A DNA stretch of 64,000 nt from assembly GCA_964019135.1 (NCBI GenBank), contig OZ025263.1:16283123-16347122 (forward strand). Direction: 5' to 3'. Positions 1 through 64,000 of the stretch are shown piece by piece. How positions within the stretch are numbered: position 1 is the stretch's first letter; each line of letters begins with the position of its first letter. The stretch comes from Arenicola marina (Eukaryota > Annelida > Polychaeta > Arenicolidae). Made by a program: the position numbers and the translations under genes. Below the pieces are notes generated by a model. That model had not been told where the DNA came from. It saw nothing but the letters and a program-made list of their open reading frames with translations, and did no database searches.

Positions 1-1822
1 CAAGCTGAGGTCAGTAGCTGACACCGAAGCAGGGAGTTAGTTGCCAATACCCTCGCGTCACGTCGACTTCATGCATATGTGATCAGCTGATTACATCGTT
101 TGTCCACCTCAGCTCTGGATCCGTTCCTCACAGGACTAGGAGAAAGTCTCTTTAACATGATGGCGTCATGTTGATGGATATTTGACGATCCATCAGTTCT
201 TTCTTATTTGCCAGTTCTGCTGACGTCACGATGCAGCGTGTGAACGCTCGCTCATTGGTCGTTATGTGTCGTATCTGTCGGGTTATGTGTGATATGGCCA
301 CTGCGGTTAACTGTACGACGCTGCCGCAGCTACCTCTCTGGACTAGTTCATTTGAAGGGGGTCTGGTTGCTTTCTCTTTAGGAGAAAAAAACCTGGGTTC
401 TGAAAGCTGTACGAAAATGTTTGTTTCCACTCGGTTGGGGCCACGACATTTCGCTGCAGCTGGGATGAGGCATTGATTCCCCGTCAGCGAGTTCTTTCCG
501 CCAAATTCCCACCGATATTTTTTATATCAAAATAAACATACCACCGCTGAACATGATCTCACCCTTATTCAGGTCCATTCTTCCCAACCATCTGACTTAG
601 CACAGGTGCGCTATGCAGTGTCGGCAACAAGATAGCACAGATCGGTACAAGATTAACAGGATACTCAATCCGGCGATACTCAATTCTGGAGCCTCATCAA
701 GATTATACAGCGTCCAGATCCAGTCACAGGAGTGATAAGTACAAGGATACCCGCCTCCCGCTAGCCTGAAGCAAGACTATGGATAGCGGACACGGTACAT
801 TCGCGTATTGACTGTAGCATTGTGCGTGGCACCAGTTCTCACTGTCCGTTGCGATGTCCGGGTGACAGCCATTGGCTCCAGGGACAAAATGTTGTGTTTT
901 TCGAACAGATCCAATGGGATTATTTCTCTCAAGAGCAGGTATGGGTATTGGCTATTGATGTTATTGATTAACCCTTTGTGGCATGGATGTAACTGTGGCG
1001 GGGACAACCCTCTGACTATTGATCGACCGTGTTGGCGAAGCTTGGGACAATATTTGATCAGTGTTCATTCTCATGGAGTAGCTTGTACGTGATCATTAGT
1101 TGTCAGCCATGAACATTTTGTATTTAATCGATTGGAAAACAAACGTTATCATTGACGAGAGAATATAATGTGCGATTGCAGTATTGGTGTAAATGTTTTG
1201 TCGGACTTCGTTATAATTTCGATTGCAGTTCATAAAGCTTAAGTGAAGTGTAATCGTCAATTTGTGTGTGTAGCATTGATGATTGGTGTGATTGGAATAT
1301 GTTATAAGTTCTATTGAAGAATTCAAGATTTTTTGTGTGAAGTCTATGTTCTATTGCACTCATAGAATAACGAATTACACCTTTCTTACATTTATCTCAC
1401 CTATGCGGATTCCCGTATAGGCATATGTCCATGCATTCTGTCCTGTATTAAACGCCCGAGAAGTGTTTCGCTCATTGGGAGATGCTCACTTTTTTTTATC
1501 TCAGTGCCGGATTCTGTATCCTGTATAATACAATGCTGCTCTGCACTGATCAAGTCAGCCATGCATAATGGGCAGACTTTGATACGTGTTACCCATGCGT
1601 GATTCCGTCACCAGATAGCGACACTGTTCCATGTGGCTCCAGCGGCATTCGCACTGAAATCGTGACAATCTCTCATTACTTCAACTGTACGCACCAGGCC
1701 CATGGTACAAAAATGGAAACAAAGTTCCTCGTTACTTCAATATTACCAAGTACAAGAATATAAAAATTGTATTACATTTGCTTCACATTGTAGTTATATC
1801 AAGTGTTATTTGTTTGTTTTAG
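1..1822. other. No recognisable gene; 5' flank or intron of the PP2C-like gene
   Basis: No reading frame here resembles a known protein and no exon with good acceptor and donor could be joined to the exon that starts at 1823. That exon begins with the last base of a split codon, so at least one upstream coding exon must exist, here unrecognised or left of the window. The sequence is ordinary, with no tandem array. Confidence 0.5.
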
Positions 1823-4800
1823 GTGGGCCCGCAAGAAGAAGGCGGGCACCGAGGTGTGGTTCGGCCGTAACGCCGACGACCTGCCCAGTCGGAAGACAGC
1901 CGAACTTGACTCGGCAATCTTCGCCTCCTACTCGGGACCCGATCGAGGTCTGGCCATCGTGCCCGAGCTGAGCAATGACAACGCACAGGACGAGGACGGT
2001 AAGTTCTACATACATGGGCGCAATATGTCATGAACGTCTAAAGTTTAGGGATTATAAGTATGCGCATATATACATTTTAGATGTAATTTCCACAAGATCA
2101 TTAATTTTATGCTCTCTGGGCCATGACCCTGAAATATTGTTTTTACCTCCGTAGAAAAAGTCCGAATAACACACAAATATTTCTCGGAACTCTTTGCGCC
2201 AGTCATGCTTTTTCCAAGATGGCAGATATTTGCGTCATGGGCCATATAACTTATGGCGAAGGCGCATATACCTCCAGAATATTGCGTGATATCTTCAGAA
2301 CCCATTACATTAGTATTGGCAGATAATAATTTTGATGTGATAGCGTAAATAGCAATATTAGTAGTAAAATCGAGGCCACGCCTGTTCTTCACTTATGATC
2401 GTGCATTACTATGTTGGTTGGTTTAATGGCGACACTTTAACCTCTGCGTACTATCGCAATCAGTAAGAAGGGCTAATGGTAGAATGGGGCTATGCCCATG
2501 AAGTCTGTACCCCTCCACCTCTGATCTGACGCCGCGACTCACGCGTAAGGAAGGGAGTTACTTTTTTACAGTTTCCTAATATGAACCCATTGGGTCACTG
2601 GACTCAACATAAATACTGCTGTGGAAAGAGTTCAGGCGAATACGCCGAATTCGCCCGCCTCGCATTATTTCTGGTGGCCGGACGAACGCAGATCTGTCTT
2701 CAAAACTACATTGGAACGTTTGACAAAAAAAAGGCAAAAAAACACAAATAAATCCACGTCATTTCCGTGGTGATTTAGAACAAATTACATGACGCGTACA
2801 CAGTGACTGTGTTACGATAGGGCTTTTATAGTCCACCAAACTGCGTTCGGGCCAGTTGAAGAAGCCCTGATTTTGTCGCAGTTTTGCTGGTGTGACTATA
2901 AGCTCATTGCGCGGCGCCCTCCGCCATCACTCAGTCTCTGGGTGCCGGGGGAACGGCCGCCTCCACGCTCCCCGCACGGTTTTCGCTGCGCAAGTTTCGC
3001 TTTTACCGCTGCTCTCGGCCGGGGGCAAATTTTAAGATTCTTGAGAAACGGTCAGATCAGTTGTAATTTCTTGCATTATTATAATCTTCAAGAATAAAAC
3101 ATAAACATAACGAGCTCTGTGTATTTAATATAGCGAACAACATCTTGAACCCTTTCCAAAAAGTTATATTTCTGACTGAACTCTTTCTTTTCATCGCCTG
3201 ATACCGTGTGTTATTAGGCTTGGGCTGGCTCTAATTTGTAGAAATGCGCAGCGCAATTTTCCTATCAATTTGCGCAGCGCCGCCCTGCCGGCAGAGTGTG
3301 AAAATGCATTAAGGAAGTAGGCGACAACAGAGATATAATGGAGCCCTAGCGGAGTGAGTCGAAGGCAGAGAGTGGTCCGCCTCAGACGCCTGCCATAGAT
3401 TGTCTCCGCTCCCCTGGGCCTCGTTGCCATGCGCTATTTGTTTTCGATGTGTCTCCAAAAGGACATCACGGGTCAATGGCTTAGAAAATGAAATGCTATT
3501 TTTGGACACCCTCGTGGGGACCGTTGAACCTCATAGGGTTGGCATCGGTATTCGTCTCGTTGCTAAGGAGACCACCCGTCTTGGTCTTGTTGCTATGGAG
3601 ACCATCGTTCTTGTCACGTGGCGCAATACACCCAGCCTTCATCAGCTCGGCGAGGTCACTACCCATTGGTATGAATGATGGATATAGCATGGCCTTCGCA
3701 AGGCGACGGAAGTCATGAACATGGCTTGGGGGGATAAATCGACGTGCCTTCAATTATTCTCTCGACAGGTTTTAAGTGAAAGACGACCAAGAAACCCCCT
3801 GAGATCACGAGATGATTTGTGGGTGACTGTACCCCCGGCCTGGGGACGGGGTCTAGAATTAGTGACCTACGGCTACTCACAGCTGAAGGAGCTTCTATTC
3901 CCGCCATTATAACGGCCCATCAGTCGCTTATTATCCTCAGTACTTTGGTCTAATGCTGCTAACTGCTACGTTGGAATGTTCTGCCCATAGTGGTGTCATC
4001 TTAATGCCGCAACCCTTGCATATATCCTCGGCGACCAGACCGACTGTGGTCTGCAACGCCAATCTCTTCACATGACTCGCTGACTTGGTGTGTAAATGAG
4101 TTTGGCCTCCATATCTACGTTGGAAAAGTCAGGAGTTCATTTCAATTTCCCGTCTATCAAACAACAAGCCTACCGAAGACATTTTCGTTTCTTTATGACT
4201 TGGATGATCACCACTGTTCACACTTTTTGTAACTTCGCTTTTTTTTCCTCGTCTGCCGGAGCCGCTGGCCTTGATTTGTGTGACAGTGTGTCAAGTTTTG
4301 TTTTGTTATGTAACCCTTTATATAGGTGCCATGTTTCTGTGCTTTCCCTTTATCTGCCCTGGTTCTGTTCTTACCCTTTGTCTGCCCTGGTTCTGTTCTT
4401 ACCCTTTGTCTGCCCGGGTTTTGTCCTTGCCCTTTATCTGCCTTAGTTCTGTTCTTATCCTTTATCTGCCCTGGTTCTTTTGTTACCCTTTATCTGACCT
4501 GTTTTTTTTTTTACCCTTTATCTGCCCTGGTTCAGTTATTACCCTTTATCTGCACTGGTTCAGTTCTTACCCTTTATCTGCCCTGGTTTAGTTCTTACCC
4601 TTTATCTGCCCTGGTTCTTTGCTTACCCTTTATATGACCTGGTTCTGTTCTTACCCTTTATGTGCCCTGGTTTTGTGCTTTCCCTTTATCTGCCCTCGTT
4701 CTTTGCTTACCCTTTATGTGCCCTGGTTCTTTTCTTACCCTTTATCATCTCGCTTTGTCTTTACCCTTTATGGGTCCTGGCTCTACTCTTATCCTTTGTC

Positions 4801-7800
4801 TCTTATGGTTTTGTTCGTACAATTTAGCTGCCCTAGTTTTGTTGTAAGCGTGTATCTGCCCTGGATCTCTTCTTGCCTCTATCTGTGACAGTGTCCCAGT
4901 TCTCTCTCTCTTTGTCCGCTCCATCTGCTCCCAATATCTAGAGAAGCCATCTCTCACTGACAAATCCAGCCAACTTATTCAGCCAACAAATCATTTTTAT
5001 TAAGTCGGCCGTCACCATGGCACGCACTGACCTCGGTGTCACATTGTCCTTCCAGCCTCAACCAACGGCAACGGCCCCCAGACCAACGGCCTCTCCCGCT
5101 CCTCGCCAGGGCGGCGCCACCGGAATGGGGAAACGTCCGGCGGAGACATTGCCGGCGCTAAATCATGGAATCTCAAGAGTCGCAAAGCGTACGGCATCGC
5201 CATGTCGCTGTACGACCAGCACCCTATCAACGGCAAGATCTCAGGTCAGTAATGGACTCTTTTCGAAAGAGGACGTTTAGTTTTGTACGACCATCACCCC
5301 TCCAACAGCAAGATCTTAGGTCATTAATGAGTCATTTTAGAAGGAGGACGTTTATTTCTGTACTCGTGATCAGCACCCCATCAACGGCAATATCCCAGGT
5401 CAGTAATGGACTTTTTTCGAAGGAGGACGCTTATTTTTGTACGACCATCAACGGCAGATGTCTGGTGAGTAGTAAACTGTTTTCGAAGGAGGACGTGTAT
5501 TTCTGTACGACCATCACCAACAGCTAGATCATAGGCTAGTTCTGTGCACTTTATTTCTGTACGACTATAACATAAAAAATACTTTTGTACGACCAACACT
5601 TCCATCCAAGGTTACATGTCATGTGAGTAGTTATTTCCGTTTGAAAGAGGTTATACTTTTTTGTACGACTATGTATCGATTTAAACCATAATACTACAGT
5701 AATATTGGGCGCTTTGTAGAATGAATCATATCACTTTGGTGTACTGTATGCAGCATTTAGAGTACAAGACACATAGTTACGACAAGAAGAATAATATTAC
5801 GTCATAAATACTGTCGCAGAGTATTATTAATTGGGCCACTATTTCTGCCGATACAATATGTAAAGAGCGGAGAGCTACGCTGGGAGATGACTCCGCCGTC
5901 GCCATAGCAGCCATTAACACTACCTCATACCCGAGATTAATGCTCGTTGCGCCATACCGACCCACGAGTCACCCAAGGAGTCAGTACTTTGAGAACGTCG
6001 GGCAATACATCAATGTTACGCGTCTGTGTCCTTTTTTGGGAGCGAGTTCGTTTTCATTTTTTTCTCTCAAAGCTGGCCAAGAGCGCAATTCTTATTCCGT
6101 TCGAGAGAAAAAAGTAGTGCGCGCGGCGCGGCGTGATTCACGCTCGGTGAAGTGTCCCACTTTGGTGGGTTATGTTTTTCCGCGGAGGAGCCGGCTACCA
6201 GTGGTTGTAAATAAATCGGCCAGCGCACCCAAGGGGCGAACGGACAAAAAAGTGACTTCCTTGGCGGGTATTGTTTCCATGGTTAGAGCCTGGTGCTTAA
6301 GGTTTTTACACTGTTGACGTTCCCAGCTGGGGATCAATCATATCTTCGAAAAAGGTCCGTCCCGCTGGCCTAGTCGGAGGACGTTCTGGGGGGTTATTTG
6401 GTTGAGGTTCGTGGGCCTGCTTGGGGAGATTCCTTCAAATGGAGGAGTGAAGCAGATCTAGATCTAGTAATTGTTAATCTTTTTCTTGGCGGGTGGGTGG
6501 GAGGGCGGTGGGGGGAGTCGCTTAGGTCACACAATAAGTTCGTTCGTATCTCTTTTACTCCGGATGTGCGTACAGTTATCGTTGTCGTAATTTAATTCAA
6601 TCTGGGCAATAAACGAGAATAGAGGTTCCTTGGGATCGTGTCTTCCCTCTGGCGGACTCGGGGTCTGTCGTGTTATTAGGTCAGTGATGGCTCACATACT
6701 ATTTTCCTCTCTAGCCGTTCATGATGAAAACTAAAAACTAGTTATCAAAGGAGTTGGCGATGACATGCCCTGTTCCTCCACCAGTTTTTGTTCAACGCCA
6801 GCGATGCGCTTGATGTCACCCACAGCTGTCAACACTGTCATCTGCCTATATTGATTTACGCACCGGACCCCTCGCCTTGACTGAAAACAAACGCGCCCCG
6901 GGTGTGTGGGGAGAGAGAGAGGGGGGTCGGGCAATGAGTGCTTTTAAACGTGGATCACTTACGTGCCTTCCGCAAATATCTATAGAAATATCTAAAGAGA
7001 GGTTATCTGCATCGCCAGCATTGTTCGGGTGACTTGAGAGGATATATGCGAGAAATGGTGTCAGTTTTGTTCCATAGATTTCTGCGTAGATATGAATGAT
7101 CTCTCTTCTTGACGATGTTATGACAAGACAAAACACGCCGGACATCCATTGGGACACTTACCCTCAGTTTGGCCTTTACCGTTGCCTCGCAGTTACACCC
7201 CATTGTTGATGACTGTGTGGCTAACTGGCTATTGCTTCCGGTGGACGTAGCATGGCTATGGCCTCGCAGTTACACCCCATTGTTGATGACTCTTTGTGGC
7301 TAACTGGCTATTGCTTCCGGTGGACGTAGAATGGCTGTTGCCTCACAGTGCACCCCAGTGTGGATGACCGTGTGTGGCTAACTGGCTATTGCTTCCGGTG
7401 GACGTAGAATGGCTGTTGCCTCACAGTGCACCCCGCCGTGTGTGGCTAACTGGCTATTGCTTCCTGTGGACGTAGCGTCGCTGTTGCCTCACAGTGCACC
7501 CCAGTGTGGATGGCCGTGTGTGGCTAACTGGCTATTGCTTCCTGTGGACGTAGCGTCGCTGTTGCCTCACAGTGCACCCCAGTGTGGATGGCCGTGTGTG
7601 GCTAACTGGCTATTGCTTCCTGTGGACGTAGCGTCGCTGTTGCCTCACAGTGCACCCCAGTGTGGGCGACCCTGTGTGGTTGACTGCCTATTGCTTCCAA
7701 CGTCCCTGTTGCCTCACAGTGAGTCTCTGGGTGAGCGACTGCGTCTGACTATCATAGCACTCATCCAGTCGCTTCCAGCTTTGGTGTCCGACATGGCGCA

Positions 7801-10800
7801 AAAAAGCGGGCTGTAATTCATCTCTATTAACGTCAACGCGCCCGCCGCAAATAATTTGGGATTACCATTTTTGTAAGGAATCCCTCGTCTCTCTTGATAA
7901 AAACAAACTTCTGCACCTATTCACCGATTATTGAAATAGTCTAAGTTTATTTATATTTTGTCCCCCCGCGGTGAGAAAAAGTTATTATGTTTGGGGAGAT
8001 GGAGGCGAAGGCACGTTGGGGATAAGGTTTTGCTTTCAATCTGAGGTTCTCAGTCTTGTCTCCATGGTTGCATCATCCATCTAAGTTTCTTCATCTTCAT
8101 CAATCTATTGTGTAATTTGTCAGCGGTGTTGCGATGCCTGTCTGTATCTCGCCGATACATCTCAATGCCCCACCCGCCCCGGGTATTCAGCAGCTCGGTG
8201 AACGGCGAGCGGCAAGGATAATCACATGCCCACACTTTAAATATTCTAATATAAAAGAACATTTACGTTATTTTCTCCCAACGGCCAGAATCCGGACCCT
8301 GGAGTACCTAATCAGGGTTCTTGTTTCATCCATTGTTCATGCATCGTCCCGGGAGGTTCCTTGGCCAAGTTTTGGCCATGTGTGCACAAAACTCGTTCTA
8401 AAACACGAACTGCTCTCGTGTGAATATAATGTCGAATTGTTTAATGTAATCCTTACTTGTATACTCGAGAGTAGCCGTTTTTGAATTCAAATAATAAAAT
8501 TTGTTCATCAATATTATAAATATATTTTTCCGGGCTTCATCACCTTTGCATAATTATTAAGAGAGGTGAACATTCACATGTTTTATACGTTGTTGTCTAT
8601 AAAGAAATACAGCTTACACAAAAATAATAACTGTCATGGTTTTTGATTTCCTGCCACAGGGGACCCGATCGCGGACTCGTTCGGCCTGTGCGCCCGTCAC
8701 AACAGCGCGCTGCTCATAGTGGCCGACGGAGTCAACTGGGGCGAGAAGTCCAAGCTGGCCGCCCGCTGCGCCATCTACGGTTGTATGAAGTACATGAACG
8801 ACAAGCTCTTCGGGGGCTCTCCGGTCAAGAATACTCACGTCTGTAGATTTCAATAATAACTTGGTTATTATACTTATTACTATTATTACTATTACTATAT
8901 TACATGTATATGTGTACTATTTTACTAATTTGTTATTATACTCTTCGCTGTGGTTTCTTACGGTTATTAGTTCTACACTGTTATCTCATTTCTATTTTGT
9001 GTTTAGGAGCACGATGTTTTGTATATTTATTATTATATTATCAGTGCATAATTCTGTCAAGGTATAAATGCAATATATTCGCATGTCCTTATTGGTTACT
9101 GCATAATTTAAGACTCAGATAATTCACTCATTATTAATGTGATATGTTCCAAGCCCCTTTTATGATCACTAATGTTTTTCGCCCAATTTTATATATTGTG
9201 ATATTATTTTCATAGTACTTTTCGTTGATGATTTAACTCCTTGATGACGACGATTAATACTTTAACATCACATTTTATTTTCCTAAAACCCGTTCTTAGT
9301 ACTCTACTGATATTAGGATCATATATTATGTAAAGCTCTTTTATATATAGGTGTCTTACACATATACGAGTTACCTTTCATAATTGTAATATTCTCCTTT
9401 GTCAAAGTGACCAGGAAACACGATAATTAGACCGCCATGTGACTGACACCTGTTTCATATCTCACCCCGATGCAGGAGGCGTTTACGCTGTTGCTGAACT
9501 CCCTGGAGGAAGCCCACGCCAGCATCCTGCAAAACGAGGGCGGTCTGACCACTCTGTGCGTCTGCATGGTGATCCCGCTCCGAGACTCCAAGCAGTTCGC
9601 CGTGTGCATCGTCAACGTGGGCGACAGCTTGGCCTACGTCCTCAGCAAGTACCACGGCGTGCGCGAGATCACGACGGGGTCACATGACATCCTGTCCGAG
9701 CGAGACATCCGGGACGCCGGGGGAGCCCTGGGGCCGGTCAATGGCAAGGACCCGGAGCTCCACAACCTGACCTGCTCCATGACCCTGGTTGACCCCGGTG
9801 ACATCGTGTACCTGACCACGGACGGCATCTCGGATAACTTCGACCCGGTCGTGACGAAAATCGCCGTTGCTAAGCGACGCCATAGCGACTCTGAGCTTCA
9901 CAACGAGGACAACAACAAGGAAAACCGAAAGTCGAGAGACATGTCGAACGCCATGATGGATGGCAAACCGGAAATGGAGCCACACGAGCGCCACCAGTAC
10001 GCCGTGAAGGAAATGGAGCGGATTATTCACGAATTTGAGCTGTTCACCGAGCAGCCGTGTTCGGCCCAGGAGCTGTGCGGGGCGCTCTTGCAGCACGTCC
10101 TTAAGCTAACTGACCCCAAGAGGAAAGTGCTGGAAAACCCCGACCTGTACGGGAAGAAACTGAGGTCTAAAGACCGAAAGCGACGAGACTCTGAGATAAT
10201 GTCCAAGCTGTCCAAGTCTCCGGGGAAGCTGGACCACGCGAGCATCATCGCCTACGAGGTGGGGATCTACCATGGCAACGAGGATGAGGATTACGAGGCG
10301 CAGACCGATGATCAGGTGCGCAACAGTCGCTTCCACTCCCCGCCGCTCAGCGCCACGGGCACTGGGCGGTTCTCCTTCGAAACCTCTGTTTAGTCTCTGT
10401 ACCATGGACTTTTCGTCTTTTCAGTGACCCGCTCGCATAGCGCGCAAGGCCCCCCTATTGATGTTTTTGATGATCCAGTAGTTGGGTGTATGTTTTATTA
10501 TCATGTTTTGTTTTTCCAGACATTTCTAAGTAGGCTAGCTAGTTACTATTAGTTTGAAATATGGGTAGCTTTTTTGTGACAAAAGGCTCAAACGTGGCAA
10601 AAAGGACATCATTTACTCGGAGCGAACGACCTCCGCTGGGCTGTGGGTGGATAAACTGTGTTAAGGTCAGTCTTGTACTTATGGCAGCCATGTCTCTCCT
10701 GTGTTTTGTCCCCGTGTAGAGTGAACTGGACTTGGACGCTGAGACCAAAACAGAAGCCCAAATCTCCTATGTCTTACCCGTAAGTGTTGCCTCGATACTT

Positions 10801-13800
10801 GACGCCCAGGTGGGTCGTGTGTCTTACCCTCACCCATTAGCATGGCATTGTTATATGCTTCTACGTCCTTCCCAACGTACCTTATTGATTGGTGTGTACT
10901 AGAATGCTAACTAGCATGCACTGTGTTTGTTGACAAGCAGTTTGGAGAATGTATAAGCCTTTGTATGCATGCGACAAACGTTATGACATTTTTTTTTTTT
11001 TTACAATATACTAGTAAACAAGAAACTCTTTCATGGCTCACTGTTCCTTTGTTTTACTAGTATACGTGGCACGCAGTATTACTTGTTTCGTCACAAACAT
11101 ATGTACTCAATGAAATTTAAACTGATTAACATAACAAGGAATTTAGGTGTAACAATTTTTTGTTTAGAATTACATTTTAAACATAATAAGGGCATCCGTT
11201 AATCATCATGCATGATTTCGTTCCTCTTACAAACTTACTGGCGGGTCCCTGAAACGGTTTTTATGTCATTAAATTAAATTTTACTTTAAGTACACTACAG
11301 TGATATGGTTAGTCACCAGTATTACTATAATATTTATTTACTCGTCGTGCATGTACATAACACTAACATGCCATGACTTAACATCATGAAGTGGTACTGA
11401 ATTTTCACCCTTTTTATTTCGTTCCATGGTAAAAAATAGCGACATAAGCGAATTAAAGAATCGCCAACGTTGGCAAAACAATCCTATCTGTAATTTAAAA
11501 GCAGATTGTAGTTATATATATATTTTTTATTAATGATACTGGGTATACAAATTTACTTATTGGCGTAAATGTAGCATTATCTCGGAGAACATGCATTCCT
11601 CGTAGGCTTTCAACACGTCAATATGGAAAATCTAAAATGGCTGCATGTATCTGACTTCGGATTACGAATGGTTGGCTTGGTTTCCCAAACTGCTTGCATG
11701 CTGTTGTTCACTGGCACATTATGAGATTAAGATGGGTGTTAACTGTTGTTGGCTTTGGTTTACTCGTTTTAAAGTGTAATATCTCCTCCTTATACCTTAG
11801 GTTTTTACCCTAATCTGGTACTAAAGTTTTCCACTTCACACGTTGAGCAATGTTATATTATGCTTGTATGCATCTCAGCGAAAGCCGGCAAACAGTATTT
11901 TTACTCTAAAGCATACGTAAGCTGGATCCCGAATTGTCTATTTACGCAGTACAAAATGTCACGTCCTTCGAAAATTGGGAACCGTCGTCGCACTTTCCTT
12001 GACCCTTCCCTTTGGCGCGATATGGCGTTCGAGATTAAAATGGCTGTCTCAAACCAACCAATTAATAACTCCCTTCATGAAATAAGGCAGAATCATACTT
12101 GTGGTGTTACTTATGAATACCAGCCGTAAGCTTTGTGTGGCTTTTGTCTGATTCTAAAGCTATGGACTATCGCGAAACCGCATTTGTCAGTCCCGTGATG
12201 CGAGTCCCTATGAAGACACTTGGCTGTATTCAAACATTGGTTCGATTGACTCAGATAACTATGCAGTTGGCCGTTACGTTAGCTAGTTTATTTACTAATG
12301 ATTTCGACGTCATTACAGAATAATTATACTTTATTATACACATTTTAACCAGTTTCATGTATCGTTGACATAAGATGCAACCATCGTTGTTCTATAACGC
12401 TATAAACCACAAATTTAAAAAATCTTATTTTGGGCTATGAACATACCATTTAGTAGTAATATTTGTGTTTCTATAATTCTCATCTGTATATATAGCCAAG
12501 CTATGTGTATATATTATTGTTGGACATCCATGCCTAGAATCCCACTGTCGTTAGTTACGTATGTTTTGGCACATGTCTAACCTTTGGGAACAGATCATAT
12601 AATATGTCGCAATACTTGCAAAATGAATACATCTTTCATTTTAGGCCGTGCGAAAACATACGTAGTTGACAGTATATTACTCTTGACGGGAGCAGATACA
12701 AGAGTTGATATCAAATCTATTGTTTTTCCATTCAAGATTTTATTGCTGTTAAGATTGCAACTTGCCATCGTTGCATATAAGGTTAACATGCATTCGTCAT
12801 TTAACTTATTTTGTGTTATTATTTATTTTAGAATTTTTCAGAATAAAACGTTGGAATTAGCTTAGTTTTCATTATTGTTTATTCAGTCGCATTTCCGTTA
12901 TCATTGCACGCTAAAATTCTAACCCTAAATGACGTTTTGTAGATAATATTAACTACTAACGGGTGATATAATCTTATGTATGACTAGATATTAATAACAT
13001 CCAGGTTGTTGGTTGGTATCAGCAATGGGTGATCCTATGTATTTGGGGTTTAGAGAATCTAGAGGGCTATTTTCTGGTGAACTAATGGGATCGCCTCGAT
13101 AGCTCAGTGGATTAGGGCGCTCGCATTGAGTGCTCTGTCCACCTGAGAGCCTAACGGCACATGGATCGGTTGTTCGAGCGCCGCTGTGGCCATGCCTGTG
13201 TGGTCACAGGATAAAGATCCCATGTCCTTCCCAAAGGGTGGGGGGTTACCCCCGGAGACATGGCTCCACTCTCCTTTCCTTCTCCCATTGACGCGATATG
13301 ACCAAAGGTGGTTAAAGTGTCTTGAGTGTACAACCAACCAACCATCTGGCGAACTACTCTTCAAAATAACAAGTAATGCCATGATGGATACGGGTTTTCG
13401 GACCGGTTAAGAAATGTTTATATATGATATACAGGGAGCAGAGCGACCAACATATCCAACAAGGTAGAGAGGTCGTCTCAGTGGGTGGCGCAACATGTAG
13501 ATTGTCTTTTTGTGCAAAAATCTAGGATAATTTCTTGCAAATTCGGGTATGTAACACCAAAATTTAATGAGCTTTTAAAAGGCCATGACATCGGGAATGG
13601 ATGCGAAAACCGGACCCGGTTGAGGAAATGTGGTGCAATTGCGGTTGCGAGAGCCATTGTGCAAAAACCTTGGAAATGAGTCATCATTGCATCTATGATA
13701 TGTCTTGGGATGTCTCACCCAGTTGCTGAAGTCACTAAGTACCACGTCCTGTTAACATGATATATTTGTGTGGTTCGTTCCCTATATGTTAGACTGGTAG

Positions 13801-16800
13801 TTACTGTGTGTGATCTGCATGGGTGGTTGTAATTACCAAGTTTATGTATGTATCCTATCGCGGTCATAGTAACATTACGTGAATGCCTCCTTATACAACA
13901 CACCATCGTCCGTGTTTAATAAACAATAGATCCTATGTATGAACCTTATAGTTTTTACATTTTGCTTGCTACTTTTTTCTGCAGCTACAATTAGAACGCA
14001 GCGTAGCTATTCAAGAATGCTTATATATAGAAGTTTTTCTTGTATTTGATGGTTAGTGTAATATGCTATGCTTATTTCGCTACCTAAGTCTATTATTAAC
14101 CGCACACACTTTTTATTTCAGTAAGGTAAGGTAACCAGTGTTTGATTTACGGCCTAGCCAGTCACATGTTTGTTCGATGTGTGCATTTTCCACGGTTTAA
14201 TAAGCAGCAAAGGCACATGGCACGAGTTGCTGTTAACGTCTTTAGATAGTGAGCCACTGTTATACACAATGTCTTGTGGAGTAATTAATAATCCTTTGTT
14301 TTCCCCCTTATCTCATCTAGGAAGTCATTCCTTATGGAATTGATTTGGACGACATCATGTTTATAGATGAAATTGACGAGGTGCCTGAAGTTAGTGAAGT
14401 TCACCAGTAATTTTCACAGAGCCTTATCTCAGGGTAAATAGCACCGTAATCAGGCGCGCTAGCTACTAGTGGCGCCATCTGTTGAATGTTGCTAGAACTA
14501 CTACTTAGATCTACCGTTTTTGCGTATAGTATATATTTTCCGCCTGTTGGTTTGGGGGCAGTGTGGAGCTGAGGGGAGCGAGGGGTGATCTTTAACCCTC
14601 CACCCTCCTCCTCCCCAATCCCGTTTCTGCGGTTACTGATTGTACAAAAACGTAGAATAACCTTTCCCTTGGCTTACTATTGGATTCTGTATCCATCGTG
14701 TACTTGGCAGTGTTCGTTTGTACGGCCTGTATTATGATTTGTATGGGATTTGTGTGCAATTTCGATGATGGCGTTGTTTGTATTTATTGAAGTTATTGAA
14801 TTTATGATTATTGCTTGTTTCCAACGATAGAATCGCAGTGATCACGTCTTTTATCACATTATCAGACCTTAGTACTCATTAGAATATTGAGGGTAATCTT
14901 AATTCTTCCGAAAGAGAAATCCAATGAAACAGTGTGTTCGCTTATTTTATACGTTTTCGGGTTTATTTCATATTATATTAGTATGCACAACCTTTAACTC
15001 TGTCCTTATATTTCCCGCCTAGAAGGTACAGTCGATTGTGAAAGGGTATCAGACGTGATCGCTGTGTGAGTAGCAGATGACGAGACTTGAGATCCTTTGT
15101 CATTTTCCTTTCCTTCATGCCTATGACGCCAGGTCTAAGCTGTTTTATCTTTCAATATGGAAGTGCACTATTCCCTTCCCTGTACGTGGCTTTTTCACAC
15201 GCAAAATTCACTTTCACGTCATATGATGTTTTGTGCTATGCCCACCCCCCTCCCCACGGCTTAAAATTGTCAGTTAAATCTTGATGTATGCACCAGTTAA
15301 TACATTGTCACCCTTTTATATGTTCTAATTATTATATAATATAAAATGATTATAGCTTGTATATATCATAACAATCATGTAGATATAGTATTAATATAGT
15401 GTAATGATTATGGAAGCAGTTCCTTCGACAGGTAATGTATTATCTGGTGTTTGTATTAACTGGTGCACCAGACTTGTGGATCGTCATCTGCTGTGTACGC
15501 GTTTAATATTACCCTCCCTGTGCCTGGTACCTGTGTTTTTCTTGGACCTCAATGAAGACATCGAGCGAAAGGCTTTGATACAACTTGCTATAGCGACTGT
15601 TACATAATAAGGAACGCCAGCGTTGCCACGTGGCGCGTGATCGCACGATGTCTCTTCTGATTGATTGCTCCTTCAACATCCAGCATTCTGTAGACCACGT
15701 GATCAATGGATTGTGAACGGCGCATTTTGTTCTTTCTTTTTATTTCTTGTGAAGCCTCTTCTTGAATATTATGCGGGGGAAGAAATCTTTGTTTGAGAGA
15801 GAAAACAAGGTACACGGCAGTGTATTTCAAACCCGTCCCTCCCTTACCATCCCTTCGATGCATGAGCTTTCACCCCGTTATCGCATGGCCGAATGCCGAT
15901 TTGATGCCTGTTTCTGTAGCATTAACACATCCTTGAAGTAAGGTCTACGACACGCTATTTGCAATCAGTTCAGTTTCCCATGTCCTGATATTAAGTATAC
16001 CCTTCAGCTTCCTCTCGACCTTGTGGGGATTTCACTCGCCAGTTGTATGCGCCCGTTTCCATTCGCCATGAGAGGGGCCGGCTCGGTAGCTCAGTGAGTT
16101 CGATTCGCCTTGAGCGCTCTGGCCACCTGAGAGCCTAACGGCACGTGGATCGGTAGCTCGAGCTCCACTGTGGCCATGTCTGTGTGGTCGCAGGATAAGG
16201 ATCCCATGTCCTTCTTTGCAAAAAGTAGGGGGTTCCCTCCGGGGACATAGCTTCCCTCTTCCATTGACGCGATATGACCAAAAGCGGTTAAAGCGTCCTG
16301 AATATACAACCAACCATTCGCGATAAGAGATGAAAGATCTCGAATGATACCTGACGTAAGCTTATTGCTGTCAGTATCTCTGTACCTGTATCATAACTAG
16401 CGGTATCAACTCGGCGATGATGTGTCGGACACCAACATGGTATACAGTCGTATTATTTCATCAAGCTTTTGGTTGTTACCTTTATCCCCTTATTTAGCCG
16501 AGAGGTGGCTGCATTGAACGTTCGCCATAACGCCAGAATCACAACAATCACGAACTGTATATGCCTTGGCCTCCTTTCATGCTGCTGACCCGCCGACCCC
16601 TGGATATTTATGATCCCGAATGTATCTTCCCGTTTCTATGGCTCGCAGGTCCCTCGCAAACACTTCGCTCATCATATGTTTCACTGACTTACGGGTCCCT
16701 TCCAAACACTTCGCTCATCACCGGTTTCATTGACTTGCGGGTCCATCGCAAACACTTCGCTCATCACCGGTTTCATTGGATTGCGGGTCCCTCCCAAACA

Positions 16801-18692
16801 CTTTGCTCATCACCGGTTTCATTGGCTTGCGCGCCCATCCCAAACACTTCGCTCGTAACAGGCTTCATTGACTTGCGGGCCCCTCCCAAACACTTCGCTC
16901 GTAACAGGCTTCATTGGCTTGCGGGCCCCTCCCAAACACTTCGCTCGTCACAGGCTTCATTGACTTGCGGGCCCCTCCCAAACACTTCGCTCGTCACTGG
17001 TTTCATTGACTTGCGGGCCCCTCCCAAACACTTCGCTCGTAACAGACTTCATTGACTTGCGGGCCCCTCCTAAACACTTCGCTCGTCACTGGTTTCATTG
17101 GCTTGCGCGCCCATCCCAAACACTTCGCTCGTAACAGGCTTCATTGACTTACGGGCCCCTCCCAAACACTTCGCTCGTAACAGGCTTCATTGACTTGCGG
17201 GTCCATCGCAAACACTTCGCTCATCACCGGTTTCATTGGCTTGCGCGCCCATCCCAAACACTTCGCTCGTAACAGGCTTCATTGATTTGCGGGCCCCTCC
17301 TAAACACTTCACTCGGCACAGACTTCATTCTAATCAGATGTTCCATCTTTTGTCCTTGCCACAAACAAGATCCGAGTTGAGTCTTCACCACTAGTTGATG
17401 TTTGCTGTCACTTAGATTGTATATCCGGGGACATCTCTCCACATTTTCTCAGTGTATTGTTGTTGTGTCGCTTTTGCATTGTCTCATCTCTGTGGCTGGG
17501 TCCAAGGTATGGCATCCTCAATCCTTCCACATTCGACGAACCATATTGGAGCTTCAGAAATTATTTAATTATTCGCCCGCGATTGATGTAACAGGCTTCA
17601 TGTAATATTAAGTCGCATATTGCATTGTAATAAATGTACTATCTGATCCGCTTCTAACAACAGTGCATTTTGTGACTTTACCCCCCCCCCCCCCCACCGC
17701 CTCACTTATACAAACACTACTTCGAAATGAACTTTTTGACCTTAATCGACTATCTACTTTTAATTGACTTTCCCCTCTTTTGGTCTTCGCATGGAACTTA
17801 AATATTTATAGATGCAGTCCAAAGATGTTCATCTCGACTCAAGTATTAACTGTATGCCTTGGAATATAATGTAATAGATGACACCCTCCTTTATCATTAC
17901 CCCCAACGCATGGGAACGTGGAGAGTGAACAATAAACTTGACCTACACCGCCATTGCCGTCTATTAGTCTCATTGCCCATTGTAACAACCCTATCCTTTC
18001 TGTTTTCTATGGATGATACTACCCTGCTCCACCCCCCCCCCCCTTCCCGTCTAGACCAACCCTGTATGATCCTGTTTTATCCCCGACTCTTACCTTAAGC
18101 ATATTATCCTAGTGCTATTCCACACCAGTCTTATCAGACCACAGACCACACACCATACTCTGACCCAATATTGGTCATTCAACCCTTTGTAAGATTAGAT
18201 GCATTTTATGTACAGTGATTTTATTTAGGGATGGAATATTACATATTTCTTAAATTGGTGTCGTTTTTGTTATAGTCACGTATGATAGAACAGTTTCATT
18301 GTTCAATTATGTATCTTAATATAAATGTAGCTTGTTAATTATCATCTTTTTGCTCTCTTTAGGCCGCTTATCATGTACAGATCTTTCGAGCGTATTTGAA
18401 AAACCTTTATTAAAATATTAATTTATTAATTTTTTTTTTTTATTAATTTTATTAAATTATTGAAAACTTCCTCCTTATCATTTCTTCTTCTTCTGTAACA
18501 TAATTACAACCAATGCGTCTCTCTACCTGTGATATTTCTCCTTCAAAGGGTCCTAATTAATTTCCATGTCATTTCTTGTTTTTTCAGAAAAACGCTTTCG
18601 AGAAGAGCTTGGACACAGACGATGACCTCACTGGCCCTTCTGACAGTAACCATAGCAACCACCGTCTAAGTTATTTCAACCAGGCTACTTAG
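1823..18692 (+). CDS. PP2C-like domain protein (CG9801 type), 5'-partial, 7 exons
   Basis: Exons: 1823-1998, 5056-5244, 8660-8838, 9476-10315, 10720-10779, 14321-14380, 18588-18692. All junction phases agree and give 535 visible residues. The fold is that of a Ser/Thr phosphatase 2C, most like the insect CG9801 family. Motifs: [14 protein letters not shown] (D144-G145 of the visible protein, in place of the usual DGHGG), [15 protein letters not shown] (230-232 GDS), and [10 protein letters not shown] (D297) with metal-binding-type aspartates. Near the C-terminus LDHASIIAY (D434-H435) replaces the usual D-N. Loss of the DGHGG and DN signatures suggests weak or absent catalysis, so a pseudophosphatase or scaffold is possible. 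Exon 2 holds a Gly/Ser/Arg-rich linker before [17 protein letters not shown]. The exon 3 donor (CAC|GTCTGT) is weak. The last three exons are small, acidic and all phase 0-0, which allows skipping. The gene runs tail to tail with MLX. Family assignment rests on memory of motifs, not on a search. Confidence 0.85.
3555..3605 (+). promoter_or_regulatory. Two RFX X-box-like motifs
   Basis: GTTGCTAAGGAGAC and GTTGCTATGGAGAC lie about 35 bp apart in the same orientation. Both resemble the X-box bound by RFX factors (GTNRCC-N-RGYAAC type). The function is inferred only from the match; they lie inside intron 1. Confidence 0.3.
4330..4870 (+). repeat. 28-bp minisatellite, about 18-20 copies
   Basis: Tandem units built on CCCTTTATCTGCCCTGG plus TTCTGTTCTTA, pyrimidine-rich on the + strand and decaying towards the right end. 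Because 28 is not a multiple of 3, each frame cycles through all three readings of the unit and all stay open, producing overlapping hydrophobic Cys/Phe/Leu-rich open frames that are artefacts of the repeat. Confidence 0.9.
5208..5670 (+). repeat. Tandem decaying copies of the exon-2 end and its splice donor
   Basis: The last ~37 bases of exon 2 (from TGTACGACCAGCACCC) plus ~38 bases of intron (GTCAGTAATGG then CGAAAGAGGACGTTTA) recur starting near 5283, 5358, 5437, 5505, 5586 and 5660, increasingly degraded. The true donor is at 5245. Copies of it are at 5320 (TAGGTCATT), 5399 (an identical CAGGTCAGTAATGG) and 5465 (GGTGAGTAG). Use of the 5399 donor would read Gly-Gln then stop right after the normal exon end. 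Confidence 0.8.
5671..8659 (+). other. Rest of intron 2 of the PP2C-like gene
   Basis: Contains the 78-bp minisatellite at 7180-7730 and otherwise only short open frames without recognisable domains. It ends in a good acceptor (CTGCCACAG) at 8659. Confidence 0.6.
7180..7730 (+). repeat. 78-bp minisatellite, about 7 copies
   Basis: Units contain TGTGGCTAACTGGCTATTGC then TTCCTGTGGACGTAGC and GTTGCCTCACAGTGCACCCC. The central copies are nearly identical (26 codons each, so a 26-residue repeat appears in translation); the flanking ones diverge and vary in length. It lies wholly inside an intron, so the open frame across it is not taken as a gene. Confidence 0.9.
8839..9475 (+). other. Intron 3 of the PP2C-like gene
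   Basis: AT-rich 637-bp intron with a weak GTCTGT donor and the acceptor CCGATGCAG. The phase 0 boundaries on both sides join [16 protein letters not shown] smoothly, as in the family. Nothing else is seen in it. Confidence 0.7.
10316..10393 (+). CDS. Alternative C-terminus of the PP2C-like protein by read-through of the exon 4 donor
   Basis: If the donor CAG|GTGCGC at 10316 is not used, the frame continues for 25 codons to TAG at 10391-10393 and ends in FSFETSV. The last three residues (T-S-V) fit a class I PDZ-domain ligand. Splicing instead joins codon 461 to the 60-nt exon at 10720 without phase change. Which form is made cannot be told from sequence. Confidence 0.5.
   Translation: MRNSRFHSPPLSATGTGRFSFETSV
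10780..14320 (+). other. Intron 5 of the PP2C-like gene
   Basis: Begins GTAAGT and ends TCTCATCTAG. AT-rich; it contains one SINE (13093-13340). No exon is supported in the rest. Confidence 0.65.
13093..13340 (+). mobile_element. tRNA-derived SINE, copy 1
   Basis: The 5' part looks like a tRNA with an A box (GATAGCTCAGTGGATTAG) and a B box (GGTTGTTCGAGCGCC). A ~150-bp body follows, containing GGATAAAGATCCCATGTCC, and the end is an ACAACCAACCAACC tail. The same element occurs at 16076-16313 (+) and 60385-60650 (-). Pol III transcription and LINE-driven mobility are inferred from the tRNA head and short tandem tail. Confidence 0.85.
14321..14410 (+). CDS. Alternative terminal exon form of the PP2C-like gene
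   Basis: The exon starts after TCTCATCTAG and reads [20 protein letters not shown]. If the phase 0 donor GAG|GTGCCT at 14381 is used, it splices to the final exon at 18588. If not, it continues VPEVSEVHQ and stops at 14408-14410. Both forms have an acidic tail. Confidence 0.55.
   Translation, partial: EVIPYGIDLDDIMFIDEIDEVPEVSEVHQ
14411..16075 (+). other. Intron 6 or 3' UTR stretch, no gene seen
   Basis: Directly after the alternative stop at 14410, so it may be 3' UTR of the short form. Otherwise it is intron; no domain or repeat array is recognised. Confidence 0.5.
16076..16313 (+). mobile_element. tRNA-derived SINE, copy 2
   Basis: Same family as the copy at 13.1 kb. Head GGCCGGCTCGGTAGCTCAGT, shared segment GAGCCTAACGGCACGTGGAT, the body with GGATAAGGATCCCATGTCC, and a short ACAACCAACC tail. 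Confidence 0.85.
16640..17330 (+). repeat. 46-bp minisatellite, about 15 copies
   Basis: Units contain CTTGCGGGCCCCTCC then CAAACACTTCGCTCGTAACA and GGCTTCATTGA. There are two main variants (GGGCCCCTCCC and GCGCCCATCCC) interspersed along the array. It lies in the last intron of the PP2C-like gene. Confidence 0.9.
17331..18587 (+). other. 3' part of the last PP2C-like intron
   Basis: No exon is seen. It holds two C homopolymers (about 15 at 17681 and 12 at 18032) and ends with a pyrimidine-rich TTTTTTCAG acceptor. Confidence 0.6.
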
Positions 18693-19879
18693 CCCAAGGC
18701 CCAAATTCGCCATCGTCCTCTATGTATGGGGATAATATGGCTGCCCGATAGTATCTCCGTTCGTGGTATTACGGTTATTCTCTAGTCATCAATTTCACAT
18801 GAATCACTGAATATAATCCCTTCGTTGTGGAGAATTAGTGATTTTGCATTTGCTCTAACAATCAAAACCCGTTGGGTTCGTTTTTACTTTTTTATCGACG
18901 CAAAATCTTGATTTATCATGAAATGCATAATTTCCGGTGAGAGGCGTGCATTTGGTGTGCGGTCGCTGGTCACCATGGCAACACTATAATAATATTTTAG
19001 GAACCGCATAGAACACTTGTATGGAGTGTACCTAATGTTGTTGTTCTGACGGGAATGTTTCGTGCATGTAAAGGCCTTCGCTTTGTCTTCTTTTTGTACA
19101 TATCGATAACTTTCCGTGACTTAAGATGTATCGTCTCAACTCAACTCAACCTTTCGGTCAGAATATCTCAGAAATCTCATTCGTAGTGGGTTTCAGTGCG
19201 ACTTTGGTGTCATGCAAGTATGTAACCCTGCGTAATAACTGTAGTCAGGGGGTGGGGGTCATTTATTACTTATGACGAAGGTGTAACCAGTAACTTATGT
19301 AGAGTCAAATCACCCTATACTTGTATGGGTATGTATAGATGCTTCTCGGGTTTGCGCCTCGCCGTCTGCTTTCCACGGTAAACATTTCCACCATCCGCAT
19401 ACAGATACAGGTTGACATGCCCCAAGGTATCGTGGTACGTACGTCGATCGAATATTGTCAAATGCCTTTTCCATGCACGTTTCGCTTTGGACGTTACGCT
19501 GCCTGGGTTGATACAGACCTATATATCCTGTCATTTACTTGGGGATTGACGGTTTAGCGCTTATTTATGTCGGCCCAATTGAGAAATACGTAGATTGGAT
19601 TAACTGTTTAAATGTTCAGAGGACTGCGTCCAGGATGACATCCCTAGTTCTAATGCTTCGCGACAGTGTGAGTACGTGCGTGCATTAACTAACGCCCAAT
19701 TCGACGCTGCGGGCGCGTTGAGGTTTCGATATATAAGTCGTGGCATGATGTTAAATACACCGAGAGGCGGATCCTGGTGTAGGAGTCTAGACCACCACCC
19801 ATGTATTTGATCCTGTATGCCCTTGTGTTTGTCCAAATTCTGGATCCGCATCTTAAATTGGGACGTCGGGAACTTTCGG

Positions 19880-19980
19880 TTCCCGTATGTAGAGGTATAC
19901 GCACTGTCACTTGGTTTCGTATGTAGAGGTATACGCACAATGTCTTGGTTTCGTATGTACAGGTATGCGCGCTATGTCTT
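19880..19980 (+). repeat. About 32-bp repeat, 3 copies
   Basis: Three adjacent copies of GTATGTAGAGGTATACGCAC followed by a CTTGGTTTC-type spacer, the third diverged (GTATGTACAGGTATGCGCGC). Confidence 0.75.
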
Positions 19981-20452
19981 CGCGTACGCTGTCACCCCAT
20001 AACAAGATACCATCATCGCTTATTGTTGTTAACGAAAATTGTCGCCAGCACAATCCATCGCGAATGTATGATTTGATTAATTTATATAACATACTGATAA
20101 ATTGAATTGATGAAATGAGTCAATTTCGAGCCATAGAATACAGTTATGTCCCTTATGTTATAACTTATGTTCTACATGGTCAACCATTGATTGTTTTTTT
20201 ATACACAATTGTAAATCAAACGGAATTGACCAATGCGGAAGAGGACCACTGGCTATATAAATATAGTATACACCGCAGTAGTGTTGGTGATATGAGCTGG
20301 ATGCTGAGCACTGGCGCCATATGGTTATGACCCTTCTCTTATGATGTTTCTTGTCAAATGCCATTGCTTATAAATATCTTAGGATCTTTAGCTTAATTAT
20401 AGGCGTATATTTCCTTGTACGCATTGCTGCGTGTGTATTCGAAAAACATTAC

Positions 20453-20644
20453 CACGTGCGTATTCGAAAACATTACCACGTGCGTGTTGGAAGCATTACC
20501 ACGTGGTTTGTACGCATCGCCACAAGTTCCTTCTCCGTACGCGTCACTGGATGTAGTATAACCATGGCCACGTGCGTTTGCTGCGGTTCACCTCGTGCGT
20601 ATTTATACGCAATACCGCGTGCAATTTTTACGCATCCCCACGTG
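20453..20644. promoter_or_regulatory. Cluster of five CACGTG E-boxes
   Basis: CACGTG occurs at 20453, 20477, 20500, 20569 and 20639. The first three sit in degenerate 23-24-bp tandem units containing ATTACCACGTGCGT, and related TACGC/GTGCGTATT segments continue to 20645. CACGTG is the half-site of the Mondo-MLX, Max and USF families. Regulation of the adjacent MLX gene is inference; the boxes are not at the 5-bp spacing of classical carbohydrate response elements. Confidence 0.4.
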
Positions 20645-23112
20645 TGAAGCTCTCGCTCAACGTCCAGCGTGAGGAGTATTTATGTTCCGACATGCGGAAG
20701 GGTAAATTTTGTCCGTGAACCGCCTTAATTTGTGTTAATTAAGCTCCCAGAGTTCAGTCTATATGCTCTCAATTAAATTGCTCCAGCAGTCTTCAACATT
20801 AAATGTCGGTAATCCTGGCGTGTGCATGTATTGTGGGCCAGTTATATGTCCGGCTTCTGCCGCGCGTCGATGTATATATGCTAACGTCTAGCCATTGGTC
20901 GCTTGTTATCCTCCCTTCAACCTTAAGGTGTCTGTCAGTCTGGGGGCTCCGCCCGAGAGTCCTATACAGTGAACACTTTGCGTTTAGCGCAGAACCATGT
21001 ATTAATTGCTTGTGCATCTGGCCACCGGGCTATTGCAATGATAAAAATGCCAAAGGGAAACGGCAATTAGGTCAGAAATGTACCCGTCATAGTCATCTAA
21101 TTCGGGGGGTTACTTGTGATTAAGTATTTTACTTCTCGGCTAACTCCGATGTAGATAAATGTGTTTATGTATATGTGACGTTGTCGTGCTGACGTAGCCC
21201 AATGTTTCCGATTGCCTGTTTGTTAGCCAGACGCGTTTTTGTGTACATTATGATAGTAGTTTGCTTGAATTCAGCAAAACTTGAATGCAAAACTTCTAAC
21301 TTGATGATTTTCTCTCTTTCGATTCATAACATACACTCGCAGTGGCCCCCACGCCTGTGGCACATCTTCGTGACTTCCAGTCGTACTGCTTACCCCATTC
21401 GACTCGTTTCATGAACGTTTTTCTACAGTTGATAATCTGTTCATCGACATATATATGCGAGATATTTTTAATTTTAATAACTTTAATTTGACGAATCTAA
21501 CGTATTGTAATGTTCCTGTCTTCTAAGACGCGGGTAAAGTTGTCTTTCTTCCATTTTCTTCACCGTACATATTTCGAAAATGTTATGCCTTGTATGATAC
21601 ACTGGACAAATCCAATGCAGAAATGGTATTGCTGACGCGTACGTCCATTTCAATTTGCAAACAATACTTAAGTTTTCAAATTTTTGTCTAATAATTTACG
21701 TGCTCATTTTGTACCATTAAAATCATTATCAAGACAATGTTTTTGTATAATTGTATTGCATAGTTGTTCAGTTTGTTAAACTGCCATATCCATGACTAAA
21801 TCTTTAACAGTTTCAGTCTACTGGCTGTGCATGTATAATATTGGTTTCATCTCGTCGCTTGTGATATTGTTAAGGACATTTAACTCTGTATGTATATAGT
21901 ACCAGTGAGTGTGATCTATGTAATCTACAGTAGGTACAGTGTTGTCCAATCGCCATCACACGCATTCAATAACGTCCATCTTTCCATGGAGATGGATCCT
22001 GTACTTTTCCTAATCACCGAAATACGCAGTGTTTTTTTCTTCTACCAATTGTTTGTAGATTTTTTGTTTAACAGACCTTCTTCGTTGCTATACGAAATGG
22101 TGTGTATATTAGGAACATTTTCTCCTTAGGGATCAGAAGCTCGTTGTGTGGCTTTTGGTTGTCAGGTCGTTTAGTAGGTTCTTATAGGTTATCAGGGATT
22201 TTATACGTTACCAGAAGTCATTCTCCGCATCCCGTGGATACTGTTGTCAATCACAGGCCCTAGCTAGTCTTAACAACTCTTAAGCGCAGCTCTGTACTTT
22301 ACCTTTCGGCATTAGATGCGGACCATTTAATTACCAGGTGTGGGAGAGTTCTGGAAGCATTTTTTTTCTTTCGCTAATAGGAGAGTAAGTTACCAGATAT
22401 ATATTTTTTTAGGTGCTTTGTTTTCGCAAACTTCAAGGCTGCATTTTTATTTCTACAAGTTTCGATGCCGAATGTTTTTTTCTGCAAATTTCAAGCTCCC
22501 CTGGGTATCAAATGGTCCGTGCCTTAGCCTGTTTGTCGTCAGCAGATAAGTATCCCCGTGCAACATCCTTCAAGATTCAGTAGCGCACGTGGCATACGTG
22601 GCATGGGGATTCAGTGGATTTCGCAGTAAGCTCTGGCTGCCGTCGATAATATTTCTGCTTTAACGTGCAGATACAAAGATGGATTCTCTGTTTTACTTTA
22701 CTTTATATCTTGGTCGAACATGGGAATCTGTTTACGGAAATACAAGTGTGGTTTTAGCACATACTCCACGGCTCTCCATGTAGAAATTACGTTTCTTGGT
22801 TTAATACAGTCATCGCAGAAGAATACACTAGCATGGCAGAGCAAACGAAATGAAGCGGACAGTTCCGGCGGCAATTGTGCACTTTCTGAGTTTGCATAAA
22901 CCCAATATATTGCAGGTCAGCCATGGAAGGGATAAGGTCAGAAAGTGCATAGACCGTCTCCGCATTGTCAGTAACATGATGATAAATGTACATCAGATTC
23001 TAAGAAACATGAAATGAAAGATCGAGAAGCAGAGAATCCATCTTAACTATGTAAATACTAACAACCACATCTTGCTAGAATGGCGAAGACACGTCCAAAG
23101 CGTTGGCGAACG

Positions 23113-23232
23113 TAGCCTGAAAATCAGACTTTAAAGTCGTTAGACAATCTGAGGGATCCACATTAAATAAATCAATGTCGATCCCTCGGACTGTCTTGCG
23201 ACATTAACCGTTTGATTTTCAGGTTCAGGCTA
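23113..23232. mobile_element. MITE with about 45-bp terminal inverted repeats, copy 1
   Basis: The left end TAGCCTGAAAATCAGAC and the right end (reverse complement TAGCCTGAACCTGAAAATCA) are inverted repeats that continue inwards to GAGGGATC on both sides. GGCGAACG flanks the element on the left (23105-23112) and nearly abuts it on the right (23234-23241), like an 8-bp target duplication. A relative lies at 34037-34141. It has no coding capacity. Confidence 0.7.
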
Positions 23233-24767
23233 GGGCGAACGTGGGCGCACCACGTAGGTTAAGCGTTTCAACCCCTTTGTGACCAATTCCTGACTGTGTT
23301 GTGACTGTAACGTTACTACGGCCCCACTCAGTTGTGGTGCGTGGTGCCAATAAAAAGCCAATCACCGCTCATCTGGTCTTTGTAGTTGTATATTTCCGAG
23401 GACAGATTGCCTATTACAGAAACAACTCAAAAACTCGGTCGAACGAGGATTCGCCAAGTATTTCAACAACACAGACTAACATTAAGGAGAATATTTCGGC
23501 TTTATTTATAATACATTATGATTGTCCGTCGAATTGTTTTTTTTACAAAACGGCGCTTAGGTTACAAAATATTGTGTATTGGATTTCTTCGGAAAAAGAT
23601 TGTCCACTGATAATAATAATGGTACTATGTGTCGTATCTGTTACGCATATTGTTCTCACGTTCGTAAGATGCAATAGGAAGAAAACCATTATGTATGAAC
23701 AAGTCTTGCACAGGTTACCAGATCCTTGAAGCAAGGACTAATATATAAATATAACAGTGATTTGGATAGGTACGCGTCCTGAGTCATGTGTCGCACAAAA
23801 TTCAAATGACTCGTTTCATTGAGCTGTGCGGGGACATGGTGACACGTTGTAAATATATAGTGAGTAGACTACGCAATATTTCATTCAAGTTAATGTCCCA
23901 TTATTTTTCGGGTGTCCCATAATTTTAAGGAGTTCTGGGACACTGGGACTCACCCCCTTGCCTACCTATTAGAATTACTGTTATATATATATATTTGATA
24001 CGGCCCAATATGTACGACTGTATACTTAGCGTAACACCTGTAACGCAAATTAGTTCGATACTCCACTATAAAGATATTTTTCCTTTAACGCAACGAAAAC
24101 ACCCTAGCTTGCAAAGGCTGTCTGCCCTTAAACAAGTTTGCTTTCTATAAAACAACACCACCCCTTTATCATTAACACAACACACACACAGTCGCAAAGG
24201 GAAATTACGCACACAAGTTATTTACTGAAAGGAAGACTTGCAAATTTTTCTTGTACCCCTTGACGTGCCCCGACCCAAAATAAATAACATATTGTTGAAT
24301 TAATTAATAATAATTTGTAAATTTAATTAATTAATTGTGTGTAAATTCATAGGCATTTACCTAAAAAATTTCCCAGCATGTCGAGAGATTTGATATGTGA
24401 ATATGTCAGTTGGCAGTGTTATTCCTATGTTACCATGAGAGTTGTCGCATACCATCGTGCATATGTCCCATTTTAACAAAACGCCCGGATTATGGGAACT
24501 ACGGGATAACATGCACAGTGAGAACTGAATCTTAAGTAAATACAAATCCGATTAACAACGTCCTTGACCCACACCCCGAGAATTGGGTGCATAAGAGATT
24601 TAACCCTTAGCCCTTCCCTCCCCCGTCATCTGTTGATTCAGGCCTTCCAGCGGCTGCCACCCGTGCCACGCAATAAACACGTGTCCATCAACGGACCAAT
24701 CATAGGCCTGCGTCCGATCCGCTGCGGCCTTGACCGTCGCCGTGTCAGATATGCTGCGATTTTGCCT

Positions 24768-27700
24768 CTAATGGAGTTGGTTATTTAATTGCCCCAACAC
24801 ACGCAGCGTCAACTCGCGTAACGTCTGAAAATGAATGGAAGGAAGCCGATAAGTCACCTGGTTGGAAGGTTAAGTCAGCAAGTGTCAAACACTTACTATA
24901 CAATAACATATATCAAAGACTGGTTGCAATGATTGAAAGCTAATATCGAGTAGAAAAGTCATTATGTCAAACGATACAGCGCGTAGGGATAAAATTCCTA
25001 ATTGAAAATTTACGTGAGGCTTGCACTGTATTTACCTGAGGCTTGCACTGTATTTAGCTGAGGCTTGCACTGTATTTACGTGAGGCTTGCAGTGTATTTA
25101 CCTGAACCTTGCAGTGTATTTACCTGAGGCTTGCTGTGTAATTACCTGAGGCTTGCACTGTATTTACCTGAGGCTTGCACTGTATTTGCCTATGGCTTGC
25201 AGTGTATTTACCTGAGGCTTGCAGTGTATTTACCTGAGGCTTGCACTGTATTTACCTGAGGCTTGCACTGTATTTGCCTATGGCTTGCAGTGTATTTACC
25301 TGAGGCTTGCTGTGTATTTACCTGAGGCTTGCTGTCTATTTACCTGAGGCTTGCTGTGTATTTACCTGAGGCTGGCAGTGTATTTACCTGAGGCTGGCAG
25401 TGTATTTACCTGAGGCTTGCAGTGTATTTAACTGAGGCTGGCAGTGTATTTACCTGAGGCTTGCAGTGTATTTACCTGAGTCTTGCAGTGTATTTACCTG
25501 AGGCTTGATGATTGCAGTGTATTTACCTGAGGCTTGCAGTGTATTTAGCTGAGGCTTGCACTGTATTTACGTGAGGCTTGCAGTGTATTTACCTGAACCT
25601 TGCAGTGTATTTACCTGAGGCTTGCTGTGTAATTACCTGAGGCTTGCACTGTATTTACCTGAGGCTTGCACTGTATTTGCCTATGGCTTGCAGTGTATTT
25701 ACCTGAGGCTTGCAGTGTATTTACCTGAGGCTTGCACTGTATTTACCTGAGGCTTGCACTGTATTTGCCTATGGCTTGCAGTGTATTTACCTGAGGCTTG
25801 CTGTGTATTTACCTGAGGCTTGCTGTCTATTTACCTGAGGCTTGCTGTGTATTTACCTGAGGCTGGCAGTGTATTTACCTGAGGCTGGCAGTGTATTTAC
25901 CTGAGGATTGCAGTGTATTTAACTGAGGCTGGCAGTGTATTTACCTGAGGCTTGCAGTGTATTTACCTGAGTCTTGCAGTGTATTTACCTGAGGCTTGAT
26001 GATTGCAGTGTATTTACCTGAGGCTTGCAGTGTATTTACCTCAGGCTTGCTGTGTATTTACCTCAGGCTTGCAGTGTATTTACATCAGGCTTGCAGTGTA
26101 TTTGCCTGAGGCTTGCAGTGTATTTACCTGATGATTGCACTGCAATTACCTAAGGCATGAGGCGTGCACTCTCATTACCTGAGTCGTGCACTCTCATTAC
26201 CTGAGGCTTGAAGTGTATTTACCTGATGCTTGCGGTGTATTCATCTGAGGCGTGATGATTGCAGTGTATTTACCTCAGGCTTGCAGTGTATTTACCTGAG
26301 GCTTGCGGTGTATTTACCTGAGGCTTGCGGTGTATTTACCTGAGGCTTGCGGTGTATTCACCTGAGGCGTGAGGCGTGCATTATCATTACCTGAGGCTTG
26401 CAGTACTCCTCCAGCCAGCTGAAGACGCAGCCAGACAGCTCCGCGAAGTTCGCCACTGATATGGAGGCGTTAAACGACTGGAACAAGTTGTCCATCACTT
26501 GCTGAAACTGTAACGCCAAAGGCACCAGTTAAACAAGCCTGTGATTGACCCCTCACAAAAAATAGGGATAAAGTAGGGCTACTTGTGCCAGAAAAGTAGG
26601 GGAAAATATAGGGAAAGGCGGGGACTGCAGGAAAAAAAAGTAGGGCATTCTGATGAAACTTAGCTATGCCTTTTCTGCTTATTTACTTATAGAGATGACT
26701 TTTACCATTACCACAGGATGAATCACTTATCACTTTGAGACCAGGCCAGATAACATGCATTCCAGTATCACAGAGTAGGTATTACGCAGAATAATACCTA
26801 CTCTATAATATCTACTCTGTGCCAGTACCAAATGTCATAGGTCATCGGGCATCAATCAGACCATTGTAGCGTGATCCTGATGTACCTGGTTTCCTTCATT
26901 CAATGGGGGCCTTGCATGCCATTTGGTTATATCTTTCCGAAATCTTTCCGAAAAAGTTGTGAACAAGTAGGGACAAAATGAAAACGTGGTGAAAGAAAGT
27001 AGGAAAGTAGAGTGAACCTAAAAAAAAAAGCAGTAACAAAATATGAAAGTAGGGATCAATCGAAGGCCTGTAATATAACACTCATTATAACATTTCACGG
27101 GATTTTCGGAACATTTGAAGTTCATATGATCTACATTCATGAAGTTGAGTTAGACGAACATGACACAATGCACCGGGCCAATGAAACAGACCCTAGATTC
27201 TCCACTCACGACAAGTGGTATATAAGCCACCATAGTCATACGCCAGTACCGAACTCACGACAGACCTCACATCTGAAAATAGACTACCGGTAACTTCCCA
27301 CTTAGCCATTAGGGGCGGCCCCAACTTACCACTTGGAACTTGACCTCGTCGGACACTTGGTTCTGTCCGTGTTGTGGGGTATTCTGATGGGCCTTCACGA
27401 TGTGCTCGTAGTTCCTGGAGGGACCACAACACGCCAGTCACACTCCATTTTCACACTCACTCATTATTCGTCAAATAATATCCCACACAAAGACTGGGCC
27501 ACCAAATCAGTACCTGTACTGTTCGCGTTAAGAAATCGTATTTACCTGAGGCGTCATGATTGGCAACTCCCAATTCACACTCAAGTCATTATTCGTCAAA
27601 TATATAATATCCCACACAAAAGTTGGGTCACAAAGTCAGTACCGATAATGTTCGCGTTAAGAAATCGACAGATATTCACTCATTGTTCGTCAAAAGTTAT

Positions 27701-30700
27701 TCCTAAAAAAATGGTAGGGTCACAAAGTTGTTATTGCTAGCTTCGTGAAATCGAAAGAGATTTTTATATTTTGATTTAAAAATTGAAAAACAAATTTTGC
27801 ACCATTCGCTTTAAGCTATAAAAATATAACTTAAAAATATGCAATTTTGATATTACGAGTTCAAACTAGTTTAATTTTTTACTTATTTAAAATATTTTCA
27901 TTCACCATTTGGGCTAACGAAAATAGTACCGTTTATTTTCATGATTAAAATATGTATTGTGCTATACTTACGCTTTCATAATCTTGAGGGCCATCACTTC
28001 CTTTCGCAAGCTGTCTAGGTCTTCTTCAGATTTCTTCTTCTGCTGCTGGAGATACTGTATGTAGTCGATAGCTGTCAAAGGCAAAGAACAAACACTGTAA
28101 CGACATTTAAGTACTATATTCCACCAACGGACTTTCAAAAATTGCCCATATGCCTTAGATATATATCCACAGTTGTTCTCGACCTAACAATTGGCATGCC
28201 GTTTTGAGGAGGATATGTGTTTGCCTAGGTGATTTGCATAGTCTTTCCGCCAAAGCAATGGCCGATTGTTCTACAAGAAAGGTGCTTGTGAATCATAATT
28301 TTAGTGCACGAAAGTCGTTCTTTGTCTGATTACTGTTACTACGCATTATACAGACACGTCCTCACATTTCTGTAGAATTGTAGCCTTGCTCATCTTCTGC
28401 GAAGCCAAACTCTCTGGCTGTTGGCACATGGGAACGATGGTCTGGAGCTCGTCATAACCTTTCTGTAGCACACCAATAAAACAGTATCGTCAGCGACAGG
28501 GAACAGCTACACCTTATATTGCACACACCAGTGACCAGTAACAGCTACACCTTATATTGTATACACCAGTGACCAGTAACAGCTACACCTTATATTGCAC
28601 ACACCAGTGACCAGTAACAGCTACACCTTATATGGTATACACCAGTGACCAGTAACAGCTATACCTTATATTGCATACACCAGTAACCAGTAACAGCTAC
28701 ACCTTATATTGCACACACCAGTGACCAGTAACAGCTACACCTTATATCGTATAAACCAGTGACCAGTAACAGCTACACGTTATATGGTATAAACCAGTGA
28801 CCAGTAACAGCTACACGTTATATGGTATAAACCAGTGACCAGTAACAGCTACACGTCATATGGTATAAACCAGTGACCAGTAACAGCTACACGTTATATG
28901 GTATAAACCAGTGACCAGTAACAGCTACACGTTATATTGTATAAACCAGTGACCAGTAACAGCTACACGTCCTATGGTATACACCAGTGACCAGTAACAG
29001 CTACACCGTATATGGTATAAACCAGTGACCAGTAACAGCTACACGTTATATCGTATAAACCAGTGACCAGTAACAGCTACACGTTATATGGTATACACCA
29101 GTGACCAGTAACAGCTACACGTTATATGGTATACACCAGTGACCAGTAACAGCTACACGTTATATCGTATACACCAGTGACCAGTAACAGCTACACGTTA
29201 TATCGTATACACCAGTGACCAGTAACAGCTACACGTTATATGGTATACACCAGTGACCAGTAACAGCTACAAGTTATATCGTATACACCAGTGACCAGTA
29301 ACAGCTCCACGTTATATCGTATACACCAGTGACCAGTAACAGCTACACGTTATATCGTATAAACCAGTGACCAGTCCCAGCTACACGTTATATTGTATAC
29401 ACCAGTGACCAGTAACAGCTACACGTTATATCGTATACACCAGTGACCGGTAACAGCTACACGTTATATCGTATACACCAGTGACCAGTAACAGCTACAC
29501 GTTATATTGTATACACCAGTGACCGGTAACAGCTACACGTTATATTGTATACACCAGTGACCAGTAACAGCTACACGTTATATCGTATAAACCAGTGACC
29601 AGTCCCAGCTACACGTTATATCGTATACACCATTGACCGGTAACAGCTACACGTTATATTGTATACACCAGTGACCAGTAACAGCTACACGTTATATCGT
29701 ATACACCAGTGACCAGTAACAGCTACACGTTATATTGTATACACCAGTGACTAGTAACAGCTACACGTTATATTGTATACACCAGTGACCGGTAACAGCT
29801 ACACGTTATATGGTATACACCAGTGACAGGGAACAACCATAGTTATGTCCACACCAGTGACAAAGCGTAGAAGTTATATTGTCCATATCAAGGACAGATT
29901 AAGACAACATATTAAGAAGGCCTGGACCCTTTGGTGAGGGGAGCAATGTGGAAAATCCCCTCTCCACTGGACCAAAACACGATGTCAAGTACAAAACAGG
30001 GGGAAGGGGGGGGGGGCACATCTTAAAAGGCGTACAGTTACCCTTGAAAACAGCATCCTCGCTCAAAACAAGGTGGTGGGGTTGTGGGGATCCAGACAAA
30101 ACGCTCTTATCTTCCCCTGGATCCGCACATGGGTCGGTTAAGATGGAGTTGAAGAATGTCATGGCGAGTACATGTATTATATCAAGCCATGGTTCCTATC
30201 TCTTGTTAAGGAGAAGTGACTTGACACCCCAGGCCATGGCGAGTACATGTGTCATATTAAGCCATGGTGGCTCTGCAGGTCATGGCGAGTACATATTGGA
30301 CTGACCTTGATGGCGTCCCTCCGCTTCTGTTCGGCGTGAGTGTGCGCCTCACGACGCCGGTCTTTGTACGTGGGCGTCGGCTTCGTGCTGTCTGAGTCCT
30401 CGTCATCTGGAGAACACAGCAGCAACATTACACGGACGCCTTTTTCAGAGAAACAGACGGGGGGGGGGGCTTAGTCGGCCAAAATCGCCCACCATTTACA
30501 TGGTAACTTTAATCGACTAAGCCCCGTAGTCGGCTAAACTGCGTTCGTGAAATCCGCCACTGATTGAGTTTGTGGTATCCCTAATATACCACAATGGCTG
30601 TAAACGACCATTTCGTATCAACTATTTGTGGCTATTATCGATTCGTACTCTGTGCGTGTTTTTGCCGTCATTCTTCGTCCTAAGGGGAAGCGAACGTTAC

Positions 30701-32382
30701 TGCTTTAGGCTGTATTTGTAGACATGAAGGCTGACTTGAGCCATAATTGATGCATGGGATTTCTGCATGTTCAACTTGCGGCGCAATAGATGATACATAT
30801 CATTTTCAGTTGGTAATCGGGTTAACCAGGTTTTATATCGTTAGATTAGCAAGTCCGTAACAATTGCATCTTGACGCGACCGTCTTGCTAATGTATCTTA
30901 ATCACTTTACATGGATTTATTTTCATTCCCCGCTCATCGTAACAAAGTTCTGTGTACTACGTCATCGATTTGTGTTTATGTAGTCTACTGGTTTAATGCA
31001 ACATGTTGAGGACATCAAGCAAGGACCAGGCAACGAAACACAATGGTAGGCCTAAGTAATCTTGTACTAATCAATACCATATTCTTAGTCTTCAGTAGAA
31101 CCGCCGTTGCTTATTAATGCGGAGTGCAGTTGCAGGCCCGGGGAGGCAGGCCACGCCACGCGGTGCGCATGCGCAGGACTCCTGCCGCCGTCGAGCGGTG
31201 CCGTGTGCAAGGCGGTGCCAGAGTGTAGGTTTTCATGAAGAAGTTAGCTGAGACGCGTTATTACGCATCGGCGATTCTAGGGCACCTGGGCGGTCGGTCG
31301 GCAGGTGCGCACACACCACTAGGCATTACAACGCAACAGCGGTTTGTAGGATTGTCCGATGGATTTGCAGCTTTGGTTGGTTTAAGTTATACGATTCGTA
31401 ACGCGGCATTTACGCTTATGGCTGAATAAGCATATCTGTAATCGACAGAGCTTACCGCAGTCATCGCAACGGTGACCTGTCGATAGATCCTGGTTTGTGC
31501 TCGCTGGTGGATGCCTAGATTGGCGTTTCAAGTCCAGTTTCACAAACCAAAGCCCGTCGTGGTGGGCCATGCCGTCACGCACGATACATGCCCATCCCCT
31601 CTTTTGGGATGCCAGATCCTCCCAAGAATCTGGATCAATGCCGAAAGCCTTCATGTCCCGCTCAGAAACATCATTAAACCTAAGCTTTGGCCGTCCAATT
31701 GGCCTTATGCCGTCGGCAAGTTCACGATAGCATACCATGTTATAAATGTAGATCTATAGGAACAATACTCCGCCAGGGACACTGTTTGGATAGCTATGTT
31801 TCCTCACATTTAACTTTCACTACTCGACCCTATAAGACCCCGTCAGCGCATGAACGCATGAACAATTAAAAGCGTAATAAAGACGTCATCGTTACCAGTG
31901 TTGTGTGCGGACGACGCTGACGAACAGCTGATGGCGTGAGGAATGGATCCGGTACTACTGGTGCGAGACCCAAAGGTGAAGGCCGTGCCGCCTGTCGGGC
32001 TGGTCTCCAGCTGTCCGGCCAACATCTCTAGGACATCTGCAAGAAATTTCCAAAAGAACAAACGTTGATTAACAGCGGAATACGTATTATTATTAAAACA
32101 TGTTAAAATTCGCTCCTTAAAGTTTGTTTGAAGACAGAAAATTTGACGAAAACAAGCAGGAATATTTTATTTCAACCTGTCTTAGACATTGCGTGTATTG
32201 TGACGAAAATTGCTCAAACGGCACAGGATACGATCATTAATGCAAACGATTACAATATGGCGCACCGTACGAATAATATACTTTATTTATGTATTATACA
32301 AGAAACGTATAATCGAGTGGCAGTGCAAACACTCACTGGCATCCACCGCGGACGGGTCGCTGCCAAAATCGCACACTTCCAT
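24768..32382 (-). CDS. MLX: MLX, Max-like protein X (bHLH-zipper), 8 coding exons
   Basis: Exons in coding order: 32337-32382, 31896-32036, 30306-30406, 28366-28462, 27972-28071, 27330-27414, 26391-26507, 24768-24824. They sum to 744 nt (247 aa plus TAG) with all phases consistent. MLX is the obligate partner of MondoA/ChREBP, binding CACGTG-type elements in glucose and energy response. Regions: Ser/Thr-rich N-part, acidic NTDDEDSD; basic region RRREAHTHAEQKRRDAIKKG (H84, E88, R91-R92); helices through YDELQTIVP and SQKMSKATILQKSIDYIQYL; zipper-like QQQKKKSEEDLDSLRKEVM; C-terminal dimerisation/cytoplasmic domain about 185-247 with FQQVMDNLFQSFNASISVAN, CVFSWLEEYCKPQ and TLRELTLRVLGQLNNQLH, very close to vertebrate MLX. 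The chosen ATG (32380-32382) sits 12 nt inside an exon after TTTCAG, so a longer N-terminus from upstream exons remains possible. Three introns carry notable arrays or elements described separately. Confidence 0.95.
25010..26390 (-). repeat. 22-bp minisatellite derived from the MLX exon-7 end and its 5' splice site, about 60 copies
   Basis: On the gene strand the unit is TGCAAGCCTCAGGTAAAT plus ACAC. The real exon ends TGCAAGCCTCAG at 26391 and its intron starts GTAATG. The array begins at that junction and fills most of the 1.57-kb last intron, so dozens of copies of Cys-Lys-Pro-Gln|GTAAAT follow the true donor. Part of the array is duplicated at higher order, with period 491 bp (25055 matches 25546). 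Two insertion variants with ATGATTGC recur at the same higher-order position. Units near the exon are the most variable. Confidence 0.95.
26508..27329 (-). other. MLX intron 6
   Basis: No coding sequence. It contains a strong hairpin at 26772-26804 and A-rich stretches. The gene-strand donor is GTAAGT and the acceptor GGCGTTACAG. Confidence 0.7.
26772..26804. repeat. Perfect 13-bp inverted repeat with 7-nt loop
   Basis: AGAGTAGGTATTA and TAATACCTACTCT are separated by CGCAGAA. A third partial copy (ATCTACTCTGTGCC) follows. It may be a small hairpin or the relic of a MITE inside the MLX intron. Confidence 0.6.
27415..27971 (-). other. MLX intron 5
   Basis: AT-rich. It includes three diverged copies of a segment with CACTCATTATTCGTCAAATA followed by CCCACACAAAG and AAGAAATCG, at about 27460, 27580 and 27675. 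No exon. Confidence 0.6.
28490..29850 (-). repeat. 38-bp minisatellite, about 36 copies, abutting a MLX splice acceptor
   Basis: The + strand unit is ACACCAGTGACCAGTAACAG followed by CTACACGTTATATCGTAT. The array fills most of MLX intron 3, and its last, degraded unit ends roughly 25-30 nt before the acceptor of the exon at 28366-28462, in the branch-point and polypyrimidine region. Sub-variants (TATATGG, TATATCG, TATATTG) are mixed along the array. Confidence 0.95.
31129..31230. promoter_or_regulatory. CpG-rich block with NRF1 palindrome, possible internal promoter
   Basis: Dense CpG in an otherwise AT-rich intron, with TGCGCATGCGCA at 31164-31175, a perfect NRF1 consensus. Vertebrate MLX has isoforms differing at the N-terminus, so an internal promoter upstream of the bHLH exons would be plausible. 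No TATA box or initiator is evident. Confidence 0.35.
31400..31740 (-). mobile_element. Non-LTR retrotransposon (LINE), 3'-terminal ORF2 fragment
   Basis: The frame reads ELADGIRPIGRPKLRFNDVS, then RDMKAFGIDPDSWEDLASQK and a C-terminal CDDCGKLCRLQICLFSHKRK. This GRPKLRF ... DPDSWE ... zinc-knuckle (C-x2-C-x8-H-x3-4-C like) ending is typical of the C-terminus of many animal LINE ORF2 proteins. Only the tail is present, 5'-truncated, in the same orientation as MLX. Confidence 0.75.
32037..32336 (-). other. MLX intron 1 (between the first two recognised coding exons)
   Basis: 300 bp, AT-rich; donor GTGAGT, acceptor TTTCTTGCAG. Nothing else is seen in it. Confidence 0.7.
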
Positions 32383-32394
32383 CGTGTCAGTGAG

Positions 32395-33589
32395 CTGAAA
32401 GGACGAAAAACATTTGTAACTGGTCATTGTTCCACCAGTGTGCCTGCGATACAGCCGTGACGACTACCGATAAGCGATGGCCGCGTCCACCTCTCGCATC
32501 AGTTAAGGGGACAAGTGGTAGTTATCCCAAGGTTTGGTCTGCCTGTCCATCTCCCGGGGATCAACGTCAACGAGCGAACGAGAGAACTGCAGGTCTTAGT
32601 GGTACTCGCTATCCAAATATTCGATATTCTCAACGCCATTCCAGAATCGTCACTAGAAACGCTCCACATAGAAAACCAAACACGTCATGTGAATCCATTC
32701 ATGCAACTTGACGAGCGTCTGGTATGTTTATCTCATCCGATGTGATATACTATCACTCAGGCTGCTGCTCAAATAGATATAAGCTTATCTCGCCAAACGA
32801 GGAAAATGTTGATGTTTGGGGGTGGCGTCACCACATCCGGATCGATAGAACGACTGCGAGCCCTGTAAAACCACCCCGTTCAGAAACGTATGACCCATTT
32901 CGCGAAATGTTTCAGTCCCAAAGACGATATATATAGAATAATGCAAGTGGGAAAGCATGCGGTAGCGAGACAGCAGAGCCAGGCCAATCTACGGATAGCC
33001 TACGCAGAACTCTCCATACAGATATTTGCCGCCACTTAAAGCAAGTCTGCTTAGCAGGCCTATGCTGAAATAAAATATTGCCATTAACATTTAACAGAAC
33101 CATAACATGTGCTTAATTAACGCAACGGTAAATGTTGCAGAAAAAATATTTTTTGCTTGCCATTTAACTGCCAGTTGGAAGCTATGTGCGCTACGTCACA
33201 GGTGTGTATATAACTGATTTATTGCACCATTTTAGGGATACTGAGCAGACCCCAGGCGATGAATTTTAGTGATAAAACAGATAGTTCTCGCACTAGTCAG
33301 GCCATAAGATGTTAACATGTTAAGACATTAATTGTTTAACATAGGGTTAACATATCGGAATCGATGTGAATATTTAAGTTTGGCTCTCAGTTATTTGGCC
33401 CAAACCGTCCACGAACAGTACATTTCCGGGTCTGCTGTCGATGCCATATTCTAACCTGCATGAAGGGCTTAACTATAAGTACGTAGCGGCGGTAGCCTAG
33501 CGTAACGATTGAGGAAATGCTGAAAAACCACCTCCATCAAAAACCAACACGCAGAAGTGACGGTCGGTTATATGTGTATGAGCCACACC
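32395..33589. other. Region upstream of the first recognised MLX coding exon
   Basis: Likely a 5' intron of MLX, because a TTTCAG acceptor precedes the exon. No upstream exon could be assigned and no domain is recognised. Confidence 0.4.
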
Positions 33590-33760
33590 CCGTCTGAACC
33601 CGGACGCAGGAGAGGGCGGGGCTTAAGGTGGCCCTGGTTCACCAAGCCTCGCCATGGCAACCGCGCTACCGTGGCACTGACGCCCAACGCGCCAACCATG
33701 CAGTGGTAGAGCCCATGCGCTCGGACGCTGACTGGACGCCGGAGAACGCCAGTCGATGCT
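33590..33760 (-). promoter_or_regulatory. CpG-rich block with GC box, candidate MLX promoter
   Basis: CpG-dense segment with GAGGGCGGGGCTTAAGG (an Sp1/KLF-type GC box) and CGCCATGGCAACCGCG (an RFX-like half-site). It lies about 1.2 kb upstream of the first recognised MLX coding exon on the coding strand side. The promoter role is inferred from composition and place only. Confidence 0.3.
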
Positions 33761-34036
33761 GCGGAGCTAGTGTTGTGTGTCACTTGCGGTTCACACACGT
33801 TACGAAACCTCCAAGTCGCATTTGGACCACACTTTGGCGGCGATATAGACATAACTATGTTCATATATAGCGTTTTTTTATGTCGATCGCCGGCGGCGTT
33901 TCATCGATTAGTTTCATAATGACACACAATGGGTGTGTTCGGGGGAGGGGGGCAGGAGAGAAACGTGCAGACACCTTATTGTACATGGAATATGGCTGTG
34001 TGCAAAAGACAAAGAATCCGGAATCTGCAGCGAACA

Positions 34037-34141
34037 TAGCCTGAAAATTCAGACGTTACAGTTTAGACAGTCGGATTATAAAGGACTGTTACAGCCACTC
34101 CCATTAGACTAAGCTGGTTGTAACGTCGAAAGTTCAGGCTA
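34037..34141. mobile_element. MITE, copy 2 of the TAGCCTGAA family
   Basis: The left end TAGCCTGAAAATTCAGACG and the right end (reverse complement TAGCCTGAACTTTCGACG) form inverted repeats that continue with GTTACA on both sides. It shares termini with the element at 23113-23232; the interior differs. Confidence 0.6.
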
Positions 34142-34219
34142 CAGTAACCCATACGACATGAACACCAACGCCAAGCTACTTCATTACAAAACACTGTAAT
34201 TGTACCCAATTCGACCAGT

Positions 34220-36450
34220 GGAGTAGTGGGGGCTGGGTGAGTAGTGTGATGGGGGGTGGCTGGGTGAGTAGTGTGGTGGGGGGTGGCTGGGTGAGTAGTG
34301 TGGTGGGGGGTGACAGGGTGAGTAGTGTGTGGGGGGGGGGGGTGACAGGGGGTGACAGGGTGGGTAGTGTGGTGAGGGGTGGCTGGGTGAGTAGTGTGGT
34401 GAGGGGTGGCTGGGTGAGTAGTGTGGTGGGGGTGGCTGGGTGCGTAGTGTGGTGGGGGGTGGCTGGCTGAGTAGTGTGGTGGGGGGTGGCTGGGTGAGTA
34501 GTGTGGTGAGGGGTGGCTAGGTGAGTAGTGTGGTGGGGGGTGGCTGGGTGAGTAGTGTGGTGGGGGGTGGCTGGGTGAGTAGCGTGGTGGGGGGTGACAG
34601 GGTAAGTAGTGTGGTGAGCGGTGGCTGGGTGAGTAGTGTGGTGGGGGGTGGCTAGGTGAGTAGTGTGGTGGGGGGTGGCTGGGTGAGTAGTGTAGTGACG
34701 GGTGGCTGGGTGAGTAGTGTGGTGATGGGTGGCTGGGTAAGTAGTGTGGTGAGGGGTGACAGGGTAAGTAGTGTGGCGAGCGGTGACAGGGTGAGTAGTG
34801 TGGTGAGGGTTGGCTGGGTGAGTAGTGTGGTGGGGGGTGGCTGGGTGAGTAGTGTGGTGAGCGGTGACAGGGTGAGTAGTGTGGAGAGGGGTGGCTGGGT
34901 GAGTAGTGTAGTGGGGGGTGACAGGGTGAGTAGTGTGTGGGGGGGGGGGGGGTGACAGGGGGTGACAGGGTGAGTAGTGTGGTGGGGGGTTGGCTGGGTG
35001 AGTGGTGTGGTGAGGGGTGACAGGGTGAGTAGTGTGGTGAGTGGTGGCTGGGTGAGTAGTGTGGTGGGGGGTGACAGGGTGGGTAGTGTGGTGAGGGGTG
35101 GCTGGGTGAGTAGTGTGGTGGGGGGTGACAGGGTGGGTAGTGTGGTGATGGATGACCAGGTGAGTAGTGTGGTTAGGGGTGACCAGGGGAGTAGTGTGTT
35201 GAGGGGTGGCGAGGGGGGTAGTGTGGTGAGGGGTAGCTGCGTAAGTAATGTGGTGAGGGGTAGCTGGGTAAGTAGTGTGGTGAGAGGTGGTTGGGTAAGT
35301 AGTGTGGTGGGGAGTGGGTGGGTGAATAGTGGGTGAGGGGTGACAGGGTAAGTAGTGTGGTGAGGGGTGACAGGGTGAGTATATGTGGTGAGGGTTGGCT
35401 GGGTGAGTAGTGTGGTGGGGGGTGGCTGGGTGATTAGTGTGGTGGGGGGTGGCTGGGTGATTTGTGTGGTGGGGGGTGGCTGGGTGAGTAGTGTGGTGGG
35501 GGTTGACAGGCTGAGTAGTGTGGTGAGGGGTGGCTGGGTGAGTAGTGTGGTGGGGAGTGGCTGGGTGAGTAGTGTGGTGAGCGGTGGCCAGGGGGGTAGT
35601 GTGGTGAGGGGTGGCCAGGGGGGTAGTGTGGTGAGGGGTAGCTGGGTAAGTAGTGTGGTGAGGGGTGGTTGGGTAAGTTGTGTGGTGGGGGGTGGCTGGG
35701 TGAGTAGTGTGGTGGGGGGTGACAGGGTGAGTAGTGTGGTGGGGGTGGGTGGGTGAGTAGTGTGGTGGGGGGTGGCTGGGTGAGTAGTGTGGTGGGGGGT
35801 GGCTGGGTGAGTAGTGTGGTGAGGGGTGGCTAGGTGAGTAGTGTGGTGGGGGGTGGCTGGGTGAGTAGTGTGGTGGGGGGTGGCTGGGTGAGTAGCGTGG
35901 TGGGGGGTGACAGGGTAAGTAGTGTGGTGAGCGGTGGCTGGGTGAGTAGTGTGGTGGGGGGTGGCTAGGTGAGTAGTGTGGTGGGGGGTGGCTGGGTGAG
36001 TAGTGTGGTGACGGGTGGCTGGGTGAGTAGTGTGGTGATGGGTGGCTGGGTAAGTAGTGTGGTGAGGGGTGACAGGGTAAGTAGTGTGGTGAGCGGTGAC
36101 AGGGTGAGTCGTGTGGTGAGGGTTGGCTGGGTGAGTAGTGTGGTGGGGGGTGGCTGGGTGAGTAGTGTGGTGAGCGGTGACAGGGTGAGTTGTGTGGTGA
36201 GGGGTGGCTGGGTGAGTAGTGTAGTGGGGGGTGACAGGGTGAGTAGTGTGTGGGGGGGGGGGGGGTGACAGGGGGTGACAGGGTGGGTAGTGTGGTGAGG
36301 GGTGGCTGGGTGAGTAGTGTGGTGAGGGGTGACAGGGTAAGTAGTGTGGTGAGCGGTGACAGGGTGAGTAGTGTGGTGAGGGTTGGCTGGGTGAGTAGTG
36401 TGGTGAGGGGTGGCCAGGTGGGTAGTGTGGTGAGAGGTGAGGGTTGGTAC
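34220..36450. repeat. G-rich 27-bp minisatellite, over 80 copies
   Basis: The + strand unit is GTGAGTAGTGTGGTG followed by GGGGGTGGCTGG, with variants (GACAGG, GAGGGG, AAGTAG). A large part is duplicated at higher order with a period of about 1313 bp (marker GACGGGTGG at 34697 and 36010). G-tracts of 10-13 occur near 34327, 34929 and 36251. Runs of GG/GGG separated by short loops fit G-quadruplex formation. The 27-bp period keeps long frames open on both strands (a 767-codon His/Pro/Thr-rich one on the - strand), which I treat as a by-product. Confidence 0.95.
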
Positions 36451-36967
36451 CACTCCAACTTGGGGAGTCTCCCCTCCACCAGCTTGGGCTAACACTGCAA
36501 CTGGAGGTACCACTACTATTGTGTACTGTAAAATTGTGTAGAAGCTTTATAAACTAAATGTACAAGATATCTTACGTATCTAACTCTGTCACACATACTG
36601 GAAATAGGGTATGTAGGTCAAACTCCATAGTGCAGGTCTCAACTGCCTCGATATCCTGCCCTTTGTTGCAAGTAAAAACATGTTACTATCCCACCCCCTT
36701 AAAACATATGCTTCATTCAATAGATGTGGGAAGATTTTGGAAATGTCACTCCTAGATACCCAAGGAATGAGAAAAAGCAGGGTTGATTACTACTGCAATT
36801 TGTTTTAGAAATATCCTTACATTATCCGGACTACCGGTATTATAATAGTTAAGGTAGTATGCAGAATCAATGTGGTGCCACCTACCGAGTACTATTTAAA
36901 TGTGACCTTTCTCAATCTTGCAAGCATTTTTTCTTTTCAATATATCAATATATATTTAATGTACATG

Positions 36968-37325
36968 TAATGGCGGGGGCCAGTTTGGTCCCCAGCGGGA
37001 GTCGAACTCACGATCTCCCGATCTCAAGTCAACCACTCTACCTCTTTGGCTAAAGGGGTGATCCCTCTAGCCGAGGCTAGTAGGAATGGTTTGATTCACT
37101 GCTACACATTCCCCCCTCTTTCCGAGAGAGCTCACCTCAGACCAGGACTACTCAGTCTCGGAACCGCTGTGGGTTCTACCTGTGTCGGGCTCCATTGTAA
37201 CGGCGGGGGCCAGTATTGGTCCCCAGCGCGAGTCGAACTCACGATCTCCTGATCTCAAGTCAACCACTCTACCCCTTCGGCTAAAGGGGTGATCATTCTA
37301 GCCGAGGCTAGTAGTAATGGTTTGA
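36968..37325 (-). mobile_element. Dimeric tRNA-like SINE
   Basis: Two direct copies, 230 bp apart, of a tRNA-like unit. On the - strand each has an A-box-like GGGTAGAGTGGTTGACTTGA and a B box GTGAGTTCGACTCGCG, then TGGGGACCAA and GGCCCCCGCC. Between them lies a segment with GTCTCGGAACCGC-type sequence. The palindrome CTAGCCGAGGCTAG follows each unit. The family is distinct from the 13-kb SINE. A functional tRNA is unlikely because no clean cloverleaf was found and both units sit in a repeated block. Confidence 0.65.
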
Positions 37326-37385
37326 CTTATTGCTACATACATAACATCAAATAATACATAATAACAATATCAGAACCTTTGGCAC

Positions 37386-37590
37386 TAATGGCATTAAGCC
37401 ATGGAGAAATATTGTTTGTGTCTTAAAAAAGGATAACATCGCAGTACACATGTAAGTTTGTTATCATTAAAATTGCACAGTGTTGCTTTCTCACGTCAGT
37501 GATTTTTAGAGCGATCGCGACAAATTCGTGGAAAATATGGGCCGAAACGACACGCTACGGCATTTATGACTTTGACTTTAGACTGTATTC
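37386..37590. repeat. Dispersed repeat, copy 1
   Basis: Contains CATGGAGAAATATTGTTTG, AAAGGATAACATCGCAGTAC and GGCATTTATGACTTTGACTT, all repeated in the same order at 63668-63831. Probably a short unclassified transposable element; no terminal repeats could be defined. Confidence 0.6.
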
Positions 37591-38344
37591 GTTATCCCAA
37601 TTACATCTAATTGGCAATAAGAACTTATGGTAATGGCACTTACTGTTCAGCAATGCTGGCTCCTTCTCTTAATTTGTTTCATAGCTGACATTTGTGGACA
37701 GACAGAGTATGTAGTCTGATCAGGCTATATATGGAGTCTAATTGAACACTTTTGTTATCAAGTGGAAAAATATATAGGCAATTGACAAGGATGGACATAA
37801 AGAACTGGTAGGCTTTACTAGGCCCAATCTACCTATTACGTGACTCATCCAAGCAGCGTAGCAGGACTTATCCACATCACATAGAGCGAAACTTACTTCT
37901 TATCTGCGTATAACTTAATCAAGATCTGCATCAGTGACAGCGTGGGCGGTGGGCAATATGTCAGTTTCAGTGACCAGGTGACCTACTTAGTTTTATTTTC
38001 AAAGGTATCATACAACCAAAGAGCTTTCTAACAGTAAGCTGGTTCCCCGTTAGACTTGGCGAAAACATCAACGGCTGCGTAATGATGAGATCTGCTTGGC
38101 ACATTTCGTCGGCTGCGGCCCAGGACGGGGGTTATTCGGGGGGGAAGGGGGGGGGGGGGGGTACATTGCTGGGTTTTGGTGGGTCCGCGGAAAAAACCCT
38201 CCCTCTCGTTTTCCCATTCACCCGCTCTACAAACTTTGCATTTCCACGCAGGCCCGTTTAATTCAGTGCATGTCTTTTTTTGTGCCGCTCTGCGCGGATC
38301 GACACGGTTAATTGCGATGCCGGCCAGAACTTGTTAGCTCTGGC

Positions 38345-39600
38345 CGGCTAAGTCTAGTGATCTAGACTTAGACTTTTTCGCTGCAGCCCGCTCTATGAAC
38401 GCACATTTTTAAAGCCCCCCCCCCCCTCCCTCGCTCTTTAAGGGCATTTTTTTCATCACAAATATCCGCTCTCTCACGCATCAAGGAACCGGATGAACCC
38501 TCGCCCCCCCCATCCCCTACTTCCCCACCATATTGATATGGTGTTACAGGGTGTGGTGGAATATGGTCATCTGGTGTCGATCCGACACTGATGGTCGAGG
38601 TGTTTCGACGTCTAACGGAATCCGACCTTACTCGCGATTTTCTATCGAAACTCCAACGATTTCCGTCGGCTAGACGTTCGGTAATCCGACAAAAAGTGTC
38701 ACTTTGTGATGTCGAACCGATGTCAAATATCGATGTCGAGCCAGAGGCGAAGGCAGGGACTCAAGCAAGTGTACGCACCTGCTGCAGATGAAATAAAAGA
38801 ATTACTCCCGAACAATAGGATTGCACGTGCTTGCACCGCCTAATGTGTACGCACGTGCGAACGGGCTAGCTACGCCCCTGCGAGCCGACACTGATGATCG
38901 CGGCGTTTCGACGTCTAACCGAGTCCAACCTTACTCTCGATTTTCTATCGAAACTCCGACGATTTACGTCGGCTAGACGTACGGCAATCCGACAAAAAGT
39001 GTTACTTTGATATCGATTCGGTGTCAAATACCGATGTCGAGCCGAAAATAGGTGTCGACTCGTTTCGACGTTCGGTGTAACATTATGAACTGTCCGGGTG
39101 TGATAAACTGTCCGGCTCGGACACGTTATGATAGATCAGTTACCTGACAATATGTCCGGCCGTGATAATGGCTCCGGCCCGTCGGGATCGCTCCAAATAT
39201 GTGTTTCCCTCCCACTAAAAATAATTAAGCAACAGACATTACGCGGGTCGGACGCCTTATCACGGGTGAATTAAATCACGCCGTGAGGAGCAGTCCTACC
39301 ATCCTAAGTTTTGCTCTAATTAAGCAACAGACAGAGAAATTACACTGGTCGGACAACTTATCCCGGGTGAAATCACGCCGTGAGGGACAGTCCGACCATA
39401 ACCCCATCTCACTTGAGGCCCACTCCATTGCTCTGCACGCTTTTTCGCTGCAGCCCGCTGTAGGAACGCACATTTTTAAAGCCGCCCTCCCCCCCCTTTT
39501 AAGGGTATATTTTTCATCACAAATATCCGCTCGCTCACGCATCAAGGAACCGGATGAACCCACCCCCCCACTTTCCCACCAGATTTGTATAATAGTGCTA
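38345..39600. repeat. Unclassified repeat block with three internal duplications
   Basis: Three segments each occur twice. (a) CTTTTTCGCTGCAGCCCGCT ... CGCATCAAGGAACCGGATGA at ~38375-38500 and ~39438-39560. (b) GTTTCGACGTCTAAC ... GATTTTCTATCGAAACTCC at ~38600-38745 and ~38905-39050. (c) TTAAGCAACAGACA ... AAATCACGCCGTGAGG at ~39228-39290 and ~39319-39385. The order suggests nested or tandem copies of one element. No protein domain is seen. Confidence 0.55.
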
Positions 39601-39808
39601 ACCCAACTCCCCCCCCCCCCCCCCCCGGGACATCACTATTGACACGGATGTAAGTAAAAGCTCGGCTTCAACCTCGTGAGTCGCGTTTCTCGGTGGCCCT
39701 TCATTGCTTCAATTTAACTTAGGTTACATGATTACCGTCAAACGATATCTTCCAGACAATGCCCGATGGACCGCTTCTGCGTCGTGCGTAGAAAAGTATA
39801 TAGTCAAG

Positions 39809-42097
39809 TAACGTATGGTGCCCTAATTTCGTCGGGTGTCCAAATTTCGTAACCAAAAAATAACAGCTACCTCCTTCTCTGACAAGCACATCTCAGTCAA
39901 CATATGTTTTCGTACATTTTTTAATCTCTTTACAACATTTCCGTGATAAAAACAGCACGAAATTACGAAATATAAGGCACTAAACGGAGTTCTGTAAGTT
40001 GGTACCCTGATTTGGGACGTCTAAAAGTTCGTCTCGGTAAGAGAGAGCATCACTTGCACAAGCCATTTTTGGTATATCTAAGCGATAATGGGCCGCCTTT
40101 TCATGCACGTGCAAGAGAAACCATTCCTCACGATATTACGATACAAAGATGCTTAATTTTCAGTGTTTTCAGGGGCTTCAAAGTTGGTGACGATATTGGG
40201 GCACCTAAAAAGACCCTTTTGACGAAATAAAGTCATCTTCTGCTTCAAGTGCCCCTAATTTCGTCCAGGGGGGGGGGGAGGGTCTTATTGTCGTTACTCA
40301 GGGGGGGGGGGGTACCGGAAAGGTGATAGCGGTGCAGCTGGAGACAAGGCGCAGAAATGGGAGGTACCGGAAAGGTGACAGCGGTGAAGTTAGAATACAG
40401 GGCGCAGGAAGAGGAGGTACCGGAAAGGTGACAGCGGTGAAGTTTGAAGACTTGGTGCTGGAAGGGGAGGTACCGAAAAGGTGAGAGCGGTGTAGCTGGA
40501 GACAAGGCGCAGGAATGGGAGGTACCGGAAAGTTGACAGCGGTGAAGTTAGAATGGAAGGCGCAGGAAGAGGAGGTAACGGAAAGGGGACAGCGGTGTAG
40601 TTTGAAGACTGTGTGCAGGAAGGGGAGGTACCTGAAAGGTGACAGCGGTGAAGCTAGAATGGAGGGCGCAGGAAGAGGAGGTACCGGAAAGGTGACAGCG
40701 GTGTAGTTTGAAGACTGTGTGCAGGAAGGGGAGGTACCGAAAAGGTGACGGAAGTGTAGCTGGAGACAAGGCGCGAGAATGGGAGGTACTAGAAAGGTAG
40801 ACTAAAGGTGACAGCGATGTAATTCGAAGACAGAGTGCATGAAGGGGATGTACCGGAAATGTGACAGCGGTGTAGTTAAAGACAAGACGCAGAAAGAGAA
40901 GTTACCTAAACCGTGATAGCGGTGAAGTTAGAATGGAGGGCGCAGGAAGGGGAGGTACCGGAAAGGTGAAAGCAGTGTAGTTAAAAGACTGTACACGAAA
41001 GGGGATGTACCGGAGAGGGGACAGCGGTGTAGTTAACGACACGGCGCAGGAAGGAGAGGTACGAGGAAGGGTGACAGCAGTGTAACTAGAAGTCGGGGTG
41101 CCAGAAGGGGAGGTACCGGAAAGGTAAAAGCAGTGTAGATGGTTATAGGACATAAGAAGTGGAGGGGCCAAAGATGGTAACAGCATTGTGATTGGAAGAT
41201 AGGAGGGGAGGGACGGAAAAGCGATGCAATGTGGGGTATCGCCCCCCCCCCCCAGGGGTTATCCCTTGCAACTTGCTACTCCTAAAAAATGTTGATTTCA
41301 TTCTTTTCCTTATATTTGCGAATTTCCACCTGTCAAGGTATTACTTCTTCTATTACTTCTAAGTGGCCCTGCCATGCCTCATTTAGAAATGTTACACAAG
41401 GTTGTGTGGGCGATAACCGGGATGGTTGAAGTCAAAATTAAAACTGTGGATTTCATTATACCAAGTTCTGACGTTTTCATCACTATGCATGACATTTTGG
41501 GTTCTAACAGACGTAGTTTCTCACTAGAGCCCGCGCTATTGATCAAATGGAAGACAAAAAGAGTGTGTAGTCAGGCATCGTAGTTGTATAGTATGCGCTT
41601 TATCGTGGTTTCTCGTGGTGCAGAACAAGTAAGGGTTCTTTATTAGAATTCCAGACAGCGTTGGCCATATGTTACAGAGATCTGATGTCGAAATAGTTAT
41701 CTGTGAAACATTTTAGGTCTAAATACTTGCAGTTTTCGTTTAGTTTGCGGTTTAAGTTTAACAATCAACATTTTAAGTTTAATCAACATGGTTTTTAGAT
41801 CCTTACCTTTCGGGTATGACGATAATGGGTCTCCCTGACGATATTTGGACACCCGTTGTGACGATATTAAGAACCCGGGTTCCTAATATCGTCAGTTTTA
41901 CACCGCTCCCATAAAATCTCTCATAATTAATCACGCAACAGAAATAATTTATTTTTCTTTTCACCAACGGATAGCGGACTTAATCTTGTAAAAGGAACAA
42001 TTAAACGGTTTCACTCATTCGTTCTAATTTAGAAGAACGGGGCGTTTTTAGAAGCAAACACATTTGGAATGACGAAATTAGGACACCATACGTTAGT
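39809..42097. mobile_element. 2.3-kb non-autonomous DNA transposon with TIRs and TA target sites
   Basis: The left end is TA then ACGTATGGTGCCCTAATTTC (GTC); the right end reads in reverse complement TA then ACGTATGGTGTCCTAATTTC (GTC). That is about 23 matching bases with one mismatch, flanked by TA on each side. Related subterminal CCTAATTTCGTC words recur inside (near 40252 and 41883). No transposase frame is recognised, so it looks non-autonomous, perhaps of Tc1/mariner-like type given the TA. A 53-bp minisatellite (40300-41200) and a palindrome at 41860-41893 lie inside it. Confidence 0.65.
40300..41200. repeat. About 53-bp minisatellite, roughly 17 copies, inside the DNA transposon
   Basis: Units contain GGTACCGGAAAGGTGACAGC then GGTGAAGTTAGAATGGA and GGCGCAGGAAG. 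Two variants alternate for part of the array (GAAGTTAGAATGGAGGGCGC and GTAGTTTGAAGACTGTGTGC), and the units diverge to the right. Confidence 0.85.
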
Positions 42098-42674
42098 GCC
42101 TAAAATATGGTTATTAATTATTGTTGTCTTTGCATATATTGCTTCTTTTACTAATGTTTGGCCAGGATAATGCCTGTTCAATTAATCTGCGACGTATTTA
42201 ATCATGCATGCCGATTTTACGGGTGCGTGGTTGGGTCGACCTCATCACATGCTGATTCGCAGGATAATTCTCAGCGGGTGGCGCTAGGGGGGGAGAGGGG
42301 GGGGGTGTCAAACTATGGGCTGTATCAAAAAAATATCGCACGTCAACCTGTTATGCTTATTTTTAAAATAAAGTTGGATACTTGCTCTATAATTTCTTAT
42401 GCCCCACATAGTCAAACATGGGTCCCGTTTTTACTCTGGCTGGGGGTTGAAAATGTGGGTGTTTCCATTACTTATCAAGGGGAGGGTTTCTATTGGTGTG
42501 TAACCTAAAAGCAACAGTAACGGCAGTGAATGATTGACAGCCTGGATCAGTCTATTGTGAATCTCGCCGCATTTGGGTTACCATGAGACCCAAGTTATGT
42601 TTCCTCTGCCATGATCAGTCAGCACCTAAGAAACTATATGGTACCTTTGGACCATAGACCTTGGTAAACTCTTG

Positions 42675-42750
42675 CTCTTTATTTATTCTGAGGACATCGG
42701 TTCCACCAGCCCATAGTCGAGCGATCTGACACGCTGAGCTACCGGGGTGG
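42675..42750 (-). mobile_element. Degenerate tRNA-like fragment
   Basis: The - strand reads GGCCACCCCGGTAGCTCAGC, a good A box, followed by GTGTCAGATCGCTCGACTA. The expected B box is poor (GGTGGAACCGATG). Probably a SINE head or tRNA pseudogene, not a working tRNA. Confidence 0.4.
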
Positions 42751-43804
42751 CCTCTATCTGATAACGGTAGAATTGTAACCTGTAGTAACTGTCAATTTTT
42801 CGTAGGCGTTGTGAAACGTTTCTCGTCGTTTGCTCTGAGCCAGTCAGTCAAACACAACCGTAAGGTTTAAGCCGAGAACAGTTCCTATCTGTAACGTACG
42901 TGTCGTGACGACTACGGAACGCGACTCTGATTAAAATTCGATTCAACTGTCAAAAAAATGAGAATCTAAGCATTCAATGTAAAATGTATTGGAAATTGCC
43001 CCACCATTAATAATTATTAATAATGCCTTACTTATGACTCACTTGTATCTTTCTTGCAGTCTATTCGGTGGTGTCAATTGACCATGCAGCAGATCCCTAT
43101 TATCCTTTGTATTGTGCGCATACAGGATCCGGTGTGAGCGATAATGTGTCGACACTTTTGGCATCTCCGGAGGCAAACCCGTATTTCCAGTGCGCATGGC
43201 GGTTGGTCGGAAAAGACGTATGCTCCAACAGTTCTTCGCGAAAATATAAACGGAACAACTTAGTGTTAATTGACGCACTTTCTTGCTGTCAGAAGATAGA
43301 ACACGGCATGTGGAATACGTAGGCACTATGATTGTACGCGTACATATTATAATAAAAGTTGCAGTCGATTCCCTACTAACGTCTAAGCATTTTAACATTG
43401 ACACCGTTGTGCCCCTAGACAAGCGAACTTACGCCAAAATGAAGTGTTTGTTTTTGAGAATGAACGACAACGAGTTCTTTACCGTACATTCGTTTTTTTA
43501 TGATTTACGTGGATTTGCATGTTTGGACACAAGAAGTCGACTATTACATCAATTGCACCGAACGACTAATACTCAGAGCATTAGTGGTTAGGTTTCAAAT
43601 GAAAAAAACGAACGATAAAATAAAGCACCAGCAAATGTGAAGCCCCAGGAGAGGGGGGAAGGCGTTGGGGAAGTAGACATTTTCAGAATATTATTTTCTG
43701 CATCCATACAGAAGGGTCAAGCGGTCTGGTCTAAGTTTCCTGAAATCACACCTTTAATTCTGAAAGCAATACTAGAGAATCAAACGTTTTACTAATAATG
43801 TATT

Positions 43805-43985
43805 CCAGGTGGAAATAACTTTTTCCCGGTTTAAATACTTTATTCCAGATGGAAATATTTTATTCCAGATGGAAATACTTTATTCCCGGTGCAAATATTA
43901 TTTCCCGGTTTAAATAGTTTATTCCTCGGTGGAAATAGTTTATTCCATGGTGGAAATAATTTATTCCCGGATTAAATGCTCTGTA
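43805..43985. repeat. About 20-bp repeat, roughly 9 copies
   Basis: Units of TTTATTCCAGATGGAAATAC type with variants TTCCCGGTTTAAATA and TTCCTCGGTGGAAATAG. It lies about 350 bp beyond the sulfatase stop codon on its downstream side. Confidence 0.75.
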
Positions 43986-44335
43986 AAATAAATGAATGCT
44001 CTTAATAAGCTTTGGTATGCACTCCATCCTTCTCAATTTTACGGCAATGTCGTCAAAGATTAATAAATGATGAGTAAAGGAAACACCACATGACAGATGT
44101 ACGTTCCCTTAGGCAAGAGGATTGGCAGGGCTGCTCAAATGCCTGTCCATACCTGTTATTCCGGACCAAATGCATTCATGGTAAACGTACAAGTCATGAA
44201 GTTAAATTAGGATAAGTTCCTCGGACCAGATAATCAGTCTTCTGCCCATTTCTTAGTAAAATTAACGCCCCCCGCCCCCACTGTCCCCCACCCCCACCCA
44301 TAATTGATGCTATATAGTGGTATCTTGTCAGTCCA

Positions 44336-47300
44336 TTATAATAATTCCCGGATCTCATCCGACCAGGGTTCCCACTGGTGTCCCGGCTTCGGGATCGCTG
44401 ACTTGTTTGGCGCAAAGATCAAAGCAGGCACGGCTGTGGCGTCATATCCGGCCAGTTTCTCCAGCATCTCTATCACAATGTCTGGCCGCTCCTCGGACAA
44501 GTCGCGTCTTTCCTCGGGGTCCTGGGAGATGTCGAACAGCCAGATGTTCTTTTTTGGGTCCTCCGAAATGGAACGAGTGATATTGACGTGTCCAGGGGGC
44601 GCCACCCAGTCATCATGCCCTAAAGCGAAAAATAGGTATGCTAGTTGAGCTGAATTGTCAGTTGGATTGGCTAGTGAATCATTATACATGGCTAGTAGCA
44701 TGGATAAGCAAATGGCCTTTACTTCAAATACAAACTGGTGTGGCATACGAGCTTGCATTTCATAGATTGTTTTTGTTATTTTATAAAAAAAAAGAGGTGA
44801 ACTATCCTCTTAATGAACATTGCACACCCCCACCCTGCCAGTCTCCACCTACTTATACCCAGAACCAGCGAGATTCACCCTTGGCATGATGACTGCTTAA
44901 TTGGCCCATGCTTGTCGAAAATATACCCATTCCCGAAACCCCTTAAATTGTCGTGTTTTGTCGAGGTTTTGTCTTGTTTTTGTCTTGTTTTTGTCTTGTT
45001 TTTGTCTTGTTTTGAATTGGAATCAAACTCCAACACCTGGATACCCCGCATACGGACCTGGGCGTCCAGTGAGAATTTTCCAGTTGTCCACTCTTAGCGC
45101 TGCCTGTTGCCGATTGTCAAAAGGACTGTCATCCAGTTTGACACCTCGGGTGCTGTCGATCGGATTAATGTGATGTAGGATCTCCCTCCGCTCTGCTTTG
45201 GCCTGCCCACTGCGAAAGAATCGATCGTACTAACGACAACTCAGTCAATACAATACTTTCCACCGTTTTCAATGCGACGTTCGACGTTCGGTGTATCACC
45301 ATGGCAACGACCTTGATCTATGCACGATGCACGTTAAAAGGTTGATGGTGGCAATGTCAGGAAGGTTGAACTAAAAAGGGTTGATGGTGGCAATGTCAGG
45401 AAGGTTGAACTAAAAAGGGTCGATGGTGGCAATGTCAGGAAGGTTGAACTAAAAAGGGTCGATGGTGGCAATGTCAGGAAGGTTGAACCAAAAAGGGTGG
45501 CGTTCAAATGTTCTCCTCAGTTGACTGGGCTTGTCACAATGTCAACTCATTAAAATAATGTCTTGCGCCCTAATATATATCTAGACATGTGTAAGCAAAA
45601 TAGTGACGAACACATATCAGTATGAAATCACTGCTATCGCAGTATTCGTTTTCTGGTAATTATTTATGCAAGGAGGAGATCATAAAACGATATGTAATAA
45701 AACTATATAATTAGTGCTATTAACAAAAGAGTGACGGACAATTAAGAGAACCGCTGAGATACAATCGCTCGTTATTCTTATAACTGGTAAAAAAACACCA
45801 CCAAGTTTTTCAGATGTCAGATGAAAGAAAATTACCAACGTATAGTATAATTCTGCCCTATGCGGAATCATGCCAGCCGCTTACCTCAACACATCCCAAA
45901 TGTCATAGCCATCGAGTCCCATTTCTGACGTGTTCCCTCCAGCCAGCCCAATGAGGGTAGGGAACCAGTCAGTCACGTGGATCATCTCATGATTGGTGAT
46001 GCCTCCCCGCGATAACAAGGAGCCGCTGACGAAACCTACTCCACGGATTCCGCCCTCGAAGAAGGTTCCTTTCTTCCCTCGCAGAGGGTAGTTGCTGCCT
46101 CCATACATAGGGCTTCCTCCATTGTCTGAGCAATCATCATGTATACATAAATCAAGATGATATAACCAAGATGATATATTTGGTGCGTTAAATTGGTACA
46201 TTGAGTTAATACGTATTTCAAATGAGTTCAACATTTTGCTACGCTGTTGGTCATTCCGATCCATGATCCCTTCCAGGGTGAAGCGTCATTCACTAGAACA
46301 TAGCGACATTTCCCTTCAACATCTGCCAGTGGAATCAATGGTCTGGTATGACCAGAGAACAATAACCAACAACAGCATTATGAGAGCCACACGGATAAAC
46401 AATTAACTCACCTGTGGAAAATATCAACAGCGTGTTATCCCACTGCCCATTGTCTTTCAGCGATTTCGTGATAGCTCCGACAGCTTCATCCAACGCTGTC
46501 ACCATTCCTGGTGCATGTATGCATAAACAGGCCGTTGATGTTGAGGAGAAACCGAATAAGAAAACAATTATTTGACAGCCTGAATGAGCCGCTTGGACGA
46601 ACCAAACACGCGTTATGGCGCATGCGCTAACAAAATTACAATATATGAGAACCCTGCCCCTCCACCCCCCCCCTTCTGTTTGGGAATCCTGAATCCACAT
46701 GGTATGTGTTAACCGGTAAGATGGAGAGTGTTCGTGTAGGAAATGTTTGAACAACGCAATGAAGATCCTCTTTTATCTCTTAGATTGTGCGTCTTTCCCA
46801 TGGTTCGTTTTTGTTTCGATTTGGGCAGCCGGCCAACACACGATTCAAAGAAGGGTTTTGCCCCTCGCTCTTCCCCTCAAAAAAACCAGCCGCGGGTTTG
46901 CATATATCAGGGTAGCTCCCCCATTGGTTACCTGCATACGTCCTCCGATCTGTATCCGCTATGTGATTATATGATTCCATGTATTTATCCGGTACTTGTA
47001 AAGGGGAATGGACGGCCTGGAAAGCCAGGTACATGAACAAGGGCTGAAAGGAAACGGTTTGGCGCTAGTGTTTGCGCTAACTGGAATGCGCTGCAGAACA
47101 ACTTAAACACGTTATATTCGTGTATAATTGAATGAATTGGCCACGACCCAATATGGACTCTTTGGCGGGTCTACAATATTATAGCTTAGGCAAGTCCCTA
47201 CCTGCTCCTGTGTGCTGCTAGCATGCTCTTCTATGACTTGAATTGAACGGTCTCTGAAGAGTTCGGTGGAATATTTCGTTTCATTCCATATGGGTTGCTC

Positions 47301-48827
47301 GTTGTAATGAAAGTCAACATTATCGCGAAGAGCATGAGTATAGTAGTCCTCAGCGGCACAGTAATAACCTGCAATAATAATTAGTATCTGCGGGCGAAAA
47401 ATTGGTTGTAACCGTCATTATTATAAAAATAAAATGGAATATCTTTCCTCGGTTTCCGTCTGCTCCGCTTTTAGTTTTTTATTCTAAGGTTTTCATTTTA
47501 AAAGCAAAACTAACGTTTGGCTATTATAAATCGATTTATATACGCCAGTATTTGGACATGGTAAACAAACCATAATGGCTGTCGAAGCCTCTGTGGGTAG
47601 GAAGGTAGTCTCTGGAGTGGAAGCCCAAGTGCCACTTCCCGACCATGTGAGTTGCGTATCCATTTTCCTTCAGCAGCTGGGGCAGAGTCGGAAACTTCAG
47701 AGGAAGGGCGGCTTTTGAAGTAGCACGAAAAGTGTTTTCCTGAAGCCCTGTGTGAATCTGCAATGTTTAATGAACCTGTTGTAACCATAGTAATCAGAAA
47801 GCGTCTCAGCTCTCCATTTTGGCGCAACATCACTCCAGCTGGTAACAGTTCGTATGAGTCGATTTAGTTTAAAACAGATGCAGTAATTTTGTAATAGCCT
47901 CACTATCTCGTCGTTGTGATTAAGAAATCTTAATATAATGTTAGCACTTTCTTGATTCAGAAAATCCACTTCTTTTGTGACTACGTATGTATTTTGAATT
48001 CGATAATCACTTGACAAATCTTCCACTTAGCGCTAAATTTAGTCGATTAAGTGGCGATTATGAATACGGCCCCTGGACCCCACTCCCCACCCAGAGGAGG
48101 ATCACTACGAGAGGGTCGCATATCCGAACTCACCCTGAGGAGGATCACGAGGATTTTCCAACATGGCGTCCAGGCCCCACAAAACGTTAAATATATACAA
48201 AGTAGTATTTCGATCTGCACAAATTCTGTAAATATTATTATGACAAAGATAATGAAACAAATAACACAACAAGCACCCGCTGATTTATTCCTATGGTACT
48301 GTTTAACGGTTGTCATGATTTGTGTAGTTCAACAATTCACGCGGATCGCGGATTTCGCGTTCATTTTGCCCTGATCCGCACGCGTACGAGCGGAAAGTAT
48401 AAGTCCGCGTGCTCGAAATGGCTGCGTCAATTACTCCGCTCGCATATCCGAACTCACCCAAAAGTACTGTTGAGAAAGGGACTTTTTTCGTGAGCACATC
48501 GTGGCCCTTGTTTACCTGGTATCTGCCTGTCATCAGCTGACCGCGTGTTGGTGCACATGTTTGTTGCACATAATAATTCTCCAGCTTTACCCCGGAATCC
48601 GCCAGGGCATCCAGATTGGGCGTCTTGACCTCTGACCCGTGGTAGCCTACGTCATTCCAGCCCAAATCGTCCGCCAGAATGAAGACGATATGTGGCTTTG
48701 GTAGCTTTACTTGACGACCAGGAAGTCGCAGGTTGACGACGGAAGCGCGGTGGAAACATACTAAACCAATGGCTGCCATAACAATGACGCTGAGCAATGA
48801 TAAAAGTACCCGGTATAATAATTTCAT
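44336..48827 (-). CDS. Arylsulfatase B-like sulfatase, 8 exons, 532 aa
   Basis: Exons in coding order: 48516-48827, 47544-47757, 47202-47368, 46932-47043, 46412-46507, 45885-46125, 45037-45209, 44336-44619 (1599 nt, phases consistent, TAA at 44336-44338). The enzyme hydrolyses sulfate esters, probably of N-acetylgalactosamine-4-sulfate glycans, in lysosome or secretory space. The N-terminus has a hydrophobic signal or anchor (residues ~3-24). Catalytic set: D53-D54 in [12 protein letters not shown]91 in [14 protein letters not shown], the Cys converted to formylglycine; K145 and H147 in [10 protein letters not shown]243 in [10 protein letters not shown]301-N302 in DNGG; K319 in [11 protein letters not shown]. 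Cys91, K145 and H147 fall at the same numbers as I recall for human ARSB. The motif has Thr where mammals have Ser (CxPSR). The total length matches ARSB (533). Inactivity is not suggested by any missing residue. The substrate is inferred; ARSI/ARSJ-like enzymes are the alternative. Confidence 0.95.
44620..45036 (-). other. Last intron of the sulfatase gene
   Basis: 417 bp between the last two coding exons. Contains a small TTTTGTCTTGTTTTTGTC repeat near 44970-45010. No coding signal. Confidence 0.7.
45340..45495. repeat. 39-bp repeat, 4 copies
   Basis: Four nearly identical units of GGTTGATGGTGGCAATGTCA followed by GGAAGGTTGAACTAAAAAG inside sulfatase intron 6 (45210-45884). The very low divergence suggests recent expansion, hence likely length polymorphism. 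Confidence 0.9.
47758..48515 (-). other. First intron of the sulfatase gene
   Basis: Donor GTAAAC after codon 104 and acceptor ACATTGCAG at 47758. A short direct repeat with CGCATATCCGAACTCACCC occurs near 48117 and 48441. No exon is seen in it. Confidence 0.6.
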
Positions 48828-51771
48828 CCTTCTAAATCGTCCCCAAATTCAGTAACATTGAAAACTTACTGATCGTCCCATCTCCGAGCAGGTGTGCGTA
48901 GGTGTGACTTGACTGCCCTAGCCACGTACCCTTGTTCCCATATATATTACTGTATAACGATCGATTGCAACCTGTGCCCTTTGATGCGTATACTAAAACG
49001 CATTAGTCTGATTAATGTCCCGATGGTATGGACTCGCTGTTATAAACTTATGAACGCTAAAGGTTACACCGTTTCTGGGCTTCAATATAGCTGTAAAAAG
49101 TTGAAACTGTATGAACATGTTTTGCGCTAAAGGTTACACCGTTTCTGGGCTTCAATATAGCTGTAAAAAGTTTAAACTGTATATAATCTACATCTTATTA
49201 ACCGGTTTATTACCCGGTTGTAGACACAGGAGGCTGACAAATGACGTAGTGTTCTTATATTCAATGATGTTCAATGAGTGTGAAGCCACACAAAAGCTAT
49301 TAACAATTTACCCAGGTAGCACACCATTCTGCGGCCACATAGCGCAAAACTCAAATAGGAAGTTTTAACTATCAGAAATATTTTTCGTACGCGACAATTG
49401 AACATGCATCTCATCAAAGATATATTCGCAGTTTTGGCATCAAACATGCCACCGTTTAGCATTTACAGAGTTACTGGTGCCCTACCGGACGAATTCATTC
49501 GATTTTTATTACAAAGGTGTGAAGCGCGAGTTATCATTTTTAATTCATCGTGATCTGGGAATAAAGAAATATATTATTCGTGATCTGGGAACACGACTCC
49601 CCCTTGCCCCCCCTCCCCTCTCCCCCTCTGCTGGCAGATTGGGGGTAGCTAGACTGTGGTTTAAGCGGAACGCCCTCACGTGAAATAAAGGTCATTAAAT
49701 TTAATATCCTCGAGGTTACATACACGACAGTTATGATCAAATAAAACATCTGCAACTGCTTCGTATTACAACAATCATGTTAGACGCTTTACACACGGGT
49801 GTGGCCTGGTTGCGTGTTGGGCTCTCGATCATAGGCCGAGTCTCCCGGTGTGTGCGATACGACATACAGACTATATATGGGTCGTAATACGCTAAAGGCG
49901 TTACATTTTGGGGTATGGTCAGTTCAAGTCGAACAAAACTTATTTGAAAGAACGGGGAGTACAAATCATGTTGTGCATCGTAAAGAGTATAAATCAAAGA
50001 TATAGTATGGATAATTTCACATTTATAAGGTAAAGTAATATTTAAAATAAGCAAGTTGAATACGAAAATGTAGTAATTTGAGAGAGCCCATCTTTGACAT
50101 AGGTAATCGGATGAAGATTGTTATATAAGTTGGAAGTCAATTACAGAAACAATTGTAAACTCTCGAAGAACATATCTGGAACTTTTAAATTAAATAAACA
50201 TAATGTTAATTAAGCATTTCTTACAAATAAATAAAACGTCTCGCTTTCAATGGTATCGGACGAACGCTGTCTGTTCTTTGGGTAGCCAATTTTGCCTTTT
50301 TTCTCTTTAGCTACAGTTTTGGCGAATGATCTATCAGATGGCACACCTTGGTTGCTCCAAGCCTTAGTTTATAGTTTATGCCGTATAACGCTACTTTACA
50401 CTTGTTTCTTCAATAATAAATGAGCGACAAAAAATGGCATAGCAATATCTGTCCAAATGAAAGGTCCGACACCAACGTGGTATATTTACTGCAGCATGCC
50501 ATAAAGCGCATAGGAAAGAATACCATTGGATTCGTCATTGCCTGTCACATGTTTGTAAGCGCGGGAAAATCCTCTTGGAAGCAGGAACAAATTACCACAC
50601 CACGGACAAGGCTGTCTGTCCTGGCATGTTACGTCCGACATTATGTTACGTTCGACCCCTTAGCTGCTTAAGGCTAGCATAGTGATACCGAAATGTGTCA
50701 ATGTTAGCATTTTCTATAGGAGAGCCATGTAACATAAGCCTACGCACAATCTCGTGATAAACATGGATGATATTCAGCAAATGGGTGATAATGTGTTATA
50801 CCGGACCGACAGATGAGTGTCGCCCGTAACATATGACCGACAGACGGGTGTTTAACGTATGACTGAGACAGGCATTTCAGGTGTCGCCCGTAACATATGA
50901 GGCAGACCGACAAGTGTTGGACGTAACATTGAGACAGACATATCAGATAAGACGACAGTTTTCATCTTGGATCCTATTCTCTATGATATTGACTCAAATA
51001 TGTCCTTAGAAACTATCCTAGTACGGAAAAAGACCTACTAGGGTCTATATCTTGTCATTCTAAGTTCTAATAACTTACATAAAACACCATCAGCTAGCAA
51101 AGTCCATTAGCAGCCAAACAACTCAATGTATATGCTTGTATCTTTCTATAATTGCATCTTGACGAAAGCAATATACTATGGTCAATACCGGAGTTCTGTC
51201 TAGTATTTACCCAAAACTTCGTTCGTCCAACACTTTCAACAAACTTTTCAATTTGTCTCACTAAATATTCAGTGATCCAAAGTTGTTTAGTACTTTCGGA
51301 AATTGTCTTCACCTTAGCGTATTATCACCCATATATATGAGCCGGATTTACGTCATTAATTACCTTCATACGTTATCGATTTGTACGGTATGTGAATCTG
51401 GCTTCACGCATTGATCTGCATGGAGCTCATGTAAAAACAATGCCATACCGTTGAACACCGTTGATATGTATGGATTTGCTCGTTTTATATAGGCATCAGT
51501 CAAGTGCCGGAGGCTCATTTTTGTGTCATGTGCAAGGAGGGGAGGGGGGGGGGGGCATTGGCCAAGGGGCAGGTGAAGTCAAGTCAATAATCGTTTATTG
51601 ACTTGGCAGGATGTTGCAATGGGCATATACAGTCCGCACTATGGCATGTTTTTCGAATGGAGACATTTGATAGAGACCGAAACATCTGGCTTCAGCAATG
51701 TACCTCTAACATTTTAGATCGCAGTTACAGTTTAAGGTAATATATATATATTATTGCCGACAAGTCTGTGC
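48828..51771. other. Region upstream of the sulfatase gene
   Basis: Should contain the sulfatase promoter, but no TATA box or CpG block stands out. A 70-bp direct duplication lies at 49055-49190. The repeated phrase CGTAACATATGA with GACCGACAG around 50800-50930 forms a loose tandem. No coding exon is recognised. Confidence 0.5.
49055..49190. repeat. 70-bp tandem duplication
   Basis: CGCTAAAGGTTACACCGTTT ... GCTGTAAAAAGTT(G/T)AAACTG occurs twice, 70 bp apart, with almost no divergence, implying a recent event. Confidence 0.85.
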
Positions 51772-51936
51772 CTGCTCCTGCCCGCTGCTAGCATCCTCTT
51801 CCGTGAACTAGGGTTGAAGCGGTCCATCAAGAGGTCCGTGGAGTATCCCGTTTCTTTTCGTTGTAGTAGTAGCACTCATTGCTTTTGTGAACAACATGGC
51901 TTTAGTACTCAGGGACACAATAATAATCATTAGCAC
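51772..51936 (-). pseudogene. Decayed sulfatase exon-3 copy
   Basis: The - strand segment aligns along its length with exon 3 of the intact sulfatase gene (47202-47368), from GATTATTATTGTGT (intact gene TTATTACTGTGC) to GAGGATGCTAGCAGCGGGC followed by AGGAGCAG. The frame is interrupted by several stops and the donor GT has become GC. Flanking intron sequence (GCAGGTGCTAATGATTATTA) is also recognisable. No neighbouring exons 2 or 4 are seen, so it is an isolated relic of a tandem sulfatase copy. Confidence 0.75.
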
Positions 51937-52559
51937 CTGCGGCTGAAGAAGGTACTTGAATGAGGGTTTTGTAGTCATCTATATAAAACAGATATACACA
52001 AGTTTGGTTTTCTCTTCAATCCGTTTCCACTATGTCAACCACTCGAGATATCTGACATACATGTCCACGGCTTGATCCCTTTTCCTTGCCTGTCTTATGT
52101 TTTGCAATATCTACGTTTGACCAGCGAAACTACGCCAAAATAGGCCCATGGAGAACCAGACGCATCATGCCTTGAAACCTAACAAAAAATTGTATGAATG
52201 GTTCTATGGCCGTCAGTGCTACAGACCATGCATTTTGGGCTAGAGAAACTGGATCCATGACTGAGAAATCGAACTTTTCATCTATTTAAAAAACGAAACT
52301 AAATTACAATACGAATTTTACGATTATTATTATCATAATTACGATACAAACTTTCGCATCTCTGCTGTGCCGTGAGTTTTTACGATGATAGTATTGCAGC
52401 CGTTCAGCACCTATAACGTTGATGTCAATTATATTATGTCGCTGATGAATGTGTTGTGCAGCACATACCGCTAACCTGATCGATAGTAATCGATAACAAT
52501 CGATAACAAAATATTTGCACGACCTATCAACATCTCTGTTTCAGTTCGTCGTGGGAATA

Positions 52560-53545
52560 GATTGGTTGGTTGGAAAAATGGTTGACTGAGACAGGGAAGC
52601 GGCCCGGATGTTGACCCGGAACCTAGACCTTGGTTTGAACCGGAAGTTATCCAGCCCTGGCCGCCATAACGGGCCCCGAGCCTAAAGATTGTCAGACATA
52701 ATGTTCGCGTTAGACCTGGTTAGGGGCTAAATGTTAGGTACCAATCTAATAGTAGTCCTGGGACATAGAAAAGCAAATTTAATACTTAAATCGTATCTTA
52801 TATTTTATCATTAGGAACATTTAAAACAAATTTTCGGCCACAATACTTGCTCGAATTGCATATGGTATGCACAATGACAATGGCAATTTTGTGGGATCGT
52901 TATCCGTACAATTTCTGGTTCAACGCAATTCAATTAAATATCATTTATTTGAGCAAGATCGAATGCGTACAAACGTAAAATACAAGAAAAAAACGTGATA
53001 ACTTAACCAATGCTTACTCCGGAGACTCCCATTAAGACCAGGAAGGTCGGTAGCATAGGACAAAAAAAAAAAAAAAAAATTGTACCCTTTGCCTATTTAC
53101 CGCGATCCGTTATAGCAGTCTGGGAATTCCTCGATAAATTCCCAGTTCACGACTACTGAAAATTCCTTGATCACGACCGTCGGTTAATACCCCATTCCCA
53201 GTTCACGAAGAATTATTACCCTATTCCCGAGGAACGGAAATACTCCTTGTCCCCCCCTCCCCCCGCCACCTATTGCCTGACGGTTGGCTTCGAGCCAGCC
53301 TAGGATGGAGCGACGCCTGGAGACATTACAGAAATGTCCATCTCATTTTAATTTTGGTTCGAATTGACTACGTAAGGGGGGTCACGTACTTCGAGTATCC
53401 TTGTTGCGTTTGAGCAAAAACCACACTACCTGGCAAAATGGCTGGTCCTGAGAAAGGGAAGAGCCCCCGGATGTTGACCCGGAACCTGGACCTGGGTTTG
53501 ACCCGGAAGTTATCCAACCTTGGCCATCATAACGGGCCCCGAGCC
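52560..53545. repeat. Pair of about 100-bp dispersed repeats
   Basis: GGATGTTGACCCGGAACCT, then GAAGTTATCCA and CATAACGGGCCCCGAGCC, occur at about 52580-52683 and again at about 53445-53543, in the same orientation, roughly 0.87 kb apart. Between them lies a LINE-tail fragment and an A-homopolymer at ~53063. The element type is unknown. Confidence 0.65.
52925..53050 (-). mobile_element. LINE 3'-end fragment
   Basis: CGCAATTCAATTAAATATCA then TTTATTTGAGCAAGAT ... GGAGACTCCCATTAAGACCA parallels the 3' end of the LINE at 59525 (AATTGCGTTTATTCAACC ... GGAGACCCCGCTAAGACCCA). Only the 3' UTR end is present; orientation follows the 59.5-kb copy. Confidence 0.5.
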
Positions 53546-53549
53546 CACG

Positions 53550-55340
53550 TAGGCCACGGGGGCATTATGATCCGTTAGCAAGCGCCAGTGGGCTCTTTGA
53601 CCATTGCGACTATTTGCTGCCTCATGCATTACATTTTGACATAATAGCCACTATTGCCTATATACAACATACATTTCAACTGGTTATTACAGTTTAGTAT
53701 CCAACAAACACACAAAATGAAGCTATAAACTTTCCTTTTAAGGAAGTAGCCAACCAGGCCTCTAACGCTGCTTTGCCGATTTATATAATACCCAAGCGTC
53801 CATCCTCCGAATTACAGAATTTTCCGTCCTGTCTGTAGCTCACTATAAAATTTAGAAGTGACCACCAGCCATGATTTCGCCGCTTAATCAGGTTGCAGCC
53901 CTTTTTGGAGGTGTCCGCGATCAACCAATCAGAAAGCGATACTCTAAATATATTCAAACCGTGGTATTCAAACCACGCCTACTGTGTGAGCAAAACAAGA
54001 GGGCGTGATAATCTCTAATATAAATAGCTGCGATTCTAACTCCAATCATCGCTTTATTACGGAGACAATCGTCGCAAGACGTATATCAATTTGTTTGGGT
54101 GCTATTTTCCATGAAACACTAAGATCATGGTCTACTGCGCGGCTTGGAATCACAAGTTATATATCAATAAGTTACGAACGTTTTGACGGTTCTATATATG
54201 TTGTTAGGCCCCCGGTTCGACATACCTGGTTGCTTCCAACAAGGCCCGTGTCACTCTAGTGCACTCAGATTCGCATTGAAAACACAGCTGTTTACCGGCC
54301 CATATCATAGCTGTGCAATCTATATTCCTGAATTAGATTTTTAATATCTCTAGACGAAATAGAGGCCAGAAATAACATTATTTTCACACTGAAGAACATC
54401 AACAAATCGGGAATATGACCGCTTTCCTGTTATGCACAGCGTAGTGAAAGTCATTACATTCGCAGTTTGGCATTTATATCAGCTAGTCAAACTTGAATCT
54501 GAATTTATTATTATTATTATTATTTGATATTTGTCTGTGCAAAGTGCGTTCTTCTTTTGTTATGATAAACTGTTGAAAATTATGCAGCTACAAGTCCGTA
54601 CTCGCTTTTTACGTGCTATGCAGCGTAGAGTTACCCGAAACACGCGCCTGCCAGAATTTCCCCCGGGAACGGTTGAATTCATTGTTTGGATCCAGTTGTC
54701 TGCATGAAAAAATCACCGAGATGTGCCCATATTCAAGAGACAGAAGGGGGCCTACATGGCGTGCATATTTGCACCCCGCTTTCAAATGTTGAATATGTGC
54801 TAATGGAGATTCCTACTTATTTACTACACCATTATTCCTTAATCATCTGTTACATTGCATTTTTCAATGCAGTTATTGCCATCATTATTTCTGGTGAATG
54901 TTATTATTATTATTATAATATTAATTCTTATTTTTACTGGCTATTATTATAATTATCATATTAATTATTATTACTACTGGTTATTATAATAATAATAATA
55001 TTAGTTTTAATTATTATTATTATCATTGCAATGTCTGTCAATAGAAATGAGTCTTTCGCTTGGCCGCAAATGTCTCCCAAGATGACGACTATGCAGCACC
55101 AACAGACACCGGATGTGACGTCACGTGCTTGCGGAACAACGTTGTCGACTATCTGCACAAGGTAGAAATGATGTTTGGGGTTTGTTTTGAGAGAGAGAAT
55201 GAGAACATCATAATCATTGCGCGATGGAAATTACAAACAACGACCAAGATATCGTCTTATTTCGCCTCTGTATAACAAGGCTAAACTAATGACAGGTTAG
55301 CTAAGCGATCCATTTCCATGGATTACTGTAGTGAATGACA
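53550..55340. other. No gene seen
   Basis: AT-rich, with an ATT-type microsatellite stretch at about 54895-55025 (ATTATTATTATTATAATATT). Short open frames match nothing known. Confidence 0.5.
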
Positions 55341-55344
55341 GGCA

Positions 55345-58300
55345 GGAGTAATACGGTCTTTGGTTGTTGGTCGTGGTTTATTTGGTCTTAAAGGCCTTAA
55401 GGCCCAACTGACACAACATCTAATCATACAAACAGTTTGTATATTGCGCAGTATTTTGAAGAACATACGATTAGTTGGTGGGACAGAAACGATTTTATAC
55501 ACATATCCAAATTCCTCAGGGTCATTACATCAGTATGACACATTAGGGTCCGAAAAAGAACAAAGGTTGGGGGGTTCCAAAACGTAGCATCAATATATTT
55601 TTTACGAATATCCGCGAACTTGGTACAACACAACACAACATGAAATTCATCCTCAATAACGATAAAACCGATTCCCAGACAGTGGGTACAAAATCTATCT
55701 TCTAATATAGTGCCATGGCGACCCCCCTACTCGACAGAAAGTTTATGTGCAGAACACCGGAATCGACAAAGCGCCTTTCGTACCTGAACAATATTAACTC
55801 TTCATAAATATGATTCAAGTTGAAGGCTATCTTTAGGGTACAGGTACAGTACATGCTTAAGCAACTCTGGTTTCGCGCCTGAATAGATCACTCGGTCTCC
55901 GTGTCCTGGTCTAGTTTTACAGCAAAATCGGTCAAGAAACTACCTTCAATGCCTGTTGTTTGATTTTGCCATGTGTCATTGAAATTATATTTATTTAACA
56001 ATTCTCTTATTGAGGCAACCCAAGTTATTCTCTTGTGTTCACCTAGTAGCGTTAACATAACATAACAACAATTGGCAACTATCATCACTCATTCCTAATA
56101 ACCTAATAACCAGTATTTAATCTAATCTTAAATCTGAGGCAGCTGCATCACGACGTGTGATCAAGAAGCCCCAAGAATTGCAAGCTTACAAAATCTAGCT
56201 TGAACTTTCTCGATTACCTTATACTCTTTAAACTCCCATATTTCAGAACCGTATGTTAATATTGGAGCGATTATTCTCTCGAATAAAGTAAAGGCTATAT
56301 CTACAGGGAGAACATGTAGATGCTAGACAGCGCTCTGTTGGCTTGTGCAGCTAACGTTGCTACAGCTTTGGACCAACTAAATGTACCTGTAAAGACAATA
56401 TCTCAATATTTATAGGATGAAAAAACAGCTATGTTCTTACCTTTAAAGAACCACTTTTCGTTGACCATAGCAATACCACCTCTTCTGAAGTCTAGTACTC
56501 TGGTTTTATCCACATCACTTTTAATGCCTACTTGTCATTGATAAAAATTCCAGGACAGTGTGCATATTTGAGCATCGTCACATATTTCTTTTTTTTCATA
56601 GTCATCCAAAATAACTTGTTAATCTATCTCGAGTTTTAACGCAAGCTTTCAAATTGCCATATATAGACCGAATTACATTTATTACATTTCAGGCGTATAC
56701 CTTTACTAATTAAGCTATACCATAAGGAACTATGTGGAATACTGTCAAAGGCATTCAAAAAGTCGACAAAGGCAACAGAACATATCCCCTTTCCTCGAGA
56801 TAAATATTTCTGAACAATCGATTGAAGAACAAATGTCTGGCCGGTGGTAGAATAGCCCTACCTATAACCTGCCTGTTCCTCTGAACGCAGGCCATTTCGA
56901 TCAACCCATTCGGTTTGCCTATTATTTAGTAGTTTAGTGAACAGCTTGCTAAATGACGATAAGAGCGATGTATACCTCTGTAGTTATTAATGCCAGTCAT
57001 TGAACCTTTATTATAAGGAGGGAGAATTAGAGCTTGGCACCAGTTTTCTGGAAATGTACCATTCTGCAATATCAATTTAAAAAGACGAACTATGTTAGGT
57101 GTCAACTGATACGCTACTGCTTTAAACATTTCATTGGGTAAACCGTCATACCGCGCGGCCTTACCATTTGGTAGTTCCTGTATACACCGGAGCACTTCAC
57201 ACGCATTGAAGGGTCTATTTAGATTATCCATACATATCCATGCCCTCTTGACAAGTGATACAGCTTTCATCATGGCTGGACAGAAAGGTTTTCATTTCTG
57301 TCAGGAACTCCACGTTATTGTGACCAATAGAGTCATTTAATAAGGTTTGGCAATACACTTTCCAACTCTCAGCCGGAACACCGCAGCGGTTCTCCTACCT
57401 ACCCTGAAGGTTTTTAATACATTTCCAAACAGCACTGCAATCTGTACTGGTAACGATAAGTTGTTGCTATAGTGGGCGCGCAAACTGCTGTTTCCTTGCT
57501 CTGCAGACATTTTTAAAACCCCGCCGGGCAGTTCTATATGTGGTAACAGCCTCCAGTGAGTCTGCTCGGCGCATCAAGCCGAGTGCGTCTCGTTTGCTAC
57601 ACTTGGCGCCCCTACAGCCTCTATCCCACCATTTTGGCTGTAAACATGCGCTACTGACACTGGGGACGCTCTCTGGCGCTTACTGCTACCACTACGATGA
57701 AGAATATCTAATATTAAATTTACTAAATTGTCCGCATTTCCAGATTCATAATTTTCGTTGAAGCTATCTATAAATACATTGGTCATACCCTCGTTTATTC
57801 CACGATTAAAATCATCATGCAAATTTGCTCGCCAGCGATACGCTAAGTTAGGCGAAGGCACTGCGTTTGATTGTATAGACTGGTATTGAAATTCAGACTC
57901 GCACACTACTCGCTTCATTACACACGTGACTGGTAAGTGATTCGTTCCGAGAAAGAATTGATTAACCTCGAAGGTGATAACAGAGTCAAACAAGTCACTT
58001 GTTGTTAGAATGTAGTAAACTAGTATGCTACAACCGTTCTCCGTTATGGTTGTAAACTCCCCGTGTATGTCCCCTTCACATCTACCATTCATCATATGAA
58101 TATCAAGAGATACACAGGTGCAACAATGACTTACCAAAGTTGTTCATTACTCTGTCTTTTGATGTCCGTGGAAGTTTAAAATTATCGCTTTGGTACCAGT
58201 CCATACTGGGTATATGTTTTACATCATCGTCAATGTAATCACTCCCTGTACCTACGCGTTCTCCGTTATGTTTGTAAACTCCCCCTGAACGTCCCATTCA

Positions 58301-58560
58301 CAGCTACCACTCATAATACGAATATCCAGAGAGATAGGTACACATGTGCAACAATGACTAACCAACATTGTTTATTACATTGTTTATCGCTTCCGTACCA
58401 GTCCATACTGGGTATATGTTTTACATCATCATCAATATAATCACACCCTGTACCTACGCGGGCGTTTAAGTCTCCCTTTAACAATAATACTATCGCTCGG
58501 AAAGACTGCTTTATATCTAAAAGCAGATCATACAATATTTCGACACCGTTTGACTTGTGG
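55345..58560 (-). mobile_element. Degenerate LINE (endonuclease + reverse transcriptase), CR1/L2-like
   Basis: Read on the - strand from 58.5 kb down. Endonuclease pieces: GDLNARVGTGCDYIDDDVKH, NNFGKSLLHLCIS, NGRCEGDIHGEFTTITENGC, TNHLPVTCVMK. Reverse transcriptase pieces: NGKAARYDGLPNEMFKAVAY, NGTFPENWCQALILPPYNKG and, lower down (~56.75 kb), VAFVDFLNAFDSIPHSSLWY. C-terminal pieces: WVASIRELLNKYNFNDTW (~56.0 kb) and VLCCTKFADIRKKYI (~55.6 kb). The 3' end carries GGCCTTAAGGCC and AATAAACC near 55.37 kb. Many stops and frame changes: a dead copy. A segment of the endonuclease region is duplicated in tandem (see findings). The clade assignment is approximate. Confidence 0.85.
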
Positions 58561-59524
58561 GATGGGTGAGTATAATACGGGAGCTATGCTGAAACAATGA
58601 TTCTCCCTAGCATTTCAAGAACGACCCCGGTGTAACCTGTAATAATCGTATCAACATATTAAACGTTATCGATGTCATTCAATCGGTCAATTGAACTTAA
58701 CTGTCGGCATACAAGAGAATCATCATTTATTTCGACCAGGAAAACAACAACAATACAATACATCATACAGCAAAAACAAGCAAAGTATAATCCCTGGCCG
58801 AGGAGACCACCATTATGACATAGTCGCTGGCATGGTGGCCACTGAATAGGGTATATGCACAATAATCAACAGGATACATGTCATGTGGATGTCATAGTCG
58901 GACAAGTGGATGCCAATATAAATCGAAATCATCATATGCCAGATGTAAAGTAACCATAGTGATATCGATGTAGATATAAGATATATGTTCTATTGACTGC
59001 ATGTGTTACGCTACAACGCCTAGGCTGATAATGCCAAACACAACATCATTGATTGGCACATGACCAGTTTGCCATACTTTCGATTAAGGGTAAAAAGTTA
59101 TGCTACCCCTCATACCAAGCCCGTGCAAGTATAAACTGGTGCCCTCAACTACGGCTATACCTTAACAATGTTGCTTAATGAATGGTGATTTTGTTTTATC
59201 TTTCCAATACTGTGTTTATTGTCGGCGTAGTGTAGAAAACTGGCGCACATCAGTGTCCTCAAAGTACATATCAAGCCTTTACATCAGCATTGATACCTGA
59301 ACTGTACGTAGATGTGTTAAATGTAGTAGGCTATAGATAAGCGCTGGTAACGTTTAGGTATTCGGCTCACTGATATGTAATTGAGTCAGGTCGATACGAC
59401 AATGTTCCAAGGGAGATGCCTCTTTGTAAATACAGGGAGAGTCGAGGTCTAAATTCTATAGAAGATGAATTTCATATTATTTTTCAACGCCCGTTGTATG
59501 AAAAGACAATCATATATAGATGAT
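58561..59524. other. No gene seen
   Basis: Unique-looking AT-rich sequence between two LINE fragments. Part may be decayed 5' LINE sequence, but no domain could be read. Confidence 0.45.
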
Positions 59525-60254
59525 TCAAGATTCAATTGCGTTTATTCAACCAAGATAATAACTCGATCATACGTATCAGGCTAGGAGACCCCGCTAAGAC
59601 CCATTGTCGCTGTCGCGTAGGCCACGCACAAAAATCATAGCATTACTTAAGTCAAGAACGTATATGCGTCAATTAATATACAATATAATGATCATAATGA
59701 TTGTGGCAAGACAGCTTTACAACCCTTACCCCCTCCCTTACACGTATACAAAAGCGACAGTCGGAAGCGCAGACACACATACATACACATGAACAAATTA
59801 ATACAACACTTGTACAGCGAGTTAATTAAGACAAACAATCTTGGATGGAACACATATAATTATATTTATCGAGAGTGACAACCTTAACATACCTTGAAAA
59901 TCCATCGAGAATATGACTTTCTATTTTGGAAAGGATGCAAGCAGGTTCATTGTTTATTGCATAGACCAGACTGTGTCGAATACATTTTTGGGCAAAGATA
60001 TGGCTGATTCGTGTAGTGTATACATAGGATTTATATCTAGTGTCATGGTCATGTACTTGAGAGTGTTGGTAAAACGGTAGTTCAGAAAAGTAGTGAGGCA
60101 GAATACCCTTCTTTAGTTTATAATGAGATTTTAATGTCTTGATCCTGTGGATATCAGGCAGCTTCAGGCAGCGGAGTTCTTTAAGTAATGGTTCAGTATG
60201 TGAACTACCGATCGAATAACTAAAATTAATGAAGTCCCACAATAAGAAAGACAT
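59525..60254 (-). mobile_element. LINE 3' fragment, ORF2 C-terminus plus 3' UTR
   Basis: A 142-residue open frame (59826-60254) with SSHTEPLLKELRCLKLPDIH, LKSHYKLKKGILPHYFSEL and HDHDTRYKSYVY is the C-terminal region typical of CR1/Jockey-group ORF2. The 3' UTR ends near 59525 with GAATAAACGC AATTGAATCT TGAATC on the - strand, a short TTGAATC-type tandem as seen at the ends of such LINEs. 5'-truncated; this tail frame has no stop, so it is fairly young. Confidence 0.8.
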
Positions 60255-60384
60255 ACTGAATTTATCAATTTATTTATATAAGGCAGACAGGTTGCACCAT
60301 TCGAACGGCGAAACTTAAATTGTATATATACTGTTACACCGAAATATTTATGTAACCCTGTATGTACTATAGGCCTGATGGCCT

Positions 60385-60650
60385 CCTATGCGATGGTTGG
60401 TTATTCAGGAAGCTTTAACCACTTTTGGTCATATCGCGTCAATGGGAGAAGGAAGGGAGAGTGGAGCCATGTCCCCGGGGGTGTTCCCCTACTTTTTACG
60501 AAGAAAGGCATGGGATCTTTACCCTGCGACCACACAGACATGGCCACAGCAGGGCTCGAACCACCGATCCACGTGCCGTTAGGCTCCCAGGTGACCAGAG
60601 CATCCATTGCGAGCGCTCTAGCGCACTGAGCTGTCGCGCCGGCCCCGGCC
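60385..60650 (-). mobile_element. tRNA-derived SINE, copy 3
   Basis: On the - strand: GGCCGGCGCGACAGCTCAGT head, GAGCCTAACGGCACGTGGAT, B box GGTGGTTCGAGCCCTGC, the body with GGTAAAGATCCCATGCC, CATTGACGCGATATGACC, and a short AACCAACCAT end. The B box here is the best preserved of the three copies. Confidence 0.85.
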
Positions 60651-61075
60651 TCCTATACGAATACACTTACTTACGCACTAATAAACTAGTGAATGATGCT
60701 ATTGAAAACGACATTGGCTTGTTGAGCTGGTACCATCGCACTAATCTAACCGAACGCTTATATACAACTCCCCCCCCCCCTCCCTTCCCTTCCCGGCTGC
60801 ATGTGTTTCAATTCCCTCACATTCGATAATCAGTAGTAATTACCAAAATCTCCTTTTAGTTGCCGTTCGAGTCAACATATACATTTATACCAAAAATTCT
60901 CAAAATAACTAAATAAACGGTTAACGCTGCATTCGCACTATCAAAGTATATCCTTTTTAAAATTATATAAAAAGTTTTGATCTATATATGTGTATATACA
61001 AGGTCTTAATATTGTGTGTAACCTTCATGATACCTTAGCCACAACGTAACCTATTTGTTTCCTTTCATGTATAAG

Positions 61076-61237
61076 TGTCATGTGAACCTGAGACATACAA
61101 GGGACAAGCTCAGCGCACATGTGAGCCCTGTCCCTACAACACTTACCAAGGTAACTTCACAGCGGTCAAATGTCTCCTCTGCCCAGAAGGGACCGTCAGC
61201 GTGGGGAGCGGACATATCGACGCCGCCAGCTGTCAAC
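61076..61237 (+). CDS. Single exon encoding a GCC2/GCC3 (ephrin-receptor-like) cysteine-rich module
   Basis: After an ATAAG acceptor the exon reads SCEPETYKGQAQRTCEPCPY then NTYQGNFTAVKCLLCPEG and TVSVGSGHIDAASCQ, ending at a GTAAGC donor. The C-x-P-x-T-Y ... C-x-x-C-P-x-x-T-Y-Q ... C-x-x-C-P-x-G-T ... C pattern is that of Ephrin_rec_like/GCC2_GCC3 modules found in SCUBE, SVEP1 and other extracellular proteins. The exon is 162 nt with phase 1 at both ends, the symmetric type used in exon shuffling. No partner exon was found within the window, so the rest of this + strand gene probably lies to the right, or this is a stray exon. The extracellular role is inferred from the module. Confidence 0.7.
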
Positions 61238-61629
61238 GTAAGCAGCTTAATCATCGGTATCTTACATGTTGCGTCGTTCTACCCACATTTCAAGCTAAAT
61301 TAAATTAAGTGGGTCCTACCATGGACAAATGTAGGCGAATAGTCAATTTATGCCAATGTTGTTTTGGCTCTTCTGGCCAAGCGATCTTCTAAGTTTCCAG
61401 ATGCGAAGCATGTGTGTGCTTCCAACCTTCTGCTGATCATTCTAGCTTATAACTTCGTGTGATTCCTAATTTTGATGAACTACGTACATTCAATACTTGC
61501 GTATGACTGAAAGGTCGTACACGCCCACCGCCCCCCCCCCCCGGCGCCCAGGGTCCTACCCCCTCCCAAGCCCAAGCTCTGTTGTTGCCGGTCAGTAGAA
61601 AACAATTAGCCTCCAAACCGTGAAATATC

Positions 61630-62390
61630 GAATTGAATCGGTTTATTGTTCTCTTAAATCAGTTGCCGTTGTTTGACCAAATTATGCATCGAAAGGGAAT
61701 AATATTAAACAGATTAAGAGCAGCAGAAGCCAGTCTTATTAGCTGCTCAAGTTCATACAATATGGTACACATCTTTCACATGTCGGCTAGACTGATAAAA
61801 AAATTATGGCAAAAAAAGAGCAAGACGAAATAAATAGAACAGAAAAAGGCTTATTGCATGGTACAGTCAGTACACTTCATGGCGATGGACAAATATTTTG
61901 GATCTGGGTTCTCGTTTATACATTTCTATGGAATCGGCGTCCAAATTTATTCTATTGCACCCTTCATTGTACACTATACTACCTCCATATACTACAGTCT
62001 ACCGTAGATAACCTGTTCTGACCTTAAGTGTGTGGTATAACTTAGATCCTCGAGAACCATAACCGTGTATTTGATAATTATTAATGAATAAAGAGGCAAT
62101 CACCTGTATTGAGTTTGAACAACATGCAATATTCAGCCATATTAAACAAAGGTACAATATTCAGCTTTCTAAACACAAGACCTGTATGAGCATTTCTTTC
62201 TACACCAGCAATATTTCTAACAGCTCTTTTTTGCAACCCAACAAGTGGCCAAATTTATGATTGGCATGCAGTTCCCCATTGTACATAAGCATAAAAAATT
62301 TATGGATGGATGAGAGCGGACGTTGTGGACTGCTGAGCTCTAAATCTTGCTTGGATTGATCAATCCAGAAAAAAAAACTTATCACCACAC
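61630..62390 (-). mobile_element. LINE 3' fragment
   Basis: The - strand translation near 62.1-62.3 kb gives LQKRAVRNIAGVERNAHTGL and VFRKLNIVPLFNMAEYCMLF, the tract before the C-terminus of CR1/Jockey-type ORF2 (compare HTEPLLKELRCLKLPDI at 60.2 kb). The likely 3' end lies near 61630, where AATTGAATCGGTTTATTG resembles the end of the 59.5-kb copy. Degraded. Confidence 0.65.
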
Positions 62391-62558
62391 CACTGCGAGC
62401 TTTCTTGAATACAGCTATAAATGGCGGATACTGGTGAATCTAGCTGACGTCCTGTCTTTCATACGTTATATTTCATATGTTCAGTTCATGCAGCAAGAAG
62501 GCGTAATCAGAAGATCGGCCACGACCGGATTGTGAATCGTATCGGCTCAAAGGTTTTG

Positions 62559-62596
62559 CTTTAGCAATGTAATCGTAATCGATTACATTGCTAAAG
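62559..62596. repeat. Perfect 17-bp inverted repeat with TAAT loop (GTAATCG family)
   Basis: CTTTAGCAATGTAATCG, TAAT, CGATTACATTGCTAAAG form a near-continuous palindrome, followed by GTAATCGTAATCATGATTA. A second GTAATC-rich cluster lies at 63550-63655. Confidence 0.8.
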
Positions 62597-62599
62597 TAA

Positions 62600-63545
62600 T
62601 CGTAATCATGATTATTTGTTGACGATTACTTGACAATGTTCAATAAGGCTGCCTTAGTCCCCAAACCGAGCGTCACGCTTTCCATGTCGCCAGTATAATA
62701 ATTGGAAACTGGCCACTGGAGTCATTCTGTAGAGATGCACCCCCCCCCCCCCCCTCCCCAACCACCCTACCATTCCGGTTCTTTGTGCCCCTCCCCGAGA
62801 CATATAACTAGATATAACAAATTAAGCCGGCTGAGTACCCGAAAGTGTGACCACCTTCTAATCCCATAATTATCTTGTTTGCATTGGATAACTAGGAATG
62901 GTCCAGTGCCACCTGTATTGTTGGGAGAGGGTGGGTGGGGGCTGTGATGGGATGGGGTTGGATGCTTGTGTTATTGTTCTCTGCATAGTCATTGTTCACT
63001 GCATAGATGGGTTGGAAGAAGTGTTGTTATAAAACGAACTCGACTGGGTTCAGTAGTGGGGCGCGGCAACGTATGGTATGGATCTCCCCGTGTGTCCTAT
63101 AGCTTTGTGGCTTCATTGTTTTACCTGCCACTTAACATAGGTGCCATAAGTTCGGTTACCCACCACACCTATTTCTAAGGAAGATAAGAATAATTGCAGC
63201 AGGTTTGTATCAAAAATATATATTGTGTTTTTTATATTAAACTTACTATTTAATATATCTGATATAATTCTATACTATAATACTTCATATGTATATTTTA
63301 TGCTAGCGTTGTAATTAGTTTTAGAATAACTGATTACAATTGAGGATTGTTCTCCAGAAAGTGACAGCCGTGGGCTGTAACTATCAGTAAATGCTCTCAA
63401 CGAAATTGATTGTCGGGAATTGAACGCACAGCTCTATGATCAGAAATCCGCACCAAGCTGCCCAGTCTTCATATGTGTGGCTGCGTTCCTCCAATGTTTA
63501 CGGTGTTGAAATAACTACTTAAATGTCTAGTCCAGGGTTCATTTA
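62600..63545. other. No gene seen
   Basis: Contains a 15-bp C homopolymer at 62740 and AT-rich stretches. No domain or array is recognised. Confidence 0.5.
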
Positions 63546-63549
63546 TCAA

Positions 63550-63655
63550 AACCGTAATCGTAATCGATTACTTTCATATTTCCTGTAATCGTAATCGAAA
63601 TCATGAAATTTCCAAGTAATCGTAATCGTAATCGATTACATTTACAATGTAATCG
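63550..63655. repeat. GTAATCGTAATCGATTAC cluster
   Basis: Four groups of GTAATC/CGATTAC words within about 100 bp, related to the palindrome at 62559-62596. Possibly the two ends or two copies of one small element about 1 kb apart. Confidence 0.6.
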
Positions 63656-63667
63656 CCCCATGCCTGG

Positions 63668-63831
63668 TCAGCATGGAGAAATATTCTTTGTGTCATAAAA
63701 AAGGATAACATCGCAGTACAAACGTAAGTTTGTATCATTAAAATGGTCTAGTGTTGCTTTCTCAAGTCAGTGATTTTCAGTGATTCGCTGAAACTATGTG
63801 AGTCTACGGCATTTATGACTTTGACTTTAGT
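63668..63831. repeat. Dispersed repeat, copy 2, breaking into a sulfatase exon
   Basis: Matches 37386-37590 in order (CATGGAGAAATATTCTTTG, AAAGGATAACATCGCAGTAC, GGCATTTATGACTTTGACTT) and ends where homology to sulfatase exon 6 starts. Confidence 0.65.
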
Positions 63832-63837
63832 CCCTTG

Positions 63838-64000
63838 TCCAATCAGCCCGACGGAGAGTGGGAGCCATTCACCAGTCACAAGCTGAAGCACCTGACCGCT
63901 AGGTAGAACCACCCCGCTGACGAAATTCACTCCACGGATTCCGCCCTCGAAGAACGTTCCCTTTTTCTCTCGGCGAGGATAGTTTCTGCCTTCATGTGCT
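63838..64000 (-). pseudogene. Second sulfatase locus: exon-6-like fragment, runs off the window
   Basis: The - strand reads [20 protein letters not shown] then FVSGVVLPSGQ and TGEWLPLSVGLIGQG, parallel to exon 6 of the intact gene ([20 protein letters not shown] ... [13 protein letters not shown]). The NHEMIH-like part is altered, and the exon is replaced after GLIGQG by a dispersed repeat, with no donor at the expected place. It is either a truncated pseudogene or the damaged exon of a paralogue whose 5' exons lie to the right of the window. Confidence 0.7.

Follow-up and report, generated by a model that had tools for sequence, protein, structure and literature searches.

The way in which a single 5' splice site is selected from several near-identical candidates is a long-standing question, and the MLX gene of the polychaete Arenicola marina poses it dozens of times over within a single intron. 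An earlier note on the 64-kb stretch of DNA analysed here (the window) held that the end of an MLX exon, together with its donor, opens a 22-bp minisatellite of about 60 units, and that this array most likely grew out of the exon-intron boundary itself. Where did such an array come from, does it belong to MLX in particular, and what would its donors do?

Structure and origin of the MLX array

The exons of MLX were placed by tblastn searches with the MLX proteins of a chiton, a mussel and a spider, which gives approximate coordinates, and the junction bases were read by eye (Table 1). Translation of the penultimate coding exon, called exon 7 in the earlier note, yields FQQVMDNLFQSFNASISVANFAELSGCVFSWLEEYCKPQ, followed by GTAATGATAATGCACG. 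The tblastn match to the last exon is weak taken alone (QTLRELTLRVLGQLNNQLH at 24827-24771, E 0.29), and the Q codon of this match is the terminal CAG of the intron; among PDB sequences the MLX peptide had no match. The last intron measures 1.57 kb, about nine tenths of which is occupied by the 22-bp array.

Table 1. Positions of the MLX and PP2C-like features in the window
Feature	Position	Strand	Basis
Further MLX exons	~30406-30306, ~28462-28366, ~28071-27972	-	tblastn (chiton, mussel, spider MLX)
Stray copy (25 bases) of one array variant, intron upstream of the MLX penultimate exon	27538..27562	-	23/25 identical to array
MLX exon NYEHIVKAHQNTPQHGQNQVSDEVKFQV, next upstream of the penultimate exon	27330..27414	-	tblastn and sequence
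MLX penultimate coding exon	26391..26507	-	tblastn (same MLX queries); translation in frame, ending ...SWLEEYCKPQ
Donor of the penultimate exon, GTAATG	26390-26385	-	junction reads CKPQ|GTAATG
22-bp minisatellite TGCAAGCCTCAG|GTAAATACAC, 62 units including the exon's own	25008..26402	-	TRF; wrap-around alignment
Two successive blocks of 22 units each, 489/490 bases identical	25049..26029	-	unit list; identity computed
MLX last coding exon TLRELTLRVLGQLNNQLH and stop, beyond the array	24768..24824	-	coordinates read from sequence
PP2C-like CG9801 exon, end part	5148..5244	+	tblastn, sequence
75-bp array of ~4 copies: last 36 exon bases of PP2C-like CG9801, donor CAG|GTCAGT, intron start	5209..5518	+	TRF, sequence

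TRF reports the MLX array at 25008-26368 (period 22, 60.6 copies). Wrap-around alignment, which runs from 26402 to 25008, resolves 62 units, the first of them being the exon's own and containing the last 12 coding bases, TGCAAGCCTCAG, and thereby bears out the array as it had been described. The dozens of donor copies said to lie behind the true donor are likewise present, with 38 occurrences of CAGGTAAAT in the intron and variants in addition. The array shares two features with donor minisatellites of the IFI6 type, namely a unit that holds a 5' splice site and a start that coincides with the 3' end of a coding exon. Several irregular units lie near the exon in the wrap-around alignment, and some have GTAATGA, as in the real intron start, and not GTAAAT. 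The pair of nearly identical 22-unit blocks is either a recent duplication of higher order or an effect of the assembly, and hints at recent change. One array unit also seems to have been carried across the exon into the upstream intron. It matches the array at 23/25 bases, whereas the best of 290 random 100-bp windows reached 18/25; this stray copy is flanked by two stretches of about 100 bases that resemble each other (27461-27690 of the window).

The motif EEYCKPQ at the exon end is invariant in nine aligned MLX proteins, that of Arenicola marina and those of eight relatives (molluscs, a spider and beetles among them). In 18 of 77 retrieved relatives, some of the 18 being near-duplicates, CKPQ continues into V, as expected from genomic read-through of a GTN donor, and by eye no repeats were seen in the short read-through tails of these 18 proteins. 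Since the exon end and its junction are kept in relatives, the MLX exon and its donor are older than the array, and the CKPQ|V junction places the intron before the array as well.

Dispersal of the unit through the genome was the finding that the earlier note had named as speaking against an exon origin, in that the array might be a satellite or mobile repeat matching the exon end by chance. No such dispersal was found. All 14 matches to the exact 18-mer of the unit in the 867-Mb assembly lie within the MLX array; allowing up to three mismatches to the 22-mer gives 62 matches, 54 of them in the array and eight at three other places, against two places by chance for the reversed pattern. The unit does not recur at many unlinked loci, and a second array derived from MLX was not found anywhere in the 867 Mb. 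The one other array similar to the unit, on contig C2 (L051), has a 44-bp unit that shares TGCAAGCCTCAGGTAA, and counts in favour of dispersal; against this, the 3 kb fetched there hold no MLX exon sequence beyond the shared stretch, and the similar single-copy sequence ACCTTCAGGTAAGGACATGGCAGC adjoins the array. We rejected it as a relative of the MLX array, the shared stretch being only about 16-20 bases long. A chance match to a dispersed repeat is further opposed by the conservation of the exon end, which predates the array, and we consider it highly improbable. Because the exon is conserved, the unit is private to the locus and some exon-near units resemble the real intron start, the array is, as judged from its sequence, derived from the exon-intron boundary, in agreement with the earlier note.

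Arrays at other exon ends

The window itself contains two exon-end arrays, that of MLX and a shorter one at an exon of a PP2C-like gene (Table 1); a search of the genome for PF13672 gave no match. Other long minisatellites in the window lie at 28502-29827 (38-bp unit), 34231-36439 (27), 16651-17329 (46), 40306-41138 (53), 4327-4885 (28) and 7181-7698 (78), and no exon junction was recognised in any of these six. The 38-bp array stops about 40 bases from an MLX acceptor.

Tandem repeats are abundant elsewhere on the same chromosome, from which 20 stretches of 10 kb were taken, 19 at 2-Mb steps and one next to the window. Arrays whose units measure at least 7 bases make up 69,385 of these 200,000 bases, and several stretches are mostly satellite. 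With the window included, 8 of 84 units match a donor at six of seven positions, versus 0 of 84 reversed units. By eye, five arrays start where an open frame runs into a donor (three in L009, two in L025); one of the five exons matches EGF_CA (E 4.5e-10), and the other four are without a Pfam match. Two further arrays, both within the eight donor-matching units, were not taken as exon-end cases: that in L012 (29-bp unit, AACCCAG|GTAA) extends past the fetched stretch, with its start outside, and the donor-like array in L028 has no evident exon alongside. The 29-bp array, at L029/L012 (C18:6996001-7001050), covers at least 5 kb in 174 copies, with CCCAG|GTAA in each unit. A single exon at L009:4242-5330 has a 26-bp array ending near its acceptor and a 15-bp array of the donor junction on its other side.

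Exons picked by homology only allow the frequency of such arrays to be read blind to the arrays themselves. The sample comprised 40 of the 77 matches to the myosin head, which come from some 16 gene loci, and a junction 20-mer was scored as repeated where it recurred at least twice, at 16 or more of 20 bases, within 680 bp. The donor 20-mer was repeated downstream in six of the 40 exons (L038, L059, L060, L062, L064 and L073; L038 and L060 are the same locus, so that two of the six cases fall in one gene, and the repeated donor of L064 is a GC donor). The acceptor 20-mer was repeated upstream in one exon (L072), and a mid-exon 20-mer in none of the 40. Positions 200 bases into the introns were repeated in 8 of 40 cases downstream and 10 of 40 upstream. 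Arrays at L033, L034, L050 and L056, which start 4 to 21 bases inside the intron, were excluded from the junction repeats. Among RhoGEF exons (9 of 27 hits) the donor was repeated in L076 and L078 and probably in L074, that is in two, probably three, of nine, and the acceptor in none of the seven that could be scored.

Pooled over both samples, with L074 left out, the donor was repeated in 8 of 48 exons versus 1 of 47 for the acceptor (two-sided p 0.031; p 0.108 for myosin alone), an asymmetry observed in modest numbers. In about one in six of the exons tested, the exon end and its donor recur downstream in tandem, and the array can no longer be regarded, as it was in the earlier note, as a property specific to MLX. 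The sole acceptor-junction array of the 40 exons (L072; C1:64.33 Mb, myosin gene) has an 85-bp unit in which the start of the exon is contained, and at L063, in the same gene, a 53-bp array reaches the acceptor itself.

Donor copies and explanations for the arrays

According to the earlier note, the true MLX donor is if anything poorer than its copies. A matrix built from 33 donors of the Arenicola marina genome scores them at 7.55 and 7.72, respectively, a near tie with both low in the range, which leaves this ranking unsupported; a general donor matrix did favour the copies (median 5.4 vs 3.6 for the true donor). Read-through past the true donor gives VMIMHASRLR*, stopping after 10 residues and before the last exon, as had been reported. 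The same reading follows from 10 of 11 internal donors translated, and the first of them (+29) shifts the frame. With a stop or frameshift at all 11, the final TLRELTLRVLGQLNNQLH would be lost if these decoy donors were used, and MLX would be truncated.

Donor copies are mostly intact across the exon-end arrays: GT or GC is retained in 168 of 176 scored copies from 13 arrays, the copies having been located by junction similarity. Unit length is a multiple of three in 4 of 10 arrays checked, and in 10 of 10 the read-through frame runs into a stop after no more than 46 codons, so the donor copies show little sign of serving as coding sequence. In 12 arrays the donor cores have a mean percentile of 0.28, versus 0.45 for GGT windows (70 windows in 44 other arrays), and are somewhat better conserved; the MLX array, at 0.43, is unremarkable. 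The better retention is a hint of use, which the selection of cases for junction similarity could explain.

The account that we regard as probable is one of tolerance, in which tandem duplication is rampant in the genome of this polychaete, the first donor is used, and the copies are neutral. A short tandem duplication spanning the 3' end of the MLX penultimate exon and its 5' splice site would have started the minisatellite, which may then have grown, partly by duplication of the 22-unit block. The original exon and donor remain upstream of all copies, and the array could be tolerated for this reason: the spliceosome would take the first donor, and the copies would be removed with the intron, leaving the mRNA unchanged. 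The MLX array would then be one instance of a genome-wide process in which arrays readily enter the 3' ends of exons, where the original exon and donor stay first, and rarely their 5' ends, where a duplicated exon start and acceptor would place copies ahead of the true acceptor, to be encountered before it. Within the first 90 bases of exons, array ends are indeed few (1 vs 5.5 expected, p 0.026), and array starts in their last 90 bases are not (6 vs 3.1 expected). Both the use of the first donor and the neutrality of the arrays are what we infer, and pure neutrality has a counterpoint in the donor cores, which are better conserved than it predicts, in cases selected for junction similarity.

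If internal donors were used at some rate, array length could instead tune MLX dose, as the earlier note had suggested of donor choice, with MLX truncated by 18 residues or its mRNA lost to nonsense-mediated decay. The copies score as well as the true donor, and the uniform consequence of using them (a stop after VMIMHASRLR, or the frameshift at +29) would suit such a decoy; human IFI6, whose downstream repeat donors are reported as used (PMC4526556), provides a precedent and counts against a model in which only the first donor serves. The tuning of MLX dose nevertheless draws no support here, as similar arrays at many unrelated exons speak against a dial specific to MLX and, by eye, no array shows in the short stretches that relatives read past the donor; we think such regulation unlikely. 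Titration of U1 by the array, also raised in the earlier note, has no support here. It is also unlikely that donor arrays in general are a useful feature of this genome, in which selection would maintain intact U1-binding sites in series at the start of introns. Roles in securing exon definition, in suppressing premature transcript ends or in offering alternative donors in a graded way, the length of an array acting as a heritable dial, are correspondingly doubtful, the only hints being the retention of donor cores and the dense array starts just inside introns.

Those dense starts could also mean that 5' splice sites actively seed tandem duplications, through AG|GT microhomology, transcription-linked breaks or R-loops, and in this respect tolerance alone may not suffice. 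Array starts number four in the first 25 intron bases, against 0.77 expected from the intron rate (p 0.008), and six in the last 90 exon bases, against 3.1 (p 0.10), and the excess of donor-matching units over reversed ones points the same way. Coverage by arrays is, however, lower at the donor (6 of 40) than in the intron interior (9 to 14 of 40), so that no special attraction to donors is required. Over the 25 intron bases that precede acceptors, moreover, array ends are also somewhat dense (4 vs 1.46 expected, p 0.061), so the cause could be proximity to exons instead of the donor. Active seeding is rather unlikely in our estimate.

Implications and known systems

If about one in six exon ends is trailed by copies of its own donor, from several up to dozens, the genome of Arenicola marina would provide a natural test of splice-site choice over many genes, namely whether position alone (the first donor made being the first used) decides. 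The arrays could also serve to test why donors tolerate tandem duplication and acceptors rarely do, and they carry a warning for annotation, as exon ends may be repeated in such genomes. In the assembly, a mitochondrial COX1 fragment (L092, code 5) shares 94% identity with Pilargis wolfi and with a Namalycastis entry, which points to an errant polychaete of Phyllodocida and away from the mollusc origin that the MLX matches had at first suggested. Two further observations concern the kinase matches in the assembly. Fifteen of them, on the small contigs C232, C330, C443, C465, C497, C504, C609, C652 and C684, have TAG or TAA codons in frame but lack TGA, as would sequences from an organism that translates TAA and TAG as an amino acid, such as a contaminating or associated ciliate. 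Of the 122 kinase matches listed, most cluster on contig C3, in frames of about 280-320 amino acids that are mostly stop-free, and are a large expanded family.

A literature search, covering mostly papers available without subscription, found no report of exon-end and donor arrays occurring genome-wide. The closest known case is a human one, the minisatellite of IFI6 (6-16), which has a short repeat unit. It lies at an exon end, where several repeat units offer donor sites, and downstream units are reported to be used in making three mRNAs (PMC4526556). The MLX minisatellite, too, lies at an exon end and offers its units as candidate donors; in contrast to IFI6, described there as one gene with downstream units in use, it comprises about 60 units and has counterparts at many genes.

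Tandem duplication of an AGGT-bearing segment is also a described route to intron gain (Rogers 1989; ATP2A1; tandem AGGT duplicates of 24 bp in fission yeast; outlined in PMC4974935). At MLX the duplicated segment likewise bears AG|GT; whereas intron gain as outlined there places a new intron within an exon, no new intron was created at MLX, where the duplication occurred at the existing donor of an older intron. Among annelids, the earthworm metallothionein genes are comparable in having large intronic minisatellites and duplicated exon pieces, the exon-4 duplications there being absent from the final transcript; the passages concerned do not describe these repeats as arrays of an exon end with its donor, which is what the MLX array is (PMC12783039). 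Set beside these systems, the new element is the genome-wide recurrence of arrays built from an exon end and its donor.
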